Source: Myxococcus landrumus (GTDB lineage: Bacteria > Myxococcota > Myxococcia > Myxococcales > Myxococcaceae). From it: a DNA stretch of 64,000 nt. The notes beneath the pieces are model-generated. The model had not been told where the DNA came from, made no database searches, and was given only the letters and a program-made list of their open reading frames with translations. Position 1 is the first letter of the stretch, and every line of letters starts with the position of its first letter. The DNA lies in assembly GCF_017301635.1 (NCBI RefSeq), contig NZ_CP071091.1, positions 2,926,001-2,990,000 of the forward strand, written 5' to 3'. Position numbers and translations under genes: made by a program. Shown here piece after piece: positions 1-64,000 of the stretch.

Positions 1-528
1 GACGGCAAGCCGCGCTGCGTGGCTTGCTACATGTGCGCGACCATCTGCCCGGCGCAGTGCATCTACATCGAGGCGGGTGAGACCGAGGAGCAGGACGCGG
101 CTGGCGAGTCGCGCGTCATCGAGAAGTACCCGACCCAGTTCGTCATCGACGAGCTGCGCTGCATCGTGTGTGGCCTGTGCGTGGACGCGTGCCCGAAGGA
201 CGCCATCCGCATGGACACGTACATGCACACGCCGTCCGAGTACAACCGGCAGAACTTCGTCTACGACATCCCCAAGCTGCTCAAGGGGCCGCCGGTTTCG
301 CATCCGTCGGACCCGTGGAACAAGCGTGAGGGCTCCGAGGAGCCGCACCACGTCCACAAGGAGGCCCACACGCGCATTGGCGAGGGCCTGGTGCAGCTCA
401 AGACGCCGCAGCTGGGCGCGGGCCATGACCACCATGACCACGGCGCGCACGGCAAGGGTGCCGTGGCGCACGGCCAGACGGTGGTGACGCAGCAGGGTCC
501 CATCCAGGTGACGAAGTTCCTCAAGTAG
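1..528 (+). CDS. nuoI: NADH-quinone oxidoreductase subunit I (5' end outside window)
   Basis: The frame is open from the first base, so the N-terminus lies upstream; 175 residues are visible. NuoI carries two 4Fe-4S clusters that relay electrons from NADH towards quinone in the peripheral arm of respiratory complex I. Two ferredoxin motifs are seen: Cys at visible residues 6, 9, 12, 16 and at 54, 57, 60, 64, each ending in Cys-Pro. The C-terminal extension (about residues 116-157) is unusually His-rich, with the run [11 protein letters not shown]; most NuoI proteins stop soon after the second cluster. A Nuo operon presumably lies upstream. The family call is firm; the role of the tail is unknown. 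Confidence 0.93.
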
Positions 529-542
529 GACGCCTCGCCCCC

Positions 543-606
543 CAAGCCCTCCGGGGCTTGCCGATGCCGGCCCGTCTCCCGCTCCCCAGCGGCAGGCGGG
601 CCGGAC
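543..606 (+). terminator. Two tandem hairpins downstream of nuoI
   Basis: CAAGCCC (543-549) pairs with GGGCTTG (554-560) over a 4-nt loop. CCGGCCCG (567-574) pairs with CGGGCCGG (597-604) and is followed by a short T stretch near 610. The position 15-80 nt after the nuoI stop fits a transcription terminator of the GC-rich, weak U-tract kind. Confidence 0.5.
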
Positions 607-773
607 TCGTTTCAGGGCGTGGGTGATGACGCTGCAGCTCTTCAATGCGCCTGGTGTCTGACAGCCGGGCATCCGTCCCTGGGACGGCGAGGAGTGCGGC
701 CGGGCGCGCGGCGGCGGGGGCCGCTGACTTTCGCTCGGGACGCGGACTCCGTAGGGTGGGTGGTGTCTTGTCG

Positions 774-1142
774 ATGAAGCGCTACCGCTTGTCTGTGTGC
801 AAGGGGTCGACCTGCAAGGCCGGCGGCGCGGACGCCGTGTATGCGACGGCCCGGGAGGCGCTGACCGAGAAGGGCCTGGTGCCGCGCTGCGAGCTCTACC
901 GGGGCGGCTGCTATGGCTTCTGCCACATGGGTCCCAACGTCGTGGTCCGCGAGGAGACCGGACGGAAGAGAGACCCGCTCTCCCCCGAGGACTACCAGCT
1001 CATGGGGTGGGACGGAGAGGTGTACTACTCGGAGATGACGCCGGAGAAGATGCGCCGCGTGGTGGCCGAGCACATCGCCCAGGACGCGCCCATCCCGGAG
1101 CTCTTCGGCCAGCCGGATACACCCGCGCCCGACGACGACTGA
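774..1142 (+). CDS. Thioredoxin-like [2Fe-2S] ferredoxin domain protein
   Basis: A 122-residue protein starting MKRYRLSVCKG. It has the thioredoxin-like 2Fe-2S ferredoxin pattern, Cys9 and Cys14 (C-x4-C) followed by Cys46 and Cys50 in RGGCYGFCHMGP, the same fold as NuoE and clostridial-type ferredoxins. A longer frame runs upstream to 645, but that extension is Ala/Arg-rich and low-complexity, so ATG at 774 is preferred; TTG at 768 is an alternative. The acidic C-terminus (PAPDDD) is probably disordered. It lies downstream of nuoI but beyond the hairpins, so it is probably transcribed separately. It is likely a small electron carrier with unknown partner. Confidence 0.8.
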   Translation: MKRYRLSVCKGSTCKAGGADAVYATAREALTEKGLVPRCELYRGGCYGFCHMGPNVVVREETGRKRDPLSPEDYQLMGWDGEVYYSEMTPEKMRRVVAEHIAQDAPIPELFGQPDTPAPDDD

Positions 1143-1166
1143 GGCGAGGATTCCGCCCTGCCGCGC

Positions 1167-3770
1167 TCAGGCCGCCGCGGGGGTGGGCGCGACGTCATCC
1201 TCGCCGTGCACACCATCCCAGTCCGAGGGAGGCGCCGCGACGATGTAGCGCGCGCAGCGGACCATGTAGACGGAGGAGACGGGGTCCTTGAAGGTGATGG
1301 CGGAGCGCTCGAAGAGGGCGTGTGCCTCGGCGAAGTGGCGCTGGTGATAGGCCGTCAGGGCCTGCGCATGCAGGGTGAGCTGCTCCTGCTGCGACGTGGA
1401 GAGCTCTCCCTTCCGCCCCACGAGCTCGTGCACACGCAGAGGCTCCGCCCTCCCCTTCAGACGCACCCGGTCCACCTCGCGGAAGACGTAGTTGTCGCCC
1501 GCGAGCAGCACCGTGCCATCGCCCACGAGCACGTAGGTGCCGTACACCTTGTTGAGCGACTCCAGCCGAGCCGCCAGCCCCACCGCGTCTCCGAGCACGG
1601 TGTAGTTGGACTTCAGCTCGCTGCCCATGTCGCCCACCACCACTTCTCCAGTGTCCACCCCGGCGCGGAAGCTCAGGCGGCGGCCGTACTTCTTCTCCCA
1701 GGCGTCCTGCTTGTCGGCCAGCACCGCGCGCATCTTGAGCGCGGCCTCACAGGCCAGGTGCGCGTGGCGCTCGGTGCGCACCGGCGCGCCCCAGAAGGCC
1801 ATCACCGAGTCGCCGATGTACTTGTCCACCTGCCCCGCCGTCGACCGCACCACCGCCGCCATCTCGAGCAGGTACTCGTTGAAGAGGCTGACAAGCTGCT
1901 CGGGCGTCATGCCCTCGGAGAGCCGCGCGAAGCCCTCGATGTCGCAGACGTACACGGACATCCGCCGGCGCTCGGGGCGCATCAGGCTCAAGTCCCGCGT
2001 CACCAACCGGGCGACCTCGGGGCTGACGTAGCGCCCCAGCGCCATCTGCACGAAGTCGCGAATCTGCTGCTCGTTGCGGAACGCATAGACGGTGGTGACG
2101 GCGAACGCCCCCACCATCGCCAGCAGCGGCCCCGCCATCGCCACCCAGAGACGCTGCTCGATGAAGAAGTAGAGCGCCGCGGCCGTGTAGCCCGCGCCCG
2201 CGAGCCCCAACCCGCTCAAGTACAGCACCACCCCGCGCACGGAGCGCAGCAGGAAGCTGAGCGACAGCGCGAGGAACGCCCCCAGGAACGCGAGCCCTAC
2301 CGTGAGGCCCAGGTCGTAGTCCTCGGGCGCTCGGGAGATGCCGTCCGAGCGGACGATGTTGGCCAGCGCCTGCCCAAGAATGGCACCGCCCGGCGTCTCC
2401 AGGCCGATGGGCGTGGGCCGCAGGTGGCCGGACTCGCCCGCCGTGCGCGTGAGCACGACGGTGCGCCCCTCCAAGTCGTTGTCGAACCGCGCGGGACGCT
2501 CGTCCGCCACGTCGAAGACGTTGAGCAGCACGTTCCACGCGCGAATGGAGCGCGACAGCGAGCCTCGTGAGCCACGCCCCGCGGTGGGCGCATCCCAGCG
2601 CATCAAGCTGAAGCCCGACGCGTCCATCGGCACCGAGTACACATCCCCCACGTGCAGCCGCCCGCCCGCGTAGCGAAGCACCCGCGTGTTGGCCAACCGC
2701 ATCGCCGCCGCCAGCGGCAGTGAAGGCAGCACATGGCGACCATCCCGAGCGGTGTAGGCCACCAGATGGGGGATGCCTCGCACCACCCCATCCGGGTCCG
2801 CGGAGAGCGTCGCCGCGCCATACCCCGCACCACCGCCGAGCAGCGGTGCCACCGGGTGCTGGAGCTGACGCACCTCCACGAGCCGGGCCGGGTCCAGCCC
2901 CTCCACGTGGACCTCCGCCAACGCGACGAAGAGGTCCGTGGGCCCCATGCGGAACGTGTCGTCCGAGGCCCGGCGCTCCTCGATGGCGGCCCCGGGGACA
3001 CCGAGCCTCGAGCCCAGCTCACGTGCATCCGCCTCGTCCGTGGCGGCGCCCCACACTTCCACCTGGCTGCCCGCGGGCATGACGTATGCGGGACGCTGCA
3101 CCGCGAGCACGGACTGGGCGCGAGCATGCGCCTCGGAGGAGCTGGGGAACGTGCCCACCTTCACGCGGTACGGCCAGAGCCGACTCGTGGGCGGCATCAC
3201 CCTCGAGCCCTGGGACTCCCAGGAGAACGACAGCAGCGCCTTGCCCGACTCCCGCTCCAGCAGCTCGCGGAACGCGGCATCGTCGCTGGAGATGGCGCCC
3301 GGCGACAGCTTCGGATTCACGCAGGCATTGGGGCTCAGCTCGGGGAACGGCAGGTCCAGGAGGACCAGCAGCGCCCCCTCTTCCACGAGGCGGTGCGCCA
3401 TGGCGCCCACCAGCTGCCGAGGCCACGGCTGGGTGGCCACTCCGGGCCGGTCGTCCTGACGGGCCTCGGCGAGCGTCTCGTCGTCGATGGCCACGACCAC
3501 GGCTTCGTCCGGCCGCTCCGAGCGAGCGCCCAGCTCCAGCACGCGCCAGTCGTAAGTGCGCCGCTCCAGCCCATCCAGCCAGTCGCGCGCGCCCTCCAGG
3601 AGCCCGGAGGGGCCCCACCCGGACGACTCGCCCCGGACCGCGCCGTGTTGGGGGGCTCGCAGATACACGAGGAGCCCCAGCACACAGCCGAAGAAGACGG
3701 CCATCGCCGACGAGAAGCCGAGCCGCTTGAAGAAGCGCCGGCTCGCGGAGTGAACGCGGTGTCCTTGCAC
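1167..3770 (-). CDS. CHASE2-domain class III adenylate/guanylate cyclase
   Basis: An 867-residue membrane sensor that probably makes a cyclic nucleotide. The order is a TM helix near residues 19-37, a large extracytoplasmic CHASE2 domain (about 40-430), three closely spaced TM helices (about 455-560) and a class III cyclase domain (about 600-785). The metal-binding Asp pair is seen at D610 (CDIEGF) and D654 (KYIGDSVMAF). The adenine-selecting Lys/Asp pair is plausible at K720 and D728. The transition-state Arg is present (R735), but the usual Asn four residues earlier is Gly (AVGLAAR). A short helical tail follows. Translation starts at GTG after GGGGGA. Domain calls are strong; catalytic competence is uncertain because of the Asn-to-Gly change. 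Confidence 0.9.
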   Translation of the reverse strand: MQGHRVHSASRRFFKRLGFSSAMAVFFGCVLGLLVYLRAPQHGAVRGESSGWGPSGLLEGARDWLDGLERRTYDWRVLELGARSERPDEAVVVAIDDETLAEARQDDRPGVATQPWPRQLVGAMAHRLVEEGALLVLLDLPFPELSPNACVNPKLSPGAISSDDAAFRELLERESGKALLSFSWESQGSRVMPPTSRLWPYRVKVGTFPSSSEAHARAQSVLAVQRPAYVMPAGSQVEVWGAATDEADARELGSRLGVPGAAIEERRASDDTFRMGPTDLFVALAEVHVEGLDPARLVEVRQLQHPVAPLLGGGAGYGAATLSADPDGVVRGIPHLVAYTARDGRHVLPSLPLAAAMRLANTRVLRYAGGRLHVGDVYSVPMDASGFSLMRWDAPTAGRGSRGSLSRSIRAWNVLLNVFDVADERPARFDNDLEGRTVVLTRTAGESGHLRPTPIGLETPGGAILGQALANIVRSDGISRAPEDYDLGLTVGLAFLGAFLALSLSFLLRSVRGVVLYLSGLGLAGAGYTAAALYFFIEQRLWVAMAGPLLAMVGAFAVTTVYAFRNEQQIRDFVQMALGRYVSPEVARLVTRDLSLMRPERRRMSVYVCDIEGFARLSEGMTPEQLVSLFNEYLLEMAAVVRSTAGQVDKYIGDSVMAFWGAPVRTERHAHLACEAALKMRAVLADKQDAWEKKYGRRLSFRAGVDTGEVVVGDMGSELKSNYTVLGDAVGLAARLESLNKVYGTYVLVGDGTVLLAGDNYVFREVDRVRLKGRAEPLRVHELVGRKGELSTSQQEQLTLHAQALTAYHQRHFAEAHALFERSAITFKDPVSSVYMVRCARYIVAAPPSDWDGVHGEDDVAPTPAAA

Positions 3771-3825
3771 GGGTCCCCCGAGAATACCCCGAGTCGCCGA
3801 GTGCGCGGGGCTTGTCGCGCACGCC

Positions 3826-3834
3826 TGCTATGCT
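3826..3834 (+). promoter_or_regulatory. Possible extended -10 promoter element for the lipoprotein gene
   Basis: TGCTATGCT has the TG-n-TATnnT form of an extended -10 element and lies about 30 nt upstream of the ATG at 3865, in the divergent region between the cyclase and lipoprotein genes. No convincing -35 hexamer stands at the usual spacing, so this is a weak call. Confidence 0.25.
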
Positions 3835-3864
3835 TCGAGGACTCGCAACAACCAGGGAAACCCC

Positions 3865-4734
3865 ATGAAACGCGTCCTCTTGTCCGCAGCGGTCGCCACC
3901 CTCTTCCTCGCCCCCCTGGCGTGTGACTTGGAGAAGACAGGCCAGCAGCTCACCGCCGACCATGTGATGGTGGGCACCCTCCTCGCCACCCCCGAGGTGG
4001 AGGTCTCCCCCCTGGCGCTCGCGGGCTTCGACGGGGGGAGCCAAATCCCCGACGGCGGCGCCGTCATCTCCCTTCCCGCCCAGACGGCGGCGCTCATCTT
4101 CTTCGGCTCCAAGAACGGCGAGAACTCGCAACCCTCGGGTGTCGCGGGCGCGAAGGCCACGCTTCAGCCCGTGGGCGGACAGGCCACCGCGCTGAACGAG
4201 GACGGCGCGGGGAGCTACAGCCGCACCAACGTGGCGGGCAGCGACCCGGAGCTGGCGTATCAGTCTGGCGCCACGTACCAGTTCATCGCCGCTCGGAACG
4301 GGACCCGTTACGTCGGCCAGGTCGACGACGCGCCCATTCAGGAGAAGATTGCGCAGCTCCATCCCCCCAAGGGCTTCCTCGAGCTCTCCTCGGGGACCGC
4401 GCTGACGTTCGACCGCGCGGCGGTGCCAGGCAACAAGGAGCGCACGCTGGGCTTCGTCACCGTGGTGCCGTTGAGCTCGGACGGTGAGAAGGGCGACCCG
4501 ACCTACTCCACCATGCCCACGACGCCCGTGGAGTTCCTCCAGCTCGTCGCCGTGCCGGGCTCCTACCGCGAGGCGCGCATCACCATTCCAGGCTCGGCCT
4601 TCCCCAGGGCCAACCAGACCTATCTCGTCATCTTCAACTCGGTGCGACTGGGCGGCGCCGAGTCCGACAACCTGTTCCTCGGCAGCGCGCTGATTGCCGG
4701 CATCGCGGACGTGGGCATCGTCCGGACGCACTGA
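3865..4734 (+). CDS. Hypothetical secreted lipoprotein
   Basis: A 289-residue protein with a type II signal peptide: two basic residues, a hydrophobic core and the lipobox LAPLAC with Cys at residue 20. The mature part looks beta-rich and has one blocky repeat of Gly/Ala/Asp turns; there is no recognised catalytic motif. It is transcribed alone, divergently from the CHASE2 cyclase, and ends convergently with the coiled-coil gene. It probably sits in the inner leaflet of the outer membrane. I do not recognise a family. Confidence 0.75.
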   Translation: MKRVLLSAAVATLFLAPLACDLEKTGQQLTADHVMVGTLLATPEVEVSPLALAGFDGGSQIPDGGAVISLPAQTAALIFFGSKNGENSQPSGVAGAKATLQPVGGQATALNEDGAGSYSRTNVAGSDPELAYQSGATYQFIAARNGTRYVGQVDDAPIQEKIAQLHPPKGFLELSSGTALTFDRAAVPGNKERTLGFVTVVPLSSDGEKGDPTYSTMPTTPVEFLQLVAVPGSYREARITIPGSAFPRANQTYLVIFNSVRLGGAESDNLFLGSALIAGIADVGIVRTH

Positions 4735-4765
4735 CGCGAGCATCAGGGGCTCTGCCCTCACGGCC

Positions 4766-4790
4766 CGCCGCGCGAAGCACCCGCGCGGCG
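4766..4790. terminator. Bidirectional terminator-like hairpin
   Basis: CGCCGCGCG (4766-4774) and CGCGCGGCG (4782-4790) form a perfect 9-bp GC stem over a 7-nt loop. It lies in the 63-bp gap between the convergent ends of the lipoprotein and coiled-coil genes. There is no T tract on either side. Confidence 0.55.
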
Positions 4791-4797
4791 CAGTGGC

Positions 4798-5715
4798 TCA
4801 GCCGGGCTCGATGTCGAGCTCGATGCGGCCCGCGAGCTTGAGGCGGAGCAGATGGCCCGCGAAGCGCTCGGCCTCCTCTCGGCCGAGGACATTGCGGAAC
4901 GCCGTGCCTTCCGCGACCTCCACCTCCAGCACGGCGCCGCGCTGGAGGAGCCGGAAGAAGTCCTCGCCTCCACCGGGCCGGGGCACGGACAGCGGCAACA
5001 TCCCCTTCAGCGGAAGGACTTCCCGCGCTCCACGCACGAGCTCTGACAGGGCGTGGGCATCCGGACGCACGTGCGCGGGAGCCACCCCTTCGTCCGGATA
5101 CAGCGGCGCGGGAGCCAGCGACACATCCTCCGTGGAGTCGTCGAGGAGGAAGCCGTACCGCGACGGAATCCGCCCCGTGAAGAGCAGACACAGCAATACG
5201 GGGGTGTCCCCCGTCACGCGCTCCACATGGAGGATGGAGCGCTCAGTCCCCACTCGACGAAGCAACAACGTGAGGTGGGGACGCTGGGCCGCGAGGTACC
5301 GCTGGACGCGGTCCTTCAACGTGCCGCGAATCTCCTCGAACGCGGAGGTGTAACCCGCCTCCGACTCCGCCTCGCGCGCGGCCAGCGCCTCGCGTGTCTT
5401 GGACAGGCGCTCCTCCGCATCGCGAAGGAAGTCGCCAGCGGAGGCCTGCGCTGGCACCAGGCCCGGCACTTCCGACGCCACGGGCTCCAGCCCCGCGGCG
5501 CGCACGGCGCCCAGGAGGAAGGAGCCCTGTTGGTTCAACCGCTCCCGCTCCTCGCGAAATCGCGCGACCGAAGCAGCATGCTCCAGCTTCAACTCCAGCC
5601 AGGCCTCATACCCGGACTCGAGCGTCTCCAACGCGCGCAGACGCGCGAGCGCCGCCTCTGGCCCTCCCGCCGCGCCCATGGGCCCCAACGCCCCACCCTT
5701 CGTCGACTCACTCAC
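4798..5715 (-). CDS. Hypothetical cytoplasmic protein with N-terminal coiled coil
   Basis: About 305 residues from GTG at 5715 (VSESTKGG); ATG at 5679, preceded by GGTGGGG, is an equally good start. The frame is open further upstream but that part is low-complexity. The first 130 residues are rich in Glu, Arg, Ala and Leu and look like a long coiled coil. The C-terminal half is compact alpha/beta with no catalytic motif that I recognise. No signal peptide is seen. It stands alone, convergent with the lipoprotein gene. Function unknown. Confidence 0.65.
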   Translation of the reverse strand: MSESTKGGALGPMGAAGGPEAALARLRALETLESGYEAWLELKLEHAASVARFREERERLNQQGSFLLGAVRAAGLEPVASEVPGLVPAQASAGDFLRDAEERLSKTREALAAREAESEAGYTSAFEEIRGTLKDRVQRYLAAQRPHLTLLLRRVGTERSILHVERVTGDTPVLLCLLFTGRIPSRYGFLLDDSTEDVSLAPAPLYPDEGVAPAHVRPDAHALSELVRGAREVLPLKGMLPLSVPRPGGGEDFFRLLQRGAVLEVEVAEGTAFRNVLGREEAERFAGHLLRLKLAGRIELDIEPG

Positions 5716-6024
5716 GGCCGCCGAGTCTACACCCGACCCCAGGTGAGACCGCCCTCGCCCGCTTGAAACTGCGCGACCGAGACGAACCGCCCTCACGCAC
5801 GCGGTCGACAAGGCCAACCCCTTGGAGGCTCCGCACGCCCGGGGGGGCCGAGCAGCGAGCCCCCATCCCGTCCCTGCACTCACGGCACCGGAGACATCGC
5901 TTGCATCGCAACCGCCGCGGCCCACCGAAAAGCCAGGGCCTCCATCCGAAGCCGACTCGCGGCACGGAGGGAGGCCCTCGCTTCACGACTCCACGCCTTG
6001 TCAGCGCGGAAGATTCGACTCAGC
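5716..6024. other. 309-bp intergenic region
   Basis: No convincing gene is seen; open frames here are Arg/Pro/Gly-rich artefacts of high GC. The one structure is an inverted repeat, AGGGCCTCC (5935-5943) with GGAGGCCCT (5970-5978), 9 bp with a 26-nt loop. It lies about 50 nt past the stop of the YtxH-like gene and may terminate that operon. Confidence 0.4.
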
Positions 6025-6309
6025 TCAAGACGTCCGGGAGGCCGGGCCGCCCTGCGACTGGGCACCCTCACGACCCAGCGTGTTCGCGAGGTAGTCCTGC
6101 CCGCCCTGCAGCCGGTTGCGCAGGTCATCCCGCAACTGGTTGCCCGTCTTGGGCGCGAAGAGCAGCCCCAGGCCCGCGCCCACGAGCAGGCCCGCGGCGA
6201 AGGCCCCCAGGACCGGAAGCACATCCTCCGTCGCGCTGCGACGGGTCTCCAGGCCGATGAGGTTGAGCAGGTCGTCCTTGTCCATCTTCTTGAGGGCGTT
6301 CAGGTTCAT
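6025..6309 (-). CDS. YtxH-like small membrane protein
   Basis: A 94-residue protein starting MNLNALKKMDKDDLL. One TM helix (about residues 28-50) carries the Gly-rich GAFAAGLLVGAGLGLLFAP pattern typical of YtxH/general-stress membrane proteins. An amphipathic tail with KTGNQLRDDLRNRL follows. Start ATG 6309 is supported by CTGGAG about 10 nt upstream; the frame extends further 5' without support. Last gene of the five-gene minus-strand operon 7787-6025. YtxH-type proteins are associated with envelope or general stress in other bacteria; the function here is inferred only. Confidence 0.75.
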   Translation of the reverse strand: MNLNALKKMDKDDLLNLIGLETRRSATEDVLPVLGAFAAGLLVGAGLGLLFAPKTGNQLRDDLRNRLQGGQDYLANTLGREGAQSQGGPASRTS

Positions 6310-6364
6310 TCGCGACTCCAGCGAGCGAGGTGCAACCAACGACGTGGGAATGAGAAAGGGAACG

Positions 6365-6823
6365 CTAGTAGGACGGCGGCCTCGGCTTGCCCGCCGCGGA
6401 TGCATCCGCCGCCGCCGTGCCGTCCATCGGCGGAGAAGGAGGCGGGCCCGACATCCTCCGCCCCGTCTGATAACCCTGAAGGGCCGTCTCGGCCATCCCC
6501 AGGAGCTCGTCCTTCACGAACGGCAGCGCCGCCAGCCGCACGCCGAGCCGAAGGATGCGGGCCGTCAGCGGGGTGAAGAGGCCCCCACCCAGCACGTAGC
6601 CCACGCCGATCGCCGCCGCCATCATCCCGTACGGGTTCCGCTCCACGCGGCCCCGGATGTCCAGCGTCTGGCCCAGGTCATCCACCGCGCCCCGCGCGTC
6701 ACTCCAGAGCTGCTGCGCCTCCGAGCCCAACTGGTCCACCCGACTGCCGAACCCCGCATCGGAGCCCTGCTGCTCCCGGGACGCGGGGTCGCCATTGCCT
6801 GAAGCCCCTGGATAGTTCGTCAT
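6365..6823 (-). CDS. Hypothetical membrane protein of the small-envelope operon
   Basis: A 152-residue protein. A polar, Gln/Asp-rich N-terminus (1-55) is followed by RVERNPYGMMAAAIGVGYVL, resembling the C-terminal membrane anchor of YqjD/DUF883 proteins. A second hydrophobic stretch then follows near 80-105, and the tail is Pro/Ala-rich. It is fourth in the operon, 36 nt downstream of the YqjD-like gene and 55 nt before the YtxH-like one. Membrane location is likely; there is no known catalytic motif. Confidence 0.7.
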   Translation of the reverse strand: MTNYPGASGNGDPASREQQGSDAGFGSRVDQLGSEAQQLWSDARGAVDDLGQTLDIRGRVERNPYGMMAAAIGVGYVLGGGLFTPLTARILRLGVRLAALPFVKDELLGMAETALQGYQTGRRMSGPPPSPPMDGTAAADASAAGKPRPPSY

Positions 6824-6859
6824 GAGTGTCCTCTCCCGTCTTGCCGTCCGCGGCGCCGC

Positions 6860-7060
6860 TCAGCGGCGCGAGGCGATGCGCCCGATGAGGAAGCCCACGG
6901 CCACGGCCCCCAGCAAGCACGTCCCGGGGTTGGCCCGGATGAAGCTCACCACACGGTTGTTCATGTCCACCAGGTTCTGCCGCGCCTCATCGAGCTGCGG
7001 CACCACTCGGTCCTGGAGCTGTCGGGCCCGGTCGGCCACCTGCTGCGGGTTCATGTCCAT
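6860..7060 (-). CDS. YqjD/ElaB-like (DUF883-type) C-tail membrane protein
   Basis: A 66-residue protein starting MDMNPQQVADRARQLQ. Its N-terminal amphipathic helix, then a C-terminal hydrophobic helix ending GFLIGRIASRR after RANPG, is the plan of E. coli YqjD/ElaB, tail-anchored inner-membrane proteins of stationary phase reported to bind ribosomes. AGGAG nine nt before ATG 7060 decides this start over an in-frame TTG at 7081. It is the third gene of the operon. The family assignment rests on architecture, not close identity. Confidence 0.65.
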   Translation of the reverse strand: MDMNPQQVADRARQLQDRVVPQLDEARQNLVDMNNRVVSFIRANPGTCLLGAVAVGFLIGRIASRR

Positions 7061-7114
7061 GAAGGTGCTCTCCTCTTTCAAGAAGTAAACTGCCTGTGTC
7101 CCGGGACGGCCCGC

Positions 7115-7336
7115 TCAGCGGCGGGAGCCCAGCAAGTAGCCCACCGCGAACGCCGCCCCCACACATGTATAGGGATGGCGGCGCACCCACTCGCGCCAGT
7201 CCGCGACGAAGGCCACTTCCTCGCGCAGCTCGCTCACCGAGGTGGCCAGCTCCGCTCGCGTTCTTTCGATGTCCGCGCGCAGCATCGCGCTGGTGCGGGG
7301 CCCCAGGGGCTTGGGAGATCCGTTGCTAGCGCCCAT
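7115..7336 (-). CDS. DUF3618 domain membrane protein
   Basis: A 73-residue protein. IERTRAELATSVSELREEV is the DUF3618 signature helix, followed by a C-terminal membrane segment (HPYTCVGAAFAVGYLLGSRR). Start ATG 7336 has AAGGAG at good spacing and overlaps the end of the YqjE-like gene by 11 nt in another frame, suggesting translational coupling. DUF3618 genes commonly neighbour YqjE/holin-III genes in other bacteria, which matches the order here. Molecular role unknown. Confidence 0.8.
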   Translation of the reverse strand: MGASNGSPKPLGPRTSAMLRADIERTRAELATSVSELREEVAFVADWREWVRRHPYTCVGAAFAVGYLLGSRR

Positions 7337-7787
7337 TTGTGGGCTCCTTGAAGAGATGACCGTCTCCACCCTGGAGAGCATGGCCCGAGGCCACGGGGGC
7401 CGGGGCGGCGAATGCCGCCATGCTACGGGACAGCTCGTCCGTCGTGTCATCCATCATCCGCCGCGTCTTCAGACGCTGGAGGGCCCAAGCCACGCCGCCC
7501 CCACCCGCCGCCAGGTTGAGCAGCGCCACCAGTCCCAGCGCCCCCGCCCAGCCCACGCGAGGGGCCAGCACCGCCGCGAGCGCGCCGCACGCGAACGCAT
7601 AGCCCACGAGGATGAAGGGAACGAAGGCGACAATCAGCGCCACGTTCATCCCAGTGGCCTTCAAGTCCTCCGTCAGCTCCAGCCGAGCCAGCTGCAGGTG
7701 CTGCGTCACCAGCCGGCTGAAGCTCTCCGCCATGCGGCCGACGAGCGCGGCGAGCCCCCGCTCCGTCTGTTCGCTCCCCACGTGCAT
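7326..7787 (-). CDS. YqjE / phage-holin-superfamily (DUF1469-type) membrane protein
   Basis: A 153-residue, two-helix membrane protein: an amphipathic region (residues 8-45), TM about 48-75 and TM about 80-105, with a basic patch LKTRRMMDD after it. This is the YqjE/Actinobacterial-PHB layout, often called a phage holin family protein although usually chromosomal. It is the first gene of the operon; the SD is GGAG before ATG 7787. It starts the series YqjE - DUF3618 - YqjD-like - hypothetical - YtxH, all on the minus strand. No phage genes are nearby. Confidence 0.75.
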   Translation of the reverse strand: MHVGSEQTERGLAALVGRMAESFSRLVTQHLQLARLELTEDLKATGMNVALIVAFVPFILVGYAFACGALAAVLAPRVGWAGALGLVALLNLAAGGGGVAWALQRLKTRRMMDDTTDELSRSMAAFAAPAPVASGHALQGGDGHLFKEPTNGR

Positions 7788-7938
7788 TCACTCTCCGGCC
7801 GGCGCTCACGTCCTCACAGAGACCCAGAAGTGGCGCCAACCTAGGCACCCCTGCCCTCGGGGACAACCTCCCCTCTGGATGTCGTCTGTCCGGCGTTCGC
7901 TAGCGTCAGCCACTCAACGCGCCCGCCATCTCCCCACG

Positions 7939-8703
7939 CTACCCGATGAGCTCTACCGGAGGAGAGGGGGTGGTGGCCACGGCAATGGGGGCCTCGAAGC
8001 GCAGCACCAGCGGAAGGTGGTCGGAGGCCCTCCGGCTGAGGGACGTGCGGTGGGGGTGGATGGCGAGAGGACGCACGCCGGAATCCACGTAGATGCGGTC
8101 CAGCCGCAGCAGGGGCCAGCGCGTGGGGTACGTGCGCGCGGGCGTGCCCAGCTCCAGCGCGGCGTCATGGATGGCCTTGCGCACCAGCGAGGGCACCGCG
8201 CCATTGCCCCAGTAGTTGAAGTCTCCGCACACGACGGCCGGGTCCTTGCGCACGGCATCTCGCAAGATGTCCGAGCCCAAGAGCAGCGCCTCCTGACGGC
8301 GGCGCTCCGACACCCGCAGCCCCAGGTGGAGCGAGAAGACGTGGAGCTGCAGCCCGCCGCCCAGGTCCAGGTCGCATCTCAGCGCCCCCCGAGGCTCTCG
8401 CCGCTCCACGCTCAGGTCGTAGTTCTTCGAGTGGAGGATGGGCAGCCGGGTGAGGATGGCGTTGCCGTAGCGACGGCCGTTTCGCACGACATTGGGCCCG
8501 AAGGCCATGTGCAGGCCGAGCATGTCCGCCAGATGCTCGGGCTGGTCCTCACGAGAGGTGCGCCCGCGAAAGTCGCCCACCTCCTGCAGCGCGACGATGT
8601 CCGCGCGCACCTCCCGGAGCACCTCACCCACGCGGCCCAGGTCGAAGCGGCCATCGGTCCCGATGCCGCTGTGGATGTTGTACGAGACGAGCGTCAGCTC
8701 CAC
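7939..8703 (-). CDS. Endonuclease/exonuclease/phosphatase (EEP) family protein
   Basis: A 254-residue protein of the Mg-dependent EEP (DNase I/exonuclease III/sphingomyelinase) fold. The ordered motifs are all visible: SYNIH near the N-terminus, ALQEV (metal-binding Glu), NAILTRLP, the HLG region, CGDFN (catalytic Asp and Asn) and SDHLPL (catalytic His) near residue 230. No signal peptide is present, so it is probably cytoplasmic. Substrate (nucleic acid, phospholipid or phosphoinositide-like) cannot be told from sequence. It follows the next upstream gene by only 12 nt, so the two are probably cotranscribed. Confidence 0.88.
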   Translation of the reverse strand: MELTLVSYNIHSGIGTDGRFDLGRVGEVLREVRADIVALQEVGDFRGRTSREDQPEHLADMLGLHMAFGPNVVRNGRRYGNAILTRLPILHSKNYDLSVERREPRGALRCDLDLGGGLQLHVFSLHLGLRVSERRRQEALLLGSDILRDAVRKDPAVVCGDFNYWGNGAVPSLVRKAIHDAALELGTPARTYPTRWPLLRLDRIYVDSGVRPLAIHPHRTSLSRRASDHLPLVLRFEAPIAVATTPSPPVELIG

Positions 8704-8715
8704 GCGCGCGGCTCA

Positions 8716-9234
8716 TCAGCCTTGTGCGGGACTGAAGCGCCGCACCGCCAGGCGCACCACCTCGACAGGCAGCGACGCCAGCCGAGCCATCGCCTTGGCC
8801 ACGTCCCCCAGCCCCCCTCTCATCGTCTGGAGATGACGCCCCGCCTCGTCGAGGAGGTCCGGGAGCCGGCCCCGCGGAGGCTGCTCTCGCGTGGGCGGGA
8901 GTGCCCCGATGGGCAGCGTGCCGCGAAGGACGGGATGTCCCTTGCGCTCCTTGCCGCGCCCCCCGCGCTTCGCCGCCGAGCCCCCGCGCGAGAACCTGGT
9001 GTCGGGTGACTCGCGCGCCAGCTCCTCGAGCTGCGCCTCCATCTGTCGCGCGTGGAAGAGCTCCTCCGTCTCGGAGAAGGACCGCCCGTAGTGGACCCCT
9101 TCCTCCCGCCCCGCCTGCTCTTCCGGGTGCGCGCGGGACTGAGCCAGATGCTCCTTGTCCCTCCGGCGCATGCTGCGGCTCTGCGGCAGGGTCTTCGGCA
9201 CCTGGAAATGGTCGAAGCTATAGGGACGAGGCAT
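8716..9234 (-). CDS. Hypothetical basic hydrophilic protein
   Basis: A 172-residue, very polar protein rich in Arg, Glu and Gly. It starts MPRPYSFDHFQVPKTLPQSRSM, has a helical Glu/Arg-rich middle and ends in an amphipathic helix (LPVEVVRLAVRRF). No known domain is seen. It is 12 nt upstream of the EEP-family gene and likely shares its transcript. Its length and clear codon pattern support a real gene; function unknown. Confidence 0.6.
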   Translation of the reverse strand: MPRPYSFDHFQVPKTLPQSRSMRRRDKEHLAQSRAHPEEQAGREEGVHYGRSFSETEELFHARQMEAQLEELARESPDTRFSRGGSAAKRGGRGKERKGHPVLRGTLPIGALPPTREQPPRGRLPDLLDEAGRHLQTMRGGLGDVAKAMARLASLPVEVVRLAVRRFSPAQG

Positions 9235-9458
9235 CCGCGAATCTCCTCAAGGCCAATCGGGTCCGGAGAAGAAGGTAGGGAGCCCGGAGGTGCGCCGGTA
9301 AGGCTCCACGCCACACCAATCAGCCGGTTGCCCGTCCTCCAGCCCATCGGCCTTCCGTTTCCAGGCCCTCCGACGTCTGGGCGTGGACACTGTCGAGCAC
9401 CTGGCATCCCCTCGCGCCGCTCCCCCGGTGGGTCGAAGTGCGGGCGTCCGACACTCCC

Positions 9459-9477
9459 GCTTCCCACCCTGGGAAGC
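9459..9477. promoter_or_regulatory. Perfect palindrome upstream of M23 peptidase gene
   Basis: GCTTCCCA, a 3-nt spacer CCC, then TGGGAAGC makes an 8-bp perfect inverted repeat centred about 42 bp before the ATG at 9510. It could be a repressor/activator site or a small leader hairpin. It lies in the 275-bp divergent region (9235-9509), which is otherwise featureless. Confidence 0.4.
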
Positions 9478-9509
9478 CCCCGGACTTCGTGGTGTAACGG
9501 GAACCACTC

Positions 9510-10484
9510 ATGGCTTCGCTCCCCGCACGCTCGCGATATTCCCTCTCCTCTCGATTGACGCTCGCGCTGCTTGCCCTCGGAGCCAATGCCCAGGCCGCGG
9601 AGCCCTCCGACTCCAAGCCCGTCGCGGCGGTGACGCAGGGCAAGCCCCTGCTCTCACTGCACCCAGGTTCGGCCCGGCCGGGAGACCCGGTGATGGTGGC
9701 CGTGCGAGGCATGGCGGGGATGCCCACCGGGACACTCGCGGGACGTCCCCTGCGGTTCTTCGCCTGGGGCGACGGGTTCCTCGCGGTGACGGGACTCCCC
9801 GTGGAGCTGGCCCCCGGGAGCGCCATGGTGCACGTGGTGGCCCCCTCTCACGCCAGCGGCGCGCCGGTGGAGCTGGCCGGGACGTTGGAGGTCGTGGAGC
9901 CGGGCTATCCGTCTCGAGAGCTGAAGGTGTCCAGCAAGTACGTCGAGCCCCCCGCCTCCGTGAAGGCTCGCCTCGCCGCGGACAAGCGCGCCTTCTCGGA
10001 AGCCTTCGACCAGCCCTTCAGCCCCCCTCACTTCGCGCAGAACTTCGTGCGGCCTCGGCAGGACCGCATCACCGCGCCCTTCGGCGACAAGCGCACCTTC
10101 AACGGCAAGCTGTCCGGCCAGCACTTCGGCGTGGACATCGACGGAGACCCGGGCGACCCGGTGATGGCCAGCAACGAAGGCACCGTGGTGATGACACGCG
10201 ACAACTACGCCGCGGGAAAGACGGTGCTCATCCACCACGGCGCGAACCTCTTCACCTCGTACTTCCACCTGTCGCGCATCCACGTGAAGAAGGGCGCCAA
10301 GGTGACGCAGGGGCAGCGCATCGGCGAGGTGGGCGGCACCGGCCGCGTCACCGGCCCCCACCTCCACTGGGGCGTGAAGGCGGACGGTAAATGGGTGGAT
10401 GGTGAATCCCTGTTGCGTCTGGACTTCTTCCCCACCCCGCCCGCCATGGCCAGCGGGGACACCGGAGGCGCCGCGCAGCAGTAG
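9510..10484 (+). CDS. Secreted M23 (LytM-type) peptidase
   Basis: A 324-residue protein with a Sec signal peptide (basic start, hydrophobic LTLALLALGANAQA, cleavage near AQAA). Residues about 35-150 form a beta-rich N-terminal domain, and the last 150 are the LytM/M23 zinc peptidase: HFGVDIDG supplies the first His/Asp ligands and HLHWG the last His. M23 enzymes cut peptidoglycan cross-bridges or, when inactive, activate amidases; here the ligands are intact, so a periplasmic or outer-surface endopeptidase is expected. It is transcribed alone and ends 12 nt from the convergent enoyl-CoA hydratase gene. Confidence 0.92.
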   Translation: MASLPARSRYSLSSRLTLALLALGANAQAAEPSDSKPVAAVTQGKPLLSLHPGSARPGDPVMVAVRGMAGMPTGTLAGRPLRFFAWGDGFLAVTGLPVELAPGSAMVHVVAPSHASGAPVELAGTLEVVEPGYPSRELKVSSKYVEPPASVKARLAADKRAFSEAFDQPFSPPHFAQNFVRPRQDRITAPFGDKRTFNGKLSGQHFGVDIDGDPGDPVMASNEGTVVMTRDNYAAGKTVLIHHGANLFTSYFHLSRIHVKKGAKVTQGQRIGEVGGTGRVTGPHLHWGVKADGKWVDGESLLRLDFFPTPPAMASGDTGGAAQQ

Positions 10485-10496
10485 GGCCGTCCTCGC

Positions 10497-11279
10497 TCAG
10501 CGGTCCTTCCACTGGGGAGGCCGCTTCTCCAGGAAGGCGGAGACCCCCTCGGCGGCGTCCTCGGCCAGCACGTTGAGCGACAGCTGCGACGCGAGGAACT
10601 CCAACGCCGCGGGCAAGGGCAGGTCCTCCGCGGTGAAGAAGGCGCGGCGCCCCAGCGCGAGCACCGACTGGCTCTTGCCCGCGAGCTTCTGGGCCAGCAC
10701 CGCCACCGCGCCATCCAGCTCCGCCGCGGGGACCACGCGGTTGAGCAGCCCCATCGACAGGGCCTCGCGCGCGGACAGCCTGTCGCCCGTGAGAACCAGC
10801 TCCAGTGCCCGCTTGCGGCCCACGTGGCGCTGCAACAGCGCCATCATCATCATGGGGAACAAGCCCACGTCGATTTCGGGCGTGCCCAGGTCCGCGCCAT
10901 CCACGGCGACCGCCAGGTCACACGCGAGCACCAGCCCCAGTCCTCCGGCCAGCGCATGGCCGTTGACGCGGGCCACCGTCGGCTTGCGGACCTCCTGGAA
11001 GCGGGCCAGCAGCTTTCCGTAGGAGCGGCGCCCCTCGTGGGTGGAGAGGAAGCCCGCGTCGCCCGTCATCTGTCCAAGGTCGCCGCCCGCGCAGAAGACC
11101 TTCTCGCCCGCGCCGGTGAGCACCACCACACGCACGGCGGAGTCCGCGTCCGCGCGCTCCAGGCCGTCCATCAACGCCTTCACCACCGAGGGCGACAAGG
11201 CGTTGCGCGCCTTGGGCCGATTGATGGTCAGGAGGGCTTGGGGGCCTTGGACTTCGTAGAGGACGTCTCCGGCTTCCAT
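10497..11279 (-). CDS. Enoyl-CoA hydratase/isomerase family protein
   Basis: A 260-residue crotonase. Visible are the substrate/oxyanion motif VFCAGGDL and the second oxyanion segment NGHALAGGLGLVLACD. The Glu of TPEIDVGLFP aligns with Glu164 of rat mitochondrial hydratase. The position of Glu144 (normally in GGGCE) is Gly here, so classical hydration is doubtful; isomerase, decarboxylase or methylglutaconyl-type activity is possible. The start ATG 11279 lies 52 nt inside the upstream TetR gene, implying coupled translation and control by that regulator. Role: acyl-CoA or branched-chain amino-acid breakdown (inference). Confidence 0.88.
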   Translation of the reverse strand: MEAGDVLYEVQGPQALLTINRPKARNALSPSVVKALMDGLERADADSAVRVVVLTGAGEKVFCAGGDLGQMTGDAGFLSTHEGRRSYGKLLARFQEVRKPTVARVNGHALAGGLGLVLACDLAVAVDGADLGTPEIDVGLFPMMMMALLQRHVGRKRALELVLTGDRLSAREALSMGLLNRVVPAAELDGAVAVLAQKLAGKSQSVLALGRRAFFTAEDLPLPAALEFLASQLSLNVLAEDAAEGVSAFLEKRPPQWKDR

Positions 11280-11941
11280 TCGTCTGTCTCCGCGCCTGGC
11301 GACGCGTCGACCAGGACGCCGTGAAGGAAGGTGTTGGCAATCTGCGCCTTGGCGCGCTCCAGCGCCTGGGCATCCCGCGAGTCCGCGAGCCCCGTGACGA
11401 ACGCGGTCAGCCCCATCTCGATGGCGCCAAAGAGCAGCGCGGAGGACAGCAACGGGTCCGCGTCCGCGCGCAGCTCCCCCGCCTCCTTGGCGCGGGTGAA
11501 CAGCTCCGAGCTCAAGCGGATGGCGTCCACGAAGGCCGTCTGCCGGTTGATGCGTGAGCCCGCCGGGCTGCGCGCAATCTCCAGGATGAGGACCTTCACC
11601 GCGCGAGGGTCTACCCGGTACGCCTCGAAGGCCACGTCCACCACGCCGCGGACCTTGGCCTCCAGCGAACCTTCGCCCTCCACCACCGCGCGCACACGCG
11701 TAACGAAGCCGCTCCAGCCCGTGTCGAACACGGTCTCCAGCAGCTCATCCTTGTTCTTGAAGTAGTGGTAGACGAGGCCGTAGGCGACACCGGCCTCCTT
11801 GGCGACATCCGCGATGCGGCAGCCGTGGTAGCCCTTGCGGGCGAACACATCGATGGCCGCACGCAGGATGGTCCGGCGGCGTTCGCTCTCGCGGTTGCCG
11901 TTGTCCGCCGCCGACTTGCTCTGGCCCACGACGTCCTCCAC
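11228..11941 (-). CDS. TetR/AcrR-family transcriptional regulator
   Basis: A 237-residue regulator. The N-terminal HTH (about 22-68) is canonical: ILRAAIDVFARKGYHG, then IADVAKEAGVAYGLVYHYFKNKDEL. The rest is an all-helical ligand-binding domain and a polar C-terminal tail. The tail-coding part overlaps the following enoyl-CoA hydratase start by 52 nt out of frame. The HTH sequence and neighbour fit FadR/PsrA-like regulators that sense acyl-CoA; that ligand is inference. It probably autoregulates the pair. Confidence 0.88.
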   Translation of the reverse strand: MEDVVGQSKSAADNGNRESERRRTILRAAIDVFARKGYHGCRIADVAKEAGVAYGLVYHYFKNKDELLETVFDTGWSGFVTRVRAVVEGEGSLEAKVRGVVDVAFEAYRVDPRAVKVLILEIARSPAGSRINRQTAFVDAIRLSSELFTRAKEAGELRADADPLLSSALLFGAIEMGLTAFVTGLADSRDAQALERAKAQIANTFLHGVLVDASPGAETDEWKPETSSTKSKAPKPS

Positions 11942-11987
11942 CGGCCGGTTGATTCTTCAATCAGCCGCTGCGGACCCTACGGATGCA

Positions 11988-12022
11988 GGCTCCCGGGGTC
12001 AATGGGTACTTCTCCGGGAGCC
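11988..12022 (-). terminator. Terminator-like hairpin after the Big-1 lipoprotein gene
   Basis: GGCTCCCGG (11988-11996) pairs perfectly with CCGGGAGCC (12014-12022), loop 17 nt. It begins 13 nt past the stop of the minus-strand lipoprotein gene and lies about 47 nt upstream of the tetR start, separating the two units. No T tract. Confidence 0.45.
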
Positions 12023-12034
12023 CGCTGGTTTACA

Positions 12035-13579
12035 TCAGAGCACGGTGCCCGACAGGGAGGGCGCCGGCACGAAGGCCTTGTGCCCTTCCAGCTGCGCGGC
12101 GGTGTACGTGCAGGTCGCGTCGGCCTTCCAGTTGACCGCCGTCGGGAACGGGCCCGGCTGCGGCTCCTGGGTCTCATCGTGCCGGTCGCTGACGATGTAC
12201 TGCTCCACGTGGTACGAGGGGTACGTGAAGGCGATGACGCCCGTCACGAACGGCTCGATTTCCACCGGGCCCTCGGCGCCGCCCTTGCAGCCATCGCCGT
12301 CCGAGTTCTGGGCGATGCGGTTGTACCAGGGGTCCGCCACGAGGAACGTGGAGCGGGCCGAGCTGAAGTGGGCAATGGTGATGGGGGGCGAGTTGGGCGC
12401 CGGGATGAGCTGACGCACGGTCTCCGGACGGTCCAGCGCGTGCGGCCAACCGGTCCAGATGATGCGCTCCTGCGCCCAGATGAGCGTGGACGCGTCGAAG
12501 GCGCCGTTCTTGCCGTTCCAGCGTCCGTCGCCGTTGGTGTCGACGAAGCGCTCGTTCGGGTCCCAGGTGCCGTTGTCGTTGCTGTCGACGAAGGGCTCGG
12601 TCAGGTCGACGAACGGCTCGCCCTGGTCCCACTGGCCATTGTTGTTGTTGTCGTCGAAGGCTTCCTCGCCCGCGGTGACGGCGATGAGGGAGACCAGGTT
12701 GTCGCGCGGGTTGAGGGTGATGCCCGGGCGGATGGGGTCGGCGCGGCGGGGCTCCGGGCGCGTCACGAAGGGCTGCGGCGTGGTGTTGCCGTGGGCCGCC
12801 ACCGGGTTCTCCTCCCAGAGGAACGGGTGCATCCACAGGGGCGCGATGTACTCGCCCGTGTGCGTGGAGTCGTTGGTGGGGTTCCAGGTGAACTCGCCCG
12901 GCTCCACGTCCAGCGGCAGCGGCAGCGAGGACTTGTAGAGGACCAGCGCGTTGCCCACCACGTCCGTCACGGACGTCGCGGAGGGACCGATGGTGCCGGC
13001 CTCCGTGAGGAAGGACACCTGCGCGCCCTCGATGCCGTCGCCGTTGCGGTCACCCACGTGGGCGATGCAGTTCAGCTTGACGCCGGCGATGAGGTGGCGC
13101 GTCTCGTCCCAGGCGCCGATGGCATGGTGCAGACCGGAGCCATCACCCGAGAACGAGCCACACTGGAACGTGAGCTGACGGGAGCTGGAGTTGGTACCGG
13201 CGAAGGCGATGACGGGAGAGATGACCGTCTTGACCTCTCCGCCCTCCCCCGCCGAGGCCACCACCACCGCCGAGGCCACGCGGCCGCCGCGCGCGACAAT
13301 CTGCACGGACACCATGCCGTCACCGGGGTTGGTCGTCCCCTCGGTCGGCGAAAGCTCCACGCCTGGCACCGGCGACTGGAGGGTGAAGGACACCTGCGTG
13401 CCCGCCTGCGGGCTGCCGCGCGAATCCACCGCGCGGAAACGCAGCGTGGTGATTTCGCCCAGCCGAGGCCGGGGCGGATTCTGATCCACGAACTCAAGCG
13501 TGGCAGGAGCCGGCGAAGAGCACGCCAACCACACCATGCTCGTGAAGGCCACAAGAGAGGCCAGACCCGGACGCATCAA
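12035..13579 (-). CDS. Lipoprotein with Ig-like (Big-1 type) domain and acidic repeats
   Basis: A 514-residue protein with a signal peptide and lipobox-like MVWLACSS. Residues about 25-115 read as a Big-1/invasin Ig domain (LRFRAVDSRGSPQAGTQVSF), with a second Ig-like stretch near 165-215 (DRNGDGIEGAQVSF). Residues about 330-385 hold three acidic Asn/Asp-Gly repeats (DNNNNGQWDQGEPFVD, DSNDNGTWDPNERFVD, DTNGDGRWNGKNG) resembling dockerin/EF-hand Ca loops. No catalytic motif is seen. A surface or secreted structural role is likely. Single gene, followed by a hairpin. Confidence 0.75.
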   Translation of the reverse strand: MMRPGLASLVAFTSMVWLACSSPAPATLEFVDQNPPRPRLGEITTLRFRAVDSRGSPQAGTQVSFTLQSPVPGVELSPTEGTTNPGDGMVSVQIVARGGRVASAVVVASAGEGGEVKTVISPVIAFAGTNSSSRQLTFQCGSFSGDGSGLHHAIGAWDETRHLIAGVKLNCIAHVGDRNGDGIEGAQVSFLTEAGTIGPSATSVTDVVGNALVLYKSSLPLPLDVEPGEFTWNPTNDSTHTGEYIAPLWMHPFLWEENPVAAHGNTTPQPFVTRPEPRRADPIRPGITLNPRDNLVSLIAVTAGEEAFDDNNNNGQWDQGEPFVDLTEPFVDSNDNGTWDPNERFVDTNGDGRWNGKNGAFDASTLIWAQERIIWTGWPHALDRPETVRQLIPAPNSPPITIAHFSSARSTFLVADPWYNRIAQNSDGDGCKGGAEGPVEIEPFVTGVIAFTYPSYHVEQYIVSDRHDETQEPQPGPFPTAVNWKADATCTYTAAQLEGHKAFVPAPSLSGTVL

Positions 13580-13608
13580 CGAAGACTCCTTGACGAAGAT
13601 GGAACCAC

Positions 13609-13631
13609 GCTGTGCGCGAGCAGCGCACAGC
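13609..13631. promoter_or_regulatory. Perfect inverted repeat in the leader of the lipoprotein gene
   Basis: GCTGTGCGC (13609-13617), loop GAGCA, GCGCACAGC (13623-13631). It lies 30-52 nt upstream of the lipoprotein start and about 100 nt past the XRE stop. It may end the XRE transcript or form a 5' leader hairpin/operator; no T tract decides it. Confidence 0.4.
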
Positions 13632-13733
13632 GCATTTCCGCCATCTTCTCGGTCTACCTACCATCCAGTCAAGAACAGGACTGGAAGACCGTGGACCCCC
13701 TTGCGTCCAACAGGGGCCCAGTAGGGGGGTAAT

Positions 13734-14084
13734 TCAGGCGACAGTGCCGCTGAACATCACCCGTGCGACCCCCAGCAGGCGGTCCACGTCCCGAGCGGTG
13801 AGGCCCCGGGCGCGTGCGAAGTCAGACAGGGGACGCAACAGGTCCTCCGTCTGGGCAAGGGTCTGCTCCGTCCCAGTGAACAGCTCACCCAGGCTGACGC
13901 CAAGGGCGTTGGCCAGGGCGGCGAGTGTCTCCACGTGGGGGACGCGCTCGCCGCGCTCGATCATGGAAAGAAAGGAGACGCTGATCTGAGCCCGCTCCGC
14001 GAGCTCTTCCTGCGTCCACCGCTCCGGCCTCTGCGTACGAAGCTCGCGGATGCGCTGGCCGATTCGTTTTCCGAGGTCCGACAC
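13734..14084 (-). CDS. XRE-family helix-turn-helix regulator
   Basis: About 116 residues from GTG 14084 (VSDLGKRIGQRIRELR), chosen because AGGAG stands 9 nt before it; GTG at 14132 would add 16 residues. The HTH_3 domain fills residues about 8-65: WTQEELAERAQISVSFLSMIERGERVPHVETL is a textbook lambda-Cro/C1 type motif. A helical C-terminal 45 residues may dimerise. It is encoded 60 nt downstream of lptD on the same strand, so it may be cotranscribed with lptD. Targets unknown. Confidence 0.85.
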   Translation of the reverse strand: MSDLGKRIGQRIRELRTQRPERWTQEELAERAQISVSFLSMIERGERVPHVETLAALANALGVSLGELFTGTEQTLAQTEDLLRPLSDFARARGLTARDVDRLLGVARVMFSGTVA

Positions 14085-14144
14085 GAAATACTTCTCCTGG
14101 CTACTGGGGGGGATTTGGGAACCACCGTTCACACCGAGTGATTC

Positions 14145-16847
14145 CTAGCCGCCTGACCCGAAAGAACCCAATCCCGCGACCGTGAAATTCACACCAGAAA
14201 ATTCCAGTCCGAGATCACGCCGCAGAGTCACTACGCCCTCGACGCGCCAACAGTCACATGCTGGCCCGTAGGACACACCCAGTGTCTGTTGCGTGAGAGG
14301 ATTGGAGAATCTGATTTGTGAGATCTCTCGGTTTGTTGGATCCTGGGAGGGAGGCTGCACCAGGGCTTCGTACCGCACCCCGAGGCCAAATCCGAGCATC
14401 AAACGCGTACCCGCGATGAGGGCCTGCGTCCGCTCGGTTGCAAAGAGACCGGGCGTTTCCCTGGATAGACTGCCTACCAAGGCATCCAGCGGGCGGCGGA
14501 TGGAATCCGGCCCCACGGCGTTGCGCGGCTCCCCGCGATTGAAGGCCTGATCGCTGACGGTGAGGACGTCGTCGTAGCGGGCGTAGAGCGCGTGCCCCTT
14601 GCCGTCATCGATGGAGAAGTCCGCGCTGAGCTGGGTGAAGCGGCCGGTGTTCGGATCGAACCGGACCATCGCTCCGCCGTTGAGGATGCCCGCGCTCGTG
14701 CTCACCCGCGCGAAGGTGTCTCGCAGGATGGGCTGTGAATCGATGTCGAAGGGCTTGTTGGCGGCGGGCACATAGCGCGTCAGGTCGAAGCCCTGCCCGA
14801 GGCGCAGCCGGAGCGGCTCGCGAATCCAGTTGCCGGTCTTCAAGCGCAGCGACTGCTCCACGGCCAGCACGCCCTGGAAGAAACCTCGCGTGGCGCCCCC
14901 CCGCGTGAGGGGAACCGCGAAGTCGATCTCGTCGTAGGGCTGGGCGAAGTCTCCGTCGCCGGAGCGGACGAAGGGAACACTGCCCCACCCGCCCGGCACG
15001 TAGCGCAGCTCCAGGGAGGGAGTGATGGCGTGGCGGACCGCCGACTTCTCTCCCGCCCACGTCCGGACCAGCTGGGTGTCCAGCAGCAGCCCCGCGATGG
15101 GATAGCCCCGCTGCCACGTCTTGCCGGAGTACTCGCCGGCCCAGACGTCCTGGCGCAGCGACAGCGAAGGGGTCAGCCGCGCGGCGTTCCCCAGCGCCAC
15201 GGAGGTGGACAGACGCGAGGTGAAGTCGATGCGGTCTCTCGCCTCGCGGTCTCCGGAGTCGAAGAGACCGTTGGACTGCCCCAGGTCGATGGGCGACTCG
15301 CCCTTGAGCCCCGGCGGGATGTACTTCCCATCCTGCCGGAAGATGCCATCGACGCCTTCGTCGCCGAATCCACCGCTGAAGGGTGCGAGGCGTGTGAACT
15401 CCGCCCGCAGACCTCCGGTGAGCCCCAGCAGGTCCTCCAAGGGCCGCTCCGGCAGCGAGAACACGATGCCGGGCAGGCGCTGGAAGGTCTTCGGCCGAGG
15501 CAGGTCCACCTGGCCCTGCGGATTGAAGGCACCAGCCGGTACGCGGTTCTCCTGGAAGAACCGATACGGGAAACGGATGTCCTGTCGCAGTGAGACATCC
15601 AGGCCCGCGTAGAGGTCCGCCTGGCGCTGGTACACGGTGGCGCTGCTGCGCAGGTAGTCCACGCCCTGGATGAGGATGTCGGCGTTGAGATCGCGCGTGT
15701 AGAAGCCGTCCGAGACGAACGCCGCGTCCACCCGGTCGAACCAGCCCGAGCCCAGGTCCTGGAGATGCTGCCACGACGCCTCACCGCGCCAGCCACGTGG
15801 GACGTCGACGTAGCGCGGCGGCTCCCCATCCACCCGAGGGTAGTAGTAGAAGTCGCTGGTCCTGGGGTCGCGCAGTGGCCGTGAGTCATGCAACAACCCC
15901 AGCGTGACACGCCCACGGGTCCGCTCGCTGGGGACGTAGCGGAACTCGGTGAGCAGCCGGGGCCCCTTCACCCCCACCTGCTTCGGCTGCCGATAGGAAG
16001 TCCGGGCCAAGGGCGTATCGGGATTGGCGTCATCGTCGAACAGGAACTCGCGAGTCTCGAATCCCGACCCCGTGTAGTAGCCCGGCGTCAACGTCATGTC
16101 GTAGCTGCGCCCCAACGTGAGGAAGAAGGGCTGCTGGACGCTGAAGCCATTGAGGCCGGAGGCGCTCGGGCTGGGGATGAGGAAGCCCGTGCGACGCTCG
16201 GACAGGGGCAGGTAGACCCATGGCAGCGCGAAGACAGGGACGGACTGCACGTACACCACGGGCCAGGACAGCGTGGCGCGCTCGCCCAGGACGACGTTGG
16301 CGGAGCTGGCCTCCATGCGCCAGCTGGGCTCGTCCGGGCCGCACTCGCACGGGGTGAAGGCCAGGTCATCCACCACGAAGGCGTTGGGGCCCGTGCGGCG
16401 GATGCGTGAGCCGCTGAGGAGCACGGGCGTCTCCCCCATCGAGCGAAGCTCCTCGGGGCTCTTCGCCGCGAGCATCGCCTCCTGGGTGACGCCCTTCTTC
16501 TGCATGAAGAGGCCGCCCTTGAGCGTGGCCTCGAACGTGCGGATGTCCACCCTCACGTCGTCGGCCACCGCGGCCATGCCGCCGGGCCCCACGAACATGA
16601 CGTTGCCGGTGGCCGTGGCCACCTGGTTCGCCTCGTCGTAGGTCACCTCGTCCGAGCGCAGCAGCATCTCGCCGGTGCGCAGCTCGCAGTGGCCGCGCGC
16701 GGTGAGGAGCTGCTTGTCGGCTTCGTAGGTGAGGAAGTCAGCCGCCAGCTCCACCGTCTCGCCGGAGGGGAGCTGAACCTGGGTGGCGAGCGGGAACTGC
16801 GCCGTGGACATCAACAGCGCAGCGGCGAGCGGAACGAGGAGGCTCAT
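14145..16847 (-). CDS. lptD: LPS-assembly protein LptD (OstA/Imp)
   Basis: A 900-residue protein with a signal peptide (MSLLVPLAAALLMSTAQFPLA). Residues about 25-125 are an OstA/LptA-like jelly-roll (ADFLTYEADKQLLTARGHCEL, then DEVTYDEANQVATATGNV). The rest is the LptD outer-membrane beta-barrel, including the conserved PVFALPWVYLPLSERRTGFL block. LptD with LptE inserts LPS into the outer leaflet of the outer membrane. A CEC pair near residue 165 may correspond to the disulfide Cys of the family. It is 46 nt downstream of the AMIN-repeat gene, likely one transcript. Family call is strong. Confidence 0.93.
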   Translation of the reverse strand: MSLLVPLAAALLMSTAQFPLATQVQLPSGETVELAADFLTYEADKQLLTARGHCELRTGEMLLRSDEVTYDEANQVATATGNVMFVGPGGMAAVADDVRVDIRTFEATLKGGLFMQKKGVTQEAMLAAKSPEELRSMGETPVLLSGSRIRRTGPNAFVVDDLAFTPCECGPDEPSWRMEASSANVVLGERATLSWPVVYVQSVPVFALPWVYLPLSERRTGFLIPSPSASGLNGFSVQQPFFLTLGRSYDMTLTPGYYTGSGFETREFLFDDDANPDTPLARTSYRQPKQVGVKGPRLLTEFRYVPSERTRGRVTLGLLHDSRPLRDPRTSDFYYYPRVDGEPPRYVDVPRGWRGEASWQHLQDLGSGWFDRVDAAFVSDGFYTRDLNADILIQGVDYLRSSATVYQRQADLYAGLDVSLRQDIRFPYRFFQENRVPAGAFNPQGQVDLPRPKTFQRLPGIVFSLPERPLEDLLGLTGGLRAEFTRLAPFSGGFGDEGVDGIFRQDGKYIPPGLKGESPIDLGQSNGLFDSGDREARDRIDFTSRLSTSVALGNAARLTPSLSLRQDVWAGEYSGKTWQRGYPIAGLLLDTQLVRTWAGEKSAVRHAITPSLELRYVPGGWGSVPFVRSGDGDFAQPYDEIDFAVPLTRGGATRGFFQGVLAVEQSLRLKTGNWIREPLRLRLGQGFDLTRYVPAANKPFDIDSQPILRDTFARVSTSAGILNGGAMVRFDPNTGRFTQLSADFSIDDGKGHALYARYDDVLTVSDQAFNRGEPRNAVGPDSIRRPLDALVGSLSRETPGLFATERTQALIAGTRLMLGFGLGVRYEALVQPPSQDPTNREISQIRFSNPLTQQTLGVSYGPACDCWRVEGVVTLRRDLGLEFSGVNFTVAGLGSFGSGG

Positions 16848-16893
16848 TCAGGGGCGAAGGGTATGCCGCGCCACGGCCGCGCGCGGGCCCTTA

Positions 16894-18321
16894 TCACCGA
16901 GCCGTGCGCTGAAAATCCAACGAAATGACGTTGCCGTCCTGTCGGGCCTGCACCGGAGCGTTCTGCCGGAGCTGGATGGTGACACGCACATTGCGGCCAT
17001 CCGCGTCCGCCTCCACCTTCGTGACGGGCGAGTTGAAGTAGGACGTGTCCAGCGGGCGCGTGTTGTTGCTCAGGTCGATGCGGCTGTTCTCCAGCTCCAG
17101 CACCACCGCCGAGCCCTGCTCGCTCACGGTGTAGCGCGCCGGCTCGTTGGTCTGGATGAAAACGCGCGAGGTGCCGGGCTGCTGCTGGAACCCGACGAGC
17201 GTCATCGTCTTGCGCCGCGACGACACCTCGGCCGCTCCCCCGCCGCTGGCCACTTCGCGACGCTCGCGGGGCGTGGCCATGGCCAGGCGCTCCTGCTGAC
17301 GGCGCTCACGCTCGGCGCGGGCCTCCTCCTCGCGCTGACGGCGAGCCTCCGCGGCCTCATCCTTGGCGGCCTGGGCGGCGGCGCGCTTCTCCTCCTTCGC
17401 GGCCTGGGCGGACGCGCGGCGCTCCTCCTCGGCGGCCTGGGCGGCGGCGCGCTTCTCCTCCGCGGCGGTCTTCGCGGCCGAGCGAGAATCCTCCTGCTCG
17501 CGCTTCTTCTGGTCGGCGGCGGCCTGGGCGGAGGCACGACGCTCATCCTCCGCGGCCTGGGCGGAGGCGCGGGCCTCCTCTTCCTGGCGCTTGCGCTCGT
17601 CGGCGGCGGCCTGGGCGGAGGCGCGGGCCTCCTCTTCCTGGCGCTTGCGATCATCGGCGGCGGCCTGGGCGGAGCGCTGCTCCTCGGCGCGCGCGTCGGC
17701 ATCCCGCTGACGCTGGCGCTCCTTCTCCGCTTCCGCGTCGGCCTGGGCCCGCGCGGTGGCCTCGGCGGCGGCCTTCTCCTGCGCCTGGCGGTCAGCCTCG
17801 GCGCGAGCGGAAGCCTCGGCGGTGGCCTTCTCCTGGGCCTGGCGGTCCGCCTCGGCGCGGGCGGCGGCCTGGGCGGCGGAGCCATCCGTCGTGGGCTTCT
17901 CCGCGGCGGCCGGAGACTGGGCCACGGCCTGTCCCGCGCCGCCCACCACCTTGATGACGAGCTGGCTGTCGGTGGCCTGGATGTCGGTCTCCACCTCGCG
18001 CTCGTAGCCAATGAGCACGCGGGCGATGGCGGACTCATCCGAGCCGTAGCTGGCGGTGCGGATGCCCGTCACCGTGCCATTTCCCACCGGCGTCTCCTCC
18101 GGGACGTTGGAGAAGACGGCCTCGGAGATGTCGATGACGAGCCGCGGAGGGTCCGTCATGGTGAAGGTGGTGAAGTTCGCCTTCTTCGAGCCGGTGATGG
18201 TCACCGTCCCGCCATTCACCTGGACGCTGGTGATGGTGTTCAGGTTCGCCGGGGCTTGCGCGAGCGCCCAGAAGGGCACGAGCACCACGCCGAGCAGCCA
18301 CACCGCTGAGGCCTTCATCAA
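16894..18321 (-). CDS. AMIN-domain protein with long Ala/Glu/Gln repeat region
   Basis: A 475-residue exported protein (signal peptide to about residue 22, AQA). An AMIN domain occupies about 25-128 (ITSVQVNGGTVTITGSKK, PPRLVIDISEA). Residues about 140-365 are a charged Ala/Arg/Glu/Gln-rich helix built from degenerate 18-residue units such as RKRQEEEARASAQAAADE. A second AMIN-like domain ends the protein (about 375-473; VFIQTNEPARYTVSEQG). AMIN domains bind peptidoglycan or target periplasmic machines such as PilQ and AmiC; no secretin or amidase domain follows here. Upstream of lptD. It probably spans the periplasm as a rigid rod (inference). Confidence 0.82.
   Translation of the reverse strand: MMKASAVWLLGVVLVPFWALAQAPANLNTITSVQVNGGTVTITGSKKANFTTFTMTDPPRLVIDISEAVFSNVPEETPVGNGTVTGIRTASYGSDESAIARVLIGYEREVETDIQATDSQLVIKVVGGAGQAVAQSPAAAEKPTTDGSAAQAAARAEADRQAQEKATAEASARAEADRQAQEKAAAEATARAQADAEAEKERQRQRDADARAEEQRSAQAAADDRKRQEEEARASAQAAADERKRQEEEARASAQAAEDERRASAQAAADQKKREQEDSRSAAKTAAEEKRAAAQAAEEERRASAQAAKEEKRAAAQAAKDEAAEARRQREEEARAERERRQQERLAMATPRERREVASGGGAAEVSSRRKTMTLVGFQQQPGTSRVFIQTNEPARYTVSEQGSAVVLELENSRIDLSNNTRPLDTSYFNSPVTKVEADADGRNVRVTIQLRQNAPVQARQDGNVISLDFQRTAR
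17355..17880 (-). repeat. Coding tandem repeats (54-bp period in the clearest copies)
   Basis: The middle of the AMIN gene is built from near-identical units. The stretch GGGCCTCCTCTTCCTGG recurs at 17571 and 17625, exactly 54 bp apart, and related variants run across about 500 bp. Each unit encodes about 18 residues of charged helix. Such repeats can change copy number between strains. Confidence 0.7.
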
Positions 18322-18400
18322 CCACTCCCGTTCACGTTGACAGAGGGCACGGATGGTAGCACGCGTGCCTTTCCCTCCAACTTTCCAGCCGGACGGCCCT

Positions 18401-19675
18401 TCAACGCAGGCGCGGCAGGGCCGGCGCGCGGTGGCGGTGGGTACGGGCGTACTCGATGAGGTTCTTGATGTCGTAGCAGATTTGCCGGATGTCGTGCCCC
18501 ATCGTCAGCTCGATGTGGCTGTTGCCCTTGACCGGCCGCCAGAGGAGGTACTCGCTCTTGGCCGCGCGATACACGCTGCGCGTCGACTCCACCGAGGCCA
18601 GCGGGTCCATGTCCCCGAAGATGATGGCCATGGGGATTTGAATCTTCTCGAAGCCGCGCTTGAAGTCGTAGCCGGTGCGGTAGCAGACCATCTCCCCGCG
18701 GCGAATCCACCGGGCGAACTGCTCCAGCACCTTGCGGGGCTCGCGCTCACCGCCCTCGCGCAAGAGCCAGCGGATGTCATCCGAGCCGACCCGCTCCGGG
18801 TTGATGAGCCGGTTCATCCGGGTGGTGAGCTGCTGATACAGCGGCGAGTCCTCCGCCTTGCCAATCTGCCGCTCCACGAACTTGAGGATGAGGTCCACCG
18901 GCACCGCGTCGAAGCGGAGCTTGCGACGGAACTCGGGCTCCAGACTGCGCCCCAGCTTCGAGTTCACCGCCCCCAGCCCCCGGGCCAGCATCTTCTGCCC
19001 CAGCCCCCCCACCTGCCCTCCCGCGTTGATGCTCGCGAGCGTCAGGTCAATCATCCCGCCCAGCATCGGCGCGCCGTGCGCCAGCATGCGCAGCAGCATG
19101 AAGCCGCGCCCCAGGTCCGCCGGAGCGCCGATGGTGATGAGGCCCTCGAAGTCATCGTGGATGCCGGTGTAGCCGTAGCCCAGCATCCCACCCATGGAGT
19201 GGCCGCAGTAGAAGATGCGCTCGCGGCGGGTGATGCGCTTCACCCCGGAGACCGCCGCTGGCAAGTCGTAGAGGAAGTAGCTGTCGATGTCCCAGCCGTA
19301 CTTCAGGTCCGGAGGCAGGGGGCGCTTGAAGCGCTCGGCCCGCTCCCGCTGGAAGTCGAGGGAGCTCTTGCCGTGGCCGCGCAGCTCCAGGATGTGGATG
19401 TCCACGCCGAAGAAGAGCAGGTTCTTGACGAACTGGCCGCTCGTCCACGTGTGCCGGTTCTGCGAGAAGCCGTGCACCAGCAGCAGCGGCTCTCCGAACA
19501 GCGGCTGGGCGAAGGGCTGCTTCACCGGACGGTAACGGGTGATGACCAGCGACCAACCATCCGCGGTCTCCACCACGTAGTTCGTCTTCACATAGAGCGC
19601 CCGGAAGTCGACTTCGTCGATGGACGGGATGGCGGGCCCCGTCGTTGTCGCGGCTCTCCAGTCCGGCAGGCGCAT
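18401..19675 (-). CDS. Alpha/beta hydrolase family protein
   Basis: A 424-residue protein. The hydrolase fold is clear: LLLVHGFSQNRHTW (oxyanion HG), LRGHGKSS, the nucleophile elbow GHSMGGMLGYG, the acid in IFGDMDPLAS and a catalytic His in GNSHIELTMGHD. An unusually long helical insert lies between the elbow and the acid (about residues 185-330), probably a lid. No signal peptide. The size recalls lipases, PHA-related or polyester hydrolases, but the substrate is unclear. It is 177 nt upstream of folC's stop and probably separate from the accD-folC operon. Confidence 0.85.
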   Translation of the reverse strand: MRLPDWRAATTTGPAIPSIDEVDFRALYVKTNYVVETADGWSLVITRYRPVKQPFAQPLFGEPLLLVHGFSQNRHTWTSGQFVKNLLFFGVDIHILELRGHGKSSLDFQRERAERFKRPLPPDLKYGWDIDSYFLYDLPAAVSGVKRITRRERIFYCGHSMGGMLGYGYTGIHDDFEGLITIGAPADLGRGFMLLRMLAHGAPMLGGMIDLTLASINAGGQVGGLGQKMLARGLGAVNSKLGRSLEPEFRRKLRFDAVPVDLILKFVERQIGKAEDSPLYQQLTTRMNRLINPERVGSDDIRWLLREGGEREPRKVLEQFARWIRRGEMVCYRTGYDFKRGFEKIQIPMAIIFGDMDPLASVESTRSVYRAAKSEYLLWRPVKGNSHIELTMGHDIRQICYDIKNLIEYARTHRHRAPALPRLR

Positions 19676-19852
19676 GCCTTGAATCTACGGCGGCTGATGC
19701 AACGCGCCAAGGATTCAACCCCTCCACCCCCGCGTCCTGCTCACTTGGGACGAGAGGACCCTCCCTGGGAGGTCACCCGCGTGTGCACCACCTGGCGGGA
19801 GACAGCCCCGCGAGGCCTGGCCACTGTCCTCCAGACGGCTCGCGGCGCCCCC

Positions 19853-21136
19853 TCAGGGCCTGCTCGCGCGCGCCCGCACCATCCCCACCAGGAAGAGTGA
19901 GCCTGTGCACAGGACGATGCCATCCGCGCCCGCTCGCCTGCGCGCCTCCGCCAGCGCCGCGTCCACGTCCACGCACGCCGTCACGTCGGAGGCCAGCGCG
20001 CGGGCTTCCTCCAGATAGGCCGCGGGAGCCAGCGAGCGCGGAGTGTCCAGGGGCGAGAGCAGCACGGAAGCACACGCGGGAAAGAGGGCCCGCATCATCG
20101 GTCCCCGGTCCTTGTCCGCCACCACGCCGAAGACACAGTGCACGGGACGTCCCGAGTACAGCGCCTGGAGCGAAGCCAGCAGCACCGCCACACCCGCGGG
20201 GTTGTGCGCCCCATCCAGCACGACAGTGGGCCGCTCCCCTACTTCCTCCAACCGCCCGGGCCAGCGCGCCGAGCCCACCCCTGCCCTCGCGGCCACGGTG
20301 GACACCCGAACTCCTTGCGCGTCGAGGGCCTCCAGACAGGCCAGCGCCACCGCGGCGTTCTGCCGCTGATGGGGTCCTCGCAGCGACGGGCGAAGTCCCT
20401 CCAGCCTCCAGACGGGGCCCCGGTACGACAGGCTCCCATCGGCCTGGAGCTCGGCGGAGAAATCCCGGCCCTCCACCCAGAGAGGCGCGGACAGGGCGCG
20501 CGCCTTCACCTCGATGGCCTCCAGCGCCTCCGGCTCCTGCCGCGACACCACACAAGGCACGCCCGGCTTGAGGATTCCCGCCTTCTCTCCGGCGATGGCC
20601 CCGAGCGTGTGGCCCAGGTACTCCATGTGGTCGAACGAGACGGGGGTTATCGCCGTCACCGTCGCCGGCGCGGCGGTGGTCGCGTCCAGCCGGCCTCCCA
20701 GCCCCACCTCCAGGACGACCACGTCCACGCCCACGCGCGCGAAGTGCCACAGCGCCACGATGGTGCCGAACTCGAAGTACGTCATCGGCTCCGAGACGGC
20801 GGACGGGTAGCGCTCCAGCACGTCGAGGATGGCGCGGCCGAAGTCCGCGTCGGAGATGTCCTCGCCGTCCACGCGGATGCGCTCGTTGACGCGCACCAGG
20901 TGCGGAGACGTGTAGAGGCCCACGCGGTGGCCCGCGGCCTGGAGCGCGGTGGCGGCGAAGGCACACGTGCTGCCCTTGCCGTTGGTGCCCGCGACGTGGA
21001 GCACCGGGAAGCGGCGCTCCGGGTGCCCCAACGCCTCCAGCGCCTCGCGCACCCGCTCCAACCCCAGCTTGATGCCCGAGGGGTTCAGCCGCGCGAGGAA
21101 GGCCAGTGCTTCCTCGGGTGTCCTGGGCGCGCTCAT
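19853..21136 (-). CDS. folC: Folylpolyglutamate synthase / dihydrofolate synthase
   Basis: A 427-residue enzyme of the Mur-ligase family. The P-loop AGTNGKGST is near residue 49, followed by YTSPHLVRVNERIRVDG, and the Mg/Lys region SFDHMEYLGHTLGAIAGEKAGI is present. It adds glutamate to dihydropteroate and to reduced folates using ATP. The start ATG 21136 has GGAG ten nt upstream; an in-frame GTG two codons earlier is too close to it. It lies 24 nt after accD on the same strand, the frequently conserved accD-folC arrangement. Confidence 0.94.
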   Translation of the reverse strand: MSAPRTPEEALAFLARLNPSGIKLGLERVREALEALGHPERRFPVLHVAGTNGKGSTCAFAATALQAAGHRVGLYTSPHLVRVNERIRVDGEDISDADFGRAILDVLERYPSAVSEPMTYFEFGTIVALWHFARVGVDVVVLEVGLGGRLDATTAAPATVTAITPVSFDHMEYLGHTLGAIAGEKAGILKPGVPCVVSRQEPEALEAIEVKARALSAPLWVEGRDFSAELQADGSLSYRGPVWRLEGLRPSLRGPHQRQNAAVALACLEALDAQGVRVSTVAARAGVGSARWPGRLEEVGERPTVVLDGAHNPAGVAVLLASLQALYSGRPVHCVFGVVADKDRGPMMRALFPACASVLLSPLDTPRSLAPAAYLEEARALASDVTACVDVDAALAEARRRAGADGIVLCTGSLFLVGMVRARASRP

Positions 21137-21160
21137 GTCCACGGCTCCAGGGGCGCGGGC

Positions 21161-22012
21161 TCAGCCCAGGAGGCCGAGAATCTGCCCGAGCTTCGCGCGC
21201 AGGTCCTTGCGGTTGACGATGTTGTCGATCATCCCGTGCTCGAGCAGGAACTCCGAGCGCTGGAACCCCTCCGGCAGCTTCTGGCGGATGGTCTGCTCGA
21301 TGACGCGCGGACCGGCGAAGCCGATGAGCGCCTTGGGCTCGGCGAGGATGACGTCTCCCAGCCACGAGAAGGACGCGGCCACGCCACCCGTCGTGGGGTG
21401 CAGCAGCACGGAGATGTAGGGCTTGTTGCCCGTGCGGAAGCGCGCGATGGCCGCGGACGTCTTCGCCATCTGCATCAGGGAGAAGATGCCCTCCTGCATG
21501 CGAGCGCCGCCGGACGCGGAGAAGATGAGCGCGGAGCACTTCAGCTCGTGCGCACGCTCGAAGACGCGCGTCACCTTCTCGCCCACCACCGAGCCCATGG
21601 AGCCGCCCATGAACTCGAACACGAAGGCGCCCACGGAGACCTGGTGCCCGCCGATGCGGCCCACGCCCGCGACGAACGCGTCGTTCTCATCCAGGTTCTT
21701 GCGCGTGGACTTCAGCCGGTCCTTGTACTTCTTCGAGTCACTGAACCCGAGCGGATCCTGCGGCTCCAGCTCCTTGTCGAACTCCTCGAAGCTGGACGGG
21801 TCCAGCAGCGTCGCCAGGCGCGCGCGCGCGTTCCAAGGGTGATGGTGGTCGCAGTGCGGACACACCATCCAGTGCTTCTCCAGCTCCTGCCGGTAGATGA
21901 TCTCGTCGCAGCTCTCGCACTTGGCCCACAAGCCTTCCATGCGAGACGGACCGGGCTCGGGCTGCTGCTGGGTGTCGACGGCGATGCGGGGCTTCTTCGA
22001 GAACCAGGCCAT
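21161..22012 (-). CDS. accD: Acetyl-CoA carboxylase carboxyltransferase subunit beta
   Basis: A 283-residue protein starting MAWFSKKPRIAV. The N-terminal zinc ribbon is visible (CESC, then CPHC 20 residues on), followed by the carboxyltransferase crotonase-like core, with SASGGARMQEGI, TTGGVAASFSWLGD and GFAGPRVIEQTI forming CoA and biotin sites. With AccA, AccB and AccC it makes malonyl-CoA for fatty acid synthesis. Start 22012 is preferred because the family begins MxWFxKK. folC follows closely. Confidence 0.95.
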   Translation of the reverse strand: MAWFSKKPRIAVDTQQQPEPGPSRMEGLWAKCESCDEIIYRQELEKHWMVCPHCDHHHPWNARARLATLLDPSSFEEFDKELEPQDPLGFSDSKKYKDRLKSTRKNLDENDAFVAGVGRIGGHQVSVGAFVFEFMGGSMGSVVGEKVTRVFERAHELKCSALIFSASGGARMQEGIFSLMQMAKTSAAIARFRTGNKPYISVLLHPTTGGVAASFSWLGDVILAEPKALIGFAGPRVIEQTIRQKLPEGFQRSEFLLEHGMIDNIVNRKDLRAKLGQILGLLG

Positions 22013-22104
22013 GGGACGGCGGGGGTTAATCCGACCGTTCGCGCCCGTCAACCGTTCCGTGTGGCGCGCCGCGTCGCGGCCCCCCAGGACGAGACGGTTC
22101 CCCG

Positions 22105-22860
22105 CTAGAACTCGAAGGTGTCGCCCAGCTCCAGGACCTCCACCGGCATGTGCGCCAGCTCCTTCTTGAGCTGGGCCACGAACGCCGGCTTGAGGTGGTA
22201 GAGGAGGACGGAGGCCCCGTTGCGCTCGAACTTCTGGAGCTCTTTCGCCAGGGTGGCGGGCGTCAGGTGGCCGGAGATGTCCGCCAGGGACTGGAGCTTG
22301 TTGGGGAACGACGTCTCGACGAGGAGCGCCTTGAGGTTGCGCGTCTCGTTGAGCGCCTTCCAGAGCTTGTCGGTGGGCCCGGTGTCGCCGCTCATGGCGA
22401 GCGAGCTCTTGCCGTTGGAGATGATGAAGCCGCAGGACTCCACCGGGTGGCTCACCGGGACGCTACGGACCGTGTAGGGACCCACCTCGAAGGTGCCGCC
22501 CGCGCGGAACGTCTTGATGCGCAGGACGGGGTTGCTCTTCGTCGGAATGCGGGTGAAGTCCGGCCACAACGCGTTGTTGAACATGTTGTCGCGCAGGGCC
22601 TTGGCACACTCGCGCGACGCGTAGATGGTGACGGGCTTGTCCCTGCGGCCGATGACCAGGTCCGCCATCAGCGGCAGGTCCTTCACGTGGTCGAAGTGGC
22701 TGTGCCCCACGAGGACATGGTCCACGCGGCACAGCTCCTCCAGCGAGAGCGTCCCCGTCAGCGCGCCCGCGTCGAGCGCCAGCACGTCGTCGACGAGGAA
22801 ACACGTGCTTTTGCACGTAGGAAGCTCGCCACCGTGGCAGCCAAGGACACGGAGCTTCAC
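22105..22860 (-). CDS. Metallo-beta-lactamase-fold hydrolase, class II cyclic-nucleotide phosphodiesterase-like
   Basis: A 251-residue protein. The metal motif HSHFDH lies at residues 53-58, with further His/Asp ligands in VPVSHPVES, MSGDTGPTD and SGHLTP, and VETSFPNKL resembles the conserved block of class II PDEs (yeast PDE1, bacterial CpdP). Those enzymes hydrolyse cAMP or cGMP. The gene starts 1 nt after the stop of the cyclic-nucleotide-binding regulator, so the two are co-translated. The family as MBL-fold is firm; cyclic-nucleotide substrate is inference from motifs plus neighbour. Confidence 0.82.
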   Translation of the reverse strand: MKLRVLGCHGGELPTCKSTCFLVDDVLALDAGALTGTLSLEELCRVDHVLVGHSHFDHVKDLPLMADLVIGRRDKPVTIYASRECAKALRDNMFNNALWPDFTRIPTKSNPVLRIKTFRAGGTFEVGPYTVRSVPVSHPVESCGFIISNGKSSLAMSGDTGPTDKLWKALNETRNLKALLVETSFPNKLQSLADISGHLTPATLAKELQKFERNGASVLLYHLKPAFVAQLKKELAHMPVEVLELGDTFEF

Positions 22861-22861
22861 G

Positions 22862-23512
22862 CTAGAGGTCTCCGAACTTCCACTTCATCTCCAGGTATTG
22901 GAGGAAGTCGTGGAGTCTGGCCGTGTCGTACACGGTGACTCGGTCGCGGCTGCGTGAGATGAGGCCCGCGCGGATCATCCGCTCGAGCACGTTGTGCACC
23001 GCGGGCTCGCCCACGCCAATCTGGCGAGGCATCTCGCGGATGACGAAGTCGACCTCCGTGCCGTCGTCGACGGGACGGCCCCGCGTATTGGCCTGCTGGA
23101 TGAGCTGATGCACCACCCGGCTGGCCGGGTCGTTGTGCAGCAGGTTCTCGATCTGCGCGTCGGCCTCGGAGAGCCGCTCGGCCAGCTTCTTGATCATCCG
23201 GACGGCAATCTCCGCGTTGCCGCGGATCATCGCCTCGAAGGTCTTGGGGTCGATGACCAGCAGCCGGGCGTCCTCGTTGACCACCGCGGACGCATTGCGG
23301 GGCTTGTTGGAGATGATGGCCATCTCCCCGAAGAACTCACCGGGCCCCAGCACCGCGAGCACCTTCTCCACATCCCGGACCCTCTTGGAGATGGAGACCT
23401 TGCCGGCCTGGATGACAAACATCTCACGGCCGGCTTCTCCCTCACGAAAGAGCTCGGTGCCCTTGGAGAATTCCTTGCCGAAACGTTGAAAGAGGGTTTC
23501 CTCGGCGCCCAT
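22862..23512 (-). CDS. CRP/FNR-family cyclic-nucleotide-binding regulator
   Basis: A 216-residue protein. The cyclic-nucleotide-binding domain (about 10-125) holds the phosphate-binding cassette [18 protein letters not shown], with Glu and Arg in the expected places. The C-terminal winged helix (about 145-205) has [28 protein letters not shown] 23512 is given; an in-frame TTG at 23527 with GGAGG upstream is possible. It shares a divergent 151-bp region with purM and is directly followed by the phosphodiesterase-like gene. It probably senses a cyclic nucleotide; the target operons are unknown. Confidence 0.88.
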
Positions 23513-23663
23513 CCTGCAGGGAGTCAATCAGCCCCTCCCCCCCTGGTCAAATTCCCTTTTGTGGGGACCGGTGGGACAGCACGTGCAGGCGGCTCGACAC
23601 AAACCCGACACCGGCATGTCGCGGGCCGAGACAACGGGCGCGCCTGTCGATAGAAGGCCGCGC

Positions 23664-24701
23664 GTGGGAACGACCTACAAGCAGTCCGGAGTGGATATCG
23701 AGGCCGGCGACGCCTTTGTCGACCGAATCAAGCCCTACGCCGCGCGCACGATGCGCCCTGAAGTCGTCGCCGGAGTGGGCGGCTTCGGCGGGCTGTTCGC
23801 CCTGCCCCCAGGCAAGTACCGGGAGCCGGTGCTGGTGGCCGGCACGGACGGGGTGGGGACGAAGCTGAAGGTGGCGTTCACCGCGGGCCGGCACGGCACG
23901 GTGGGCATCGACCTGGTGGCCATGTCGGTGAACGACATCCTCACCTGCGGCGCGGAGCCCCTCTTCTTCCTGGACTACTTCGCCACCGGGCGGCTGGAGG
24001 TGGACGCCGCGGCCGAGGTGGTCAAGGGCATCGCCCAGGGCTGCGAGCAGGCCGGGTGCACGCTCTTGGGCGGAGAGACGGCGGAGATGCCGGGCTTCTA
24101 CGCTCGAGGCGAGTACGACCTGGCGGGCTTCTGCGTGGGCGTGGTGGAGCGGTCGGCCATCATCGACGGCAAGAGCATCCAGCCGGGTGACGCGCTCATC
24201 GGGCTGACGTCCTCGGGGCTGCACAGCAACGGCTACTCGCTGGCGCGCAAGGTGCTGCTCGAGGACGCGAAGCTCGCGCTGGACGCGACGCCCGAGGGAC
24301 TGGGCCGTCCGCTGGGCGACGCGCTCCTGGAGCCCACGCGCATCTACGTGAAGGACGCACTGGCGCTGCTGGGCGCGGTGAAGGTGAAGGGCATGGCGCA
24401 CATCACCGGCAGCGGGATTCCGGGCAACCTGCCCCGGTGCCTGCCGGATGGGACTCGCGCGGTGCTGAGCGAGAAGTCGTGGGTGAAGCCGCCCATCTTC
24501 GACCTCATCGCGAAGCTGGGCAGCGTGGAACGCGACGAGATGTTCAGCACGTTCAACATGGGCCTGGGCCTCATCGCCGTGGTGGCGAAGGAGGACGTCG
24601 CGAAGGCGCTGGAGGTGCTGCGCGCCCGAGGCGTGGAGGCCTCCGAGGTGGGCCGCGTGGAAGCGGGCCAGGGCGAGGCGACGGCGGTCATCGAGCCATG
24701 A
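23664..24701 (+). CDS. purM: Phosphoribosylformylglycinamidine cyclo-ligase (AIR synthetase)
   Basis: A 345-residue enzyme closing the imidazole ring in step 5 of purine synthesis with ATP. It starts GTG ([16 protein letters not shown]), matching the family N-terminus; longer upstream frames have no support. Visible are the ATP/FGAM motifs [30 protein letters not shown] and [18 protein letters not shown]. It overlaps purN by 4 nt (ATGA), so the two are translationally coupled. Confidence 0.96.
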
Positions 24702-25363
24702 GCGGACGGCGGGTCCGGCTGGGCGTGCTCGTCAGCGGCAGCGGGAGCAATCTCCAGGCGCTGCTGGACGCGTGCGCTCGCGAGGACTTTCCGGCCGAGG
24801 TCGCCTGCGTCGTGTCGAATGTGCCCACCGCGTACGCCCTGGAGCGCGCGCGCGCGGCGGGTGTCGCCACGGTGGTCGTGGACCACAAGGCGCATGCGAC
24901 CAAGGGGGAGTTCGAGGCGGCGATTCTGGACGCGCTGCGCTCGGCGGGCGTGGAGTGGGTGTGCCTGGCGGGGTTCATGCGGCTGTTGAGCGCGGACTTC
25001 CTGGGGCGCTTCTCCGGCCGTGTGTTGAACATCCACCCTTCCCTGCTGCCCTCGTTCCCCGGACTGCATGCGCAGCGGCAGGCCCTGGAGCGTGGGGTGA
25101 AGGTGACGGGGTGCACCGTGCACTTCGTGGACGCGGGCACGGACACCGGCCCCATCATCGGCCAGGCCGCCGTGCCCGTGCTGCCGGATGACGATGAGAA
25201 GAGCCTGGGCGCGCGCATCCTCGCCGAGGAGCACCGCCTGTACCCGCTGGCGGTGAGGCTCGCGGTGACCGGGCAGGTGTCCAGTGACGGCACGAGGACG
25301 CGCGTGTCGGCGGTGCCGACGACCAGCGAGCTCGCGCTGCGAAGCCCTGGAGCCGTGAAGTGA
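24698..25363 (+). CDS. purN: Phosphoribosylglycinamide formyltransferase
   Basis: A 221-residue folate-dependent enzyme of purine synthesis (GAR to formyl-GAR, 10-formyl-THF donor). Motifs: [15 protein letters not shown] at the N-terminus, the catalytic Asn-His region [30 protein letters not shown] with the catalytic Asp, and AEEHRLYP. The last 25 residues extend past the usual core. Overlaps purM (ATGA) upstream and the DUF523 gene (GTGA) downstream, forming a three-gene operon. Confidence 0.95.
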
Positions 25364-25929
25364 CGGACTCGCCGGAGCGCCCCGGTCCGGCCGCGGGTGA
25401 TGCTCGGCCCTCTCCGGACGCTGTCACCCCGGCGTGCGCCGCGAAGCAGCCGTCGGCAGCGGAGCGGCGTGAGAGGCTGCACGGGGCGCCCGTGGTCCTG
25501 GTGAGTGCGTGCCTGCTCGGCGAGGCGTGCCGCTACGACGGGCGCTCTCAACGGTCCGAGAAGGTCCTCGCCGCGCTCTATGGCAAGGCCGTCGTTCCCA
25601 TCTGCCCCGAGGTGGGCTCGGGCCTGCCGATTCCGCGTCCTCCCGTCGACCTGTGCGGTGGGACGGGCGTCGACGTCTGGCGAGGACAGGCACAAGCGCT
25701 GGAGCGCGAGGCCCGTGTGGACCGCACCGAGGACTTCAAGCGAGGAGCTCGCCTGGCCCTCGATGCGGCGCGCGGCTTCGGCGCCACGGTGGCCCTCCTG
25801 AAGGAGAAGAGCCCCTCCTGCGGAAGCCAGCGCGTCTACGAATCGGGAGCCCTGCGCACCGGCGAGGGCATCACCACCGCGCTGCTTCGCTCCGAGGGCA
25901 TCACCGTCGTCAGCGACGAGGACTTGTAG
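25360..25929 (+). CDS. DUF523 domain protein coupled to purN
   Basis: A 189-residue protein starting at GTG inside the purN stop (GTGA). After a 45-residue low-complexity N-terminus, the DUF523 core shows SACLLGEACRYDGRS, PICPEVGSGLPIPRPP and LLKEKSPSCGSQRVY, with conserved Cys that may bind a metal or Fe-S cluster. DUF523 proteins are widespread and of unknown function. Translational coupling to purMN suggests a role tied to one-carbon or purine metabolism (inference only). Convergent with the HIBCH gene, gap 4 nt. Confidence 0.85.
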   Translation: MTDSPERPGPAAGDARPSPDAVTPACAAKQPSAAERRERLHGAPVVLVSACLLGEACRYDGRSQRSEKVLAALYGKAVVPICPEVGSGLPIPRPPVDLCGGTGVDVWRGQAQALEREARVDRTEDFKRGARLALDAARGFGATVALLKEKSPSCGSQRVYESGALRTGEGITTALLRSEGITVVSDEDL

Positions 25930-25933
25930 TCCC

Positions 25934-27016
25934 TCACTTCGGCGGCGACAGGACGAGCTCGTCTCCAGCCCGTGGCGCGAAGCACGCTTCGACGTCCGCG
26001 TCCTTGACGTCACCCAGCGTTCCCGGACGCCAGCGCGCCTTGCCATCCTTGTCCACCAGCACCGCGCGGATGCCCTCGCGGAAGTCCTCCCGCGCGGTCA
26101 TCGCCTGGCTCAGCCGGTACTCGATGCCCGCCATCTCGTCGTAGCTCCGGCCACGTCCCATGCGCAGTTGCCGCAGCGACACCTTCAAGCTCATCGGACA
26201 CATGCGCAGCAGCGTGGCCCACGTCTCCTGCGCCCAGGGCGTGCCCTCCACTTCCAACGCCTGCTGGATGTCCTCCACCCGCTCCGCCGCGAAGCACCGG
26301 TCCATCGATGCGTGCTGCGTCGCCAGCGCGGACGTTCCCGCATCCGCGTGGAAGCGCGCGAGCACCTCTTCCACCACCGCGCTCGCCGAACCCGCTCCCC
26401 ACTCCGCGCCAATGAGCGCCTCCAACACCGCGTCCACCCGCACCGACTCCACGTGGTGCGTCCCGTAGCCCAGCCACATCGCGTCCGCCGCGCTGCACCG
26501 GGCGCCCGTCAGCCCCAGATAGGTCCCCGACTCGCCCGGGAAGCGCGGCAGGAACCAGCCTCCGCCCACATCCGGGAAGAGGCCCAGCGCCGTCTCCGGC
26601 ATCGCCAGCACCAGCTTCTCCGTGACGACGCGGTACGCCCCGTGGATGGAGAGCCCCAGGCCCCCGCCCATGCAGATGCCATCCACCAGCGACACGTACG
26701 GCTTGCCCAGGTGGTGGATGCGATGGTTCAGCGCGTACTCGGCGCGGAAGAACTCACGCGACATGCGCTCGTGTCCCGGAGGAGGAGACTCGGTCAGCGA
26801 GGCCGCCACCGCTCGCACGTCTCCTCCCGCGCAGAAGGCTCGGCCGCCCGCGCCCCGGATGACCACGGCCTTGAGCGCCGGGTCCGCCGCCCAGGACTCG
26901 AGCTGGGGAAGCAGCGCCTGGCACATCTCCAGGTTCAGCGCGTTCAACGCCTTCGGGCGGTTCAGCGTCACCACACCCACCGCCCCACGCATCTCCATCA
27001 ACACGCCATCGCTCAT
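25934..27016 (-). CDS. 3-hydroxyisobutyryl-CoA hydrolase (enoyl-CoA hydratase/isomerase family)
   Basis: A 360-residue crotonase-fold enzyme, longer than typical hydratases. VTLNRPKALNALNLEM, RAFCAGGDVRA and ICMGGGLGLSIHG form the CoA and oxyanion pockets. MPETALGLFPDVGGGWFLPR and the C-terminal AREDFREGIRAVLVDKDGK are the hallmark segments of 3-hydroxyisobutyryl-CoA hydrolase. It acts in valine breakdown, releasing 3-hydroxyisobutyrate. It is transcribed alone, divergent from the HAD gene across 84 bp. Confidence 0.9.
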   Translation of the reverse strand: MSDGVLMEMRGAVGVVTLNRPKALNALNLEMCQALLPQLESWAADPALKAVVIRGAGGRAFCAGGDVRAVAASLTESPPPGHERMSREFFRAEYALNHRIHHLGKPYVSLVDGICMGGGLGLSIHGAYRVVTEKLVLAMPETALGLFPDVGGGWFLPRFPGESGTYLGLTGARCSAADAMWLGYGTHHVESVRVDAVLEALIGAEWGAGSASAVVEEVLARFHADAGTSALATQHASMDRCFAAERVEDIQQALEVEGTPWAQETWATLLRMCPMSLKVSLRQLRMGRGRSYDEMAGIEYRLSQAMTAREDFREGIRAVLVDKDGKARWRPGTLGDVKDADVEACFAPRAGDELVLSPPK

Positions 27017-27100
27017 GAGACTCTCGGGAATATCAGCGCCAGGCAGCCGGCGCGCTCGATTCGTGGCCCCAGTCGTTCACGGCCGCGCTATGGGGGAACC

Positions 27101-27787
27101 ATGACACCTTCCGACACGCCCTTGAGGGCCGCCATCTTCGACATGGATGGGACCCTCGTCGACAACATGGGCTTCCACAATCAGGCGTGGGTGGCTCTCG
27201 CGCGCAAGCTCGGCCTGTCGCTCACCGCCGACGACTTCCAGACGCGCTTCGCCGGGAAGAAGAACGAGGAGATTCTCCCTGAGCTGCTCGAGCGCTCCCT
27301 TGACCCCGAGGAACTGGAGCGCCTCGCGGACGAGAAGGAGAACCACTACCGCGCCCTCTACCGGCCCCACCTGCGGCTGCACCACGGGGCCGAGGCCTTC
27401 ATCGCGCGCCTGCACGCCGCACACATCCCGCTGGCCATCGCCACCGCCGCGCCCCACGGCAACCGCGAGCTGGTCATCGACGGCCTGGGCCTGCGCCCTG
27501 TCTTCCACCGCATCGTCGGCGCCGAGGAGGTCACCCGAGGAAAGCCCTTCCCAGACATCTTCCTCGCCGCGGCGAAGGGGCTGGGCGTGGAGCCCTCCCA
27601 GTGCCTCGCCTTCGAGGACGCCATCCTCGGCGTCAACTCCGCCCGCGACGCGGGAATGACGGTGGTGGGCATCACCACCACGACCTCCGCGGAGCAGCTC
27701 CGCCAGGCCGGTGCGAGCTGGACAGCCCCGGACTTCACCGCCCTTCCGCCGGAGCTGGAGGCGCGACTCTTCGGCCCCAGGACCTGA
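27101..27787 (+). CDS. HAD-superfamily phosphatase / phosphoglucomutase-like
   Basis: A 228-residue HAD enzyme. Motif I is FDMDGTLVDN (nucleophile Asp14, acid Asp16), followed by an alpha-helical cap with FAGKKNEEILPELL, motif II TAAPHG, motif III Lys in TRGKPFPDIF and motif IV FEDAILGVNSARDAG. Cap type and motifs fit the beta-phosphoglucomutase/phosphoglycolate phosphatase subgroup; the substrate is unclear. ATG 27101 follows GGGGAACC; a longer upstream frame is a GC artefact. Confidence 0.88.
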   Translation: MTPSDTPLRAAIFDMDGTLVDNMGFHNQAWVALARKLGLSLTADDFQTRFAGKKNEEILPELLERSLDPEELERLADEKENHYRALYRPHLRLHHGAEAFIARLHAAHIPLAIATAAPHGNRELVIDGLGLRPVFHRIVGAEEVTRGKPFPDIFLAAAKGLGVEPSQCLAFEDAILGVNSARDAGMTVVGITTTTSAEQLRQAGASWTAPDFTALPPELEARLFGPRT

Positions 27788-27877
27788 GCCCGGGGCAAAG
27801 GCCACCCCGCCCGCCGCCGTCCGACACGCGTCAAAAGGGAGCCACGGCCGGGGACGTTGTGTAGTGTTGCCGGCCGC

Positions 27878-29401
27878 ATGACGTCCGCAGCCAAACTCAA
27901 GCTTCCCTCGGGCCCGTCCCGGCATGTGTATGACGTCATCGTGCTGGGCAGCCAGCTCGGCGGTGCGCTCGCGGCCTCGCTGCTGGCCAAGCGCGGCCAC
28001 CGCGTCCTGCTGGTGGACCATGACGGCATGGGCCCCGGCTACGAGCACGGCGGCTACGTGCTCCCCTACGCCCCCTTCGTGGCGCCGCCCCTCAAGGCGA
28101 TGCCCGCCATCGAGGAGGCCCTCACCGAGCTGGGCCTCACCACCACCGTGCAGCGCGCGCTGCGTCCCCACGCGCCCGAGCTCCAACTCGTCATGCCGAA
28201 GAACCGCATGGACCTGCACGCGGACGCCGCGCGCCGCAAGGCCGAGGTGACGCGGGAGCTGGGTGAGGAAGGCGAGGCGCTGCTGGGCGCCCTGGCCGGC
28301 ACCACCGCGCAGCACGAGTCGACGGACGCCTTCTTCAAGGCCCACCCCGCCCTGCCCCCGGACGGGTTCTTCGAGGGCTGGGGACTCAAGAAGCTCATCC
28401 GCGCCCACCCCGGCCTGGAGGCCCCACCCCGCCTGGCCGCTGAAACCCCGGCCGCCGCGCTGGTGCGCTCGCTGCGCCCCTTCATCAACCACCTGGACCG
28501 CCCCGAGTCCCCCCTCGCGCTCACCCGGCCCCTGTCCCAGGTGCTGTCCGCGCCCTGCGCCTTCAACGGCGGGCATGACGGCCTTCGGGAGCTGCTCACG
28601 CGGCGGCTGGCGGAGCTGGGCGGCGATGTGCTTGGGCGCGACAGCCCGTCGGGCTTCATCGTCGAGGAGCTGTCCTTCGAGGGCAGCAAGTTCGCGGGCG
28701 TGAAGCTGGTGCGCTCGGACACGCTCTACCGCGCGGCGTGCCTGGTGGCCGCCACGGACTCCAGCGCGCTGCGACGACTGGTGACGGACAAGAAGCACCA
28801 CCGGGGGCTCCTGGAGCACCTGGACCAGTCCACGACGAAGTCCATCCTCTTCACCGTCAACTGGGTGGTGCCAGAGACGGCGCTGCCCCGAGGCATGGGC
28901 GAGCTGTCGCTGGTGGACACGCAGGACGCCGAGCTGGGCTCCATGCTGATCCAGCTCCACCCCGTGCGCGCCACGGCCAGCGGCGGCAAGGAGGGCAAGG
29001 ACATGGACGGGCTGCGCGTCGTCTGCGCCGGCGTCTTCGTGCCCGCCACGGCCCGGGAGCTGGGCGACGAGCACCTCCAGACGCTCGCCACGCGCATCGA
29101 CGCCCAGTTGGACGCCGTGATGCCCTTCACCGCCCAGCACCGCCTGCTGCGCTCGGTGCCGTACCTGGACGCCAGCGGCTCTCGCGGCACGCGGCTGATG
29201 CCCCACCCGCTCTACAGCTTCGAGTCGGAAGCGGTCCTGGGCGTCACCGGTCTGCCCCAGCGCACCCCCGTGAAGAACCTGCTGCTCGCGGGCCGGGAGG
29301 TGCTGCCGGGCCTCGGTCTGGAGGGCGAACTGCTCGCCGGAGTCCGGGCCGCCCGCCTGGTTCAGGACATGTTGAAGAAGAAGGATCCGCTCAAGGGCTG
29401 A
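27878..29401 (+). CDS. FAD/NAD(P)-binding oxidoreductase (phytoene-desaturase-like)
   Basis: A 507-residue flavoprotein. The N-terminal Rossmann motif [30 protein letters not shown] is of the GxGxxG type with Ser/Gln changes, and the C-terminal FAD segment [21 protein letters not shown] is present. [21 protein letters not shown] is the substrate-domain signature shared with CrtI-like and NAD(P)-binding amine-oxidase-type proteins. No signal peptide. It stands 104 nt upstream of rpmB. Substrate not predictable. Confidence 0.8.
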
Positions 29402-29505
29402 TCCAAACGGCTGAAAGGCTGGATTTCCAAGCCGCTTTCTGGCAGGTTCCGCCGCTCTTTAATCGGCAGGCGTCCAACGCCCCAGTTTTCAAGGAGTTAG
29501 AGGTC

Positions 29506-29697
29506 ATGGCGTGGAAGTGTGACATCTGTGGCAAGCGTCCGCTCGTCGGCAACAACGTCAGCCACGCGAACAACAAGACCAAGAAGCGAACCCTCCCGAA
29601 CCTGCAGAAGGTCCGGGCCAGCGTCGAGGGCCGCACGGAGCGCGTTCTGGCCTGCACCCGCTGCATCAAAGCGGGCAAGGTGACGAAGGCGGCTTGA
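29506..29697 (+). CDS. rpmB: 50S ribosomal protein L28
   Basis: A 63-residue ribosomal protein. It is the Zn-binding version, with CDIC at residues 5-8 and a second pair CTRC near 51-54, and the family core [24 protein letters not shown] at 29491-29496 sets the ATG at 29506. It stands alone between the oxidoreductase and murQ genes rather than with rpmG. Confidence 0.97.
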
Positions 29698-29713
29698 AGT
29701 CGGGCGCTCGGGG

Positions 29714-30649
29714 GTGGGTTCCTCTCGCGCAGCATCCACGAAACTCCCTCCCACCGAGCGGCTTCACCCCCGCGCGGACGACCTAGATCTATGCTCCATC
29801 GGGTCGGTCGTCCGCCGGTTACATGACGAGGACGTCGTCGCCGTCCAAGCGGTTCGCCCCGCGCTCCGCGCCGTTGCTGAAGCAGCAACGGCCGTAGCAA
29901 ATGCTTTGCGGGCGGGCGGCAGACTCCTCTACGTCGGCGCTGGGACGAGCGGACGCCTGGGCGTCCTCGACGCCAGCGAATGCCCTCCTACGTTCGGAAG
30001 CTCGCCCACACAGGTCCAGTCCCGCATCGCGGGCGGACGTCGGGCGATGACTCAGGCCGTGGAAGGCGCCGAGGACGACGCCCAGGCGGGCGCCGCGGAC
30101 GTGCGTGCATTCGCCGCGGGGCCCCACGATGTGGTGTGCGGCATCTCCGCGAGTGCCTCCACGCCCTATGTCCGAGGCGCCCTGGCCGAAGCCCACCGGC
30201 GTGGAGCACACACGGTGCTGGTGTGCTGCAACCGCCCCCGGACCCGCGCGGACGTGGACACGTTGGTGCTGGCGCGCACGGGGCCGGAGCTGGTTGCGGG
30301 CTCCACTCGGCTGAAGGCGGGCACGGCCACCAAGCTGATCCTCAACGCCATCACCACCGCGGCCTTCATCTCGCTCGGCAAGGTGTATCGCGGGCGCATG
30401 GTGGACGTGCGGCCCGTCAACGCGAAGCTGCGGGCCCGCGCCGCTCGCATGGTGGCCGAGTTGACGAACCTCTCCCTCCCCGAGGCAACCCGGCTGCTGG
30501 AGGCGGCGGGGGGCGAGGTGAAGGTGGCGGTGGCCATGCACTTCACGGGGCTCACCGCCCGCGCCGCTCGCAAACGTCTTCGGGATGACGGCCTGCGCGA
30601 GCTCGCCGAGCCCAGACGTAAGCGCGCGCACGCACGCGGCCCCACTTGA
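29714..30649 (+). CDS. murQ: N-acetylmuramic acid 6-phosphate etherase
   Basis: A 311-residue SIS-domain enzyme that cleaves the lactyl ether of MurNAc-6-P to GlcNAc-6-P in peptidoglycan recycling. Motifs: YVGAGTSGRLGVLDASECPPTF, AGGRRAMTQAVEGAEDD (carrying the catalytic Glu), GISASASTPYV and GPELVAGSTRLKAGTATKLILN. Start is GTG 29714, 16 nt after rpmB. anmK follows 48 nt later, supplying its substrate. Confidence 0.94.
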   Translation: MGSSRAASTKLPPTERLHPRADDLDLCSIGSVVRRLHDEDVVAVQAVRPALRAVAEAATAVANALRAGGRLLYVGAGTSGRLGVLDASECPPTFGSSPTQVQSRIAGGRRAMTQAVEGAEDDAQAGAADVRAFAAGPHDVVCGISASASTPYVRGALAEAHRRGAHTVLVCCNRPRTRADVDTLVLARTGPELVAGSTRLKAGTATKLILNAITTAAFISLGKVYRGRMVDVRPVNAKLRARAARMVAELTNLSLPEATRLLEAAGGEVKVAVAMHFTGLTARAARKRLRDDGLRELAEPRRKRAHARGPT

Positions 30650-30697
30650 GGCTCCACCCCGGGGCCGAGCGTGGGAGGGCGTTCATAGATTGGGGGC

Positions 30698-31852
30698 ATG
30701 CGGCTCCCATTTCCCGTCTCGGATTCTCAACGGCCACGCGTGTGCGTGGGACTCCTGTCCGGAACCAGCGCGGACGCGGTCGAAGCCGCGCTGTGTGAAA
30801 TCACCGGCACGGGCGGCGGGGCCCGGCTGCGGCTGCTTTCCCACGTCTCCCTTCCCTTCCCGCCAGACCTCGTCACCCGCATCCTGGGCTCCCAGGACGC
30901 GCGCTCGCTGAGCCAGCTCGACTTCGAGCTCGGTGAGTACTTCGCGCGCGCCGCGCTCCAGGCCATCGAGCAGGCCGGGCTCTCGCCCTCGGACGTGAGC
31001 GCCATCGGCTCGCATGGGCAGACCATGGCCCATCACCCGCCAGGCGCGGCGGACATCCCCTCCACGCTCCAGATTGGCGAGCCCGCCATCATCGCCGAGC
31101 GCACGGGCCTGCCCGTCATCAGCGACTTCCGCACCCGGGATGTCGCGGCCGGAGGCCATGGCGCGCCCCTGGTGCCCTACTTCGACTGGGTGGCGTTCCG
31201 GAGTCCGGAGGCCCCTCGGGCGCTCCTGAACATCGGCGGCATCTCCAACGTGTCCATCATCGGCGCCCGGCTGGAGGACACCCTCGCCTTCGACACCGGG
31301 CCTGGAAACATGGTGCTGGATGGACTGGCGCGTCGCGTCAGCCAGGGGCGGCTGCCGTGCGACGTGGATGGGACGCTGTCGCGACAGGGCAAGGTGATTC
31401 CGGAGCTGCTGACGGAGCTGCTCGCGGACGCGTTCCTCTCCCGGCCTCCGCCCAAGAGCACGGGGCGCGAGCGCTATGGCGACACCCTGGTGGAGCGGCT
31501 GTGGACGCGCTACCCGGACCGGCCTCACGACGTGATGGCCACCGCGCTGGAGCTCACCGTGGAGAGCATCGCCCGGGCATACGAAACGTGGGGGGCGCCT
31601 CGCGCGCCGAGTCTCGAAGCCATGTATGTTTCCGGCGGTGGCACACGCAATCCTCGGCTGATGGAGCGGCTCGAGGCTCGCCTTGCCCCCCTTCCCCTCC
31701 GGCGGCTTGATACGCTGGGTTTTCCGGAAGGCGCGAAAGAAGCGGCGTTGTTCGCCTTGCTCGCGGCCGAATACCTCGTGGGGACTCCGGCGAATGTCCC
31801 GTCCGCAACTGGCGCGAAGCGTCGAGTCGTTCTAGGAAAGCTGACACCGTGA
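30698..31852 (+). CDS. anmK: Anhydro-N-acetylmuramic acid kinase
   Basis: A 384-residue kinase of the ASKHA fold converting 1,6-anhydro-MurNAc to MurNAc-6-P. Visible are GLLSGTSADAVEAAL, ALNIGGISNVSII-like ALLNIGGISNVS, FDTGPGNMVLDG with the catalytic Asp, and YVSGGGTRNPRLMERL. It acts directly before MurQ in wall recycling. It ends with GTGA overlapping the MglA-like GTPase start, so three genes form one operon. Confidence 0.94.
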   Translation: MRLPFPVSDSQRPRVCVGLLSGTSADAVEAALCEITGTGGGARLRLLSHVSLPFPPDLVTRILGSQDARSLSQLDFELGEYFARAALQAIEQAGLSPSDVSAIGSHGQTMAHHPPGAADIPSTLQIGEPAIIAERTGLPVISDFRTRDVAAGGHGAPLVPYFDWVAFRSPEAPRALLNIGGISNVSIIGARLEDTLAFDTGPGNMVLDGLARRVSQGRLPCDVDGTLSRQGKVIPELLTELLADAFLSRPPPKSTGRERYGDTLVERLWTRYPDRPHDVMATALELTVESIARAYETWGAPRAPSLEAMYVSGGGTRNPRLMERLEARLAPLPLRRLDTLGFPEGAKEAALFALLAAEYLVGTPANVPSATGAKRRVVLGKLTP

Positions 31853-33030
31853 GCAGCGTGAATCTGATGGCCCGCGAGGTGGCCGCCAAAATCGTCTTCT
31901 ACGGACCAGGACTGTCCGGGAAGACGACCTCCCTGCGGAAGATCTACGAGACCGTCCGCCCGGCCCACCGGGGCGAGATGATGTCCATCGCCACCGAAGG
32001 CGACCGGACGCTCTTCTTCGACTTCCTTCCCGTGAAGGTGGAGCGAGTGGGCGACTGCTCGGTGCGGCTCGCGCTGTACACCGTGCCGGGCCAGGTCTTC
32101 TACAACGCGACCCGGAAGCTGGTGCTCCAGGGCGCCGACGGCGTCGTCTTCGTGGCGGACTCGCAGCCGGAGGCGATGGACGCCAACCGCGAGTCGCTGG
32201 CGAACCTGGAGGAGAACCTCTTCGAGCACGGCATCCGCCTGGACCGCTTCCCGCTGGTGATGCAGTGGAACAAGCGGGACCTGGACAACGTGCTGCCCGT
32301 GGAGCAGCTCCGCCAGGAGCTCAACCCGCGCGGCGTGCCGGAGTTCGAGACCGCGGCCACCAACGGGCAAGGCGTGCTCGACACGCTCAAGGCCATCACC
32401 CGGCTGGTCATCAAGGACCTGCGCGCCAAGCGCATCGTCCCGCCGCCGCGTCCCGTGGCGCCCGTGGGGAGCCCCAAGCCCGCGGGCCTGGAAGCGCAGC
32501 TCACCCAGCACCTGCAACACCGCCAGCCTCCGTCCGTCTCCGTCCCCACCGGACACGGTCCCGCCGTGGCGATGATGCCCGCGCCCACGCCCGTGCCGCA
32601 TCGCGCGTCGGGCTCCTTCCCCGCCATCGCGCCTCCGCCGCGCGTGGAGCCCGTGGTCGCGCCCGCGCCGGTGCCTCCCCCCGCGGCCGTCACGCAGGCG
32701 GGGCCCAAGTTGCTGGGCGCGGCGAGTGCGCTCGCTCCGGGCGACCTGTTCGACCACGCGCGCGCCGCCGAGGCCGCGTTCATCGCGGGCAACTACTCCA
32801 CCTGCGTCACCGCGTGCGCGGATGCCATCCGGCGCGCGCTCGCCTACGCGGGTGAGGGCACGCTGGCGCAGCAGGCCTTCCTTCTGCGCGTGGACGGCGC
32901 GGACCTCTTGCGCGTCCAGGGACTGGGCAACCAGACCCACCTGCGCGTCGACGACGCGGCCTTCGCCCTCTACGTGTTGATGCAGACCTTCGTCCGCCTC
33001 AACGCGGTGGGCCTGCCCGCCTCCGAGTAG
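31849..33030 (+). CDS. MglA-like small GTPase with C-terminal extension
   Basis: A 393-residue protein. Residues 1-195 are a Ras-like MglA-family GTPase: P-loop YGPGLSGKTTSLRKIY (18-32), switch II region LYTVPGQVFYN (77-85) and QWNKRDL (139-145). Residues about 196-300 form a Pro-rich linker, and 301-393 a helical domain of unknown type. MglA controls polarity and gliding in Myxococcus; extended MglA homologues such as SofG exist, but this one cannot be equated with it from sequence alone. Starts GTG in the anmK stop (GTGA); an ATG six codons on is possible. Confidence 0.85.
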   Translation: MSSVNLMAREVAAKIVFYGPGLSGKTTSLRKIYETVRPAHRGEMMSIATEGDRTLFFDFLPVKVERVGDCSVRLALYTVPGQVFYNATRKLVLQGADGVVFVADSQPEAMDANRESLANLEENLFEHGIRLDRFPLVMQWNKRDLDNVLPVEQLRQELNPRGVPEFETAATNGQGVLDTLKAITRLVIKDLRAKRIVPPPRPVAPVGSPKPAGLEAQLTQHLQHRQPPSVSVPTGHGPAVAMMPAPTPVPHRASGSFPAIAPPPRVEPVVAPAPVPPPAAVTQAGPKLLGAASALAPGDLFDHARAAEAAFIAGNYSTCVTACADAIRRALAYAGEGTLAQQAFLLRVDGADLLRVQGLGNQTHLRVDDAAFALYVLMQTFVRLNAVGLPASE

Positions 33031-33044
33031 CGCTTCCCCGTGCA

Positions 33045-33072
33045 GCGAGCCTCCACACGCATGGAGGCTCGC
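33045..33072. terminator. Bidirectional terminator hairpin
   Basis: GCGAGCCTCC (33045-33054) and GGAGGCTCGC (33063-33072) form a perfect 10-bp stem over an 8-nt loop, in the 58-bp gap between the convergent MglA-like and DUF4388 genes. Confidence 0.65.
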
Positions 33073-33088
33073 CGCGGAGGGCGGAACG

Positions 33089-34174
33089 TCACCGGGGCGC
33101 GGTGAGCTGCAACAGGCCCATGCGCAGGAGCTTCGCCAACGTCTTGAGCGTCTCCAGCTCCCGCGCGGGGCTCGCCAGGACGATGGTGGACACATCCCAC
33201 GTGCCACTCACCAGGCCGGCGATCTGCCGCTCCTCGGGCTTGAGCAGCGACATGCCCTGGGGGTCATGCACCACCATGGGAATCAACAGCGGCGGCATCT
33301 CCGAGTAGAGCGCGGCCACGTGCTCGCGCTGCACCAACCGGGCGAACTCGCGCACGCGCCGGTCCGCCGGGTCGCTCGCGAGCAGCGACGCGCAGACGAT
33401 GCCCGCCGCGTCGTACTGGCCCTCGCGCATCAGCACCGCGCCCTTCTCCAACATCTCCGCGACGGGGTCCGCCTCCACCTGCGGCGCGCCATCCACCTCC
33501 ACCAGCTTCGCCCGGAGCAGCTCATACACCCGCCGCGTCACCGACGAGCGCGACACGCCCATCGACAGCCGCAAGCGCCCCAGGTTGTGGGGCTTCGTGC
33601 ACAGCCCCAGGATGATTCGATGCATCAGCGGCTGGCTGGGGCTGGGCGGCGTCAACGCGCGCACGCTCAACGCGTCGATGGGCAGCGCCTTGTCCACGTC
33701 CGGCTGCTCATCCACCCAGCGCAAGGACTCGAACAGGAGCTCGCGGATGCTCATGTCCGACGGCACCCAGTCCTCGCCCGAGCGGTCCGCGTCCTCCGTC
33801 CAATGGAACGTGCCTCGCCCCGCGATGGTCAGGTCCGTCATGGCCGCGAACAGCTCCTCTCGGCCCAGGTCGCGAATCCATCGCGCCTGGAGACCATGCA
33901 CGTCGAAGGCGGCATCGACGTCCGGCGTCCGGGACAGCTCGTCGAAGGCCGCCAGCACCTTCGCGCCAGAGGCCAGCTTCGCCAGCGCCAGGAGCCGGGC
34001 AACGCGGCCTCGCAGGCCCTCGGAGGCCGTGGCCCCTACCTGTCCGGAGAGGAGGAAGAGCTTCCGCTCACCCGCCTCCCAGGAGAGTTGGAGCGTCCCC
34101 GTCTTGCGGGAGCTGTCCAGCCATTGAAGAAACTCAGGGAGCGGATAACTGAAGAGGTCGCCGTGGAGGGCCAT
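33089..34174 (-). CDS. DUF4388 (PATAN-type) domain protein
   Basis: A 361-residue protein starting MALHGDLFSYPLPEFLQWLD, the usual DUF4388 opening, with KTGTLQLSWEAGERKLFLLSGQV. A second DUF4388-like helical/beta part follows, and a helix-turn-helix-like region NLGRLRLSMGVSRSSVTRRVYELLRAKLVEV sits near residues 205-235. DUF4388 proteins are abundant in delta-proteobacteria and often linked to GTPase/two-component signalling. It begins 25 nt from a divergent metalloenzyme gene. Function unknown. Confidence 0.75.
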   Translation of the reverse strand: MALHGDLFSYPLPEFLQWLDSSRKTGTLQLSWEAGERKLFLLSGQVGATASEGLRGRVARLLALAKLASGAKVLAAFDELSRTPDVDAAFDVHGLQARWIRDLGREELFAAMTDLTIAGRGTFHWTEDADRSGEDWVPSDMSIRELLFESLRWVDEQPDVDKALPIDALSVRALTPPSPSQPLMHRIILGLCTKPHNLGRLRLSMGVSRSSVTRRVYELLRAKLVEVDGAPQVEADPVAEMLEKGAVLMREGQYDAAGIVCASLLASDPADRRVREFARLVQREHVAALYSEMPPLLIPMVVHDPQGMSLLKPEERQIAGLVSGTWDVSTIVLASPARELETLKTLAKLLRMGLLQLTAPR

Positions 34175-34199
34175 GCGGGTTGTTTCGAGGATACAGTCC

Positions 34200-35141
34200 A
34201 TGGCCGTGCGCGTCGCGGTCCTGTTCATCGACGGTGTCGGCATTGGCCGGAAGGACCCGGCCATCAATCCACTGGCGCACCGTGAACACCTGCTTTCCTG
34301 TTTCCAGGACGCCCCGGGCCCGCTCCTGCCAGCGGACGGCCGGTGTCTCGTCGTGGACCCGACCTTCGGCGTGGCGGGGAGACCCCAGTCCGCCTCCAAT
34401 CAGACGGCCATCCTCACGGGGGAGCCCGCCCCGGTCCTCCTGGGCCAGCACGTGCTGGGCTACCCCAACGCCGCCCTGCGCGGCCTGCTCGCGCAGCGCT
34501 CCATCGTCAAGCGGCTGGGGGACGCGGGCCGCATCGCGACCTTCGCCAACGCCTACCCCGCCCCGTACCTGGACGCGCTGGCCATCCCCCGGCGCCCCAC
34601 CTCGTCCCCTCCGGAGTTCACCCCGACCCCCTCGGCCGTGCGCCGCATGAAGCCCTCCGCCGCCAAGCTGGCCTTCGCCGCTGGCAACGTCCCCCTGCGC
34701 ACGCTGGAGGACGCCCGGGCCGGAGACGGCCTCACCCCCGACATCACCGGCGCCAACGCCCGCGCGTACGGCCTGCCCGCCCCCGAGCGCACCCCCGCCG
34801 ACGCCGCCGAGGTCTTCTGGCGCATCTCCTCCGGCGCGGACTTCACCTTCTTCGAGCACTACCTGGCCGACGAGGCCGGCCACGCCCAGGACTTCGCGGC
34901 CGCACACGCCGCGCTGGACACCTTCGACGCCTTCCTCCGCGCGGTGGTGGCCACGCGCCCCGCGGACACGCGGGTGCTGGTGTGCAGCGACCACGGCAAC
35001 GTCGAGGACCTGTCCACACGCGGACACACCCTCCACCCGGTCCCCGTGCTCTACTTCGGACCACCCGCGCCGGACCTGGAGTCGTTCTCCACCGTCGCCG
35101 ACGTGGGCCGCGCGGTGTTGCGTTGGCTGGGAGTGGAGTGA
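34200..35141 (+). CDS. Phosphoglycerate-mutase-like / alkaline-phosphatase-superfamily metalloenzyme
   Basis: A 313-residue protein with all metal-site blocks of the superfamily: VLFIDGVGIG (first Asp), SNQTAILTG (nucleophile Ser/Thr), LADEAGHAQD (Asp/His) and CSDHGNVED (Asp-His). It is shorter than canonical 2,3-BPG-independent phosphoglycerate mutase (about 510 residues), lacking room for the phosphotransferase insert, so it is more likely a related phosphatase/mutase. Overlaps no gene; the lipoprotein protease follows after 5 nt. Confidence 0.85.
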   Translation: MAVRVAVLFIDGVGIGRKDPAINPLAHREHLLSCFQDAPGPLLPADGRCLVVDPTFGVAGRPQSASNQTAILTGEPAPVLLGQHVLGYPNAALRGLLAQRSIVKRLGDAGRIATFANAYPAPYLDALAIPRRPTSSPPEFTPTPSAVRRMKPSAAKLAFAAGNVPLRTLEDARAGDGLTPDITGANARAYGLPAPERTPADAAEVFWRISSGADFTFFEHYLADEAGHAQDFAAAHAALDTFDAFLRAVVATRPADTRVLVCSDHGNVEDLSTRGHTLHPVPVLYFGPPAPDLESFSTVADVGRAVLRWLGVE

Positions 35142-35146
35142 GGCTC

Positions 35147-36064
35147 GTGACGAGGCGTTGGATGCAAGAACACAGGCGCTTCGGTCCAGCCCTGCTCCTG
35201 GCCACGCTGGTGCTCGTCGCGGGCTGCGCTGCCCCACGGCGCTCCACCGTCGACCTCACGCCCATCCCCGCCGCGGCGTCCATGGACCCGGCGAAGACCC
35301 GTGACACGTCGACCGCCAGCGGCGCGCGCATCACCGTCGAGTTCCAGGACCGGGATGCCGCGGCCGCCTCGCAGGTCCACCTCGCCGTCGAGCGCGCCCT
35401 GCCGCGCCTGGCCCGCTGGGGCACCTTCGACGACTCCGTCACCATCATCCTCCACCCCAACCACGCCTCGCTGGAGCGCGCCGCCAACCGGCCCGACCAC
35501 GACTTCCTCCGCGCCTGGGCCCGCTACGAGCAGATTGAACTGCAGAGCCCCCGCACCTGGACACTCATGGGTGCGAGCCAGGAGCAGGTGGACGAGCTGC
35601 TGCTGCACGAGCTCACCCACAGCCTGATGTACCAGGTGGCCTCGGACCGGCTGGGCTGGACACGCAAGCGCATCCCCATCTGGTTCCGCGAGGGCATGGC
35701 CTCGTACACCGCCGAGCAAGGCTACCGCGTCTCCTCCCTCGAGGACCTCGCCCGCTTCTGGAGTGCCAGGCCCTCGGCGGATCCCCTGACGCAGGCCGAC
35801 GCCCTCTACCAGCGCGACAGCGACATCGTGTACGGCGCCGCCCACCACGCCTTCACCTTCCTGGTCCGCCGCTACGGAGAGCCCATCGTCCGAGGCGTCC
35901 TCCAAGGCATGAGCAAAGGACCGGACTTCAGCGAGGCCTTCACCCAGTCCGTCGGCATCCCCCCGGAGACCTTCCTCCGGGACTTCCGCCGCTACGTCCA
36001 ATGGCGCGGCTTCAAGAGCGGGCGGACCTTCAGGCGCGTCGAACCTCCTACCCCCACCCTGTAG
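35147..36064 (+). CDS. Putative lipoprotein zinc metalloprotease (gluzincin, peptidase MA-like)
   Basis: About 305 residues from GTG 35147 (ATG 35162 also possible). The signal peptide ends in a lipobox, LVLVAGCAA. HELTH (HExxH) is followed about 35 residues later by WFREGMASYTAEQG, whose Glu is the likely third zinc ligand, the gluzincin plan. The C-terminal helices end in RRYVQWRGFKSGRT. Probably an envelope-anchored protease of unknown target, 5 nt after the metalloenzyme gene and so cotranscribed. Confidence 0.82.
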   Translation: MTRRWMQEHRRFGPALLLATLVLVAGCAAPRRSTVDLTPIPAAASMDPAKTRDTSTASGARITVEFQDRDAAAASQVHLAVERALPRLARWGTFDDSVTIILHPNHASLERAANRPDHDFLRAWARYEQIELQSPRTWTLMGASQEQVDELLLHELTHSLMYQVASDRLGWTRKRIPIWFREGMASYTAEQGYRVSSLEDLARFWSARPSADPLTQADALYQRDSDIVYGAAHHAFTFLVRRYGEPIVRGVLQGMSKGPDFSEAFTQSVGIPPETFLRDFRRYVQWRGFKSGRTFRRVEPPTPTL

Positions 36065-36235
36065 CCCCCCCACCCCCTACCTCCGGCCGCCTCCGCCACC
36101 CCCTGTTGCCCGGTTGCACTTTTCAGAACTGGACACTGGATACCGATAACAGACCGGTGGCAGAATTCCCGCCGCGCTGAAATCCACGCAGCGGGTGAGG
36201 TTGACCCGTACGGGGACGGACGGGAGGGGGTATCG

Positions 36236-38092
36236 ATGGCCGAGCAGCCGCGGAACAGCCGGGAGCTGTCCGCCGAGGCAACGGACTCACGGACATTGTT
36301 GGAGCGACTCCAGCAATCGGCCGAGGTCCTGGAGCAACTCAGCATGACGCGGGCTCCGGGACTGCCGGAGGCCGCTCACGTGGCGCTGCGGCGGGAAGCC
36401 GCGGCGTTGCGGGAGCTGCGCGGAGACCTGGGGCTGTTGCTCACGAGCTGGTCGCTGCTCACCGACACCTCCCAGAAGCTGCTGAACCTTCCGACGGATG
36501 AGCTCCAGACGGGCGTCCATGGGGCGCTGGAAGTCCTCGCGCGGCACATCGACGCGCAGCGCGGCTACGTCAACCTGCTCTCCGACGACGGCGAGCACCT
36601 GGCGGAGAGCTACGAGTGGTGCTCGCAGGCCGTGCGCCCCCATGGACTGGCGGACCACCGGGGGCGGAGTGTCTCCGCGTTCCGCTGGACGCTGAGCGAG
36701 CTGCGCGCGGGCCGGGTGGTGGCGGTGACCAACACGGCGCGCCTCCCCGCCGAGGCCAGCGACGAGCAGCGCATCTGCGCCCAGCTCGGCGTCCGCGCCT
36801 ACGTCAACGTGCCGCTGCTGCTGGCCGGAAGGTTGATCGGCTGGATGGGCTTCGACGCGGTGGATTCGCCGCGCGAGTGGAAGCTCGAGGAGCGCCACTT
36901 GATGCGCCTGACGGGCCACATGCTCGTCACGGCGGTGGAGCGCAGACGCCGGGAGGTGATGCTGCTCCAGGAGAAGGAGCGCGAGCAGCGCGAACAATCC
37001 CTGGGCATCCTCGCCGCGGGCCTGGCGCATGAAATCAACAACCCGCTGGCGTACACGGCGGGCAACCTGGAGTACCTGCGTGAGCGGCTGCCGGGCCCCT
37101 GCGCGCAATCCGACGACGAGTGCCGCCAGGTCCTCGACGAAGCGCTGGAGGGCACCCTCCGCATCCAGCGAATCGTCGCGGACCTCAAGTCGCTCTCGGC
37201 CGCCACCGCGGAGCCCGTGGAGCCCGTGGACCTGCGAGCCGTCGCGGAGAGCACGCTGCGGATGGCGGCCAATCAGCTCCGGCACCGCGCGCAGATCATC
37301 CGAGACTACCCGGTGGACGTGCCCCGGGTTCGCGGCACGACGACGAAGCTGGGCCAGGTGCTGCTCAACCTCCTGCTCAACGCGGCCCACGCCATCCCCG
37401 AGGGCCGCGTCTCCGAGAACCGTGTCATCGTCGGACTGCGCGCAGCGGCGGATGAGGTGTCGCTGTCCATCTCCGACACGGGGTGCGGCATCGCTCCCGA
37501 GGTCATGCCGCGCATCTTCGACCCGCTGTTCACCACGCGCCGCTCGGGCGACGGCATGGGCATGGGCCTGGCCATCTGCCGCGACATCATCACCGCGCTG
37601 GGCGGGCGGATTGACGTGCGGAGCGAGCAAGGGCGCGGCACCGTCGTCGAGGTGTTCCTGCCACGCGCGGACCCCCTCGCCCCCGTCGCGCAAAGAGTGG
37701 CCACTCCGGAGCCCTCCGTGGGCCGTCGGGTGCTCGTGGTCGACGATGAGCCTCGGGTGCTGGACCTGATGAAGCGGCTGCTGCGCGGCCACGAGCTCGT
37801 CACCGTCGCCAACGGCCGCGAGGCCCTGGAGTACCTCAGCAAGGACAAGTCCTTCGACGTCATCCTGTGCGACCTGATGATGCCGGAGCTGACGGGCATG
37901 GACGTGTACCACGCCGTCTGGAAGACCTGGCCGGGCCTGCACGAGCGCATCGTCTTCATCAGCGGCGGCGCCTTCACGCCCGAGACGAAGCGCTTCCTTC
38001 AGGACGTGCGCAATCCAGTGTTGGCCAAGCCCTTCGACGCCCAGAACCTGCGCGACGTGGTGATGGCCGCGGGGGCCTCGCGCCTCGACTGA
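36236..38092 (+). CDS. GAF-domain hybrid histidine kinase with C-terminal receiver
   Basis: A 618-residue cytoplasmic sensor kinase. Order: helical N-terminus, GAF domain (about 85-235), HisKA with phospho-His265 in GLAHEINNPLAYT, HATPase (N box LLNLLLNAAHAI, G1 DTGCGI, G2 GDGMGMGLAI) and a receiver (about 497-615) with phospho-Asp546 in CDLMMPEL and Lys598. No membrane segment is seen, so the signal is sensed inside the cell via GAF. It stands alone after a 171-bp region. Confidence 0.93.
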   Translation: MAEQPRNSRELSAEATDSRTLLERLQQSAEVLEQLSMTRAPGLPEAAHVALRREAAALRELRGDLGLLLTSWSLLTDTSQKLLNLPTDELQTGVHGALEVLARHIDAQRGYVNLLSDDGEHLAESYEWCSQAVRPHGLADHRGRSVSAFRWTLSELRAGRVVAVTNTARLPAEASDEQRICAQLGVRAYVNVPLLLAGRLIGWMGFDAVDSPREWKLEERHLMRLTGHMLVTAVERRRREVMLLQEKEREQREQSLGILAAGLAHEINNPLAYTAGNLEYLRERLPGPCAQSDDECRQVLDEALEGTLRIQRIVADLKSLSAATAEPVEPVDLRAVAESTLRMAANQLRHRAQIIRDYPVDVPRVRGTTTKLGQVLLNLLLNAAHAIPEGRVSENRVIVGLRAAADEVSLSISDTGCGIAPEVMPRIFDPLFTTRRSGDGMGMGLAICRDIITALGGRIDVRSEQGRGTVVEVFLPRADPLAPVAQRVATPEPSVGRRVLVVDDEPRVLDLMKRLLRGHELVTVANGREALEYLSKDKSFDVILCDLMMPELTGMDVYHAVWKTWPGLHERIVFISGGAFTPETKRFLQDVRNPVLAKPFDAQNLRDVVMAAGASRLD

Positions 38093-38119
38093 GCACGGCG
38101 CGAGGATGCGCGCCCAGGC

Positions 38120-39127
38120 TCAGGGAGGAGACGGCTCCGCGACCAGCTCCACGCGGCGGCTGCGTGCGAAGCATCCGGGCGTTCCGTCGTCGCATGGAGG
38201 CAACTCGGCGCCTCGGGTCTCCAGGTAGAGGCGCGAGCCCTCGATGCCCATCGACTGGAGCATCGCGGCCACGGACTGCGCACGGCCCAGCCCCAGCGAC
38301 GTGTTCACGGACTCGGGCCCCATCACGTCGGCATGCCCCTGGAGCCGGACGCGCAGGTGAGGACGCCGCTGGAGGCACTCCGCCGCGCGCAGCAACGCCT
38401 GCTCTCCCTCTCCGGAGATTCGAGTGTCGAAGAAGTCGAAGAAGACGGGCGCGAGCACACACGTGACGGGCAGCTCATCGGAGGTGAAGGCCGTGGCCGC
38501 GGGAGGTCGCGCGGAGCGGCGACGGGCCTCGGCGAGCACTTCGTCGACCACACGGGCCGCGACGTCCTCCGGGAGCGGGGCGTTCATCGCGGGCCCGTAT
38601 TCGATGCCCACCACGGCTTCGTGCGGCTGCCCCATCACCAGGAACGACGGACGCTGCTGCCACTGCACCGTGATGCCGTCCTTCGCATAGGCCGTCGAGG
38701 TGATGCGCACCGAATCCCCCGGCCGTGCGTCGAGCGTGACGCGCGCTCGCATCACGAAGCGATAGCCCTCCACGTACGAGAAGACCGACGAGCGGCCCAC
38801 ATAGATGGCGGACACATCGAGCCAGCGCAGGCCCAGCGGCAGCGCGTACCTCGCACCGCTCGAGGCTTCACCCGGCGCCACGGAGGGCAGCGCACGTCCA
38901 TCCAGCAGGTACTCGACGGAGACGAGCTCCCAGTGACTCCCCGGGCCGAGACGGTCCTCATGCACCATCTCAAGCGAGGCTTCGCCCGTCGCCCCCGGCT
39001 CCGCGTGCACCGTGGCGCCACCGAGCAGGACCCACAGCAGTCCGCACACCAAGAGCACCATGCGAGACCACGCGAAGCGGCTCCACGCCTGTCGCCCCAT
39101 CCGGAGCGCTTCAGGCCGCGGTCGCAT
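38120..39127 (-). CDS. OmpA-family outer-membrane/peptidoglycan-binding protein
   Basis: A 335-residue protein. TM/signal segment about residues 20-45 ending in HAEPGA. Residues about 50-195 are a beta-rich domain of unknown type. The C-terminal OmpA domain (about 230-333) shows FFDFFDTRIS, LQGHADVMGPESVN, LGLGRAQSVAAMLQSMGI and the closing SRRVEL, the peptidoglycan-binding fold. ATG 39127 with GAGG upstream is the chosen start. The last 27 nt before the hybrid kinase's convergent end hold nothing. Confidence 0.85.
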   Translation of the reverse strand: MRPRPEALRMGRQAWSRFAWSRMVLLVCGLLWVLLGGATVHAEPGATGEASLEMVHEDRLGPGSHWELVSVEYLLDGRALPSVAPGEASSGARYALPLGLRWLDVSAIYVGRSSVFSYVEGYRFVMRARVTLDARPGDSVRITSTAYAKDGITVQWQQRPSFLVMGQPHEAVVGIEYGPAMNAPLPEDVAARVVDEVLAEARRRSARPPAATAFTSDELPVTCVLAPVFFDFFDTRISGEGEQALLRAAECLQRRPHLRVRLQGHADVMGPESVNTSLGLGRAQSVAAMLQSMGIEGSRLYLETRGAELPPCDDGTPGCFARSRRVELVAEPSPP

Positions 39128-39288
39128 CACGACGCCTCGTTCATTCAGGGATTCCACTCGCCCCCCAGCGGACTTCACAGGGGGCGATTCTGCAACGGCC
39201 CACTCCGCCGCGCTACTCGCCTGACACGTCACCCAGCCAACAGGACTTCGCGTCCAGCACACCCTTCGAGCAGAAAGCATCCACTCGA

Positions 39289-39316
39289 TTCCGACGCGGT
39301 GGGTTCCGCGTCGGAA
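39289..39316 (-). terminator. Terminator-like hairpin after the TldD-like gene
   Basis: TTCCGACGCGG (39289-39299) pairs with CCGCGTCGGAA (39306-39316), a perfect 11-bp stem over a 6-nt loop, 22 nt past the TldD-like stop and upstream of the OmpA-like start. No T tract. Confidence 0.6.
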
Positions 39317-39337
39317 CGGGTCATTCCTCACCACACG

Positions 39338-41080
39338 CTACGGCTTCTCGCGAGGCGCCGGGGCCTGCGAGGCCGCGGGGCTGGACAGAATCGGCGGACG
39401 GTCCTTGCCCTCCACCGCGCGCTGGAGCTCGATCTCCTGGATCAACGCCGCGGGCGCCACCGTGGACACCGGCACGTTTCCACTCTCCGCGCCGCAGAAG
39501 CCATTGAAGACGCCCAGCTTCTGCCCCGTGGCCATGAGGCGGTTCACCGCCGACAGCGGCGTGCCGACAATCTCCACGCCGCGCACCAGCGTCTCCTTCC
39601 CCGTCTTCACATCCACCCGGTACACCATGCGCGGCACGCCCTTGAAGGCCTGGTAGCCATAGCTGGACGTGTTCGTGTTGCCTCCGGTGATGTCGCGGAT
39701 GATGAGGCCATAGGGCTTGTCCTGCCGCTTCGCCTCCTCGATGAGCATCTGCTTCAGCTTCGCGTCGCTCACCTGCTTCGTGCTCTCCACCACCAGGTTC
39801 GCCATGCGCGCCACCGGCTTCAGCGTGCCCTGGCTGCGACCATGTCCGTTGGACTGGAGGAACCCATCCACGGGGCGGCGCCCCAGCAGGTAGTTGCGCA
39901 GCAGGCCCTTCTCCACCAGCGTCACGCGCTGCCCCTTCACGCCCTCCTCGTCATAGAGGTAGTACCCGTTGAGAGGCTCACCGCCCATCGTGCGCAGCGA
40001 CGGGTCGTCGTGCAGGGACAGGAACGTCGGCAGCACCAGCTTCCCCACCTGGCCCTTGAAGGTCTTCCCCTCGTTGTCCCCGTCCTGCCGGTCACCCTCC
40101 AACCGGTGCCCCAGCGTCTCGTGGAACAACACCCCCGCCGCCTCCGGCGCCAGGATGGCCGGACCCGTGTACGGGTCGATGGCCGGCGCCTGCCGCAGCG
40201 CCAGCAGCTCCTCGATGACCTTCTCGGCCGACTCGCGCACGCGCGTGTCATCCGGAAGCCCCGCCTCCGTGGGCGCGTAGAAGTCCCGCGAGTTGTCCAA
40301 CAACTGCCCATCCGGAGCACGCGTCACCGCCGAGACGTGGAGCCCATACAGCGTCTCCTCCGTCACCAGCCGCGAGCCCTCCGTCGACACGAACAGCCGC
40401 GTCACCTTGTCCGAGGTGACTCGCACCTCGGAGTCGAACAACTCTGGATGCGCGTTGAACCGCGCGGACACCTCGCGCGCCAGCTTCACCCAGCGCTCAC
40501 GCTGGAAGGGCCGCTCCACCGGCGGCTGCACGTGGGTGCTCGGCTTCTCCTTCGTGAAGGACGCCGGACGCTTCGGGTCCTCCACCGAGTAGACGTCCTC
40601 GCCCTTCTTCTTCAGGTATTGGAAGAGGGCCGACTTGTACTTCTCGTCGGTGATGAGCCACAGCGCCGTGCGCAGCGCCAGCGGCGAGTCATCCAGCGGC
40701 CCTTCCTTGCGCGACGTGTAGCTGGTGCCCTTGGTGGAGAACGAGAAGTCCAAGCCCTCCGCGACCGAGCTGTCGAAGGAATAGTCCCCCACCCGCACGT
40801 CGACGTAGAGGCGGCGCTCGCGGTAGCCGTCGTCCATGAAGACGGCGCCATAGCGCGCGGCCACGACGTCCTGCGTGTAGTCCTTGAGCTGATAGCTCAT
40901 GAAGTACGGCGGCTCGTGGCTCTGGAGCTTGAGCTGTTGATGATTGCGCGTCAGCTCGCTCGCCATGGCATCGAGCAGCGTCAGGCGTGAGTCCTGCGCG
41001 GGCGTCGCCGCCATCAACACGGCCGAGGCCGCCAGCAGGGGGAGGACGGGTTGGATGAGGGATGGCACGTCCCCCACCAT
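39338..41080 (-). CDS. TldD/PmbA-family metalloprotease with signal peptide
   Basis: A 580-residue protein starting MVGDVPSLIQPVLPLLAAS, a signal-peptide-like N-terminus ending near ATPAQ. The TldD core shows the zinc motif HETLGH (about residues 320-325), TGGNTNTSSYGY and GFCGAESGNVPVS. TldD proteases are normally cytoplasmic partners of TldE; here export is predicted and no tldE lies in the window. The start ATG 41080 follows GGGGTGG. A hairpin follows the stop. Confidence 0.85.
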   Translation of the reverse strand: MVGDVPSLIQPVLPLLAASAVLMAATPAQDSRLTLLDAMASELTRNHQQLKLQSHEPPYFMSYQLKDYTQDVVAARYGAVFMDDGYRERRLYVDVRVGDYSFDSSVAEGLDFSFSTKGTSYTSRKEGPLDDSPLALRTALWLITDEKYKSALFQYLKKKGEDVYSVEDPKRPASFTKEKPSTHVQPPVERPFQRERWVKLAREVSARFNAHPELFDSEVRVTSDKVTRLFVSTEGSRLVTEETLYGLHVSAVTRAPDGQLLDNSRDFYAPTEAGLPDDTRVRESAEKVIEELLALRQAPAIDPYTGPAILAPEAAGVLFHETLGHRLEGDRQDGDNEGKTFKGQVGKLVLPTFLSLHDDPSLRTMGGEPLNGYYLYDEEGVKGQRVTLVEKGLLRNYLLGRRPVDGFLQSNGHGRSQGTLKPVARMANLVVESTKQVSDAKLKQMLIEEAKRQDKPYGLIIRDITGGNTNTSSYGYQAFKGVPRMVYRVDVKTGKETLVRGVEIVGTPLSAVNRLMATGQKLGVFNGFCGAESGNVPVSTVAPAALIQEIELQRAVEGKDRPPILSSPAASQAPAPREKP

Positions 41081-41114
41081 ACCCGAGCCACCCCATAAGA
41101 CGAGCGGGTCCGCC

Positions 41115-41146
41115 GACTCCAGGTGCCCCTCCCGACACCTGGAGTC
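41115..41146 (-). terminator. Terminator hairpin after the nucleotide-sugar dehydrogenase gene
   Basis: GACTCCAGGTG (41115-41125) pairs with CACCTGGAGTC (41136-41146), a perfect 11-bp stem with a 10-nt loop, about 45 nt past the stop of the heparinase/dehydrogenase operon and before the TldD-like gene. Confidence 0.6.
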
Positions 41147-41191
41147 GAGGACCCCTGCCCGGAGGGTCGACATCCGGGCCCCTGCTCGCCG

Positions 41192-42520
41192 TCAGGCCTT
41201 CATCACCTTCTCACTGCCCTGCGTGACACCCTTCGTCGCGTTGCGCGTATCAATCACACACGAGGACCGCGCCACCACCGTGGCGTAGTCGATGCCGCTG
41301 TGGTCCGTGAGGATGAGCACCGCGTCATAGTCCCCGAGCGTGTCCGGATTGAGCGGCACGGACTTCAGCTCCATGTTGAAGCCGTGGCCCTTGTGCAGCT
41401 CCGCCACGTACGGGTCGTGGTACGCAATCTCCGCGCCCTTCTCCGCCAGCAGCGTCATGATGCGCAGCGACGGACTCTCGCGCATGTCGTCGATGTCCTT
41501 CTTGTACGCGGCGCCCAGGCACAACACGCGCGAGCCATTGAGCGTCTTGCGGCTCTTGTTGAGCGCCTCCATCGTCCGCTGCACGACGTAGTACGGCATC
41601 TGCCAGTTCACCTCGCCGGCCAGCTCGATGAACTTGGTGTGGAACTCGTACTCGCGTGCCTTCCACGTCAGGTAGAACGGGTCGATGGGGATGCAGTGCC
41701 CGCCCAGGCCCGGACCTGGATAGAAGGGCTGGAAGCCGAAGGGCTTCGTGCTGGCCGCCTGGATGACTTCCCACACGTCCACGTTCATCCGGTCGCAGAG
41801 CATCTTCATCTCGTTGACCATCGCGATGTTGACGCAGCGGTAGATGTTCTCCAGCAGCTTGGCCAGCTCCGCCACGCGCGTGGACGAGACGGGGACGACT
41901 TCCTTCAGCGCGCTGCCATACAGCGCCGCGGCCACCTCCGCGCACGCGGGCGAGAAGCCGCCCACGATTTTCGGAATCGTCTTCGTGTTGAAGTTCTTGT
42001 TGCCCGGGTCCTCACGCTCGGGGCTGAAGGCCAGGTGGAAGTCCACGCCCGCCTTCAGGCCCGTCTTCTCCAGCAGCGGCTTGAGCACCTCCTCGGTGGT
42101 GCCCGGGTACGTGGTGGACTCCAGGATGAAGAGCTGCCCCCGGCGCACGTAGGGAGAGAGCGATTCACCCGTCTGGATGATGTAGCTCATGTCCGGCTCA
42201 CGCGAGGCAGTCAGCGGCGTGGGCACGCAGATGATGACGCAGTCCAAGTCCTTCGACTTCGAGAAGTCCGCCGTGGCCTTCAGCTTCCCCGCCTTGCTCA
42301 GCTCCGCGAGCGGCGCGCTGGGGATGTGCTTGATGTAGCTCTCCCCCTTCTCGATTTTGTCGATCTTTCGCCGGTCGACATCGAGCCCCATCACCGGGAA
42401 GCCCGCCTCCGCGAAGGCCATTCCCAAGGGAAGACCGACGTACCCCAACCCCACCACCCCGACCTTCGCCTCCCGCCGGCGAATCCGCTCCAGCAGCGGG
42501 CTGCCCACCATCACCCTCAT
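41192..42520 (-). CDS. Nucleotide-sugar dehydrogenase (UDP-GlcNAc/ManNAc or UDP-glucose type)
   Basis: A 442-residue NAD-dependent enzyme oxidising a nucleotide sugar to its uronic acid. Rossmann motif KVGVVGLGYVGLPLGMAFA, ICVPTPLT, FILESTTYPGTTEEVL, FSPEREDPGN, LLENIYRCVNIAMVNE, and the catalytic Cys in GLGGHCIPIDPFY are visible. The sequence is of the WbpA/WecC group rather than UGD. ATG 42520 has GAGGTGAGG upstream. It is 61 nt downstream of the heparinase gene, and both likely serve surface-polysaccharide metabolism. Confidence 0.9.
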   Translation of the reverse strand: MRVMVGSPLLERIRRREAKVGVVGLGYVGLPLGMAFAEAGFPVMGLDVDRRKIDKIEKGESYIKHIPSAPLAELSKAGKLKATADFSKSKDLDCVIICVPTPLTASREPDMSYIIQTGESLSPYVRRGQLFILESTTYPGTTEEVLKPLLEKTGLKAGVDFHLAFSPEREDPGNKNFNTKTIPKIVGGFSPACAEVAAALYGSALKEVVPVSSTRVAELAKLLENIYRCVNIAMVNEMKMLCDRMNVDVWEVIQAASTKPFGFQPFYPGPGLGGHCIPIDPFYLTWKAREYEFHTKFIELAGEVNWQMPYYVVQRTMEALNKSRKTLNGSRVLCLGAAYKKDIDDMRESPSLRIMTLLAEKGAEIAYHDPYVAELHKGHGFNMELKSVPLNPDTLGDYDAVLILTDHSGIDYATVVARSSCVIDTRNATKGVTQGSEKVMKA

Positions 42521-42581
42521 CGCCCTCACCTCTTCTGTTGTGACGTGTCGCCGCGAGGCGACTACCTCACCACCGGACCAC

Positions 42582-44657
42582 TCACCTGAAGACAACCACC
42601 CACCTCATGACCGCTGGAGGCCGCACCTGCCCCCGAAACTCCACCGTCACCGAGGGCACCACCCGGCCATAGCCCGGTGAGTACCGGGACGAGACCAGCT
42701 CGGGCTCCAGCCCCCGCTCCAACACGAGCCACGCGAGCACCGCCCCCGGAGGCCCCAGCTCCACCGCGAAGTCCCCCAGCTCCAGCGGCTCCTCCGCCGC
42801 TCGCAGCGCGCGCCCGAGCACCTGCCCGTCCAACGTCACGCGCCGGGCCTGCTCGTCCGGGAGATGAAAACGCCCCACCACTTCGTGCCGCCCCGTCCCG
42901 ATGAATCCATCCCGCCCCGCGAGCACCCGCTCGCGCCGGTCCAACCGGAACGTGCGCTCGATGCCCACGGGTGCCGGGAGCATGCGATAGCCGTCGTGCC
43001 GGACACGCAACCTGTCCACGCGCGGCCCGGGAAGGAAGGCCACCACGCGCGCCCGAGCCTCCTCCGGCAGTGCGAACAACCGAGCGGGGTCCAACGCGGC
43101 CTGCTCCGCGCCATCCACTTGCACGGTGTTGTGCGCCGCCGTGCCGCGAAACGCATTCCGCGTCGCGGGGTCTCTCGTGTACGAGCCCGTTCCAGGGTCC
43201 ACGATGACGGGACGTCCTCCCAGGTGCAGCTCGAACGACAGCTTGTCGTTGTGGCTGTGACCGCCCACGCCGCGCTGGCCCTGCTTGCCAGCGCTCACCG
43301 TGACGACGGCCCCCGCGCCCCGCAGCACGTGGAAGCCTCCCTCCGGAAAGCTGATGGAGCGCTGCGGACGTCCCGGAGCCAGGCGCCGGTGACGCTCCAC
43401 TCCCTGCTGCCCGAGGAGCCACACGGCCTCGTCCGGAAGCTCCCCGTCGCGCAGGCTCGAGTCTCCAAAGAGCGCCGCGCCCAGCCCCACGAGATAGCCC
43501 TGCTCCAGGTCTCCGCGCTCGCGAAGCGGGAACACGCGTCCGGAGTCATTGTCCCCCAGTTGCGGCGCGAGCCCCGTCTCGGAACACCACGCGCGCACCG
43601 CGTGGAACATGCGCTTCAGCCGCGCCTCATAGGCCAGGCCCAGCGGCACACCCATTCCTCGCGCCACGAGCAACGCCAGCGTGAACAACTCCACCGACAG
43701 CCGATGGTAGGGAATGGAGCCCTCGAAGGACGTGCCCTCGACATTCACCTGCGCGGCCATCTGCTGGGCAAGCCCCTCCACCGCGCGGGCCACCTGCCTC
43801 GAGGCCCCCGGCAGCTCCGGGAAGAGCAACCCCACCACGAGCAGCCCCACGTGGTTCGAGACGAGATGGTTGTTGGGCACCGCGCCCCGGTCCTCGAGAT
43901 GTGCCTCCACCCAGGCCGTGTGGTCCACGAGCGAGCCGAGCACCGGCACGAGGAACTCCGCGCGCCGCACGGGCGCCGCGTCGGAGAACATGAGGAGCGC
44001 CTGCGCGAGATTGCTCGCCCGCAGCGCGACCTCCATGGGGCACGTCCAATGGACGCCCAGCCCCACGGGGTTGGCCTGGAGGAAGTCGAGCACCTGCATC
44101 ACGAACGCGGTGACCAGCCGCGAGCGCTCCTCCGGAGACGGCTCCACCCAGTATCCCTGCCCCAGCGCCACCACGCTGTCGAGCCGCCCCATCACCCACG
44201 GGTACTTCGGGTCGTTGCCAATGGAATGGAGCTGCATCCTCGCCGCGGGCGTCAGGGGGTAGCGATGGCCGCTGAGCACATCGAGCGACCAGTCCACCGG
44301 ACGCCCCTCGCCAAATGCGACGCGCGTCCCGAAGACGTTCCATTCCTGACGAAGCGCGGTCCTCGCCCGGACGTTGGCGCGCTCGCGGGCGCCAGGAATC
44401 GCCGCGAGCGCCTCCAGGACGGACGCGCGCTGGGACACATCACACCAGACGCGAGAGGTGCGGCTCCCGAAGACTCTCATCGCGAGCGCCTCTGCTCGCG
44501 AGACGCCCAGGGCTTGCAGCAGCCGCACCTGGTTCGTGGGCTCGCGGCGCCGGTAGCGCGCCTGTCGCGCCACCCCCTGCACTCGCCTCACCGCACTGAG
44601 GGCCAGGGCCCCTGGTGCCAGCCGGGCGATGGCCGCGTAGTAGTCGAGAGTCCCCAT
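42582..44657 (-). CDS. Heparinase II/III-family polysaccharide lyase
   Basis: A 691-residue protein. The N-terminal alpha/alpha toroid (about 100-340) and C-terminal beta-sandwich of the family are recognisable. Diagnostic segments are NNHLVSNHVGLLVVGL, the heparinase block GVGGHSHNDKLSFELHLGGRPVIVDPGTGSYTRDPATRNAFRGTAAHNTVQVDG (split here: GVGGHSHNDK, then VIVDPGTGSY, then AHNTVQVDG). It eliminates uronate-containing polysaccharides or may act in polymer maturation. No signal peptide, unlike scavenging lyases. Start ATG 44657 has GAAGGGA upstream. Dehydrogenase gene downstream. Confidence 0.88.
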   Translation of the reverse strand: MGTLDYYAAIARLAPGALALSAVRRVQGVARQARYRRREPTNQVRLLQALGVSRAEALAMRVFGSRTSRVWCDVSQRASVLEALAAIPGARERANVRARTALRQEWNVFGTRVAFGEGRPVDWSLDVLSGHRYPLTPAARMQLHSIGNDPKYPWVMGRLDSVVALGQGYWVEPSPEERSRLVTAFVMQVLDFLQANPVGLGVHWTCPMEVALRASNLAQALLMFSDAAPVRRAEFLVPVLGSLVDHTAWVEAHLEDRGAVPNNHLVSNHVGLLVVGLLFPELPGASRQVARAVEGLAQQMAAQVNVEGTSFEGSIPYHRLSVELFTLALLVARGMGVPLGLAYEARLKRMFHAVRAWCSETGLAPQLGDNDSGRVFPLRERGDLEQGYLVGLGAALFGDSSLRDGELPDEAVWLLGQQGVERHRRLAPGRPQRSISFPEGGFHVLRGAGAVVTVSAGKQGQRGVGGHSHNDKLSFELHLGGRPVIVDPGTGSYTRDPATRNAFRGTAAHNTVQVDGAEQAALDPARLFALPEEARARVVAFLPGPRVDRLRVRHDGYRMLPAPVGIERTFRLDRRERVLAGRDGFIGTGRHEVVGRFHLPDEQARRVTLDGQVLGRALRAAEEPLELGDFAVELGPPGAVLAWLVLERGLEPELVSSRYSPGYGRVVPSVTVEFRGQVRPPAVMRWVVVFR

Positions 44658-44862
44658 CTGTCCCTTCCGCCACCCGTCGCACTGGCCGTTAGCAAGGGGC
44701 CGGCCAAGGGGTCCTCGTGAGGAATTGAGAGGGGTTGAGAACGAATCCACCCCCTCGGGACGGCAAAAAAGTCAGGAGGTATGCGGAGGCAGTGGGTAAA
44801 GGATTGCCTTCCAGCGACCCTTTCTTTGCCCACCGTGGGCAGTGTTGCGCCCTGGCGAGGTC

Positions 44863-45870
44863 ATGCCCATACCTCTGCGCGTGCATGCGGGTGCTTGGAG
44901 TGGGTGGGGCGTCGACATCGCGTTCGACGCGGGGATAGAGCAGGCGCTGGCCGCGGTCGCCGAGCGCGCGCTGCGCCGTGGCGCCCTCGCGGGCATGGAG
45001 CTTCTCCTGCTCGAGACACTTCGACTGACGAGTGCCTCTGGCGCGGCGCTCTTCGATGGAAACACGTGCGTCGCCAGGGCGGGCACGCATGCCGCGGGCT
45101 TCCCGTCGAGCACGGGACGCCGCCTGCGACTGTGGCCCGAGCGGACCGGTCATCAGGACAGCGCGCTGCTCGAGCGGTTGTCCGCTTTCGGTGGCGCGCT
45201 GCTCGCCGCCCACGCACGCGAGACCTCCGCCCAGGCGCGGCACGCACGGCTCCTGTCAGCGCGCCGGACCTTGGAGCAGGAGGTGGCCCGCTGGGAGGTG
45301 CGACGCTCGCTGGCGGCGCATGACCTGCGCACGCCGTTGATGGTTGTTCGGGGTTACGTCGACATGATGCTGAAGGGCCATGCGGGTCCCCTCTGCTCGA
45401 CGATGCAGCGCTACCTGGACCGGATGGCGCGGGCCACGCAGGACCAGCGGGCCGTCATCGACCAACGTCTGGGCCGCAACCCCACCACCGACCTGAGTCC
45501 CCTGCTCCACAAGGTGCTCAGTCCCCATGCGAAGCAGTCGCCCCGCTGGGAGCTGACACTCGCCCTGCCCGACCGTCCCATGCGGGTGAGGGCGAGCGCC
45601 TCCCAGTTGGAGGCATGGGTGCGCGTCCTGGCGCGCGCCCTCGCGACGACGCGGGCCACCTCGGTGTGGCTCCTCGCGTCGCGCATCGATGCCACGCGGT
45701 GCTGGCAGCTCGAACTCCGGATGCAGGGGGGACACGCGCCCGCGGAGCGGCCGCTCGCGGTGGTGCGTGAACACACCCGGCGGCTCGGGGGGACGCTGCG
45801 CGCGCCCACGGAGGACGCGCGGCCCTGGGTCATCCAGCTTCCAGCGGAGGCGGGCGCCGAGGCGCCCTGA
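44863..45870 (+). CDS. Atypical histidine kinase (HisKA without a clear ATPase domain)
   Basis: A 335-residue protein from ATG 44863 (GTG 44842 also in frame). The N-terminal 130 residues look like a degenerate GAF fold. HisKA is clear, RSLAAHDLRTPLMVVRGYVDMML, with the phospho-His. In the last 150 residues no N box or G1/G2 boxes can be found (QLELRMQGGHAPAERP stands where DxGxG should be), so ATP binding is doubtful. It ends 6 nt from the convergent CheA gene. It may be a scaffold, a phosphatase or a decoy kinase. Confidence 0.7.
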   Translation: MPIPLRVHAGAWSGWGVDIAFDAGIEQALAAVAERALRRGALAGMELLLLETLRLTSASGAALFDGNTCVARAGTHAAGFPSSTGRRLRLWPERTGHQDSALLERLSAFGGALLAAHARETSAQARHARLLSARRTLEQEVARWEVRRSLAAHDLRTPLMVVRGYVDMMLKGHAGPLCSTMQRYLDRMARATQDQRAVIDQRLGRNPTTDLSPLLHKVLSPHAKQSPRWELTLALPDRPMRVRASASQLEAWVRVLARALATTRATSVWLLASRIDATRCWQLELRMQGGHAPAERPLAVVREHTRRLGGTLRAPTEDARPWVIQLPAEAGAEAP

Positions 45871-45876
45871 GCCAGG

Positions 45877-48423
45877 TCACGACGCGCGGGCGGGGAGCAG
45901 GTTCCGGACGAGCTCCAGCAGCTTGCCGCGCTCCACCTCGCGCTTGACGAGGTAGCCATCCGCGCCGGCCTCCAACCCCGCGGCCCGGTCCTCTGGACTG
46001 TCGAGCGAGGTGACGAGGATGACGGGCGTGGAGTGCAGCGTCGCGTGGGACTTGATGCGCCGGGCAAGCCCGACACCATCCAGGCGAGGCATCTGCCAAT
46101 CGCTCACGACGAGCTGGCACGGCGTCCGCTCGAGGATGCCCCAGGCCTCCTCGCCGTCCGCCGCGGTCACCACGGGGAAGCCGGCGATTTCGAGCAGGGA
46201 CTTCATCGCGAAGCGCGTGGTGAGCGAGTCGTCGCACACGAGGATGCGCGGACGGCGGGACTCCGTCGACGAGGAGCGAGTCTCCGGCCGCGCCGCGCGC
46301 ACGAGCTCCGGCGCGTTGAGCACCGGCACCACGCGCCCGTCATCCAGCACCGCCGCGCCCGCCAGGTGCCGCACGCTCTGCAGATGCTTGCCGAGCGAGC
46401 GCACCACAATCTCCTGCTGCCCCACCACCTCGTCGATGGCGTACAGCACCTTGTCGCCGCCCACGACGACCAGCGCGGCCATCTGCACGCGCCCGGAGTC
46501 GATGGCCATGGGCAACCGGGGCAGGCCGATGGCCTCCGACAACGACAGGAAGGTGAGCTGCGAGCCATCCACGCGAGCCACCACGCGTCCGGCCACGGTG
46601 CCCACGTCCTCCGGCATCAAGCGCATCACGCGCTCCACGCTGTCGGAAGGAATGGCGGACACCGCCGTGCCCGTGCGCACCAGCAGCCCCAGCGCGGCCG
46701 CCAGCGTCAGCGGCAGGTCCACCGTGAAGCGCGTGCCCCGCCCCGCCCAGAAGTCCACGTCCACGGAGCCCTGGAGCCGCGCCGCGGTGGCCTGCACCAC
46801 GTCCAGTCCCACGCCACGCCCGGAGGTGGCCGTCACCTGCTCGCGCGTGGAGAAGCCCGGCTGGAACACCAGGCGCGCGGCCTGGGTGTCGGAGAGCCGC
46901 GAGGCCGCCTCCTCCGTCAGCAGGCCCCGGCGCACCGCCGTGGCTCGCACGCGGTCCGGCGACAGGCCATAGCCATCGTCCTCCACCACCAGCGCGATGC
47001 GCGCACCACGAGGCTCCACGCGCACCGTCAAGCGCCCCGTCTCGAGCTTGCCCGCGGCACGCCGCTCCTCGGGAGTCTCCAGCCCATGGTCGATGGCGTT
47101 GCGGACCAGGTGCAGCAACGGGTCCTTCAGCGCGTCGAGGATGCGCCGGTCCAACCGGACCTCGCCTCCCGCCAGCTCCAGCGCCACGTCCTTGCTCAGC
47201 CGCGCGGACACCTCGCGCACGGTGCGGCGCAGCGGCTCCAGGAGCTGCGACGCGGGCACCATGCGCAAGTCCCGCAGGTCATCGCGCGCCACCTGGGCCA
47301 CCAGCGCCAGTTGCTCGCCATCGCGATGCGCCTCGCGAGACACCTCCAGCAGGCGCTTCTGCATGGTGCGCATCAGCGCCACGCCAGAGCGCAGCGAGTC
47401 CAGCGCCGGCCCGCCTCCCGCCATCGAGAGCTGCGAGGCCGCGCGCTCCAAGTGCCGCAGCACCTCGTGCGTCCCGTCCGACAGCGCGCGATATCCCTCG
47501 GAGCGCCGGGTCTGCTGCGCCCGGCCCGACATCAGCAACTCCACCTGCAGCACCAGCGAGTCGAGCGTCTTCACCGACACGCGGACCGTGTGCTCCGCCG
47601 CGGAGGCGCGAGCTTCCGGCGCCGCCACGGGCATCCCAGGCGTGAGGGCCTCCGGAGCGGCCTGCACGGGCACCGCCTTCAGCGTCTCCACGGCCCGAGT
47701 CACCGCGGTCGCCGGCTTCACCGAATCCAGCCGTCCGCGCAGCTCCACCAGCGTGCCCGCGACGTCGGACGCGGCCAGGCTCGCCGGGTCTCCTCCCGGC
47801 TCCATGCGCGCGAAGCCCAGCGCGGCCGCCTCGGCCAGCGTCGCCACGCGCGAGACTCCACCGTCCAGCGCCATTCCGCGCAGCCCGCGGGCCCGCTCCA
47901 TCGCCTTGCGCACGACGGCGGCCCGGTCCGGAACATCCGGCGAGCAGAGCGCACGCAGCGAGGCCTCCAGGAAGTCCAGGACCTCCAAGCCCTTCGCCGA
48001 GAGGCCCGAGGCCACCGACACGGACTCGGGCACGGCGACATCGCGCCCCAGGGACTTGAGCAGCGAGGCCAGTCCCTCCACCTCGGGCGACTGACCCGCG
48101 TCGCCCCGGGCCATGGCCGCCTCGATGCCGGACAGGCCCCGGAGCATGGACTCCACCGCGTCGCGCGGCAGGCCCGCATCTGTCCGGGTGTGAGCCAGCC
48201 CGTCCTCGATGGCGTGGACTACGTTCTCGATGTCGTCGAGCCCCAGGCTCGCCGCGGAGCCCTTGAGGCTGTGGACCAGTCGCTTGAGCGAGGGCAGCAG
48301 GTCCGCCTCGCGCGCGGTCGACGGCCCCTCCATTCCGAGCACCTTCGCTCCAATGGATTGGATCTGCTCACGCGTCTCCGCGGAGAACACCGGCCAGATG
48401 CTGCGCAAGAGCTGCGGATCCAT
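45877..48423 (-). CDS. CheA-type hybrid histidine kinase with receiver domain
   Basis: An 848-residue chemosensory kinase. HPt domain with phospho-His51 (VHSLKGSAASLG), a long linker, dimerisation and HATPase domains (HLVRNAIDHGLETPEER as N box, VEDDGYGLSPDRV, SGRGVGLDVVQ), a CheW-like coupling domain (about 575-700), and a C-terminal receiver (725-848) with Asp775 in VSDWQMPRLDG and Lys827. This CheA-CheY fusion is the FrzE layout. It is the last of six genes in the operon, 9 nt after cheW. Confidence 0.94.
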   Translation of the reverse strand: MDPQLLRSIWPVFSAETREQIQSIGAKVLGMEGPSTAREADLLPSLKRLVHSLKGSAASLGLDDIENVVHAIEDGLAHTRTDAGLPRDAVESMLRGLSGIEAAMARGDAGQSPEVEGLASLLKSLGRDVAVPESVSVASGLSAKGLEVLDFLEASLRALCSPDVPDRAAVVRKAMERARGLRGMALDGGVSRVATLAEAAALGFARMEPGGDPASLAASDVAGTLVELRGRLDSVKPATAVTRAVETLKAVPVQAAPEALTPGMPVAAPEARASAAEHTVRVSVKTLDSLVLQVELLMSGRAQQTRRSEGYRALSDGTHEVLRHLERAASQLSMAGGGPALDSLRSGVALMRTMQKRLLEVSREAHRDGEQLALVAQVARDDLRDLRMVPASQLLEPLRRTVREVSARLSKDVALELAGGEVRLDRRILDALKDPLLHLVRNAIDHGLETPEERRAAGKLETGRLTVRVEPRGARIALVVEDDGYGLSPDRVRATAVRRGLLTEEAASRLSDTQAARLVFQPGFSTREQVTATSGRGVGLDVVQATAARLQGSVDVDFWAGRGTRFTVDLPLTLAAALGLLVRTGTAVSAIPSDSVERVMRLMPEDVGTVAGRVVARVDGSQLTFLSLSEAIGLPRLPMAIDSGRVQMAALVVVGGDKVLYAIDEVVGQQEIVVRSLGKHLQSVRHLAGAAVLDDGRVVPVLNAPELVRAARPETRSSSTESRRPRILVCDDSLTTRFAMKSLLEIAGFPVVTAADGEEAWGILERTPCQLVVSDWQMPRLDGVGLARRIKSHATLHSTPVILVTSLDSPEDRAAGLEAGADGYLVKREVERGKLLELVRNLLPARAS

Positions 48424-48432
48424 GTCGCGCCT

Positions 48433-49002
48433 CTATTCCCGCGCCTGCCGGCCCGCGGCCGGGCCCCCGAGTTGCTCCAACTCCAGCACCGTCAGCCGGT
48501 CCGGCGTCAGGTACAGGAAGGGCCCCGGAGGAGGCTGTGAGAGCTCGGTCCTGGGCAACTCCTTGCGCCCCTCCACCGTCTCCGCCGCCAGTCCAAAACA
48601 CTCCTCCCCCACCTCCACCACCACGATTTTTCCCAGGTCGGACATGCCGCCCCCCTCCAGCCCCAACAGCTGGCGGAGGTCCAGCACCGGCACCACCCGC
48701 GAGCGGCTGGCCAGCGCGCCCAGCACATGCGGCGGGGCCCCGGGCAACGAGCAGATGCCGCGCGCCTCCAGCACGTGGTCCACGTGCTCGATTCGCACCG
48801 CGTAGCGCTCGCCTCCCACCTGGAAGGCGAGCACCGACAACACCTCGTGGTGCACTTCGTGACGAGACTCGGCCAGCGCACGGGCACGGGCGCCCAGCAC
48901 CTCGCGCCGCTTGTCCGCGCTCTCGCTTCGCTCCGGTACCCCTTCGGGCCGGAGCGCGGGCTCCTGTGCGTCGCTGTTCACCTTGACCTCGTCGCTCGCC
49001 AT
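48433..49002 (-). CDS. CheW-like coupling protein
   Basis: A 189-residue protein: a 50-residue charged leader, then the CheW beta-barrel with VLAFQVGGERYAVRIEHVDHVLE, SLPGAPPHVLGALASRSRVVPVLDLRQLLGL and IVVVEVGEECFGLAAETVEG. CheW links receptors to CheA. It lies between cheY (7 nt) and cheA (9 nt). This is the second CheW of the operon. Confidence 0.9.
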   Translation of the reverse strand: MASDEVKVNSDAQEPALRPEGVPERSESADKRREVLGARARALAESRHEVHHEVLSVLAFQVGGERYAVRIEHVDHVLEARGICSLPGAPPHVLGALASRSRVVPVLDLRQLLGLEGGGMSDLGKIVVVEVGEECFGLAAETVEGRKELPRTELSQPPPGPFLYLTPDRLTVLELEQLGGPAAGRQARE

Positions 49003-49009
49003 GCGGGCA

Positions 49010-49420
49010 TCACCGGTTCGTCGCGGGCAGATTCAACATGACGCGCACCTTCGAGCGCAGGTCATCCACCGACACGGGCTTGTTGAGGAAGGCGCTGGCT
49101 CCCACCAGGTTGCCCTTCTGGCGGCTCGCCTCGTCCTTCAAGGAGGTGAGCATCATGAAGGGCGTGGCATGCAGTTGTGAGTCCGCGCGCACAGCCGCGC
49201 AGAGGGAGAACCCATCCATCTCCGGCATCTGGACGTCGGAGATGATGAGGTCCGGCTTGAGCTCCCGCGCCTTGCTCAAGCCCACCACCCCATTGGGTGC
49301 GTCGAAGAACTCCAGCCCCCAGCCCATCAGATAGACCTGGAGCAAGTTGGTGATGGTCTTGGTGTCCTCGACGATGAGGACCTTCAAGGCCTGTCGTGTC
49401 GTCGCCACGTTTGCGTTCAT
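49010..49420 (-). CDS. CheY-like single-domain response regulator
   Basis: A 136-residue receiver: [15 protein letters not shown] with acidic pair, phospho-Asp in [14 protein letters not shown], Thr in MLTSLKDE and Lys in [12 protein letters not shown]. No output domain. It overlaps the MCP stop by 4 nt (ATGA). It probably receives phosphate from the CheA HPt in competition with the CheA-fused receiver. Confidence 0.92.
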
Positions 49421-51033
49421 AGCTGGTACCTACCCACCAGGTCCGAGAAGCGCTTCGACAGACTGGTCAGATTGCCAGCCACCTGTTCGATGCGTCGTGT
49501 GCCCACGACGGAGTCTCCCATGGCCGACGTCAGCTCGCCCATCGCGGCGGCGATCTGTTCCACACCAATCGTCTGTTGGCGGGTATTCCCCGCGATTTGC
49601 CGCGCCGCCCCGGAGGACTCGCGAATGACTTCCGACAGTCCCAGGATGGCCGAGCCCGCGCCGCGCGCCAGCTCCATCGCGGCCTGGGCCCGGCGGCTCC
49701 CCTCCTCCGTCGCGTTGACGGCCGCGCGCGTTCCCTTCTGAACCTCGTTGAGAAGGCCCCGCACCTGCTCCGCGGCGACGCGGGACTGCTCCGCCAGGGT
49801 GCGCATCTCCGTCGCCACCACCGCGAAGCCCCGCCCGTGCTCGCCCGCCTTGGCCGCTTCGATGGAGGCATTCAGCGCGAGCAGGTTGGACTGCTCGGCC
49901 ACGTCCTTCACCGTGCTGATGATGTCGCCAATCTGGAGCGTGCGCTCGCTCAGGTCGGTGATGGACAGGGCAATGGCCTTCACCTGGTCGCCCAGCTTCT
50001 CCATGCCCGTCACGCTCTCGGCCACCACCTTCTGGCCCTCCGCGCTGAGCGACTCCGACTTCTGCGTCTGCGCGATGACGGAGTCCGCGAAGGCCGTGGC
50101 CTGCTTGGACGTCTGCGCGATTTCCGCGACGGTGGTGCTCGTCTCGCTGATGGCGGACGCCTGCTGGTGCGCCATGGCGGACTGCTGGGAGGACGTGGAC
50201 AACACGCCCGTCGCCTCCTTCTCCATCTCCGCGGCCGCCGTGCGCAGGTCCTCCAGCAGGTGTGCCAGGCCGTCGGACATCGCCGCGAAGCTGCGCGACA
50301 CCTCGCCAATCTCATCCGAGGCGCTGGTGTCGAACTGCTGGCGCAGGTTCCCGCCCGCGATGCCCGTCGCCGCGCGGGCCAGGCGCTCCAGGGGGACGAC
50401 GAGGTAGCCCGACATGAACCACGCCCCCAGGATGCAGGCGGCAAGGATGAGCGTGCTGAGCACCACCGTGAAGCGAGTGGTCGCCCCGAGCGCCTGGGAC
50501 AAGGCCTGCTCATGCAGGGCCACCTGCACCGTGCCCACCCGGCGAGCGGAGCCGCCCTGCCCCGAGTAGACGGGCACGGACGACTCCACCACGGGCTCGC
50601 CATTGACGGTCAGCCGGCGCTCCTCCACGGCATCACTTTCCGCCATGGGCTGGTCCGCGCCCGCGAAGTGTTCGTCCGCCACCTCCGCCAGGAGGTCGCC
50701 CTTGGGCCCGCGAACCAGCACATAGGCCACGTCCGGGACATGGCGCAGCACACCGTGCGCGGTCGACTGGAGGCCGCTCACGTTCTGGCCGGCGACCAGG
50801 ATGGGGCTCAGCGTCTTCGACAGCTCCTCGCTCACCGAGCGCGCGCGCCGCGCCAGGTCCTCGCGCTGCGCGTTGCTCATCTGATTCCAGAACGCGAGGG
50901 TGAGCACACTGGCCACCAGCACGCCCGTCAGGCCGGTGACGGCGACAATCTTGAATCGCAGGCTGCGGCGGCCCAGCAAGAGCCACTCCGGCAGCGTCAC
51001 CTTCGTCTTGTTGCCGTCCACATTGCCTCCCAC
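49417..51033 (-). CDS. Methyl-accepting chemotaxis protein
   Basis: A 538-residue receptor. TM1 about 27-50, a periplasmic sensor domain (about 51-188), TM2 about 189-212, HAMP (about 213-266) and a long coiled-coil signalling domain with the hairpin tip [31 protein letters not shown]. It has no C-terminal NWETF tether for CheR. The GTG at 51033 is weakly placed; GTG 51021, after GGGAGG, is an alternative. Ligand unknown. Confidence 0.94.
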
Positions 51034-51048
51034 GAGCGAAGGGCACTG

Positions 51049-52464
51049 CTAGCGCGCACCCTGCCATCCGGCCTGCGTTCTGGGTGCCAGGGCCTGTCGC
51101 AGCCCCCCGGCGGTCATCGTCTCCACCCCACGCAGCGGCTGTTCATCATCGAGTCCATCCAGCGCGCGCAGCGCGTTCTGCCTCGCGCGCTCCGCATCCT
51201 CGGGCCGCTCCAGGCGCCCGTAGAGTGCCACCAGTGTCGCGTGCCCCAGCGCCAGCCTCGGCTCCAGGTACAGCGCCTTGCGCACCGCCTCCACCGCCCC
51301 GTTCAAATCCCCGCGTCCCTCGGCCACCATCGCCAACAGCAGATAAGCCTCTGGCACCAGCGCCTTCGCCGCCTCGCGAGCCAGGGCCTCCGCCTCCTCG
51401 AACCGTCCCGCCCGAGCCGCGTCCACCGCTCGCTCCAACGGCCCCGCCTCGGGCGCGGCGACAGCGCGAGGCGCGGGGGCGGCCGGAGGCTCCGCGGCCC
51501 GTGAAGCGATGGGCGTATGAAGCTCCATCTGGGGCCGCGACGACAGGCCGTCGAGGAAGGACGTGGCCTTGGGCGCGGACGGAGGCACGAGGCGGGCCGC
51601 GGCCTTGAGCACCTCGGCGACATCGCGCACGGCGCGGCGGACGGGGGGCTCGGAGGGCGTCTCTCCCGGGGTGGCGACCCGGAGCGCCACGCTGCCCTCG
51701 GCGTCCACCGGCTCCAGTCCCAGCCCGTTGGTGAGCGGAACCTCCGCGGGCGAGACGAAGAGCAGCCCTCCGGGCGCGAGCACGGAGAGGAACGTCGCGA
51801 GCACGCGGCGCACCAGGTCCGGCGGGAAGTAGATGAGGACGTTGCGGCAGAAGATGGCGCTCAGGCCGGTCAACGGAGGAGCATCGGTCGCCAGGTTGTG
51901 GCGGCGGAACTCCACCAGCTTGCGCACGGGGGCCACCACGGAGAGCTGCTCGCCGCGGCGCTCCAGGTACTGGCGCTCCAGCTCTGGCTCGACGTGGCGC
52001 AGCGACCAGGGGCCGTACAGCCCTTCCTTCGCGCGCTCCAGCGCCCGGCCCGACACGTCCGTGGCGAGCACGCGGATGCGGGCCTCGGGGATTCCCGCCG
52101 ACAGCAACGCCATCGCGATGCTGTAGGGCTCCTCACCCGTGGCGCAGCCCGCGCTCCAGACGTTGAAGAAGGGCCCGGTCTTCGGCGCCGCCAGCCGCGC
52201 GAGTGAGCGCAGGTGCTCGGGGTGACGGAAGAAGTACGTCTCGCCGATGACGGCGTGCTCGATGAAGGTCTCCACCGCCTGGGAGTCGCGCAGCAGGAGT
52301 CCTCGCAGGAAGGACTCGGGCTCCACGCCACGCGCCTCGGCTGAACGCGACAGCGCGGTCTCCAGCGAGCGGCGCAGGCTGTGCGCGAGCGTCAAGCCGC
52401 AGGCGGTCCTCAGGACCTCCTCGACCTTCATGAGCGTCTCGTCATCGAGGACGGACTCGCTCAC
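51049..52464 (-). CDS. CheR methyltransferase with C-terminal TPR region
   Basis: A 471-residue protein starting GTG 52464 (VSESVLDDETLMKVEEVL) with GGAGGGG upstream, overlapping the first cheW (GTGA). The N-terminal helical and SAM-binding domains show TYFFRHPEHL, WSAGCATGEEPYSIAM, RVLATDVSGRAL and IFCRNVLIYFPPDL. Residues about 350-450 hold TPR-like helices (AGRFEEAEALAREAAKAL). It methylates receptor glutamates; TPR may bring protein contacts since the MCP lacks a CheR tether. Confidence 0.92.
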   Translation of the reverse strand: MSESVLDDETLMKVEEVLRTACGLTLAHSLRRSLETALSRSAEARGVEPESFLRGLLLRDSQAVETFIEHAVIGETYFFRHPEHLRSLARLAAPKTGPFFNVWSAGCATGEEPYSIAMALLSAGIPEARIRVLATDVSGRALERAKEGLYGPWSLRHVEPELERQYLERRGEQLSVVAPVRKLVEFRRHNLATDAPPLTGLSAIFCRNVLIYFPPDLVRRVLATFLSVLAPGGLLFVSPAEVPLTNGLGLEPVDAEGSVALRVATPGETPSEPPVRRAVRDVAEVLKAAARLVPPSAPKATSFLDGLSSRPQMELHTPIASRAAEPPAAPAPRAVAAPEAGPLERAVDAARAGRFEEAEALAREAAKALVPEAYLLLAMVAEGRGDLNGAVEAVRKALYLEPRLALGHATLVALYGRLERPEDAERARQNALRALDGLDDEQPLRGVETMTAGGLRQALAPRTQAGWQGAR

Positions 52465-53024
52465 GTCCCCTCCGACCCCGCAAGCACCGCGGAGATGCGC
52501 AGCAGGGGACGCACACCTTCCGGCGTCCGGCACAGGCCCGCCATCAGCCCGGAGCGGTCCCACTCCAAGCTCACCGCGCCATCGACGGTGCCTTCCACCA
52601 ACGTCGGCGCTTCCACCAGGTCCCTCACCCGGTCCACCAGCACCGCCACCGGACGCGCGCCCTTGCAGATGACCAGGTGCGCATCCAGCTCCGGCTGCCG
52701 CTTCACGCCCAGCAGCGTGGCCAGGTCCACGGCGACCGCGGGACTGCCTCTGTAAATAAACGTTCCCAGTACATGGGCGGGAGCTCCGGGCAGGGACACC
52801 AGCTCCACCAGGCGCACCACCTCCTGGACGGCGTCCGCGGCCAGGAGCGCGGAGGTTCCCGCCGCGTCCAGCGTCAGAAACAGGCCAGGCAGGCGCAGCT
52901 CCCCCGAAAGAGAGACCAGCTCCTGCCGCAGCCGCGCCTGCTCCTGCTCCAACTCGCCCAGGCGCTCCTGCACGGAGGCTCGGCGCACCTGCGTTTCCAC
53001 GGGATTGTGAGGGGTATCTGCCAT
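52461..53024 (-). CDS. CheW-like coupling protein (first gene of the chemosensory operon)
   Basis: A 187-residue protein with a coiled-coil N-terminus (about 15-43; RLGELEQEQARLRQELVSLS) fused to a CheW domain: LTLDAAGTSALLAADAVQEVV, SLPGAPAHVLGTFIYRGSPAVAVDLATLLG and LVDRVRDLVEAP. It starts the operon, 245 bp from the divergent Ser/Thr kinase gene. The coiled coil may give extra receptor or CheR binding. Confidence 0.87.
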   Translation of the reverse strand: MADTPHNPVETQVRRASVQERLGELEQEQARLRQELVSLSGELRLPGLFLTLDAAGTSALLAADAVQEVVRLVELVSLPGAPAHVLGTFIYRGSPAVAVDLATLLGVKRQPELDAHLVICKGARPVAVLVDRVRDLVEAPTLVEGTVDGAVSLEWDRSGLMAGLCRTPEGVRPLLRISAVLAGSEGT

Positions 53025-53269
53025 GGGGGCGGCCCCGCCCGCTTCAGCCCTGGCGCGCGGGTCGACTCACGCTAATCCGGTAAATGCGGAACCGTCAATG
53101 CGGGGTGAATTGGACCGTCCCCCACCCGACGCGCCAGGTGTGCGCCGGTAACCGCCTTCCGATGTTGGACGCCTCAAGGCCGGAAGTGCGTCTGGAAGTG
53201 GAGATATGGTTTGATGCGTACCCGGCACACTTCTGGAGAATCCATGTTGCTTGTTGGCAGGGGGTACGA

Positions 53270-55315
53270 ATGATCAAGGGCGACTCGCCGAACCCCGAGA
53301 CGCCTGCCGGGACGGGTGCGGATCCGCTCATCGGCCGAACCCTGAATGGCCGCTTCAGCATCCTGGAGCCCCTGGGTGTAGGTGGGATGGGCAAGGTCTA
53401 CCGCGCCCTCCAGGCCCCCCTGGAGCGAGTGGTCGCACTCAAGGTCCTCAACCCCAGCTTCCCCAGCAGCAGGGACCCCGGCTTCCAGAAGCGCTTCCTT
53501 CGAGAGGCGTCACTGACCTCGAAGCTGCGCCACCCCAACACCGTCACGGTCATCGACTACGGGCAGACGGACGACGGCATCTTCTACATCGCCATGGAGT
53601 ACCTGGAGGGCCGCACCCTGGCCCAGGTGCTCGGGCAGGTGGGGCCGCTGCAGTGGTCGCGCGCCATCGCCGTCGCCCAGCAGATCTGCCGCTCGCTGCG
53701 CGAGGCGCACAGCCTGGGCATCGTCCATCGCGACTTGAAGCCCGCCAACATCATGCTCCTCAACGAGCAGGATCAGGACCTGGTGAAGGTCCTGGACTTC
53801 GGGCTCGTGAAGTCGGTGGCGGCGCCGCAGGAGGGGCAGATCTCCCCGGAGATCACCCAGAACGGCACGTTCCTCGGCTCGCCGCAGTACATGGCGCCGG
53901 AGCAGGCGCGCAACGCGACGGACGCACGCAGCGACGTGTACTCGCTGGGCATCGTCCTCTTCCAGATGCTGATGGGTCGCCCGCCGTTCATCGCGCGGGA
54001 CCACATCGAGCTCATCTTCGCCCACTACAAAGAAGCCCCTCCCACCTTCCAGCAGCTGCGCCCGGACATCGCGGTGCCGCCGGAAATCGAGGCGGTGGTG
54101 CGGCGCTGTCTGGAGAAGGACCCCGCGCGGCGTTTCCAGACGATGGACGAGATGCTGGAAGGACTGCGCGAGGCCAGCATGGCCGCGGGCGGCAACAGCG
54201 GCATCTTCAGGCGGCCCGGTGGCGCCACGACGACGGGCCCCTACCCGTCCCCGCTGTTCTCGAGCGTGGGCACGGCGCCCACGGACTCGGGTGACACGCT
54301 CGCGGTGGACATCAGCGTGGAGGTGCCCAAGGCCGTCCAGCGCGCCCGTCAGCGCACGCTGCTGATGGGAGGCCTGGGAGGCGTGGTGGTGGCCGGCCTG
54401 GTCGCGGGCGGCGCCATCTTCTTCATGCGGGACAAGCCCGTCGCGCCGACTCCGGAGTCGAAGCCCGAGCCGGTGGCGCAGGCCCCCGTGCAGGCGCCCC
54501 CCGCGGCGGCGGCGCAAGAGGCGCCCACGCCCGCCGGAGCGCAGAAGGTGCGCTTCAAGCTGATGAGCCAGCCCAGCGGCGCGCGCGTGTTCTACCGAGG
54601 CAAGGAGCGCGGCTCGACGCCCTTCACCCTGGAGCTGCCCGCGGGACAGGACGGCTCCATCACCGTGGAGCTCACCTTCGCGCTGGAGGGCTACCAGATG
54701 GAGACCGTCGTCACGGGCGGCTCCGGTGAGGTGGTGCTGTCGCAGAAGCTCCAGAAGCGCCGGGGTGGCCGAGGCGGCGGGAACACGGAAGTGGCCTCCG
54801 CCTCCGCGCCCGACGAGGTCGAAGTGGCCGAGCCCGTGGCCACGCCGGGTGGAATGTCCGCGCCGGTGATGCTCGCGCCCACGCAGGCGCCCGTGGATGC
54901 CCTGGAGCCTCAGACGGCGGGCGGCGTGGGCGCGGCGGCGGCGGCGCAGGCCAAGGGCGCGGGTGGAAGCCTGGCGGTGCCGGTGCTGCCCTCCGCGGCG
55001 CTGGCCTCCGCGCGCGGCGACGTGCTCCCCTACAACGAAAACATGCCTCGGCCGGAGATGATCGACCAGGGCAAGGACCTCGTCTACACGCGCGAGGCGA
55101 TGGCCGCGAAGGCCGAGGGTGTGATGCTCTTCCGCTGTACCATCACGACCAAGGGCCGCGTGGAGAAGTGTCGCGTCATCAAGCCGGTGGCGCACATGGA
55201 GAAGGCCGTCCTGGAGTCCTTCCAGTCGCGCACGTACAAGCCCATCCTGTACCAGGGCCATCCGGTGAACGTGGACTACACGTTCAGCATCCGGTTGGTG
55301 GCTCCGCGCCGCTGA
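53270..55315 (+). CDS. Ser/Thr protein kinase with PEGA and TonB C-terminal domains
   Basis: A 681-residue membrane kinase. Kinase domain about 25-300: glycine loop LGVGGMGKVYRA, Lys58, HRDLKPAN (Asp155), DFGLV (Asp176). TM helix 364-386 (LLMGGLGGVVVAGLVAGGAIFF). Outside: PEGA-like domain 427-497 (SQPSGARVFYRGKERGSTPF), Pro/Ala-rich linker, and a TonB C-terminal-like domain 583-678 (VMLFRCTITTKGRVEKCRVI, FQSRTYKPILYQGHPVNVDY). ATG 53270 follows AGGGGG. Kinase call is certain; the TonB_C fusion is unusual. Confidence 0.92.
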   Translation: MIKGDSPNPETPAGTGADPLIGRTLNGRFSILEPLGVGGMGKVYRALQAPLERVVALKVLNPSFPSSRDPGFQKRFLREASLTSKLRHPNTVTVIDYGQTDDGIFYIAMEYLEGRTLAQVLGQVGPLQWSRAIAVAQQICRSLREAHSLGIVHRDLKPANIMLLNEQDQDLVKVLDFGLVKSVAAPQEGQISPEITQNGTFLGSPQYMAPEQARNATDARSDVYSLGIVLFQMLMGRPPFIARDHIELIFAHYKEAPPTFQQLRPDIAVPPEIEAVVRRCLEKDPARRFQTMDEMLEGLREASMAAGGNSGIFRRPGGATTTGPYPSPLFSSVGTAPTDSGDTLAVDISVEVPKAVQRARQRTLLMGGLGGVVVAGLVAGGAIFFMRDKPVAPTPESKPEPVAQAPVQAPPAAAAQEAPTPAGAQKVRFKLMSQPSGARVFYRGKERGSTPFTLELPAGQDGSITVELTFALEGYQMETVVTGGSGEVVLSQKLQKRRGGRGGGNTEVASASAPDEVEVAEPVATPGGMSAPVMLAPTQAPVDALEPQTAGGVGAAAAAQAKGAGGSLAVPVLPSAALASARGDVLPYNENMPRPEMIDQGKDLVYTREAMAAKAEGVMLFRCTITTKGRVEKCRVIKPVAHMEKAVLESFQSRTYKPILYQGHPVNVDYTFSIRLVAPRR

Positions 55316-55327
55316 CGGCTCGCCCCT

Positions 55328-55360
55328 TCCACCGGGCCTGGTGTCTCACGGCCCGGTGGA
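55328..55360. terminator. Bidirectional terminator hairpin
   Basis: TCCACCGGGCC (55328-55338) pairs with GGCCCGGTGGA (55350-55360), a perfect 11-bp stem over an 11-nt loop, between the convergent kinase and matrixin genes. Confidence 0.65.
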
Positions 55361-55390
55361 GGGACTGACGCCCGGCGACGACTTCACCCT

Positions 55391-56314
55391 TCAGCGTCCG
55401 CCCGACTTCCGCCTCGCGCGCAGCAGCGTGAGGACAGCCAACGCGACACCTGAGAGCGCCGTCCCCGGAGCCGAGGCACAGCCCGTGCCCCGCCCGTCCG
55501 CCAGCAAGACGATGCCCGTGTCCAGGCGCGGCACGCATTGGTTGGGCGGCTGCCACCGTGGATAGATGGAGCAGAAGCCCGCGACGGAGCCCGAGTCCAC
55601 CACCCGCTTGCGCGTCTCCCCCGGCGGCGCGGTGGGCGCCATGGTGGAGCCCGCGTTCGCCACGTGGTCCAAGCCCACGACGTGGCCAATCTCATGCGTC
55701 ATGGTGTTCTGCAGGTCCACCGCCACGCAGTCCGTGGCCGGAGGGCCCTGGCATGGAGGCCCGTCCACCGTGGTGAAGAGGTGGCCCGCGGAGCCTCCGG
55801 GCTGGGACGCGTTCATCTCGATGTCCGCGTCCAGCACCCGCCCGGAAGCGATGCTGTACGTGGACGTGGTGAGCGCCAGCGTCTCCTCGCCAATCTCCCA
55901 GCATGTGTACTTGTTGCCGCAGCTCTCGTCACCCCAGCACGCATCCTCCCGAGGCGCGACGTCCTCACACGACGTCTCGCGGAACGTGATGATGTTGTAG
56001 TTGGAGCGCGGGTTCTTCTCGTCGTAGCCGACGGCGATGGGGCCTCGCCAGTCCGAGCCCCGCCGGAACTGATAGTCGCTGCACGACTCCGACACGCGCC
56101 GCCAGGAGTCGAACGACGCCTCGATGGCGGCCACTTCCGTGTCGCCGGGGGTCCGGGCGCTGCCCGCCGGGTCCAGGTGGTAGACATACTCGCGCACCGG
56201 CCACAGCAGACACAGCGGCCTGCCCCGGACGAGCGTGCGCTGGAACGGGAGGGTGTCCTGCGCCACCGAGGGCGTCGCGAGGAGCAGGAGCCCCCACAGC
56301 AGCGGCCTCTTCAT
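55391..56314 (-). CDS. Matrixin-like zinc metalloprotease with MYXO-CTERM-like tail
   Basis: A 307-residue secreted protease starting MKRPLLWGLLLLATPSVAQ (signal peptide). The metzincin motif HEIGHVVGLDH is at residues 207-217 with a downstream Met in GSTMAPTAPPG (Met-turn). The C-terminus ends GCASAPG, a hydrophobic helix and RARRKSGGR, the MYXO-CTERM plan recognised by myxosortase for surface anchoring. Many Cys suggest disulfides. It overlaps the sister protease by 4 nt (ATGA) and is a likely duplicate of it. Confidence 0.87.
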   Translation of the reverse strand: MKRPLLWGLLLLATPSVAQDTLPFQRTLVRGRPLCLLWPVREYVYHLDPAGSARTPGDTEVAAIEASFDSWRRVSESCSDYQFRRGSDWRGPIAVGYDEKNPRSNYNIITFRETSCEDVAPREDACWGDESCGNKYTCWEIGEETLALTTSTYSIASGRVLDADIEMNASQPGGSAGHLFTTVDGPPCQGPPATDCVAVDLQNTMTHEIGHVVGLDHVANAGSTMAPTAPPGETRKRVVDSGSVAGFCSIYPRWQPPNQCVPRLDTGIVLLADGRGTGCASAPGTALSGVALAVLTLLRARRKSGGR

Positions 56315-57195
56315 GAGCGGCCCCCGCGCTCGCGGCGACGAAGCCCCCACAGGGCCCACGCCAGCAGCGCGGCGCCCATGGACGTCGCGCCCGTCGACGA
56401 GCAGCCGCCATCCTTCGCCCCCAGCTTGTCCTCCACCGTGGGGTGCAGACAGGCCTGGCTGGCGCGGCCCTTGGGATAGACGTCGCACACGAACGAGCTC
56501 GAGCCCGTGTCGATGGTGCGCTTGGACACCTCGCCTGGACTGGCGCTGGGGTTCATCGTGGAGCCGTTCGCGCGCGTGTGGTCCAGGCCGATGAAGTGGC
56601 CAATCTCATGCGTGGCGGTATTCTGCACGTCGGCGGGCACACAGTTCGTCGGAGCAGGCGGTTCACACTTCGCCCCGATCACCGTCGTGAAGGTGTACTT
56701 CTCCGCGTTGAAGGAGATATCCGAGTCGAGGATGACGCCGGAGCGCTTGTCGTAGGTCGTGAGGGTGATGGCGAGCGTGTTGTCGTCGTCATCCCAGCAG
56801 TCGTACTGGCTGGCGCACGTCTCTGCCTTCCAGCACGCGTCCTTCTCCGCCACCACGGTGCTGCAGTTGATCGTGCGGAAGAGCACCACGTTGTTGTTCT
56901 GCTCGTTGCGCCGGTAGCCCACGCGCCGCTCGTTGATGACGGGGCCCTCGCGCAGCGACAGGTTTCCGCACCGCGCGAAGATGTCCTCCCAGCTCTTGAA
57001 GGCGACCCGAACGGCCTCGAACTCCGTGTCCCCCGCCGTGCCAGGGTTGCCCTGCGTGGCCTGGCTCCAGGTGACCTGGGGCACAGTCCAATAGAGGCAC
57101 TGGGTGGAATCATCCCCTGGATTCACCCGGCTGCGGACATAGGGGGCGAACTGTCCCAGCGCCAGGGCCGCCAGCAACGCTGCCGCGGCACTCAC
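56311..57195 (-). CDS. Matrixin-like zinc metalloprotease with MYXO-CTERM tail
   Basis: A 294-residue paralogue of the next gene. Zinc motif HEIGHFIGLDH at residues 196-206 and Met-turn GSTMNPSASPG. The C-terminal tripartite signal is canonical: GGCSSTG, hydrophobic GAALLAWALWGL and RRRERGGRS. The N-terminal hydrophobic stretch (MSAAAALLAALALGQF) is a short signal peptide. Starts GTG overlapping the upstream gene's stop (GTGA) and is coupled to the downstream protease (ATGA). Confidence 0.88.
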   Translation of the reverse strand: MSAAAALLAALALGQFAPYVRSRVNPGDDSTQCLYWTVPQVTWSQATQGNPGTAGDTEFEAVRVAFKSWEDIFARCGNLSLREGPVINERRVGYRRNEQNNNVVLFRTINCSTVVAEKDACWKAETCASQYDCWDDDDNTLAITLTTYDKRSGVILDSDISFNAEKYTFTTVIGAKCEPPAPTNCVPADVQNTATHEIGHFIGLDHTRANGSTMNPSASPGEVSKRTIDTGSSSFVCDVYPKGRASQACLHPTVEDKLGAKDGGCSSTGATSMGAALLAWALWGLRRRERGGRS

Positions 57196-57755
57196 GGCGC
57201 GGACTCCTTCAGCGCGGCGCGAATGGCCGCCTTCAGGTCCTCGAGCGTCCTCGGCTTCTCCACCGAGGCGGTCGGCTGACGCGTGACGGGGTCCAGCAGC
57301 AGCGCCTCCGTGGGCTCGGGAACCGCCATGGCGGGCTTGCCGACCTCCCCGCGCCGCACCTGGTACTTGCCCTGCGCCTCACCCGACAGGCGGAACGCCT
57401 TCGCGCCGCGCTTGCGCAGGAAGATGACCACTTCCTCACCCGTCTTGAATGAGGCAAGTCCGTGCACCACTTGTCCGATATCGCCCACCTCGCCACCGGG
57501 TTGCGTGACGAGCACCGTGCCCCCGGGCTGTCCCTTGAGGGGCTCGACGACCTCGACCTCGACGTCCGTGACGATTCGCTGACCGTCTCCCGCCCAGCGA
57601 CTCTCCACGCGACGAACGACGCCGTGGACCACCGCGTCCGACTCAAGAGAGAGCTGCGACAAGTCCATCCGCAACTGCGTGGTGGCGGCCGCGGGCACCG
57701 CGGCCAGGAGGACCACCGTCACCATCCCCATGCGAAATAGCTGACGAATCGACAT
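57192..57755 (-). CDS. Hypothetical exported protein leading the matrixin operon
   Basis: A 187-residue protein with a signal peptide (MGMVTVVLLAAVPAAATTQ). The mature part has LSLESDAVVHGVVRRVESRW and TDVEVEVVEPLKGQPGGTVLVTQPGGEVGDIG, a beta-rich fold of unknown type, then a polar tail. It is the first gene of a three-gene minus-strand operon with two metalloproteases, translationally coupled to both in series. It may be an inhibitor, chaperone or co-secreted partner (inference). Not recognised. Confidence 0.7.
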   Translation of the reverse strand: MSIRQLFRMGMVTVVLLAAVPAAATTQLRMDLSQLSLESDAVVHGVVRRVESRWAGDGQRIVTDVEVEVVEPLKGQPGGTVLVTQPGGEVGDIGQVVHGLASFKTGEEVVIFLRKRGAKAFRLSGEAQGKYQVRRGEVGKPAMAVPEPTEALLLDPVTRQPTASVEKPRTLEDLKAAIRAALKESAP

Positions 57756-57807
57756 GCACGTTCTCTCCCCGTTGCGAGCACCATACCCCAGAGCATGGCC
57801 ATCCGCG

Positions 57808-57837
57808 TTGACCCCCTGACCACCACCCTGCTAATCC
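57808..57837 (+). promoter_or_regulatory. Candidate sigma70 promoter of gltX
   Basis: TTGACC (57808-57813) and TAATCC (57832-57837) are 18 bp apart. A transcript would start near 57844, only about 4 nt before the gltX ATG at 57848, and no Shine-Dalgarno sequence precedes that ATG, so a leaderless mRNA is possible. Confidence 0.35.
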
Positions 57838-57847
57838 GCGCGCCGGT

Positions 57848-59287
57848 ATGCCCTCTGCTCCTCGCGTCCGCTTTGCTCCGTCCCCTACCGGATACCTCCA
57901 CATTGGTGGTGCCCGGACGGCGCTGATGAACTACCTGCAGGCTCGTCGCCATGGCGGCACCTTCATTCTTCGCATGGAGGACACGGACCGGGTCCGCTCC
58001 ACCGCGGAGTCGGTGCAAGCCATCCTCGATGGACTGGTGTGGCTTGGCATCGACTGGGATGAAGGACCCGGCAAGGAGGGCCCGCACGCGCCCTACTTCC
58101 AGACCCAGCGGTTGGACACCTACCGCGAGCACTCCCAGCGCCTCATCGCCGAGGGCAAGGCCTACCGCTGCTACTGCACCCGGCAGGACCTGGATGCGCA
58201 GCGCGAGGCGGCCGAGAAGTCCGGCGGCTTCTACAAGTACCCGGGCACCTGCCGGGAACTGAAGGCCCCGCCCGTAGGCCGCCGCGAGGAGGAGGCCGTC
58301 ATCCGCTTCAAGATGCCCTCCACCGAAGGCACCGTGTCGTTCACCGACAAGGCGCTGGGCACCATCGCCAAGCCCTACTCGGACCTGGATGACTGGGTGA
58401 TGCTGCGCGCGGACGGCATCCCCCTCTACAACTTCGGCTGCGTCATCGACGACCACCTGATGGACATCACCCTGGTGGCGCGCGGCCAGGAGCACGTCAA
58501 CTCCACCTTCCCGCAGCTCATGCTCTACCAGGCGCTGGGCTGGCAGCCGCCGGAGTTCGCGCACCTGCCGCTCATCCTGGGGCCGGACCGCGAGAAGCTC
58601 TCCAAGCGCAAGCACCCGGAAGCGGACGTGATGCTGCACAAGCGCACCGGCATCATGCCGGAGGCGCTCAACAACTTCGTCATCCGCCTGGGCTGGAGCC
58701 ACGGCAATGACGAGGTCATCACCCGCGAGCAGATGCTCGAGTGGTTCGACTTCTCCGACGTCGGCACCACGTCCGGCGTGTGGAACCCGGAGAAGCTTCT
58801 CTGGCTCAACCAGCAGTGGATGAAGCTGCTGCCAGAGGCCACCGTCGCGGAGCGGCTGGTGCCCTTCCTCGAGGCCAAGGGCTTCCAGGTGAAGGGCGAC
58901 TCGCGGCTGGTGCCCCTGGTGCATGCGCTGAAGGAGCGCGCCCGCACGCTGGAGGAGATGGCCACCACCGCCTCGCTCTACTTCCGGTCCGGCGTGACGC
59001 TGGACGAGAAGGCCGCGGCCAAGCACCTCACGGGTGACTCGCTGGTGCTCCTGGGCAAGGTGCGCGAGGGCATCGCCGCGCTTCCGGAGTGGACGGTGGA
59101 GGCGCTCGACGGCGTGGTGAAGGCCGTCAGTGAGTCCTCCAGCGTCGGCATGGGCAAGGTCGCGCAGCCCGTGCGGGTCGCCATCACTGGCAACACCACC
59201 AGCCCCGGCATCGGCGAGACGCTGCTCCTGGCGGGCCGCGACGAAGCCCTGCGTCGCATCGACGCCGCACTCACCCGCGGCGCGTGA
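57848..59287 (+). CDS. gltX: Glutamyl-tRNA synthetase
   Basis: A 479-residue class I aminoacyl-tRNA synthetase attaching Glu to tRNA-Glu. FAPSPTGYLHIGGARTALMN holds the HIGH-type motif, FILRMEDTDRVR the Glu-binding Arg/Asp, and KLSKRKHPEADV the KMSKS-type motif (about residue 255). The C-terminal anticodon-binding domain is complete. It is followed by a hairpin, a small secreted protein gene and tRNA-Gln/tRNA-Glu. It may be non-discriminating (Gln via amidation), which cannot be told here. Confidence 0.96.
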   Translation: MPSAPRVRFAPSPTGYLHIGGARTALMNYLQARRHGGTFILRMEDTDRVRSTAESVQAILDGLVWLGIDWDEGPGKEGPHAPYFQTQRLDTYREHSQRLIAEGKAYRCYCTRQDLDAQREAAEKSGGFYKYPGTCRELKAPPVGRREEEAVIRFKMPSTEGTVSFTDKALGTIAKPYSDLDDWVMLRADGIPLYNFGCVIDDHLMDITLVARGQEHVNSTFPQLMLYQALGWQPPEFAHLPLILGPDREKLSKRKHPEADVMLHKRTGIMPEALNNFVIRLGWSHGNDEVITREQMLEWFDFSDVGTTSGVWNPEKLLWLNQQWMKLLPEATVAERLVPFLEAKGFQVKGDSRLVPLVHALKERARTLEEMATTASLYFRSGVTLDEKAAAKHLTGDSLVLLGKVREGIAALPEWTVEALDGVVKAVSESSSVGMGKVAQPVRVAITGNTTSPGIGETLLLAGRDEALRRIDAALTRGA

Positions 59288-59297
59288 CGTCCTCTTC

Positions 59298-59327
59298 GCC
59301 GAAGCGGTGGACGACCGCCGCTTCGGC
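59298..59327 (+). terminator. Terminator-like hairpin after gltX
   Basis: GCCGAAGCGG (59298-59307) pairs with CCGCTTCGGC (59318-59327), a perfect 10-bp stem over a 10-nt loop, 10 nt past the gltX stop and 18 nt before the next ATG. No T tract, so readthrough is possible. Confidence 0.5.
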
Positions 59328-59344
59328 ACCTATCTTCGCAACCC

Positions 59345-59752
59345 ATGACGCGTGCGCTTGACACCATGAGACAGCATTTCTATAAGGCGCGCCCACTCGG
59401 GGCGGTGATGTGCGCGCTCTGGGTGGCGACGGCGGGTGCCGAGGTGGTCAGCGGCGCGCAGCTCCCGGATGGCTCCCAGAAGGTGGGAGAGAATCGGTAC
59501 CGGGCGCCGAGAGACTTCGAGGCGACGTTGGATTACTACCGCTCGGTCTATTCGACGAGCAGTTATCCTCGAAGGCAGATCGTCAACCAGCCAGGCGTCA
59601 AGGCGGTTCACATCAGCAACCCCTCGGGGAAGAACTTCGCGGGGCTGAATATTTACGAGGCGAACGAGGAAGTTCGCATCTACATCGTCCCGACCCAGCA
59701 AGCGGTCAAGCCGATGAAGAAGCCGGAAGCAAAGCCGGCGAAGAAGAAGTAG
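59345..59752 (+). CDS. Small exported hypothetical protein with Lys-rich tail
   Basis: A 135-residue protein with a signal peptide (about residues 16-33; GAVMCALWVATAGAEV). The mature core (RAPRDFEATLDYYRSVYSTS, RQIVNQPGVKAVHISNPSGKNF) looks like a compact alpha/beta domain, and the tail is Lys/Pro/Ala repeats (MKKPEAKPAKKK). It stands between gltX and the tRNAs. Not recognised; a periplasmic nucleic-acid or wall-binding role is only a guess from the basic tail. Confidence 0.65.
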   Translation: MTRALDTMRQHFYKARPLGAVMCALWVATAGAEVVSGAQLPDGSQKVGENRYRAPRDFEATLDYYRSVYSTSSYPRRQIVNQPGVKAVHISNPSGKNFAGLNIYEANEEVRIYIVPTQQAVKPMKKPEAKPAKKK

Positions 59753-59768
59753 ACGCCCACCGAAGTTG

Positions 59769-59797
59769 TTGCAGTCGCTGGGCGGTGTTGGTAGTAG
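59769..59797 (+). promoter_or_regulatory. Candidate promoter of the tRNA-Gln/tRNA-Glu unit
   Basis: TTGCAG (59769-59774) and TAGTAG (59792-59797) are separated by 17 bp, placing a start near 59804, about 10 nt before the tRNA-Gln 5' end. The -10 matches 3 of 6 consensus positions. Confidence 0.35.
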
Positions 59798-59813
59798 AGG
59801 CAGCCGCAGTGAT

Positions 59814-59884
59814 TGGGGAATCGTCTAACGGCAGGACAGCAGACTCTGACTCTGCTTATCTAGGTTCGAATCCTAGTTCCCCAG
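59814..59884 (+). tRNA. tRNA-Gln (anticodon CUG)
   Basis: A complete cloverleaf can be drawn: acceptor TGGGGAA with TTCCCCA, anticodon stem GCAGA/TCTGC with loop CTCTGAC (anticodon CTG), T arm CTAGG-TTCGAAT-CCTAG. The discriminator base is G and CCA is not encoded. It reads the CAG codon. It precedes tRNA-Glu by 113 nt, presumably on one transcript. Confidence 0.95.
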
Positions 59885-59997
59885 CTCGCAGCACCGCAGT
59901 CCGCAGAAAAAAAGAAGCTCGAAATCAGATGGTTGACGAGAGCGGAAACAAGATGTAGGAAGCAGCAGCAGAAACACGGTGGTTGCAGCGAAATGTC

Positions 59998-60069
59998 GGC
60001 CCTGTCGTCTAGCGGTTAGGACGGTGCCCTCTCACGGCACAAACTCGGGTTCGAATCCCGGCAGGGTCA
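59998..60069 (+). tRNA. tRNA-Glu (anticodon CUC)
   Basis: Acceptor GGCCCTG pairs with CAGGGTC (one G-U pair), anticodon stem GTGCC/GGCAC with loop CTCTCAC (anticodon CTC), T arm CGGG-TTCGAAT-CCCG. Discriminator A; CCA not encoded. It reads GAG. It is a substrate of the GltX encoded just upstream. A strong terminator follows 5 nt later. Confidence 0.95.
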
Positions 60070-60074
60070 CTCAG

Positions 60075-60113
60075 ACGCCCGCCTTCTGAAAAGAAGGCGG
60101 GCGTTTTCTTTTT
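60075..60113 (+). terminator. Strong rho-independent terminator after tRNA-Glu
   Basis: ACGCCCGCCTTCT (60075-60087) pairs perfectly with AGAAGGCGGGCGT (60092-60104) over the GAAA loop, followed by TTTCTTTTT. The best intrinsic terminator in the window. Confidence 0.92.
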
Positions 60114-60186
60114 CAAAGACAGGCTTCGGCCATGAGCACGGCCCGAGCCATGTATCGCCCGAGCCCCTGCTGGTTGTGTTCGCCCT

Positions 60187-61176
60187 TCAGGCCGAGCGCG
60201 CGCGGATGCTCTGGCGGAACGCGGTGAGCGCGGCGGCGAGCCGGTCCAACGCTCGCTGGACTCCTCGGCGCAGCAACAGCATCCGCACCTTCTCCGGCAG
60301 CACCGTCGCGCCCTGGGAGGAGCCGAAGCCCACCAGGTCCATGCGCAAGGTGATGGCCTCCAGCAAGTCGCCCAGGTCCGCCTGGGGACTGGCCAGCAGC
60401 AACACATCCGGAGGCCGGCGCTGAAGGCGCTCCGCCAGCGTGCGCCACTGCGGGTCGCCCGTCTCCACGACGACGACGTCCACGCTCTCCAGCTCCGCCG
60501 AATACGGGGCCAGCTCCAGCACCTCGAACCCCGCCTCCGTCAGCGCGGAGAGCGCGTCGGCACTGCCCACCACCGCCACCTTCCCCTGCTGCACCGCACG
60601 CGAAGACTCTTCGTAGGCCCGGAGTTCCACTTCGAGTGCTTCATGGGCGGGCTCTGGCGCATCCTGCCCCGCGGACAGGAGCGCGGCGGCCTCGCGAGCC
60701 ACTTCTCTTGCCTGCTCACGCACACGTGTGCCGGACGTGCGTCGCTCCAGCGCCGCCCGCACCTTGGCGCGCAGCACCCGCAAGTCGTCGAACGGCTTGA
60801 GGATGTAGTCGCTCGCACCCGCGGCGAAGGCGGCGATGACGGACTCGCTGCTCGCGTAGGCCGTAATCATCAGCGCTTCGAGTGAAGGTTGCAGCCCGCG
60901 CGCCTGCGCGACGAGCTCCACCCCTCCCATTCCCGGGAGGTTCTTGTCCGTCACCAGCACGTCGATGCGTTGCTCGCGCAAGAGGGGCAGCGCTTCCTCC
61001 GCGCTCGCCGCCACCAGCACCACGAGGTCTGACTCGCGCTCCAGCAGCCGCGCGCAGATGTCCAGAACGACGGGCTCGTCGTCCACCACCAGCACCGTCG
61101 AGGCGAGCGTCCCCCCCTCCTCACCGCCGCTCTCACCGGTCTCGAACGGGAGATCCATGGCTTTGGAGATTCGCAC
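60187..61176 (-). CDS. Response regulator with uncharacterised C-terminal domain
   Basis: A 329-residue protein from GTG 61176 (ATG at 61158 also in frame). The receiver (about 25-145) has VLVVDDEPVVLD, phospho-Asp77 in VTDKNLPGMGG, Thr/Ala in MITAYASSES and Lys in YILKPFDDLR. The C-terminal half is a helical linker then an alpha/beta part (VAVVGSADALSALTEAGFEVLEL) resembling a degenerate receiver without phospho-Asp. Transcribed alone, divergent from a small membrane-protein gene. Output unknown. Confidence 0.85.
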   Translation of the reverse strand: MRISKAMDLPFETGESGGEEGGTLASTVLVVDDEPVVLDICARLLERESDLVVLVAASAEEALPLLREQRIDVLVTDKNLPGMGGVELVAQARGLQPSLEALMITAYASSESVIAAFAAGASDYILKPFDDLRVLRAKVRAALERRTSGTRVREQAREVAREAAALLSAGQDAPEPAHEALEVELRAYEESSRAVQQGKVAVVGSADALSALTEAGFEVLELAPYSAELESVDVVVVETGDPQWRTLAERLQRRPPDVLLLASPQADLGDLLEAITLRMDLVGFGSSQGATVLPEKVRMLLLRRGVQRALDRLAAALTAFRQSIRARSA

Positions 61177-61207
61177 AGCTTCGCGCGGACTTCGAGGCTC
61201 GCATGCG

Positions 61208-61813
61208 ATGGACCGCTATGCTGGGCGCGTGGCGAGCTTCAAGGACGCGTTGCAGGAGAACCGAATCCCCCCGCTGCTCGGCGACGTGCGCCTGCGCTAC
61301 GACAGCGGCCGGCTCGTGGGTGAGTCCCTTCCACCTCGGTGGGAGTGGAGAATGCTGCCCGGATTGAGTGTCGGGGTCGCGGTGGGCTGCGCCGTGGGCG
61401 CGGCCATCCTGGTGGGACAGGAGGCGGGCACGCTCCCCGCCGCTTCGGCCGCGCTCGCGCTGGTGGCCGCGTCACTGGTGGGACTGGCGTTGAAGCTGGA
61501 GTCGCGCCTCAGCCGCCGCCGCTTCGTCCTGCACTTCCGCACTGAGACGCTGCGGTTGGAGCGGCTGACGTGGGCCCCTAGCGCCACCCGCGCGGAGCTC
61601 ATCGCCTTCGACGCCGTCCGCGCCGTGCACCTCGTCGAGCGCCCCGGCCCCCGCTACGCGCTGGTGGTGGAGTACACGCACGAGGGCTCGAGCCCCAGGC
61701 GCGCGCTGCTGGTGGAGGCGGTGCGCCCCTCGGAGGGCGAGACGCTCCACCGGGTGTGGCGCCTGCTCAGCAACGCCTTCGGTCTCAGGGGAGCGGGGCT
61801 CGCCGGAGGGTGA
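61208..61813 (+). CDS. Hypothetical membrane protein
   Basis: A 201-residue protein from ATG 61208 (GTG 61229 possible). Two adjacent TM helices (about 50-95: LSVGVAVGCAVGAAILVGQ, AASAALALVAASLVGLAL) are followed by a cytoplasmic beta-rich domain (FVLHFRTETLRLERLTW, YALVVEYTHEGS). It ends inside the opposite-strand kinase gene, overlapping its last 29 nt tail to tail. Not recognised; the domain recalls PH-like/bacterial PH membrane proteins in layout. Confidence 0.65.
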   Translation: MDRYAGRVASFKDALQENRIPPLLGDVRLRYDSGRLVGESLPPRWEWRMLPGLSVGVAVGCAVGAAILVGQEAGTLPAASAALALVAASLVGLALKLESRLSRRRFVLHFRTETLRLERLTWAPSATRAELIAFDAVRAVHLVERPGPRYALVVEYTHEGSSPRRALLVEAVRPSEGETLHRVWRLLSNAFGLRGAGLAGG

Positions 61814-62942
61814 TTTCGATGTCCGTGCCTTCGCCGGGCGTCGACGACAACCGCAGGTTGCCTCCCGCCTGCGTCACCAGCTCGCGGCAGATGGACAGGC
61901 CCAGGCCCGTGCCGATGCCCACCGGCTTCGTGGTGAACAGGGGCTGGAAGACGCGCTCCTGCAGGTCCATGGGAATGCCGCAGCCGTTGTCGGCCACCGT
62001 CAACACGACGTCATCCGGCCGCACCGCCCAGCGCACCTCGATGCGCCCCTGACGCCCGGTGCCCGCCATGGCTTGCGCCGCGTTGACCACGAGGTTGAGC
62101 AACACCTGGCACAACTTCACGGGACCGAAGACGACTCGCACGGGCTCGCCGTTGCTCGTCAGGCGAGCGCGATCTCTCACCTCCGCGCGAGCGAGCTTCA
62201 CCGCGAAGGACACCACTTCGGCCACATCCGCGGTGGCCTCCATGTCCTCGCCTCGCGCCTGCGCGCGCAGCCCCAGGGCGACCTGCCGCAGGTGCTCGGC
62301 GCCATCCGCCAGGTCCTTGATGAGCGCGGGCAGGTCCTCCACCGTCTCCGCCACCGAGGGGTTCGGGTCCGTGGACAGGTGCCGCGACACGTACTGGATG
62401 ACGCTCGTCAGGTCGCGCTGGAGCGAGGCCACGTTCTGCGAGAGGTAGCCCACCGGCCCCATCAGCTCGTGAGCGATGCCCGCCGTCACCTGCCCGAGCG
62501 TGGCCAGACGCTCCGACTTCATCATCCGCCCTTCCACTTCGCGGATGCGCAGCTCCAGGCGCGCAATCTTGAGCGCATCGTCGAGCGCGGCCTGCAGCTC
62601 CGAGCGGTCCCACGGCTTGACGAAGTAGCGCGTCACCTGTCCGCGGTTCACCGCGTCGATGACGGCCTGCATGTCCGCGTACGCCGTGACGAGCATGCGC
62701 TTGGCGTCGGGCGCAATCGAGCGCGCTCGCTCCAGCAGCTCCACGCCCGTCATCCCCGGCATGCGCTGGTCCGAGAGGATGACGCCAATCTCGCCCTTGC
62801 GCTGCTCGAGCAACGTCAACGCTTCGCTGGGAGACGCGCTGCGGAAGATGCGGAAGCGCTGTCCGAAGTTCGCGTCAAAGACCCGCAGGTTGAGGGCGTC
62901 ATCGTCGACGTACAGCACCGCGGGCAGTTCAGACGGGTTCAT
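61785..62942 (-). CDS. Receiver-histidine kinase hybrid
   Basis: A 385-residue cytoplasmic protein with REC first: VLYVDDDALNLRVF, phospho-Asp58 in LSDQRMPGMTG and Lys in YFVKPWDRSEL. HisKA follows with His158 (GIAHELMGPVGYL), then HATPase (QVLLNLVVNAAQAM, DNGCGIPMDL, GTGLGLSICREL). This REC-HK order is common in myxobacterial relays, where an upstream kinase may load the receiver. It overlaps the convergent membrane protein gene by 29 nt. Not linked to a partner regulator nearby. Confidence 0.92.
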   Translation of the reverse strand: MNPSELPAVLYVDDDALNLRVFDANFGQRFRIFRSASPSEALTLLEQRKGEIGVILSDQRMPGMTGVELLERARSIAPDAKRMLVTAYADMQAVIDAVNRGQVTRYFVKPWDRSELQAALDDALKIARLELRIREVEGRMMKSERLATLGQVTAGIAHELMGPVGYLSQNVASLQRDLTSVIQYVSRHLSTDPNPSVAETVEDLPALIKDLADGAEHLRQVALGLRAQARGEDMEATADVAEVVSFAVKLARAEVRDRARLTSNGEPVRVVFGPVKLCQVLLNLVVNAAQAMAGTGRQGRIEVRWAVRPDDVVLTVADNGCGIPMDLQERVFQPLFTTKPVGIGTGLGLSICRELVTQAGGNLRLSSTPGEGTDIEITLRRAPLP

Positions 62943-63200
62943 GACGCTCCTCCTGGCCGGCTATCCCACGGAGAGGCCAGGCTGGTGCCAACCAGAATAG
63001 CGCCTCCTCCGACTCCCTTTCTTCTCCGCGCCCACGGAACCGTCCCCCCGTGACGCCACGCCTCCCCAACTCTAGAGCAACCAGACAGGTTTGACCCCCA
63101 GGAATTTCTGGACGAGCGCATGGTGGTCCGCCTGCTCCCCGGGCGTACCAGCGGATTGAGCACGCCAGGACAGAGCCTGGCGCGCGCTGGAGAGACGTGT
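62943..63200. other. 258-bp gap upstream of the REC-kinase gene
   Basis: The stretch presumably holds the kinase promoter; no clear -35/-10 pair is seen. CGCCAGG (63163-63169) with CCTGGCG (63176-63182), 6-nt loop, is a small hairpin 19 nt past the DUF2795 stop and may end that gene's transcript. No gene is seen. Confidence 0.35.
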
Positions 63201-63509
63201 TCAGCGGGAGGACGGGAGGGAGGGTGTAGGAGGGAGCGGGTCCGGGCGGGCGGCATCCTGCTCCAACGCCGAAGTCACCGCGTCCATCGAGGAGAAACGT
63301 CCCCGAGGCAGGCTTCCCAACAAGGAGATGACAGAGGACGGCGCCTCGTTCTCCCGAGCCACCCAGGTGAGCTCTTCCGCGGTGAGGGGGAACACCGCTC
63401 CGAGCAGGGCCTTTTGCAGCGACTGCGTGAGAGGCAGCGGCGGGCCCACCCGCGCCTCCAACTCCGACACACCCTGGACAAGCCGTTCGCGTGTCATGTC
63501 GTCGTTCAT
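63201..63509 (-). CDS. DUF2795-like domain protein
   Basis: A 102-residue protein starting MNDDMTRERLVQGVSELEAR; no clear SD is seen, so ATG 63497 is also possible. The segment SLQKALLGAVFPLTAEELTWVARENEAP, then SLPRGRFSSMDAVTSAL, matches DUF2795 (four-helix domain). A Pro/Ser-rich tail follows. DUF2795 proteins are small and of unknown function, sometimes near stress genes. Stands alone. Confidence 0.65.
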   Translation of the reverse strand: MNDDMTRERLVQGVSELEARVGPPLPLTQSLQKALLGAVFPLTAEELTWVARENEAPSSVISLLGSLPRGRFSSMDAVTSALEQDAARPDPLPPTPSLPSSR

Positions 63510-63675
63510 TTGGAACGAAGTTAAGCAGCGAACCGACTCGCCTGCCGGCCTTTTTTTGCGGCCGCCCACTGAGCGGGGGAGCGGGCCACGCAGCGGGCCA
63601 CGAGTGGCCCTCCGCCTCCTCGCGCCGCACCGTTAACGGTGGAACTCCCGCCACGTCCCGAAGGAGGACACCGTC

Positions 63676-63918
63676 ATGGCGCACCAGGACAAGCCAGACG
63701 ACATGCCGCGCAACGCGCCCCCGGATAACGAGTACGCCGAGCACATCGACCATGTGGAGGCCACGCGCCCGGAGCCCTGGCCCGGCATGGTCGGCCGCTC
63801 CCTGGAGGATGAGCACGAGCTGCCCACCGGCACGCCCAGGGACCAGCAGGCACGCGTCACACGAGAGCAACGCCGGCTGGAGGAACAAGCGCACGGCACA
63901 GAGCCGACCCGCCGGTAG
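63676..63918 (+). CDS. Small hydrophilic hypothetical protein
   Basis: An 80-residue, highly charged protein (MAHQDKPDDMPRNAPP, later RVTREQRRLEEQAHG) with no hydrophobic core, so likely disordered. AAGGAGGA 8 nt before ATG 63676 supports translation. Divergent from the DUF2795 gene across 166 bp. Not recognised. Confidence 0.55.
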   Translation: MAHQDKPDDMPRNAPPDNEYAEHIDHVEATRPEPWPGMVGRSLEDEHELPTGTPRDQQARVTREQRRLEEQAHGTEPTRR

Positions 63919-63930
63919 TGGATGCAACAA

Positions 63931-63975
63931 GGCCCGCTCCCCCGCGCCAGGGAATGGCGCGGGAGGAAGCGGGCC
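63931..63975 (+). terminator. Long hairpin after the small hydrophilic gene
   Basis: GGCCCGCT (63931-63938) with AGCGGGCC (63968-63975) encloses CCCGCGCC (63941-63948) with GGCGCGGG (63956-63963), giving a two-part stem about 12 nt past the stop. No T tract. Confidence 0.55.
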
Positions 63976-64000
63976 GTCAGGCAACGACGCCGACTAGAAG

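Follow-up and report, generated by a model that had tools for sequence, protein, structure and literature searches.

An exported protein with a predicted TIMP/NTR fold, encoded ahead of two MYXO-CTERM matrixins in Myxococcus landrumus, as a candidate protease inhibitor

The closest precedents for the locus described here, in which the gene of a small exported protein (the partner) precedes two matrixin genes, are potempin A-karilysin of Tannerella forsythia and the Mtz-Tim pair of Listeria. Potempin inhibitor genes are described, in the available part of PMC7296668, as directly preceding their cognate protease genes, karilysin's included, and an exported partner directly upstream of a matrixin is also what is found in the myxobacterium. 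According to the same part of that source, potempins are lipoproteins and karilysin is a KLIKK protease (PMC7296668), whereas the myxobacterial partner has no cysteine and the myxobacterial matrixins carry MYXO-CTERM tails. In Listeria, too, the gene of a secreted metzincin lies next to that of a TIMP-like protein, the TIMP similarity having come from Phyre2, but Tim is a lipoprotein that its protease cleaves and whose gene follows the protease gene, and the pair is phage-associated and belongs to Gram-positives (all from the available part of PMC8235301). Pseudomonas furthermore secretes a metzincin, alkaline protease, whose dedicated inhibitor AprI is periplasmic; a title cited there speaks of a zinc-NH2 bond, although the structure of AprI is unlike that of TIMPs (available part of PMC8235301).

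In animals, TIMPs have been reviewed as Metazoa proteins that are tied to the rise of the extracellular matrix (available part of PMC9409782). The myxobacterial system shares with TIMPs and MMPs the predicted fold, a mature N-terminus at the place of TIMP Cys1 and the fact that the partner enzymes are matrixins. It differs in that the partner lacks both Cys1-x-Cys3 and detectable sequence similarity, is encoded in one operon with the protease or fused to it, and leaves the C-terminal TIMP domain unmatched (the alignment runs up to TIMP residue about 128). Literature searches for MXAN_2676 to MXAN_2679 by name, and for Myxococcus in combination with metalloprotease and TIMP, found nothing; the matches listed by a search on bacterial matrixins concern, to judge from their titles, animals or humans, and those listed by a search on potempins and the OB fold gave nothing of use.

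The operon and its two matrixins

The window, i.e. the whole 64,000-nucleotide stretch that was analysed (contig NZ_CP071091.1, positions 2,926,001 to 2,990,000), contains at 55391-57755 three minus-strand ORFs that encode an exported protein, matrixin A and matrixin B, in that order. Gene 1 (57192..57755) starts with ATG and encodes a 187-aa, cysteine-free protein without a significant Pfam or NCBIfam match; gene 2 (56311..57195) starts with GTG and encodes the 294-aa matrixin A; gene 3 (55391..56314) has its ATG at 56314 and a stop that ends at 55391, and encodes the 307-aa matrixin B. Genes 1 and 2 overlap by the four bases GTGA (the GTG start of gene 2 over the TGA of gene 1) and genes 2 and 3 by ATGA (the ATG of gene 3 over the TGA of gene 2), which bears out the three-gene operon proposed in a first-pass annotation. 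A divergent gap of 92 bases (57756..57847) separates gene 1 from a plus-strand ORF that by eye resembles glutamyl-tRNA synthetase (57848-59287), and is probably the site of the operon promoter. Relatives of this ORF occur in 58 of the 114 partner-containing loci of at least 4.6 kb, redundancy left in.

Both proteases have, as read from the sequence, the zinc-binding signature HEIGHxxGLDH followed by an STM Met-turn, namely HEIGHFIGLDH in matrixin A (56578..56610, minus strand) and HEIGHVVGLDH in matrixin B (55664..55696, minus strand). Pfam Matrixin (PF00413) recognises them with 35.9 (A) and 38.4 bits (B) against a cut-off of 24, and NCBIfam NF041905 with 383.5 and 369.9 bits against a cut-off of 250, the match reaching the last profile position. 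The annotation as two tandem paralogous matrixins thus holds. The proteases are not new, since NF041905 is already named 'myxosortase-dependent metalloprotease, MXAN_2677/MXAN_2678 family'; this family covers the proteases only, and the new part is gene 1, whose product lacks an NCBIfam match at E<=1. In the family's matrixins ten cysteines are invariant or nearly so, besides one in the tail. The suspicion that the matrixins of two loci (L068 and L134) are plainly dead was rejected: HExxH is kept and Glu or Asp replaces the third His, so that zinc binding is possible.

The model of matrixin A has the MMP catalytic fold, with karilysin in its complex with PotA (8b2q) as top VIA match (Z 17.1) and a Z of 15.6 or more throughout the best 50 matches listed, whereas a sequence search against the PDB gave no match at E<=0.01. 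In 36 of these 50 rows the alignment starts at model residue 18-20. Since the fold match begins right after the signal peptide, there appears to be no room for a prodomain, and the N-terminal prodomain with cysteine switch that is the classical trait of animal MMP zymogens was not found in matrixin A. Matrixin B was judged prodomain-less by length only (Pfam match from residue 44).

Both matrixins end in a tail that was annotated as MYXO-CTERM: GGCSSTG, a hydrophobic helix and RRRERGGRS in matrixin A (56314..56409, minus strand) and GCASAPG, a hydrophobic helix and RARRKSGGR in matrixin B (55394..55483, minus strand). One of two general models recognises them narrowly, i.e. TIGR03382 scores 17.1 (A) and 16.3 bits (B) over a cut-off of 15.85, and on this ground the possibility that the tails are of another kind was dismissed; TIGR03901 stays under its cut-off of 20 in matrixin A (19.0) and is not listed for matrixin B. 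The same genome encodes the myxosortase MrtX (NF040593, 450 bits, cut-off 180), and from the tails together with this gene we infer surface display of the matrixins. The role in predation or development that the first-pass annotation considered gains no support from these observations.

Predicted fold and mature N-terminus of the partner

The product of gene 1 had been called unrecognised, and it indeed has no curated family match over cut-off in Pfam or NCBIfam. No TIMP or NTR Pfam match at E<=1 was found in 44 family members, sequence searches against the PDB returned nothing or chance-level OB-fold SSB matches (E 0.28 and up), and an hhalign comparison with the single TIMP-1 sequence was not significant (probability 0.3%, E 0.19).

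The AlphaFold2 model (pLDDT 92.5, pTM 0.84) gave a different picture. All four Foldseek matches in the PDB at E<=0.001 are agrin NtA, whose entry titles read 'structurally related to N-TIMP-1', and TIMP-1, the NTR domain of PCOLCE and TIMP-2 come next. With VIA-align, agrin NtA is the top match (Z 11.0, 2.5 Å, 109 residues), together with TIMP-3 (Z 10.9, 2.5 Å, 117 residues) and TIMP-1 (Z 10.8, 2.5 Å, 115 residues); TIMP-2 is also among the best structural matches, the Z of these three TIMPs being about 11. The best 50 matches listed (Z 8.0-11.0) are without exception TIMP, NtA, PCOLCE NTR or complement C3/C4/C5, the complement chains being matched near their C-terminal ends. PotA, reportedly an OB-fold protein, is not among the best Foldseek and VIA matches listed for the partner, an absence that carries no weight. 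The gene 1 product is thus predicted to have a TIMP/NTR fold, within the TIMP/NTR-like OB-fold superfamily; the traits of the TIMP family proper (PF00965), namely Cys1-x-Cys3 with their disulfides and recognition by a sequence profile, are missing. Protease inhibition is by no means general among NTR domains, and many of them (agrin NtA, PCOLCE, complement) are not known to act in this way.

A signal peptide is predicted for residues 1-24 (57684..57755, minus strand), which end in AVPAAA; its cleavage, inferred by rule, would leave a mature domain from Thr25 (57195..57683, minus strand). In all 17 TIMP rows listed, the alignment starts by pairing model residue 25 with the first residue of the TIMP chain (residue 1, or 301/1001 by the numbering of three entries), and it is TIMP residue 1 that grips the zinc of the protease. 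This start is well kept in the family: among 113 aligned rows (112 distinct sequences, as the window protein occurs twice), small residues suited to cleavage occupy -3/-1 in 107 and Thr or Ser occupies position 25 in 97, while residues 25-45, from the mature N-terminus to the fold core, have a constant length in every row, as they do in 88 of 88 rows thinned to <90% identity. Four of the five other alignment segments, unlike this one, vary in length. A crude signal-peptide ruler gave a single spacing in 70% of 93 partners versus 16% of 137 matrixins (34 partners and 26 matrixins uncalled). As the window protein has no cysteine it has no lipobox, and the mature part is cysteine-free in 97 of the 113 rows; a cleavable signal is all that is visible, and neither an anchor nor a tail was seen in the partner itself.

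Conservation of the pairing

Across all loci, of which L001-L032 were gathered by a protease search and the rest by partner searches or as regions chosen from listings, we counted 134 partner genes with distinct sequences, the window's own included. The next gene encodes a matrixin in 119 cases; 5 partners are fused to a matrixin, 1 lies at a contig end and 9 are without a matrixin. When the start nearest to the partner's stop is taken, an in-frame start codon lies one base before that stop in 105 of 118 pairs. Of 145 genomes of the host's order (E<=0.001), 133 have both partner and protease, 1 the partner only, 1 the protease only and 10 neither. We therefore rejected the view that gene 1 has nothing to do with the proteases. 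The upstream gene proves to be conserved with the proteases across the order, where the trio or the pair recurs, as would be expected if the arrangement is more than chance.

The partner family spans Myxococcota, with single records labelled Planctomycetota, Bdellovibrionales and Eisenbacteria, and a search of a plasmid collection gave no match. By eye, all five fusions have the order signal peptide, NTR domain, matrixin, which leaves the N-terminus of the NTR domain free. Four of the nine matrixin-less partners precede huge Cys-rich exported proteins with Dicty_CTDC/CARDB domains, in which no HExxH motif occurs in the part of the sequence examined, and one precedes a NADase_transloc/F5_F8_type_C protein.

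Inhibition and alternative roles

The first-pass annotation left the choice between inhibitor, chaperone and activator; the predicted TIMP/NTR fold narrows it and favours, but does not prove, an inhibitor or latency factor. We put at slightly better than even (about 0.55) the probability that the gene 1 product is a dedicated TIMP-like inhibitor, i.e. a latency factor, of both co-transcribed matrixins. The partner would be made first from the shared mRNA, exported via Sec and cut after Ala24, upon which the free N-terminal Thr25 and a conserved loop (QPGGxVGDxGQ) would wedge into the matrixin active site and the catalytic zinc would be bound, as it is by TIMPs, through the N-terminal amine. 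The prodomain-less proteases would in this manner be kept off in the periplasm during folding, lipidation, cleavage by the myxosortase and transfer to the surface; there the brake would be removed or outcompeted. The fold, the constant mature N-terminus, the pairing with matrixins, the fusions, the lack of a prodomain in matrixin A and the gene order of the potempins speak for inhibition. Against it stand the missing Cys1-x-Cys3, the lack of significant similarity to TIMP-1, the best single match being NtA rather than a TIMP, the 9 of 134 members without an adjoining matrixin and the location of some distant relatives beside other exported proteins. Moreover, the Listeria TIMP-like protein is cut by its own metzincin, and inhibition is not reported in the available part of PMC8235301.

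Part of the same evidence would suit an export or folding chaperone, i.e. an NTR-fold partner that escorts the disulfide-rich matrixins through the periplasm to sorting and leaves the active site unblocked. A position first in the operon with coupling in 105/118 pairs, the ten (nearly) invariant cysteines of the matrixins and the four distant relatives that precede other Cys-rich exported proteins (no HExxH in the part examined) all agree with this role, and the natural fusions are equally compatible with an intramolecular chaperone. Nevertheless we hold it to be unlikely: the model predicts a fold known from matrixin inhibitors, and the fixed mature N-terminus, which an N-terminal zinc wedge would need, is left unexplained by a chaperone role.

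That the partner positions or enhances the proteases by binding, like agrin NtA or the NTR domain of PCOLCE, to a matrix or surface ligand is improbable; NtA is the best single structural match and relatives lie beside large exported proteins, but NtA (Z 11.0) does not stand out from TIMP-3 (10.9) and TIMP-1 (10.8) and the cleavable signal, with no anchor or tail visible, does not fit well. Slightly more improbable still is a partner that is the substrate, cut by the protease to free an NTR domain that acts elsewhere. Listeria Tim does lose about 50 N-terminal residues when the metzincin is active and is found free in the medium (available part of PMC8235301), but the lipoprotein Tim has its gene behind that of the protease, whereas the partner has no lipobox cysteine and is encoded before it, aligns to NTR folds from residue 25 on and, in the fusions, would require an internal cut.

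The inhibitor reading can be widened into a more tentative proposal, which we consider possible although the odds are somewhat against it, namely that MMP-TIMP pairing is not an animal invention: a bacterial NTR-fold protein, whose gene precedes that of a prodomain-less matrixin or is fused to it, would inhibit this matrixin via a free Thr/Ser N-terminus at the active-site zinc, like TIMP Cys1 but without disulfides, and the fused form would be a prodomain made of TIMP. The family would provide a source of small TIMP-like proteins, most of them without cysteine, whose expression may be easy, and a testable function is now available for a family that finds no match in the searched copies of Pfam and NCBIfam. 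The proposal also suggests how prodomain-less surface proteases could stay safe during sorting. If true, the pairing of a protease with its brake would not be only an animal arrangement, and the TIMP-like solution would be either ancient or reached twice.

The operon and its matrixins

The most interesting part of the three-gene unit is the partner gene, which the first-pass annotation had left unrecognised. The operon that it proposed is borne out, since the minus-strand genes run from 57755 to 55391 as partner (57192-57755, 187 aa), matrixin A (56311-57195, 294 aa) and matrixin B (55391-56314, 307 aa), with overlaps of GTGA (partner/A) and ATGA (A/B). A and B are indeed tandem paralogs (39% identity), each with HEIGHxxGLDH and a Met-turn, and the MYXO-CTERM tails ascribed to them exceed the TIGR03382 cut-off by 1.3 bits (A) and 0.5 bits (B); in the NCBIfam scan, TIGR03901 fell narrowly below cut-off in the A tail. 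Both are Matrixin by Pfam and members of NF041905, named after MXAN_2677/MXAN_2678, by NCBIfam, so the protease pair belongs to an already named family. No paper on these genes was found among the open-access papers searched, supplements aside. As the tails pass TIGR03382 and the genome encodes a myxosortase (NF040593, 450 bits), surface sorting of A and B is plausible; the sorting model of PMC11980579 comprises lipidation, cleavage by the myxosortase MrtX and type II export.

Elsewhere in the genome, NF041905 weakly matches a third stretch (48 bits), which lies within a 617-aa frame (L101:2409-4259, minus; G000:C1:3013985); a search of this frame found no motif of the HExxH type. The convergent neighbour of the operon (53084-55315, plus) is, by eye, an odd pairing of a Ser/Thr protein kinase-like protein with a TonB-type-like C-terminal end.

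Predicted fold and N-terminus of the partner

A TIMP/NTR fold was first suspected from the strand pattern and then put to the test with an AlphaFold2 model (mean pLDDT 92.5, pTM 0.84), for which the window protein was aligned with 35 homologues from named records. All four Foldseek matches in the PDB at E<=0.001 are agrin NtA, followed by TIMP-1 (E 0.0036), PCOLCE NTR and TIMP-2, and VIA-align gave NtA (Z 11.0), TIMP-3 (10.9), TIMP-1 (10.8) and TIMP-2 (9.8 and 9.6) over 109-121 residues at 2.4-2.7 A. The best 50 VIA-align rows hold only TIMP, NtA, PCOLCE NTR or complement C3/C4/C5 chains, the latter matching near their C-terminal ends, and the predicted model is thereby placed within the TIMP/NTR superfamily fold. 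In all 17 TIMP rows among these 50, the alignment starts with model residue 25 and the first residue of the chain; residue 25 is also the first mature residue predicted by the signal-peptide rule (cleavage between AVPAAA and TT).

At the sequence level, no Pfam or NCBIfam model matches the partner significantly (best, ACT_6, E 0.16). Scanning 44 homologues gave weak, scattered matches, among them DUF4131 in 10 members (best E 0.0014), TOBE_2 in a single member (E 0.095) and NtA likewise (E 0.17), whereas the TIMP and NTR models matched nowhere; several of these weakly matched families (DUF4131, TOBE_2, NtA and others) are OB-folds. TIMP-1 did not match the partner profile significantly in hhalign (probability 0.3%, E 0.19), even though the 37 aligned columns are the expected ones (SDAVVHG with SDLVIRA, LKG with YKG). 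The window partner contains no cysteines and therefore no Cys1-x-Cys3.

Over 113 aligned rows (112 distinct sequences), residue 25 to Gly45 always spans 21 residues. Residues 87-112 are almost as rigid in length (112/113), and the window's length is kept at 45-63 in 84%, 63-87 in 86%, 112-129 in 56% and 129-174 in 21%. Position 24 is Ala in 104, 25 Thr/Ser in 97 and 26 Thr in 76 of the 113; after thinning to <90% identity, the 25-45 length is unchanged in 88/88 and position 25 is Thr/Ser in 75/88. By a crude signal-peptide ruler (hydrophobic core plus AxA rule; 34 partners and 26 matrixins uncallable), a single spacing covers 70% of 93 partners versus 16% of 137 matrixins. Judged from the sequences, this fits a functional mature N-terminus; constant spacing is nevertheless not proof of function, because a strand that opens a fold would fix it too and the cleavage sites are predicted.

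Conserved pairing and fusion with matrixins

Among 145 genomes of the order Myxococcales, NF041905 (109 over the curated cut-off) and the partner were each found in 134 at E<=0.001: both in 133, the partner alone in one (G023, where it sits at the end of a contig), the protease alone in one (G034, a weak match, E 7.6e-6) and neither in 10. In the draw from the phylum Myxococcota, the partner profile reached E<=1e-8 in 133 of 146 genomes. A scan of named genomes with the partner alignment gave 44 loci, 43 with a matrixin next or fused (the exception being L144), and M10 exceeded the Pfam cut-off in 10/10 downstream or fused proteins tested; the labels Planctomycetota (L132), Bdellovibrionales (L133) and Candidatus Eisenbacteria (L145) need caution, since all three are metagenome-assembled. 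L106 (BNCN01000003.1), titled Comamonas sp. KCTC 72670, holds the full trio with a partner of 67% identity, and its label looks wrong for myxobacterial sequence. With all loci pooled, 134 distinct partner sequences have a matrixin next (119), fused (5), a contig end (1) or none (9). The 4-base overlap of the window, i.e. an in-frame start one base ahead of the partner stop, recurs in 105 of 118 pairs when the start codon nearest that stop is taken.

Five loci encode partner and matrixin in one frame: L145 and L096, L097, L099 and L100, the latter from four genomes of the Myxococcaceae, two of them in the window's genus. The partner domain comes first, straight after the signal peptide, in 5/5, and a MYXO-CTERM-like tail is by eye retained in 4/4 myxobacterial fusions. 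At L123:169-1566 (minus), the reading frame of a matrixin with such a tail stays open through what looks like another signal peptide and then a degenerate domain resembling the partner; this may be a metagenome-assembly frameshift or a genuine reversed fusion.

In Myxococcota outside the order, 20 partner loci (19 genomes) have a matrixin next in 12 and not in 8, so the family is mostly, not only, tied to matrixins. Four of the eight precede giant Dicty_CTDC/CARDB proteins (incomplete at the locus end), one precedes a NADase_transloc/F5_F8_type_C protein, and three have no same-strand ORF >150 aa inside 900 bases; the family may have a general export-partner role. In the four distant Myxococcota concerned (L180, L183, L189, L190), the giant exported protein combines Dicty_CTDC Cys-rich repeats with CARDB. 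In the window's own genome, L149 (G000:C1:8912471 region) holds two consecutive weak partner-like ORFs (17-18 bits) with no adjoining matrixin, possibly further NTR-like proteins.

A TIMP-like partner

Closest in working principle are the potempins of Tannerella, together with animal TIMPs (PMC9409782); PotA, one of the potempins, has an OB-fold. It complexes with the matrixin karilysin according to the title of structure 8b2q, and potempin inhibitor genes sit directly ahead of their protease genes (PMC7296668). We name the partner TIMP-like because it has the predicted superfamily fold, but neither the sequence and cysteine features of TIMPs nor the lipoprotein character of potempins. A metzincin paired with a TIMP-like lipoprotein is known from Listeria, where the metzincin cleaves the TIMP-like protein (PMC8235301).

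That the partner is an inhibitor or latency factor of the matrixins is the reading we favour, at a probability of roughly 0.55. Against it stand the insignificant TIMP-1 match and the missing Cys1-x-Cys3, a fold that is common to non-inhibitors too, the eight loci outside the order with no matrixin next, and the two weak NTR-like ORFs of the window's genome. A chaperone is a distinctly less probable role, a surface-binding module is improbable, and a substrate or effector slightly more so.

The inhibitor or latency reading also touches the proteases. The matrixin A model (pLDDT 87.8, 37 sequences) has the MMP catalytic fold in VIA-align, with karilysin at Z 17.1 (164 residues, 3.2 A), human MMP-12 at 16.8 and MMP-9 at 16.7. 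The alignments begin at model residue 18-20 in 36 of the best 50 rows and at 23-33 in the rest, at or near the start of the MMP catalytic domains. As only the signal peptide precedes this fold, the model leaves matrixin A no room for a cysteine-switch prodomain; for matrixin B the question was judged from length only. An inhibitor encoded separately, or an NTR domain joined to the front of the protease, would make up for the missing prodomain.
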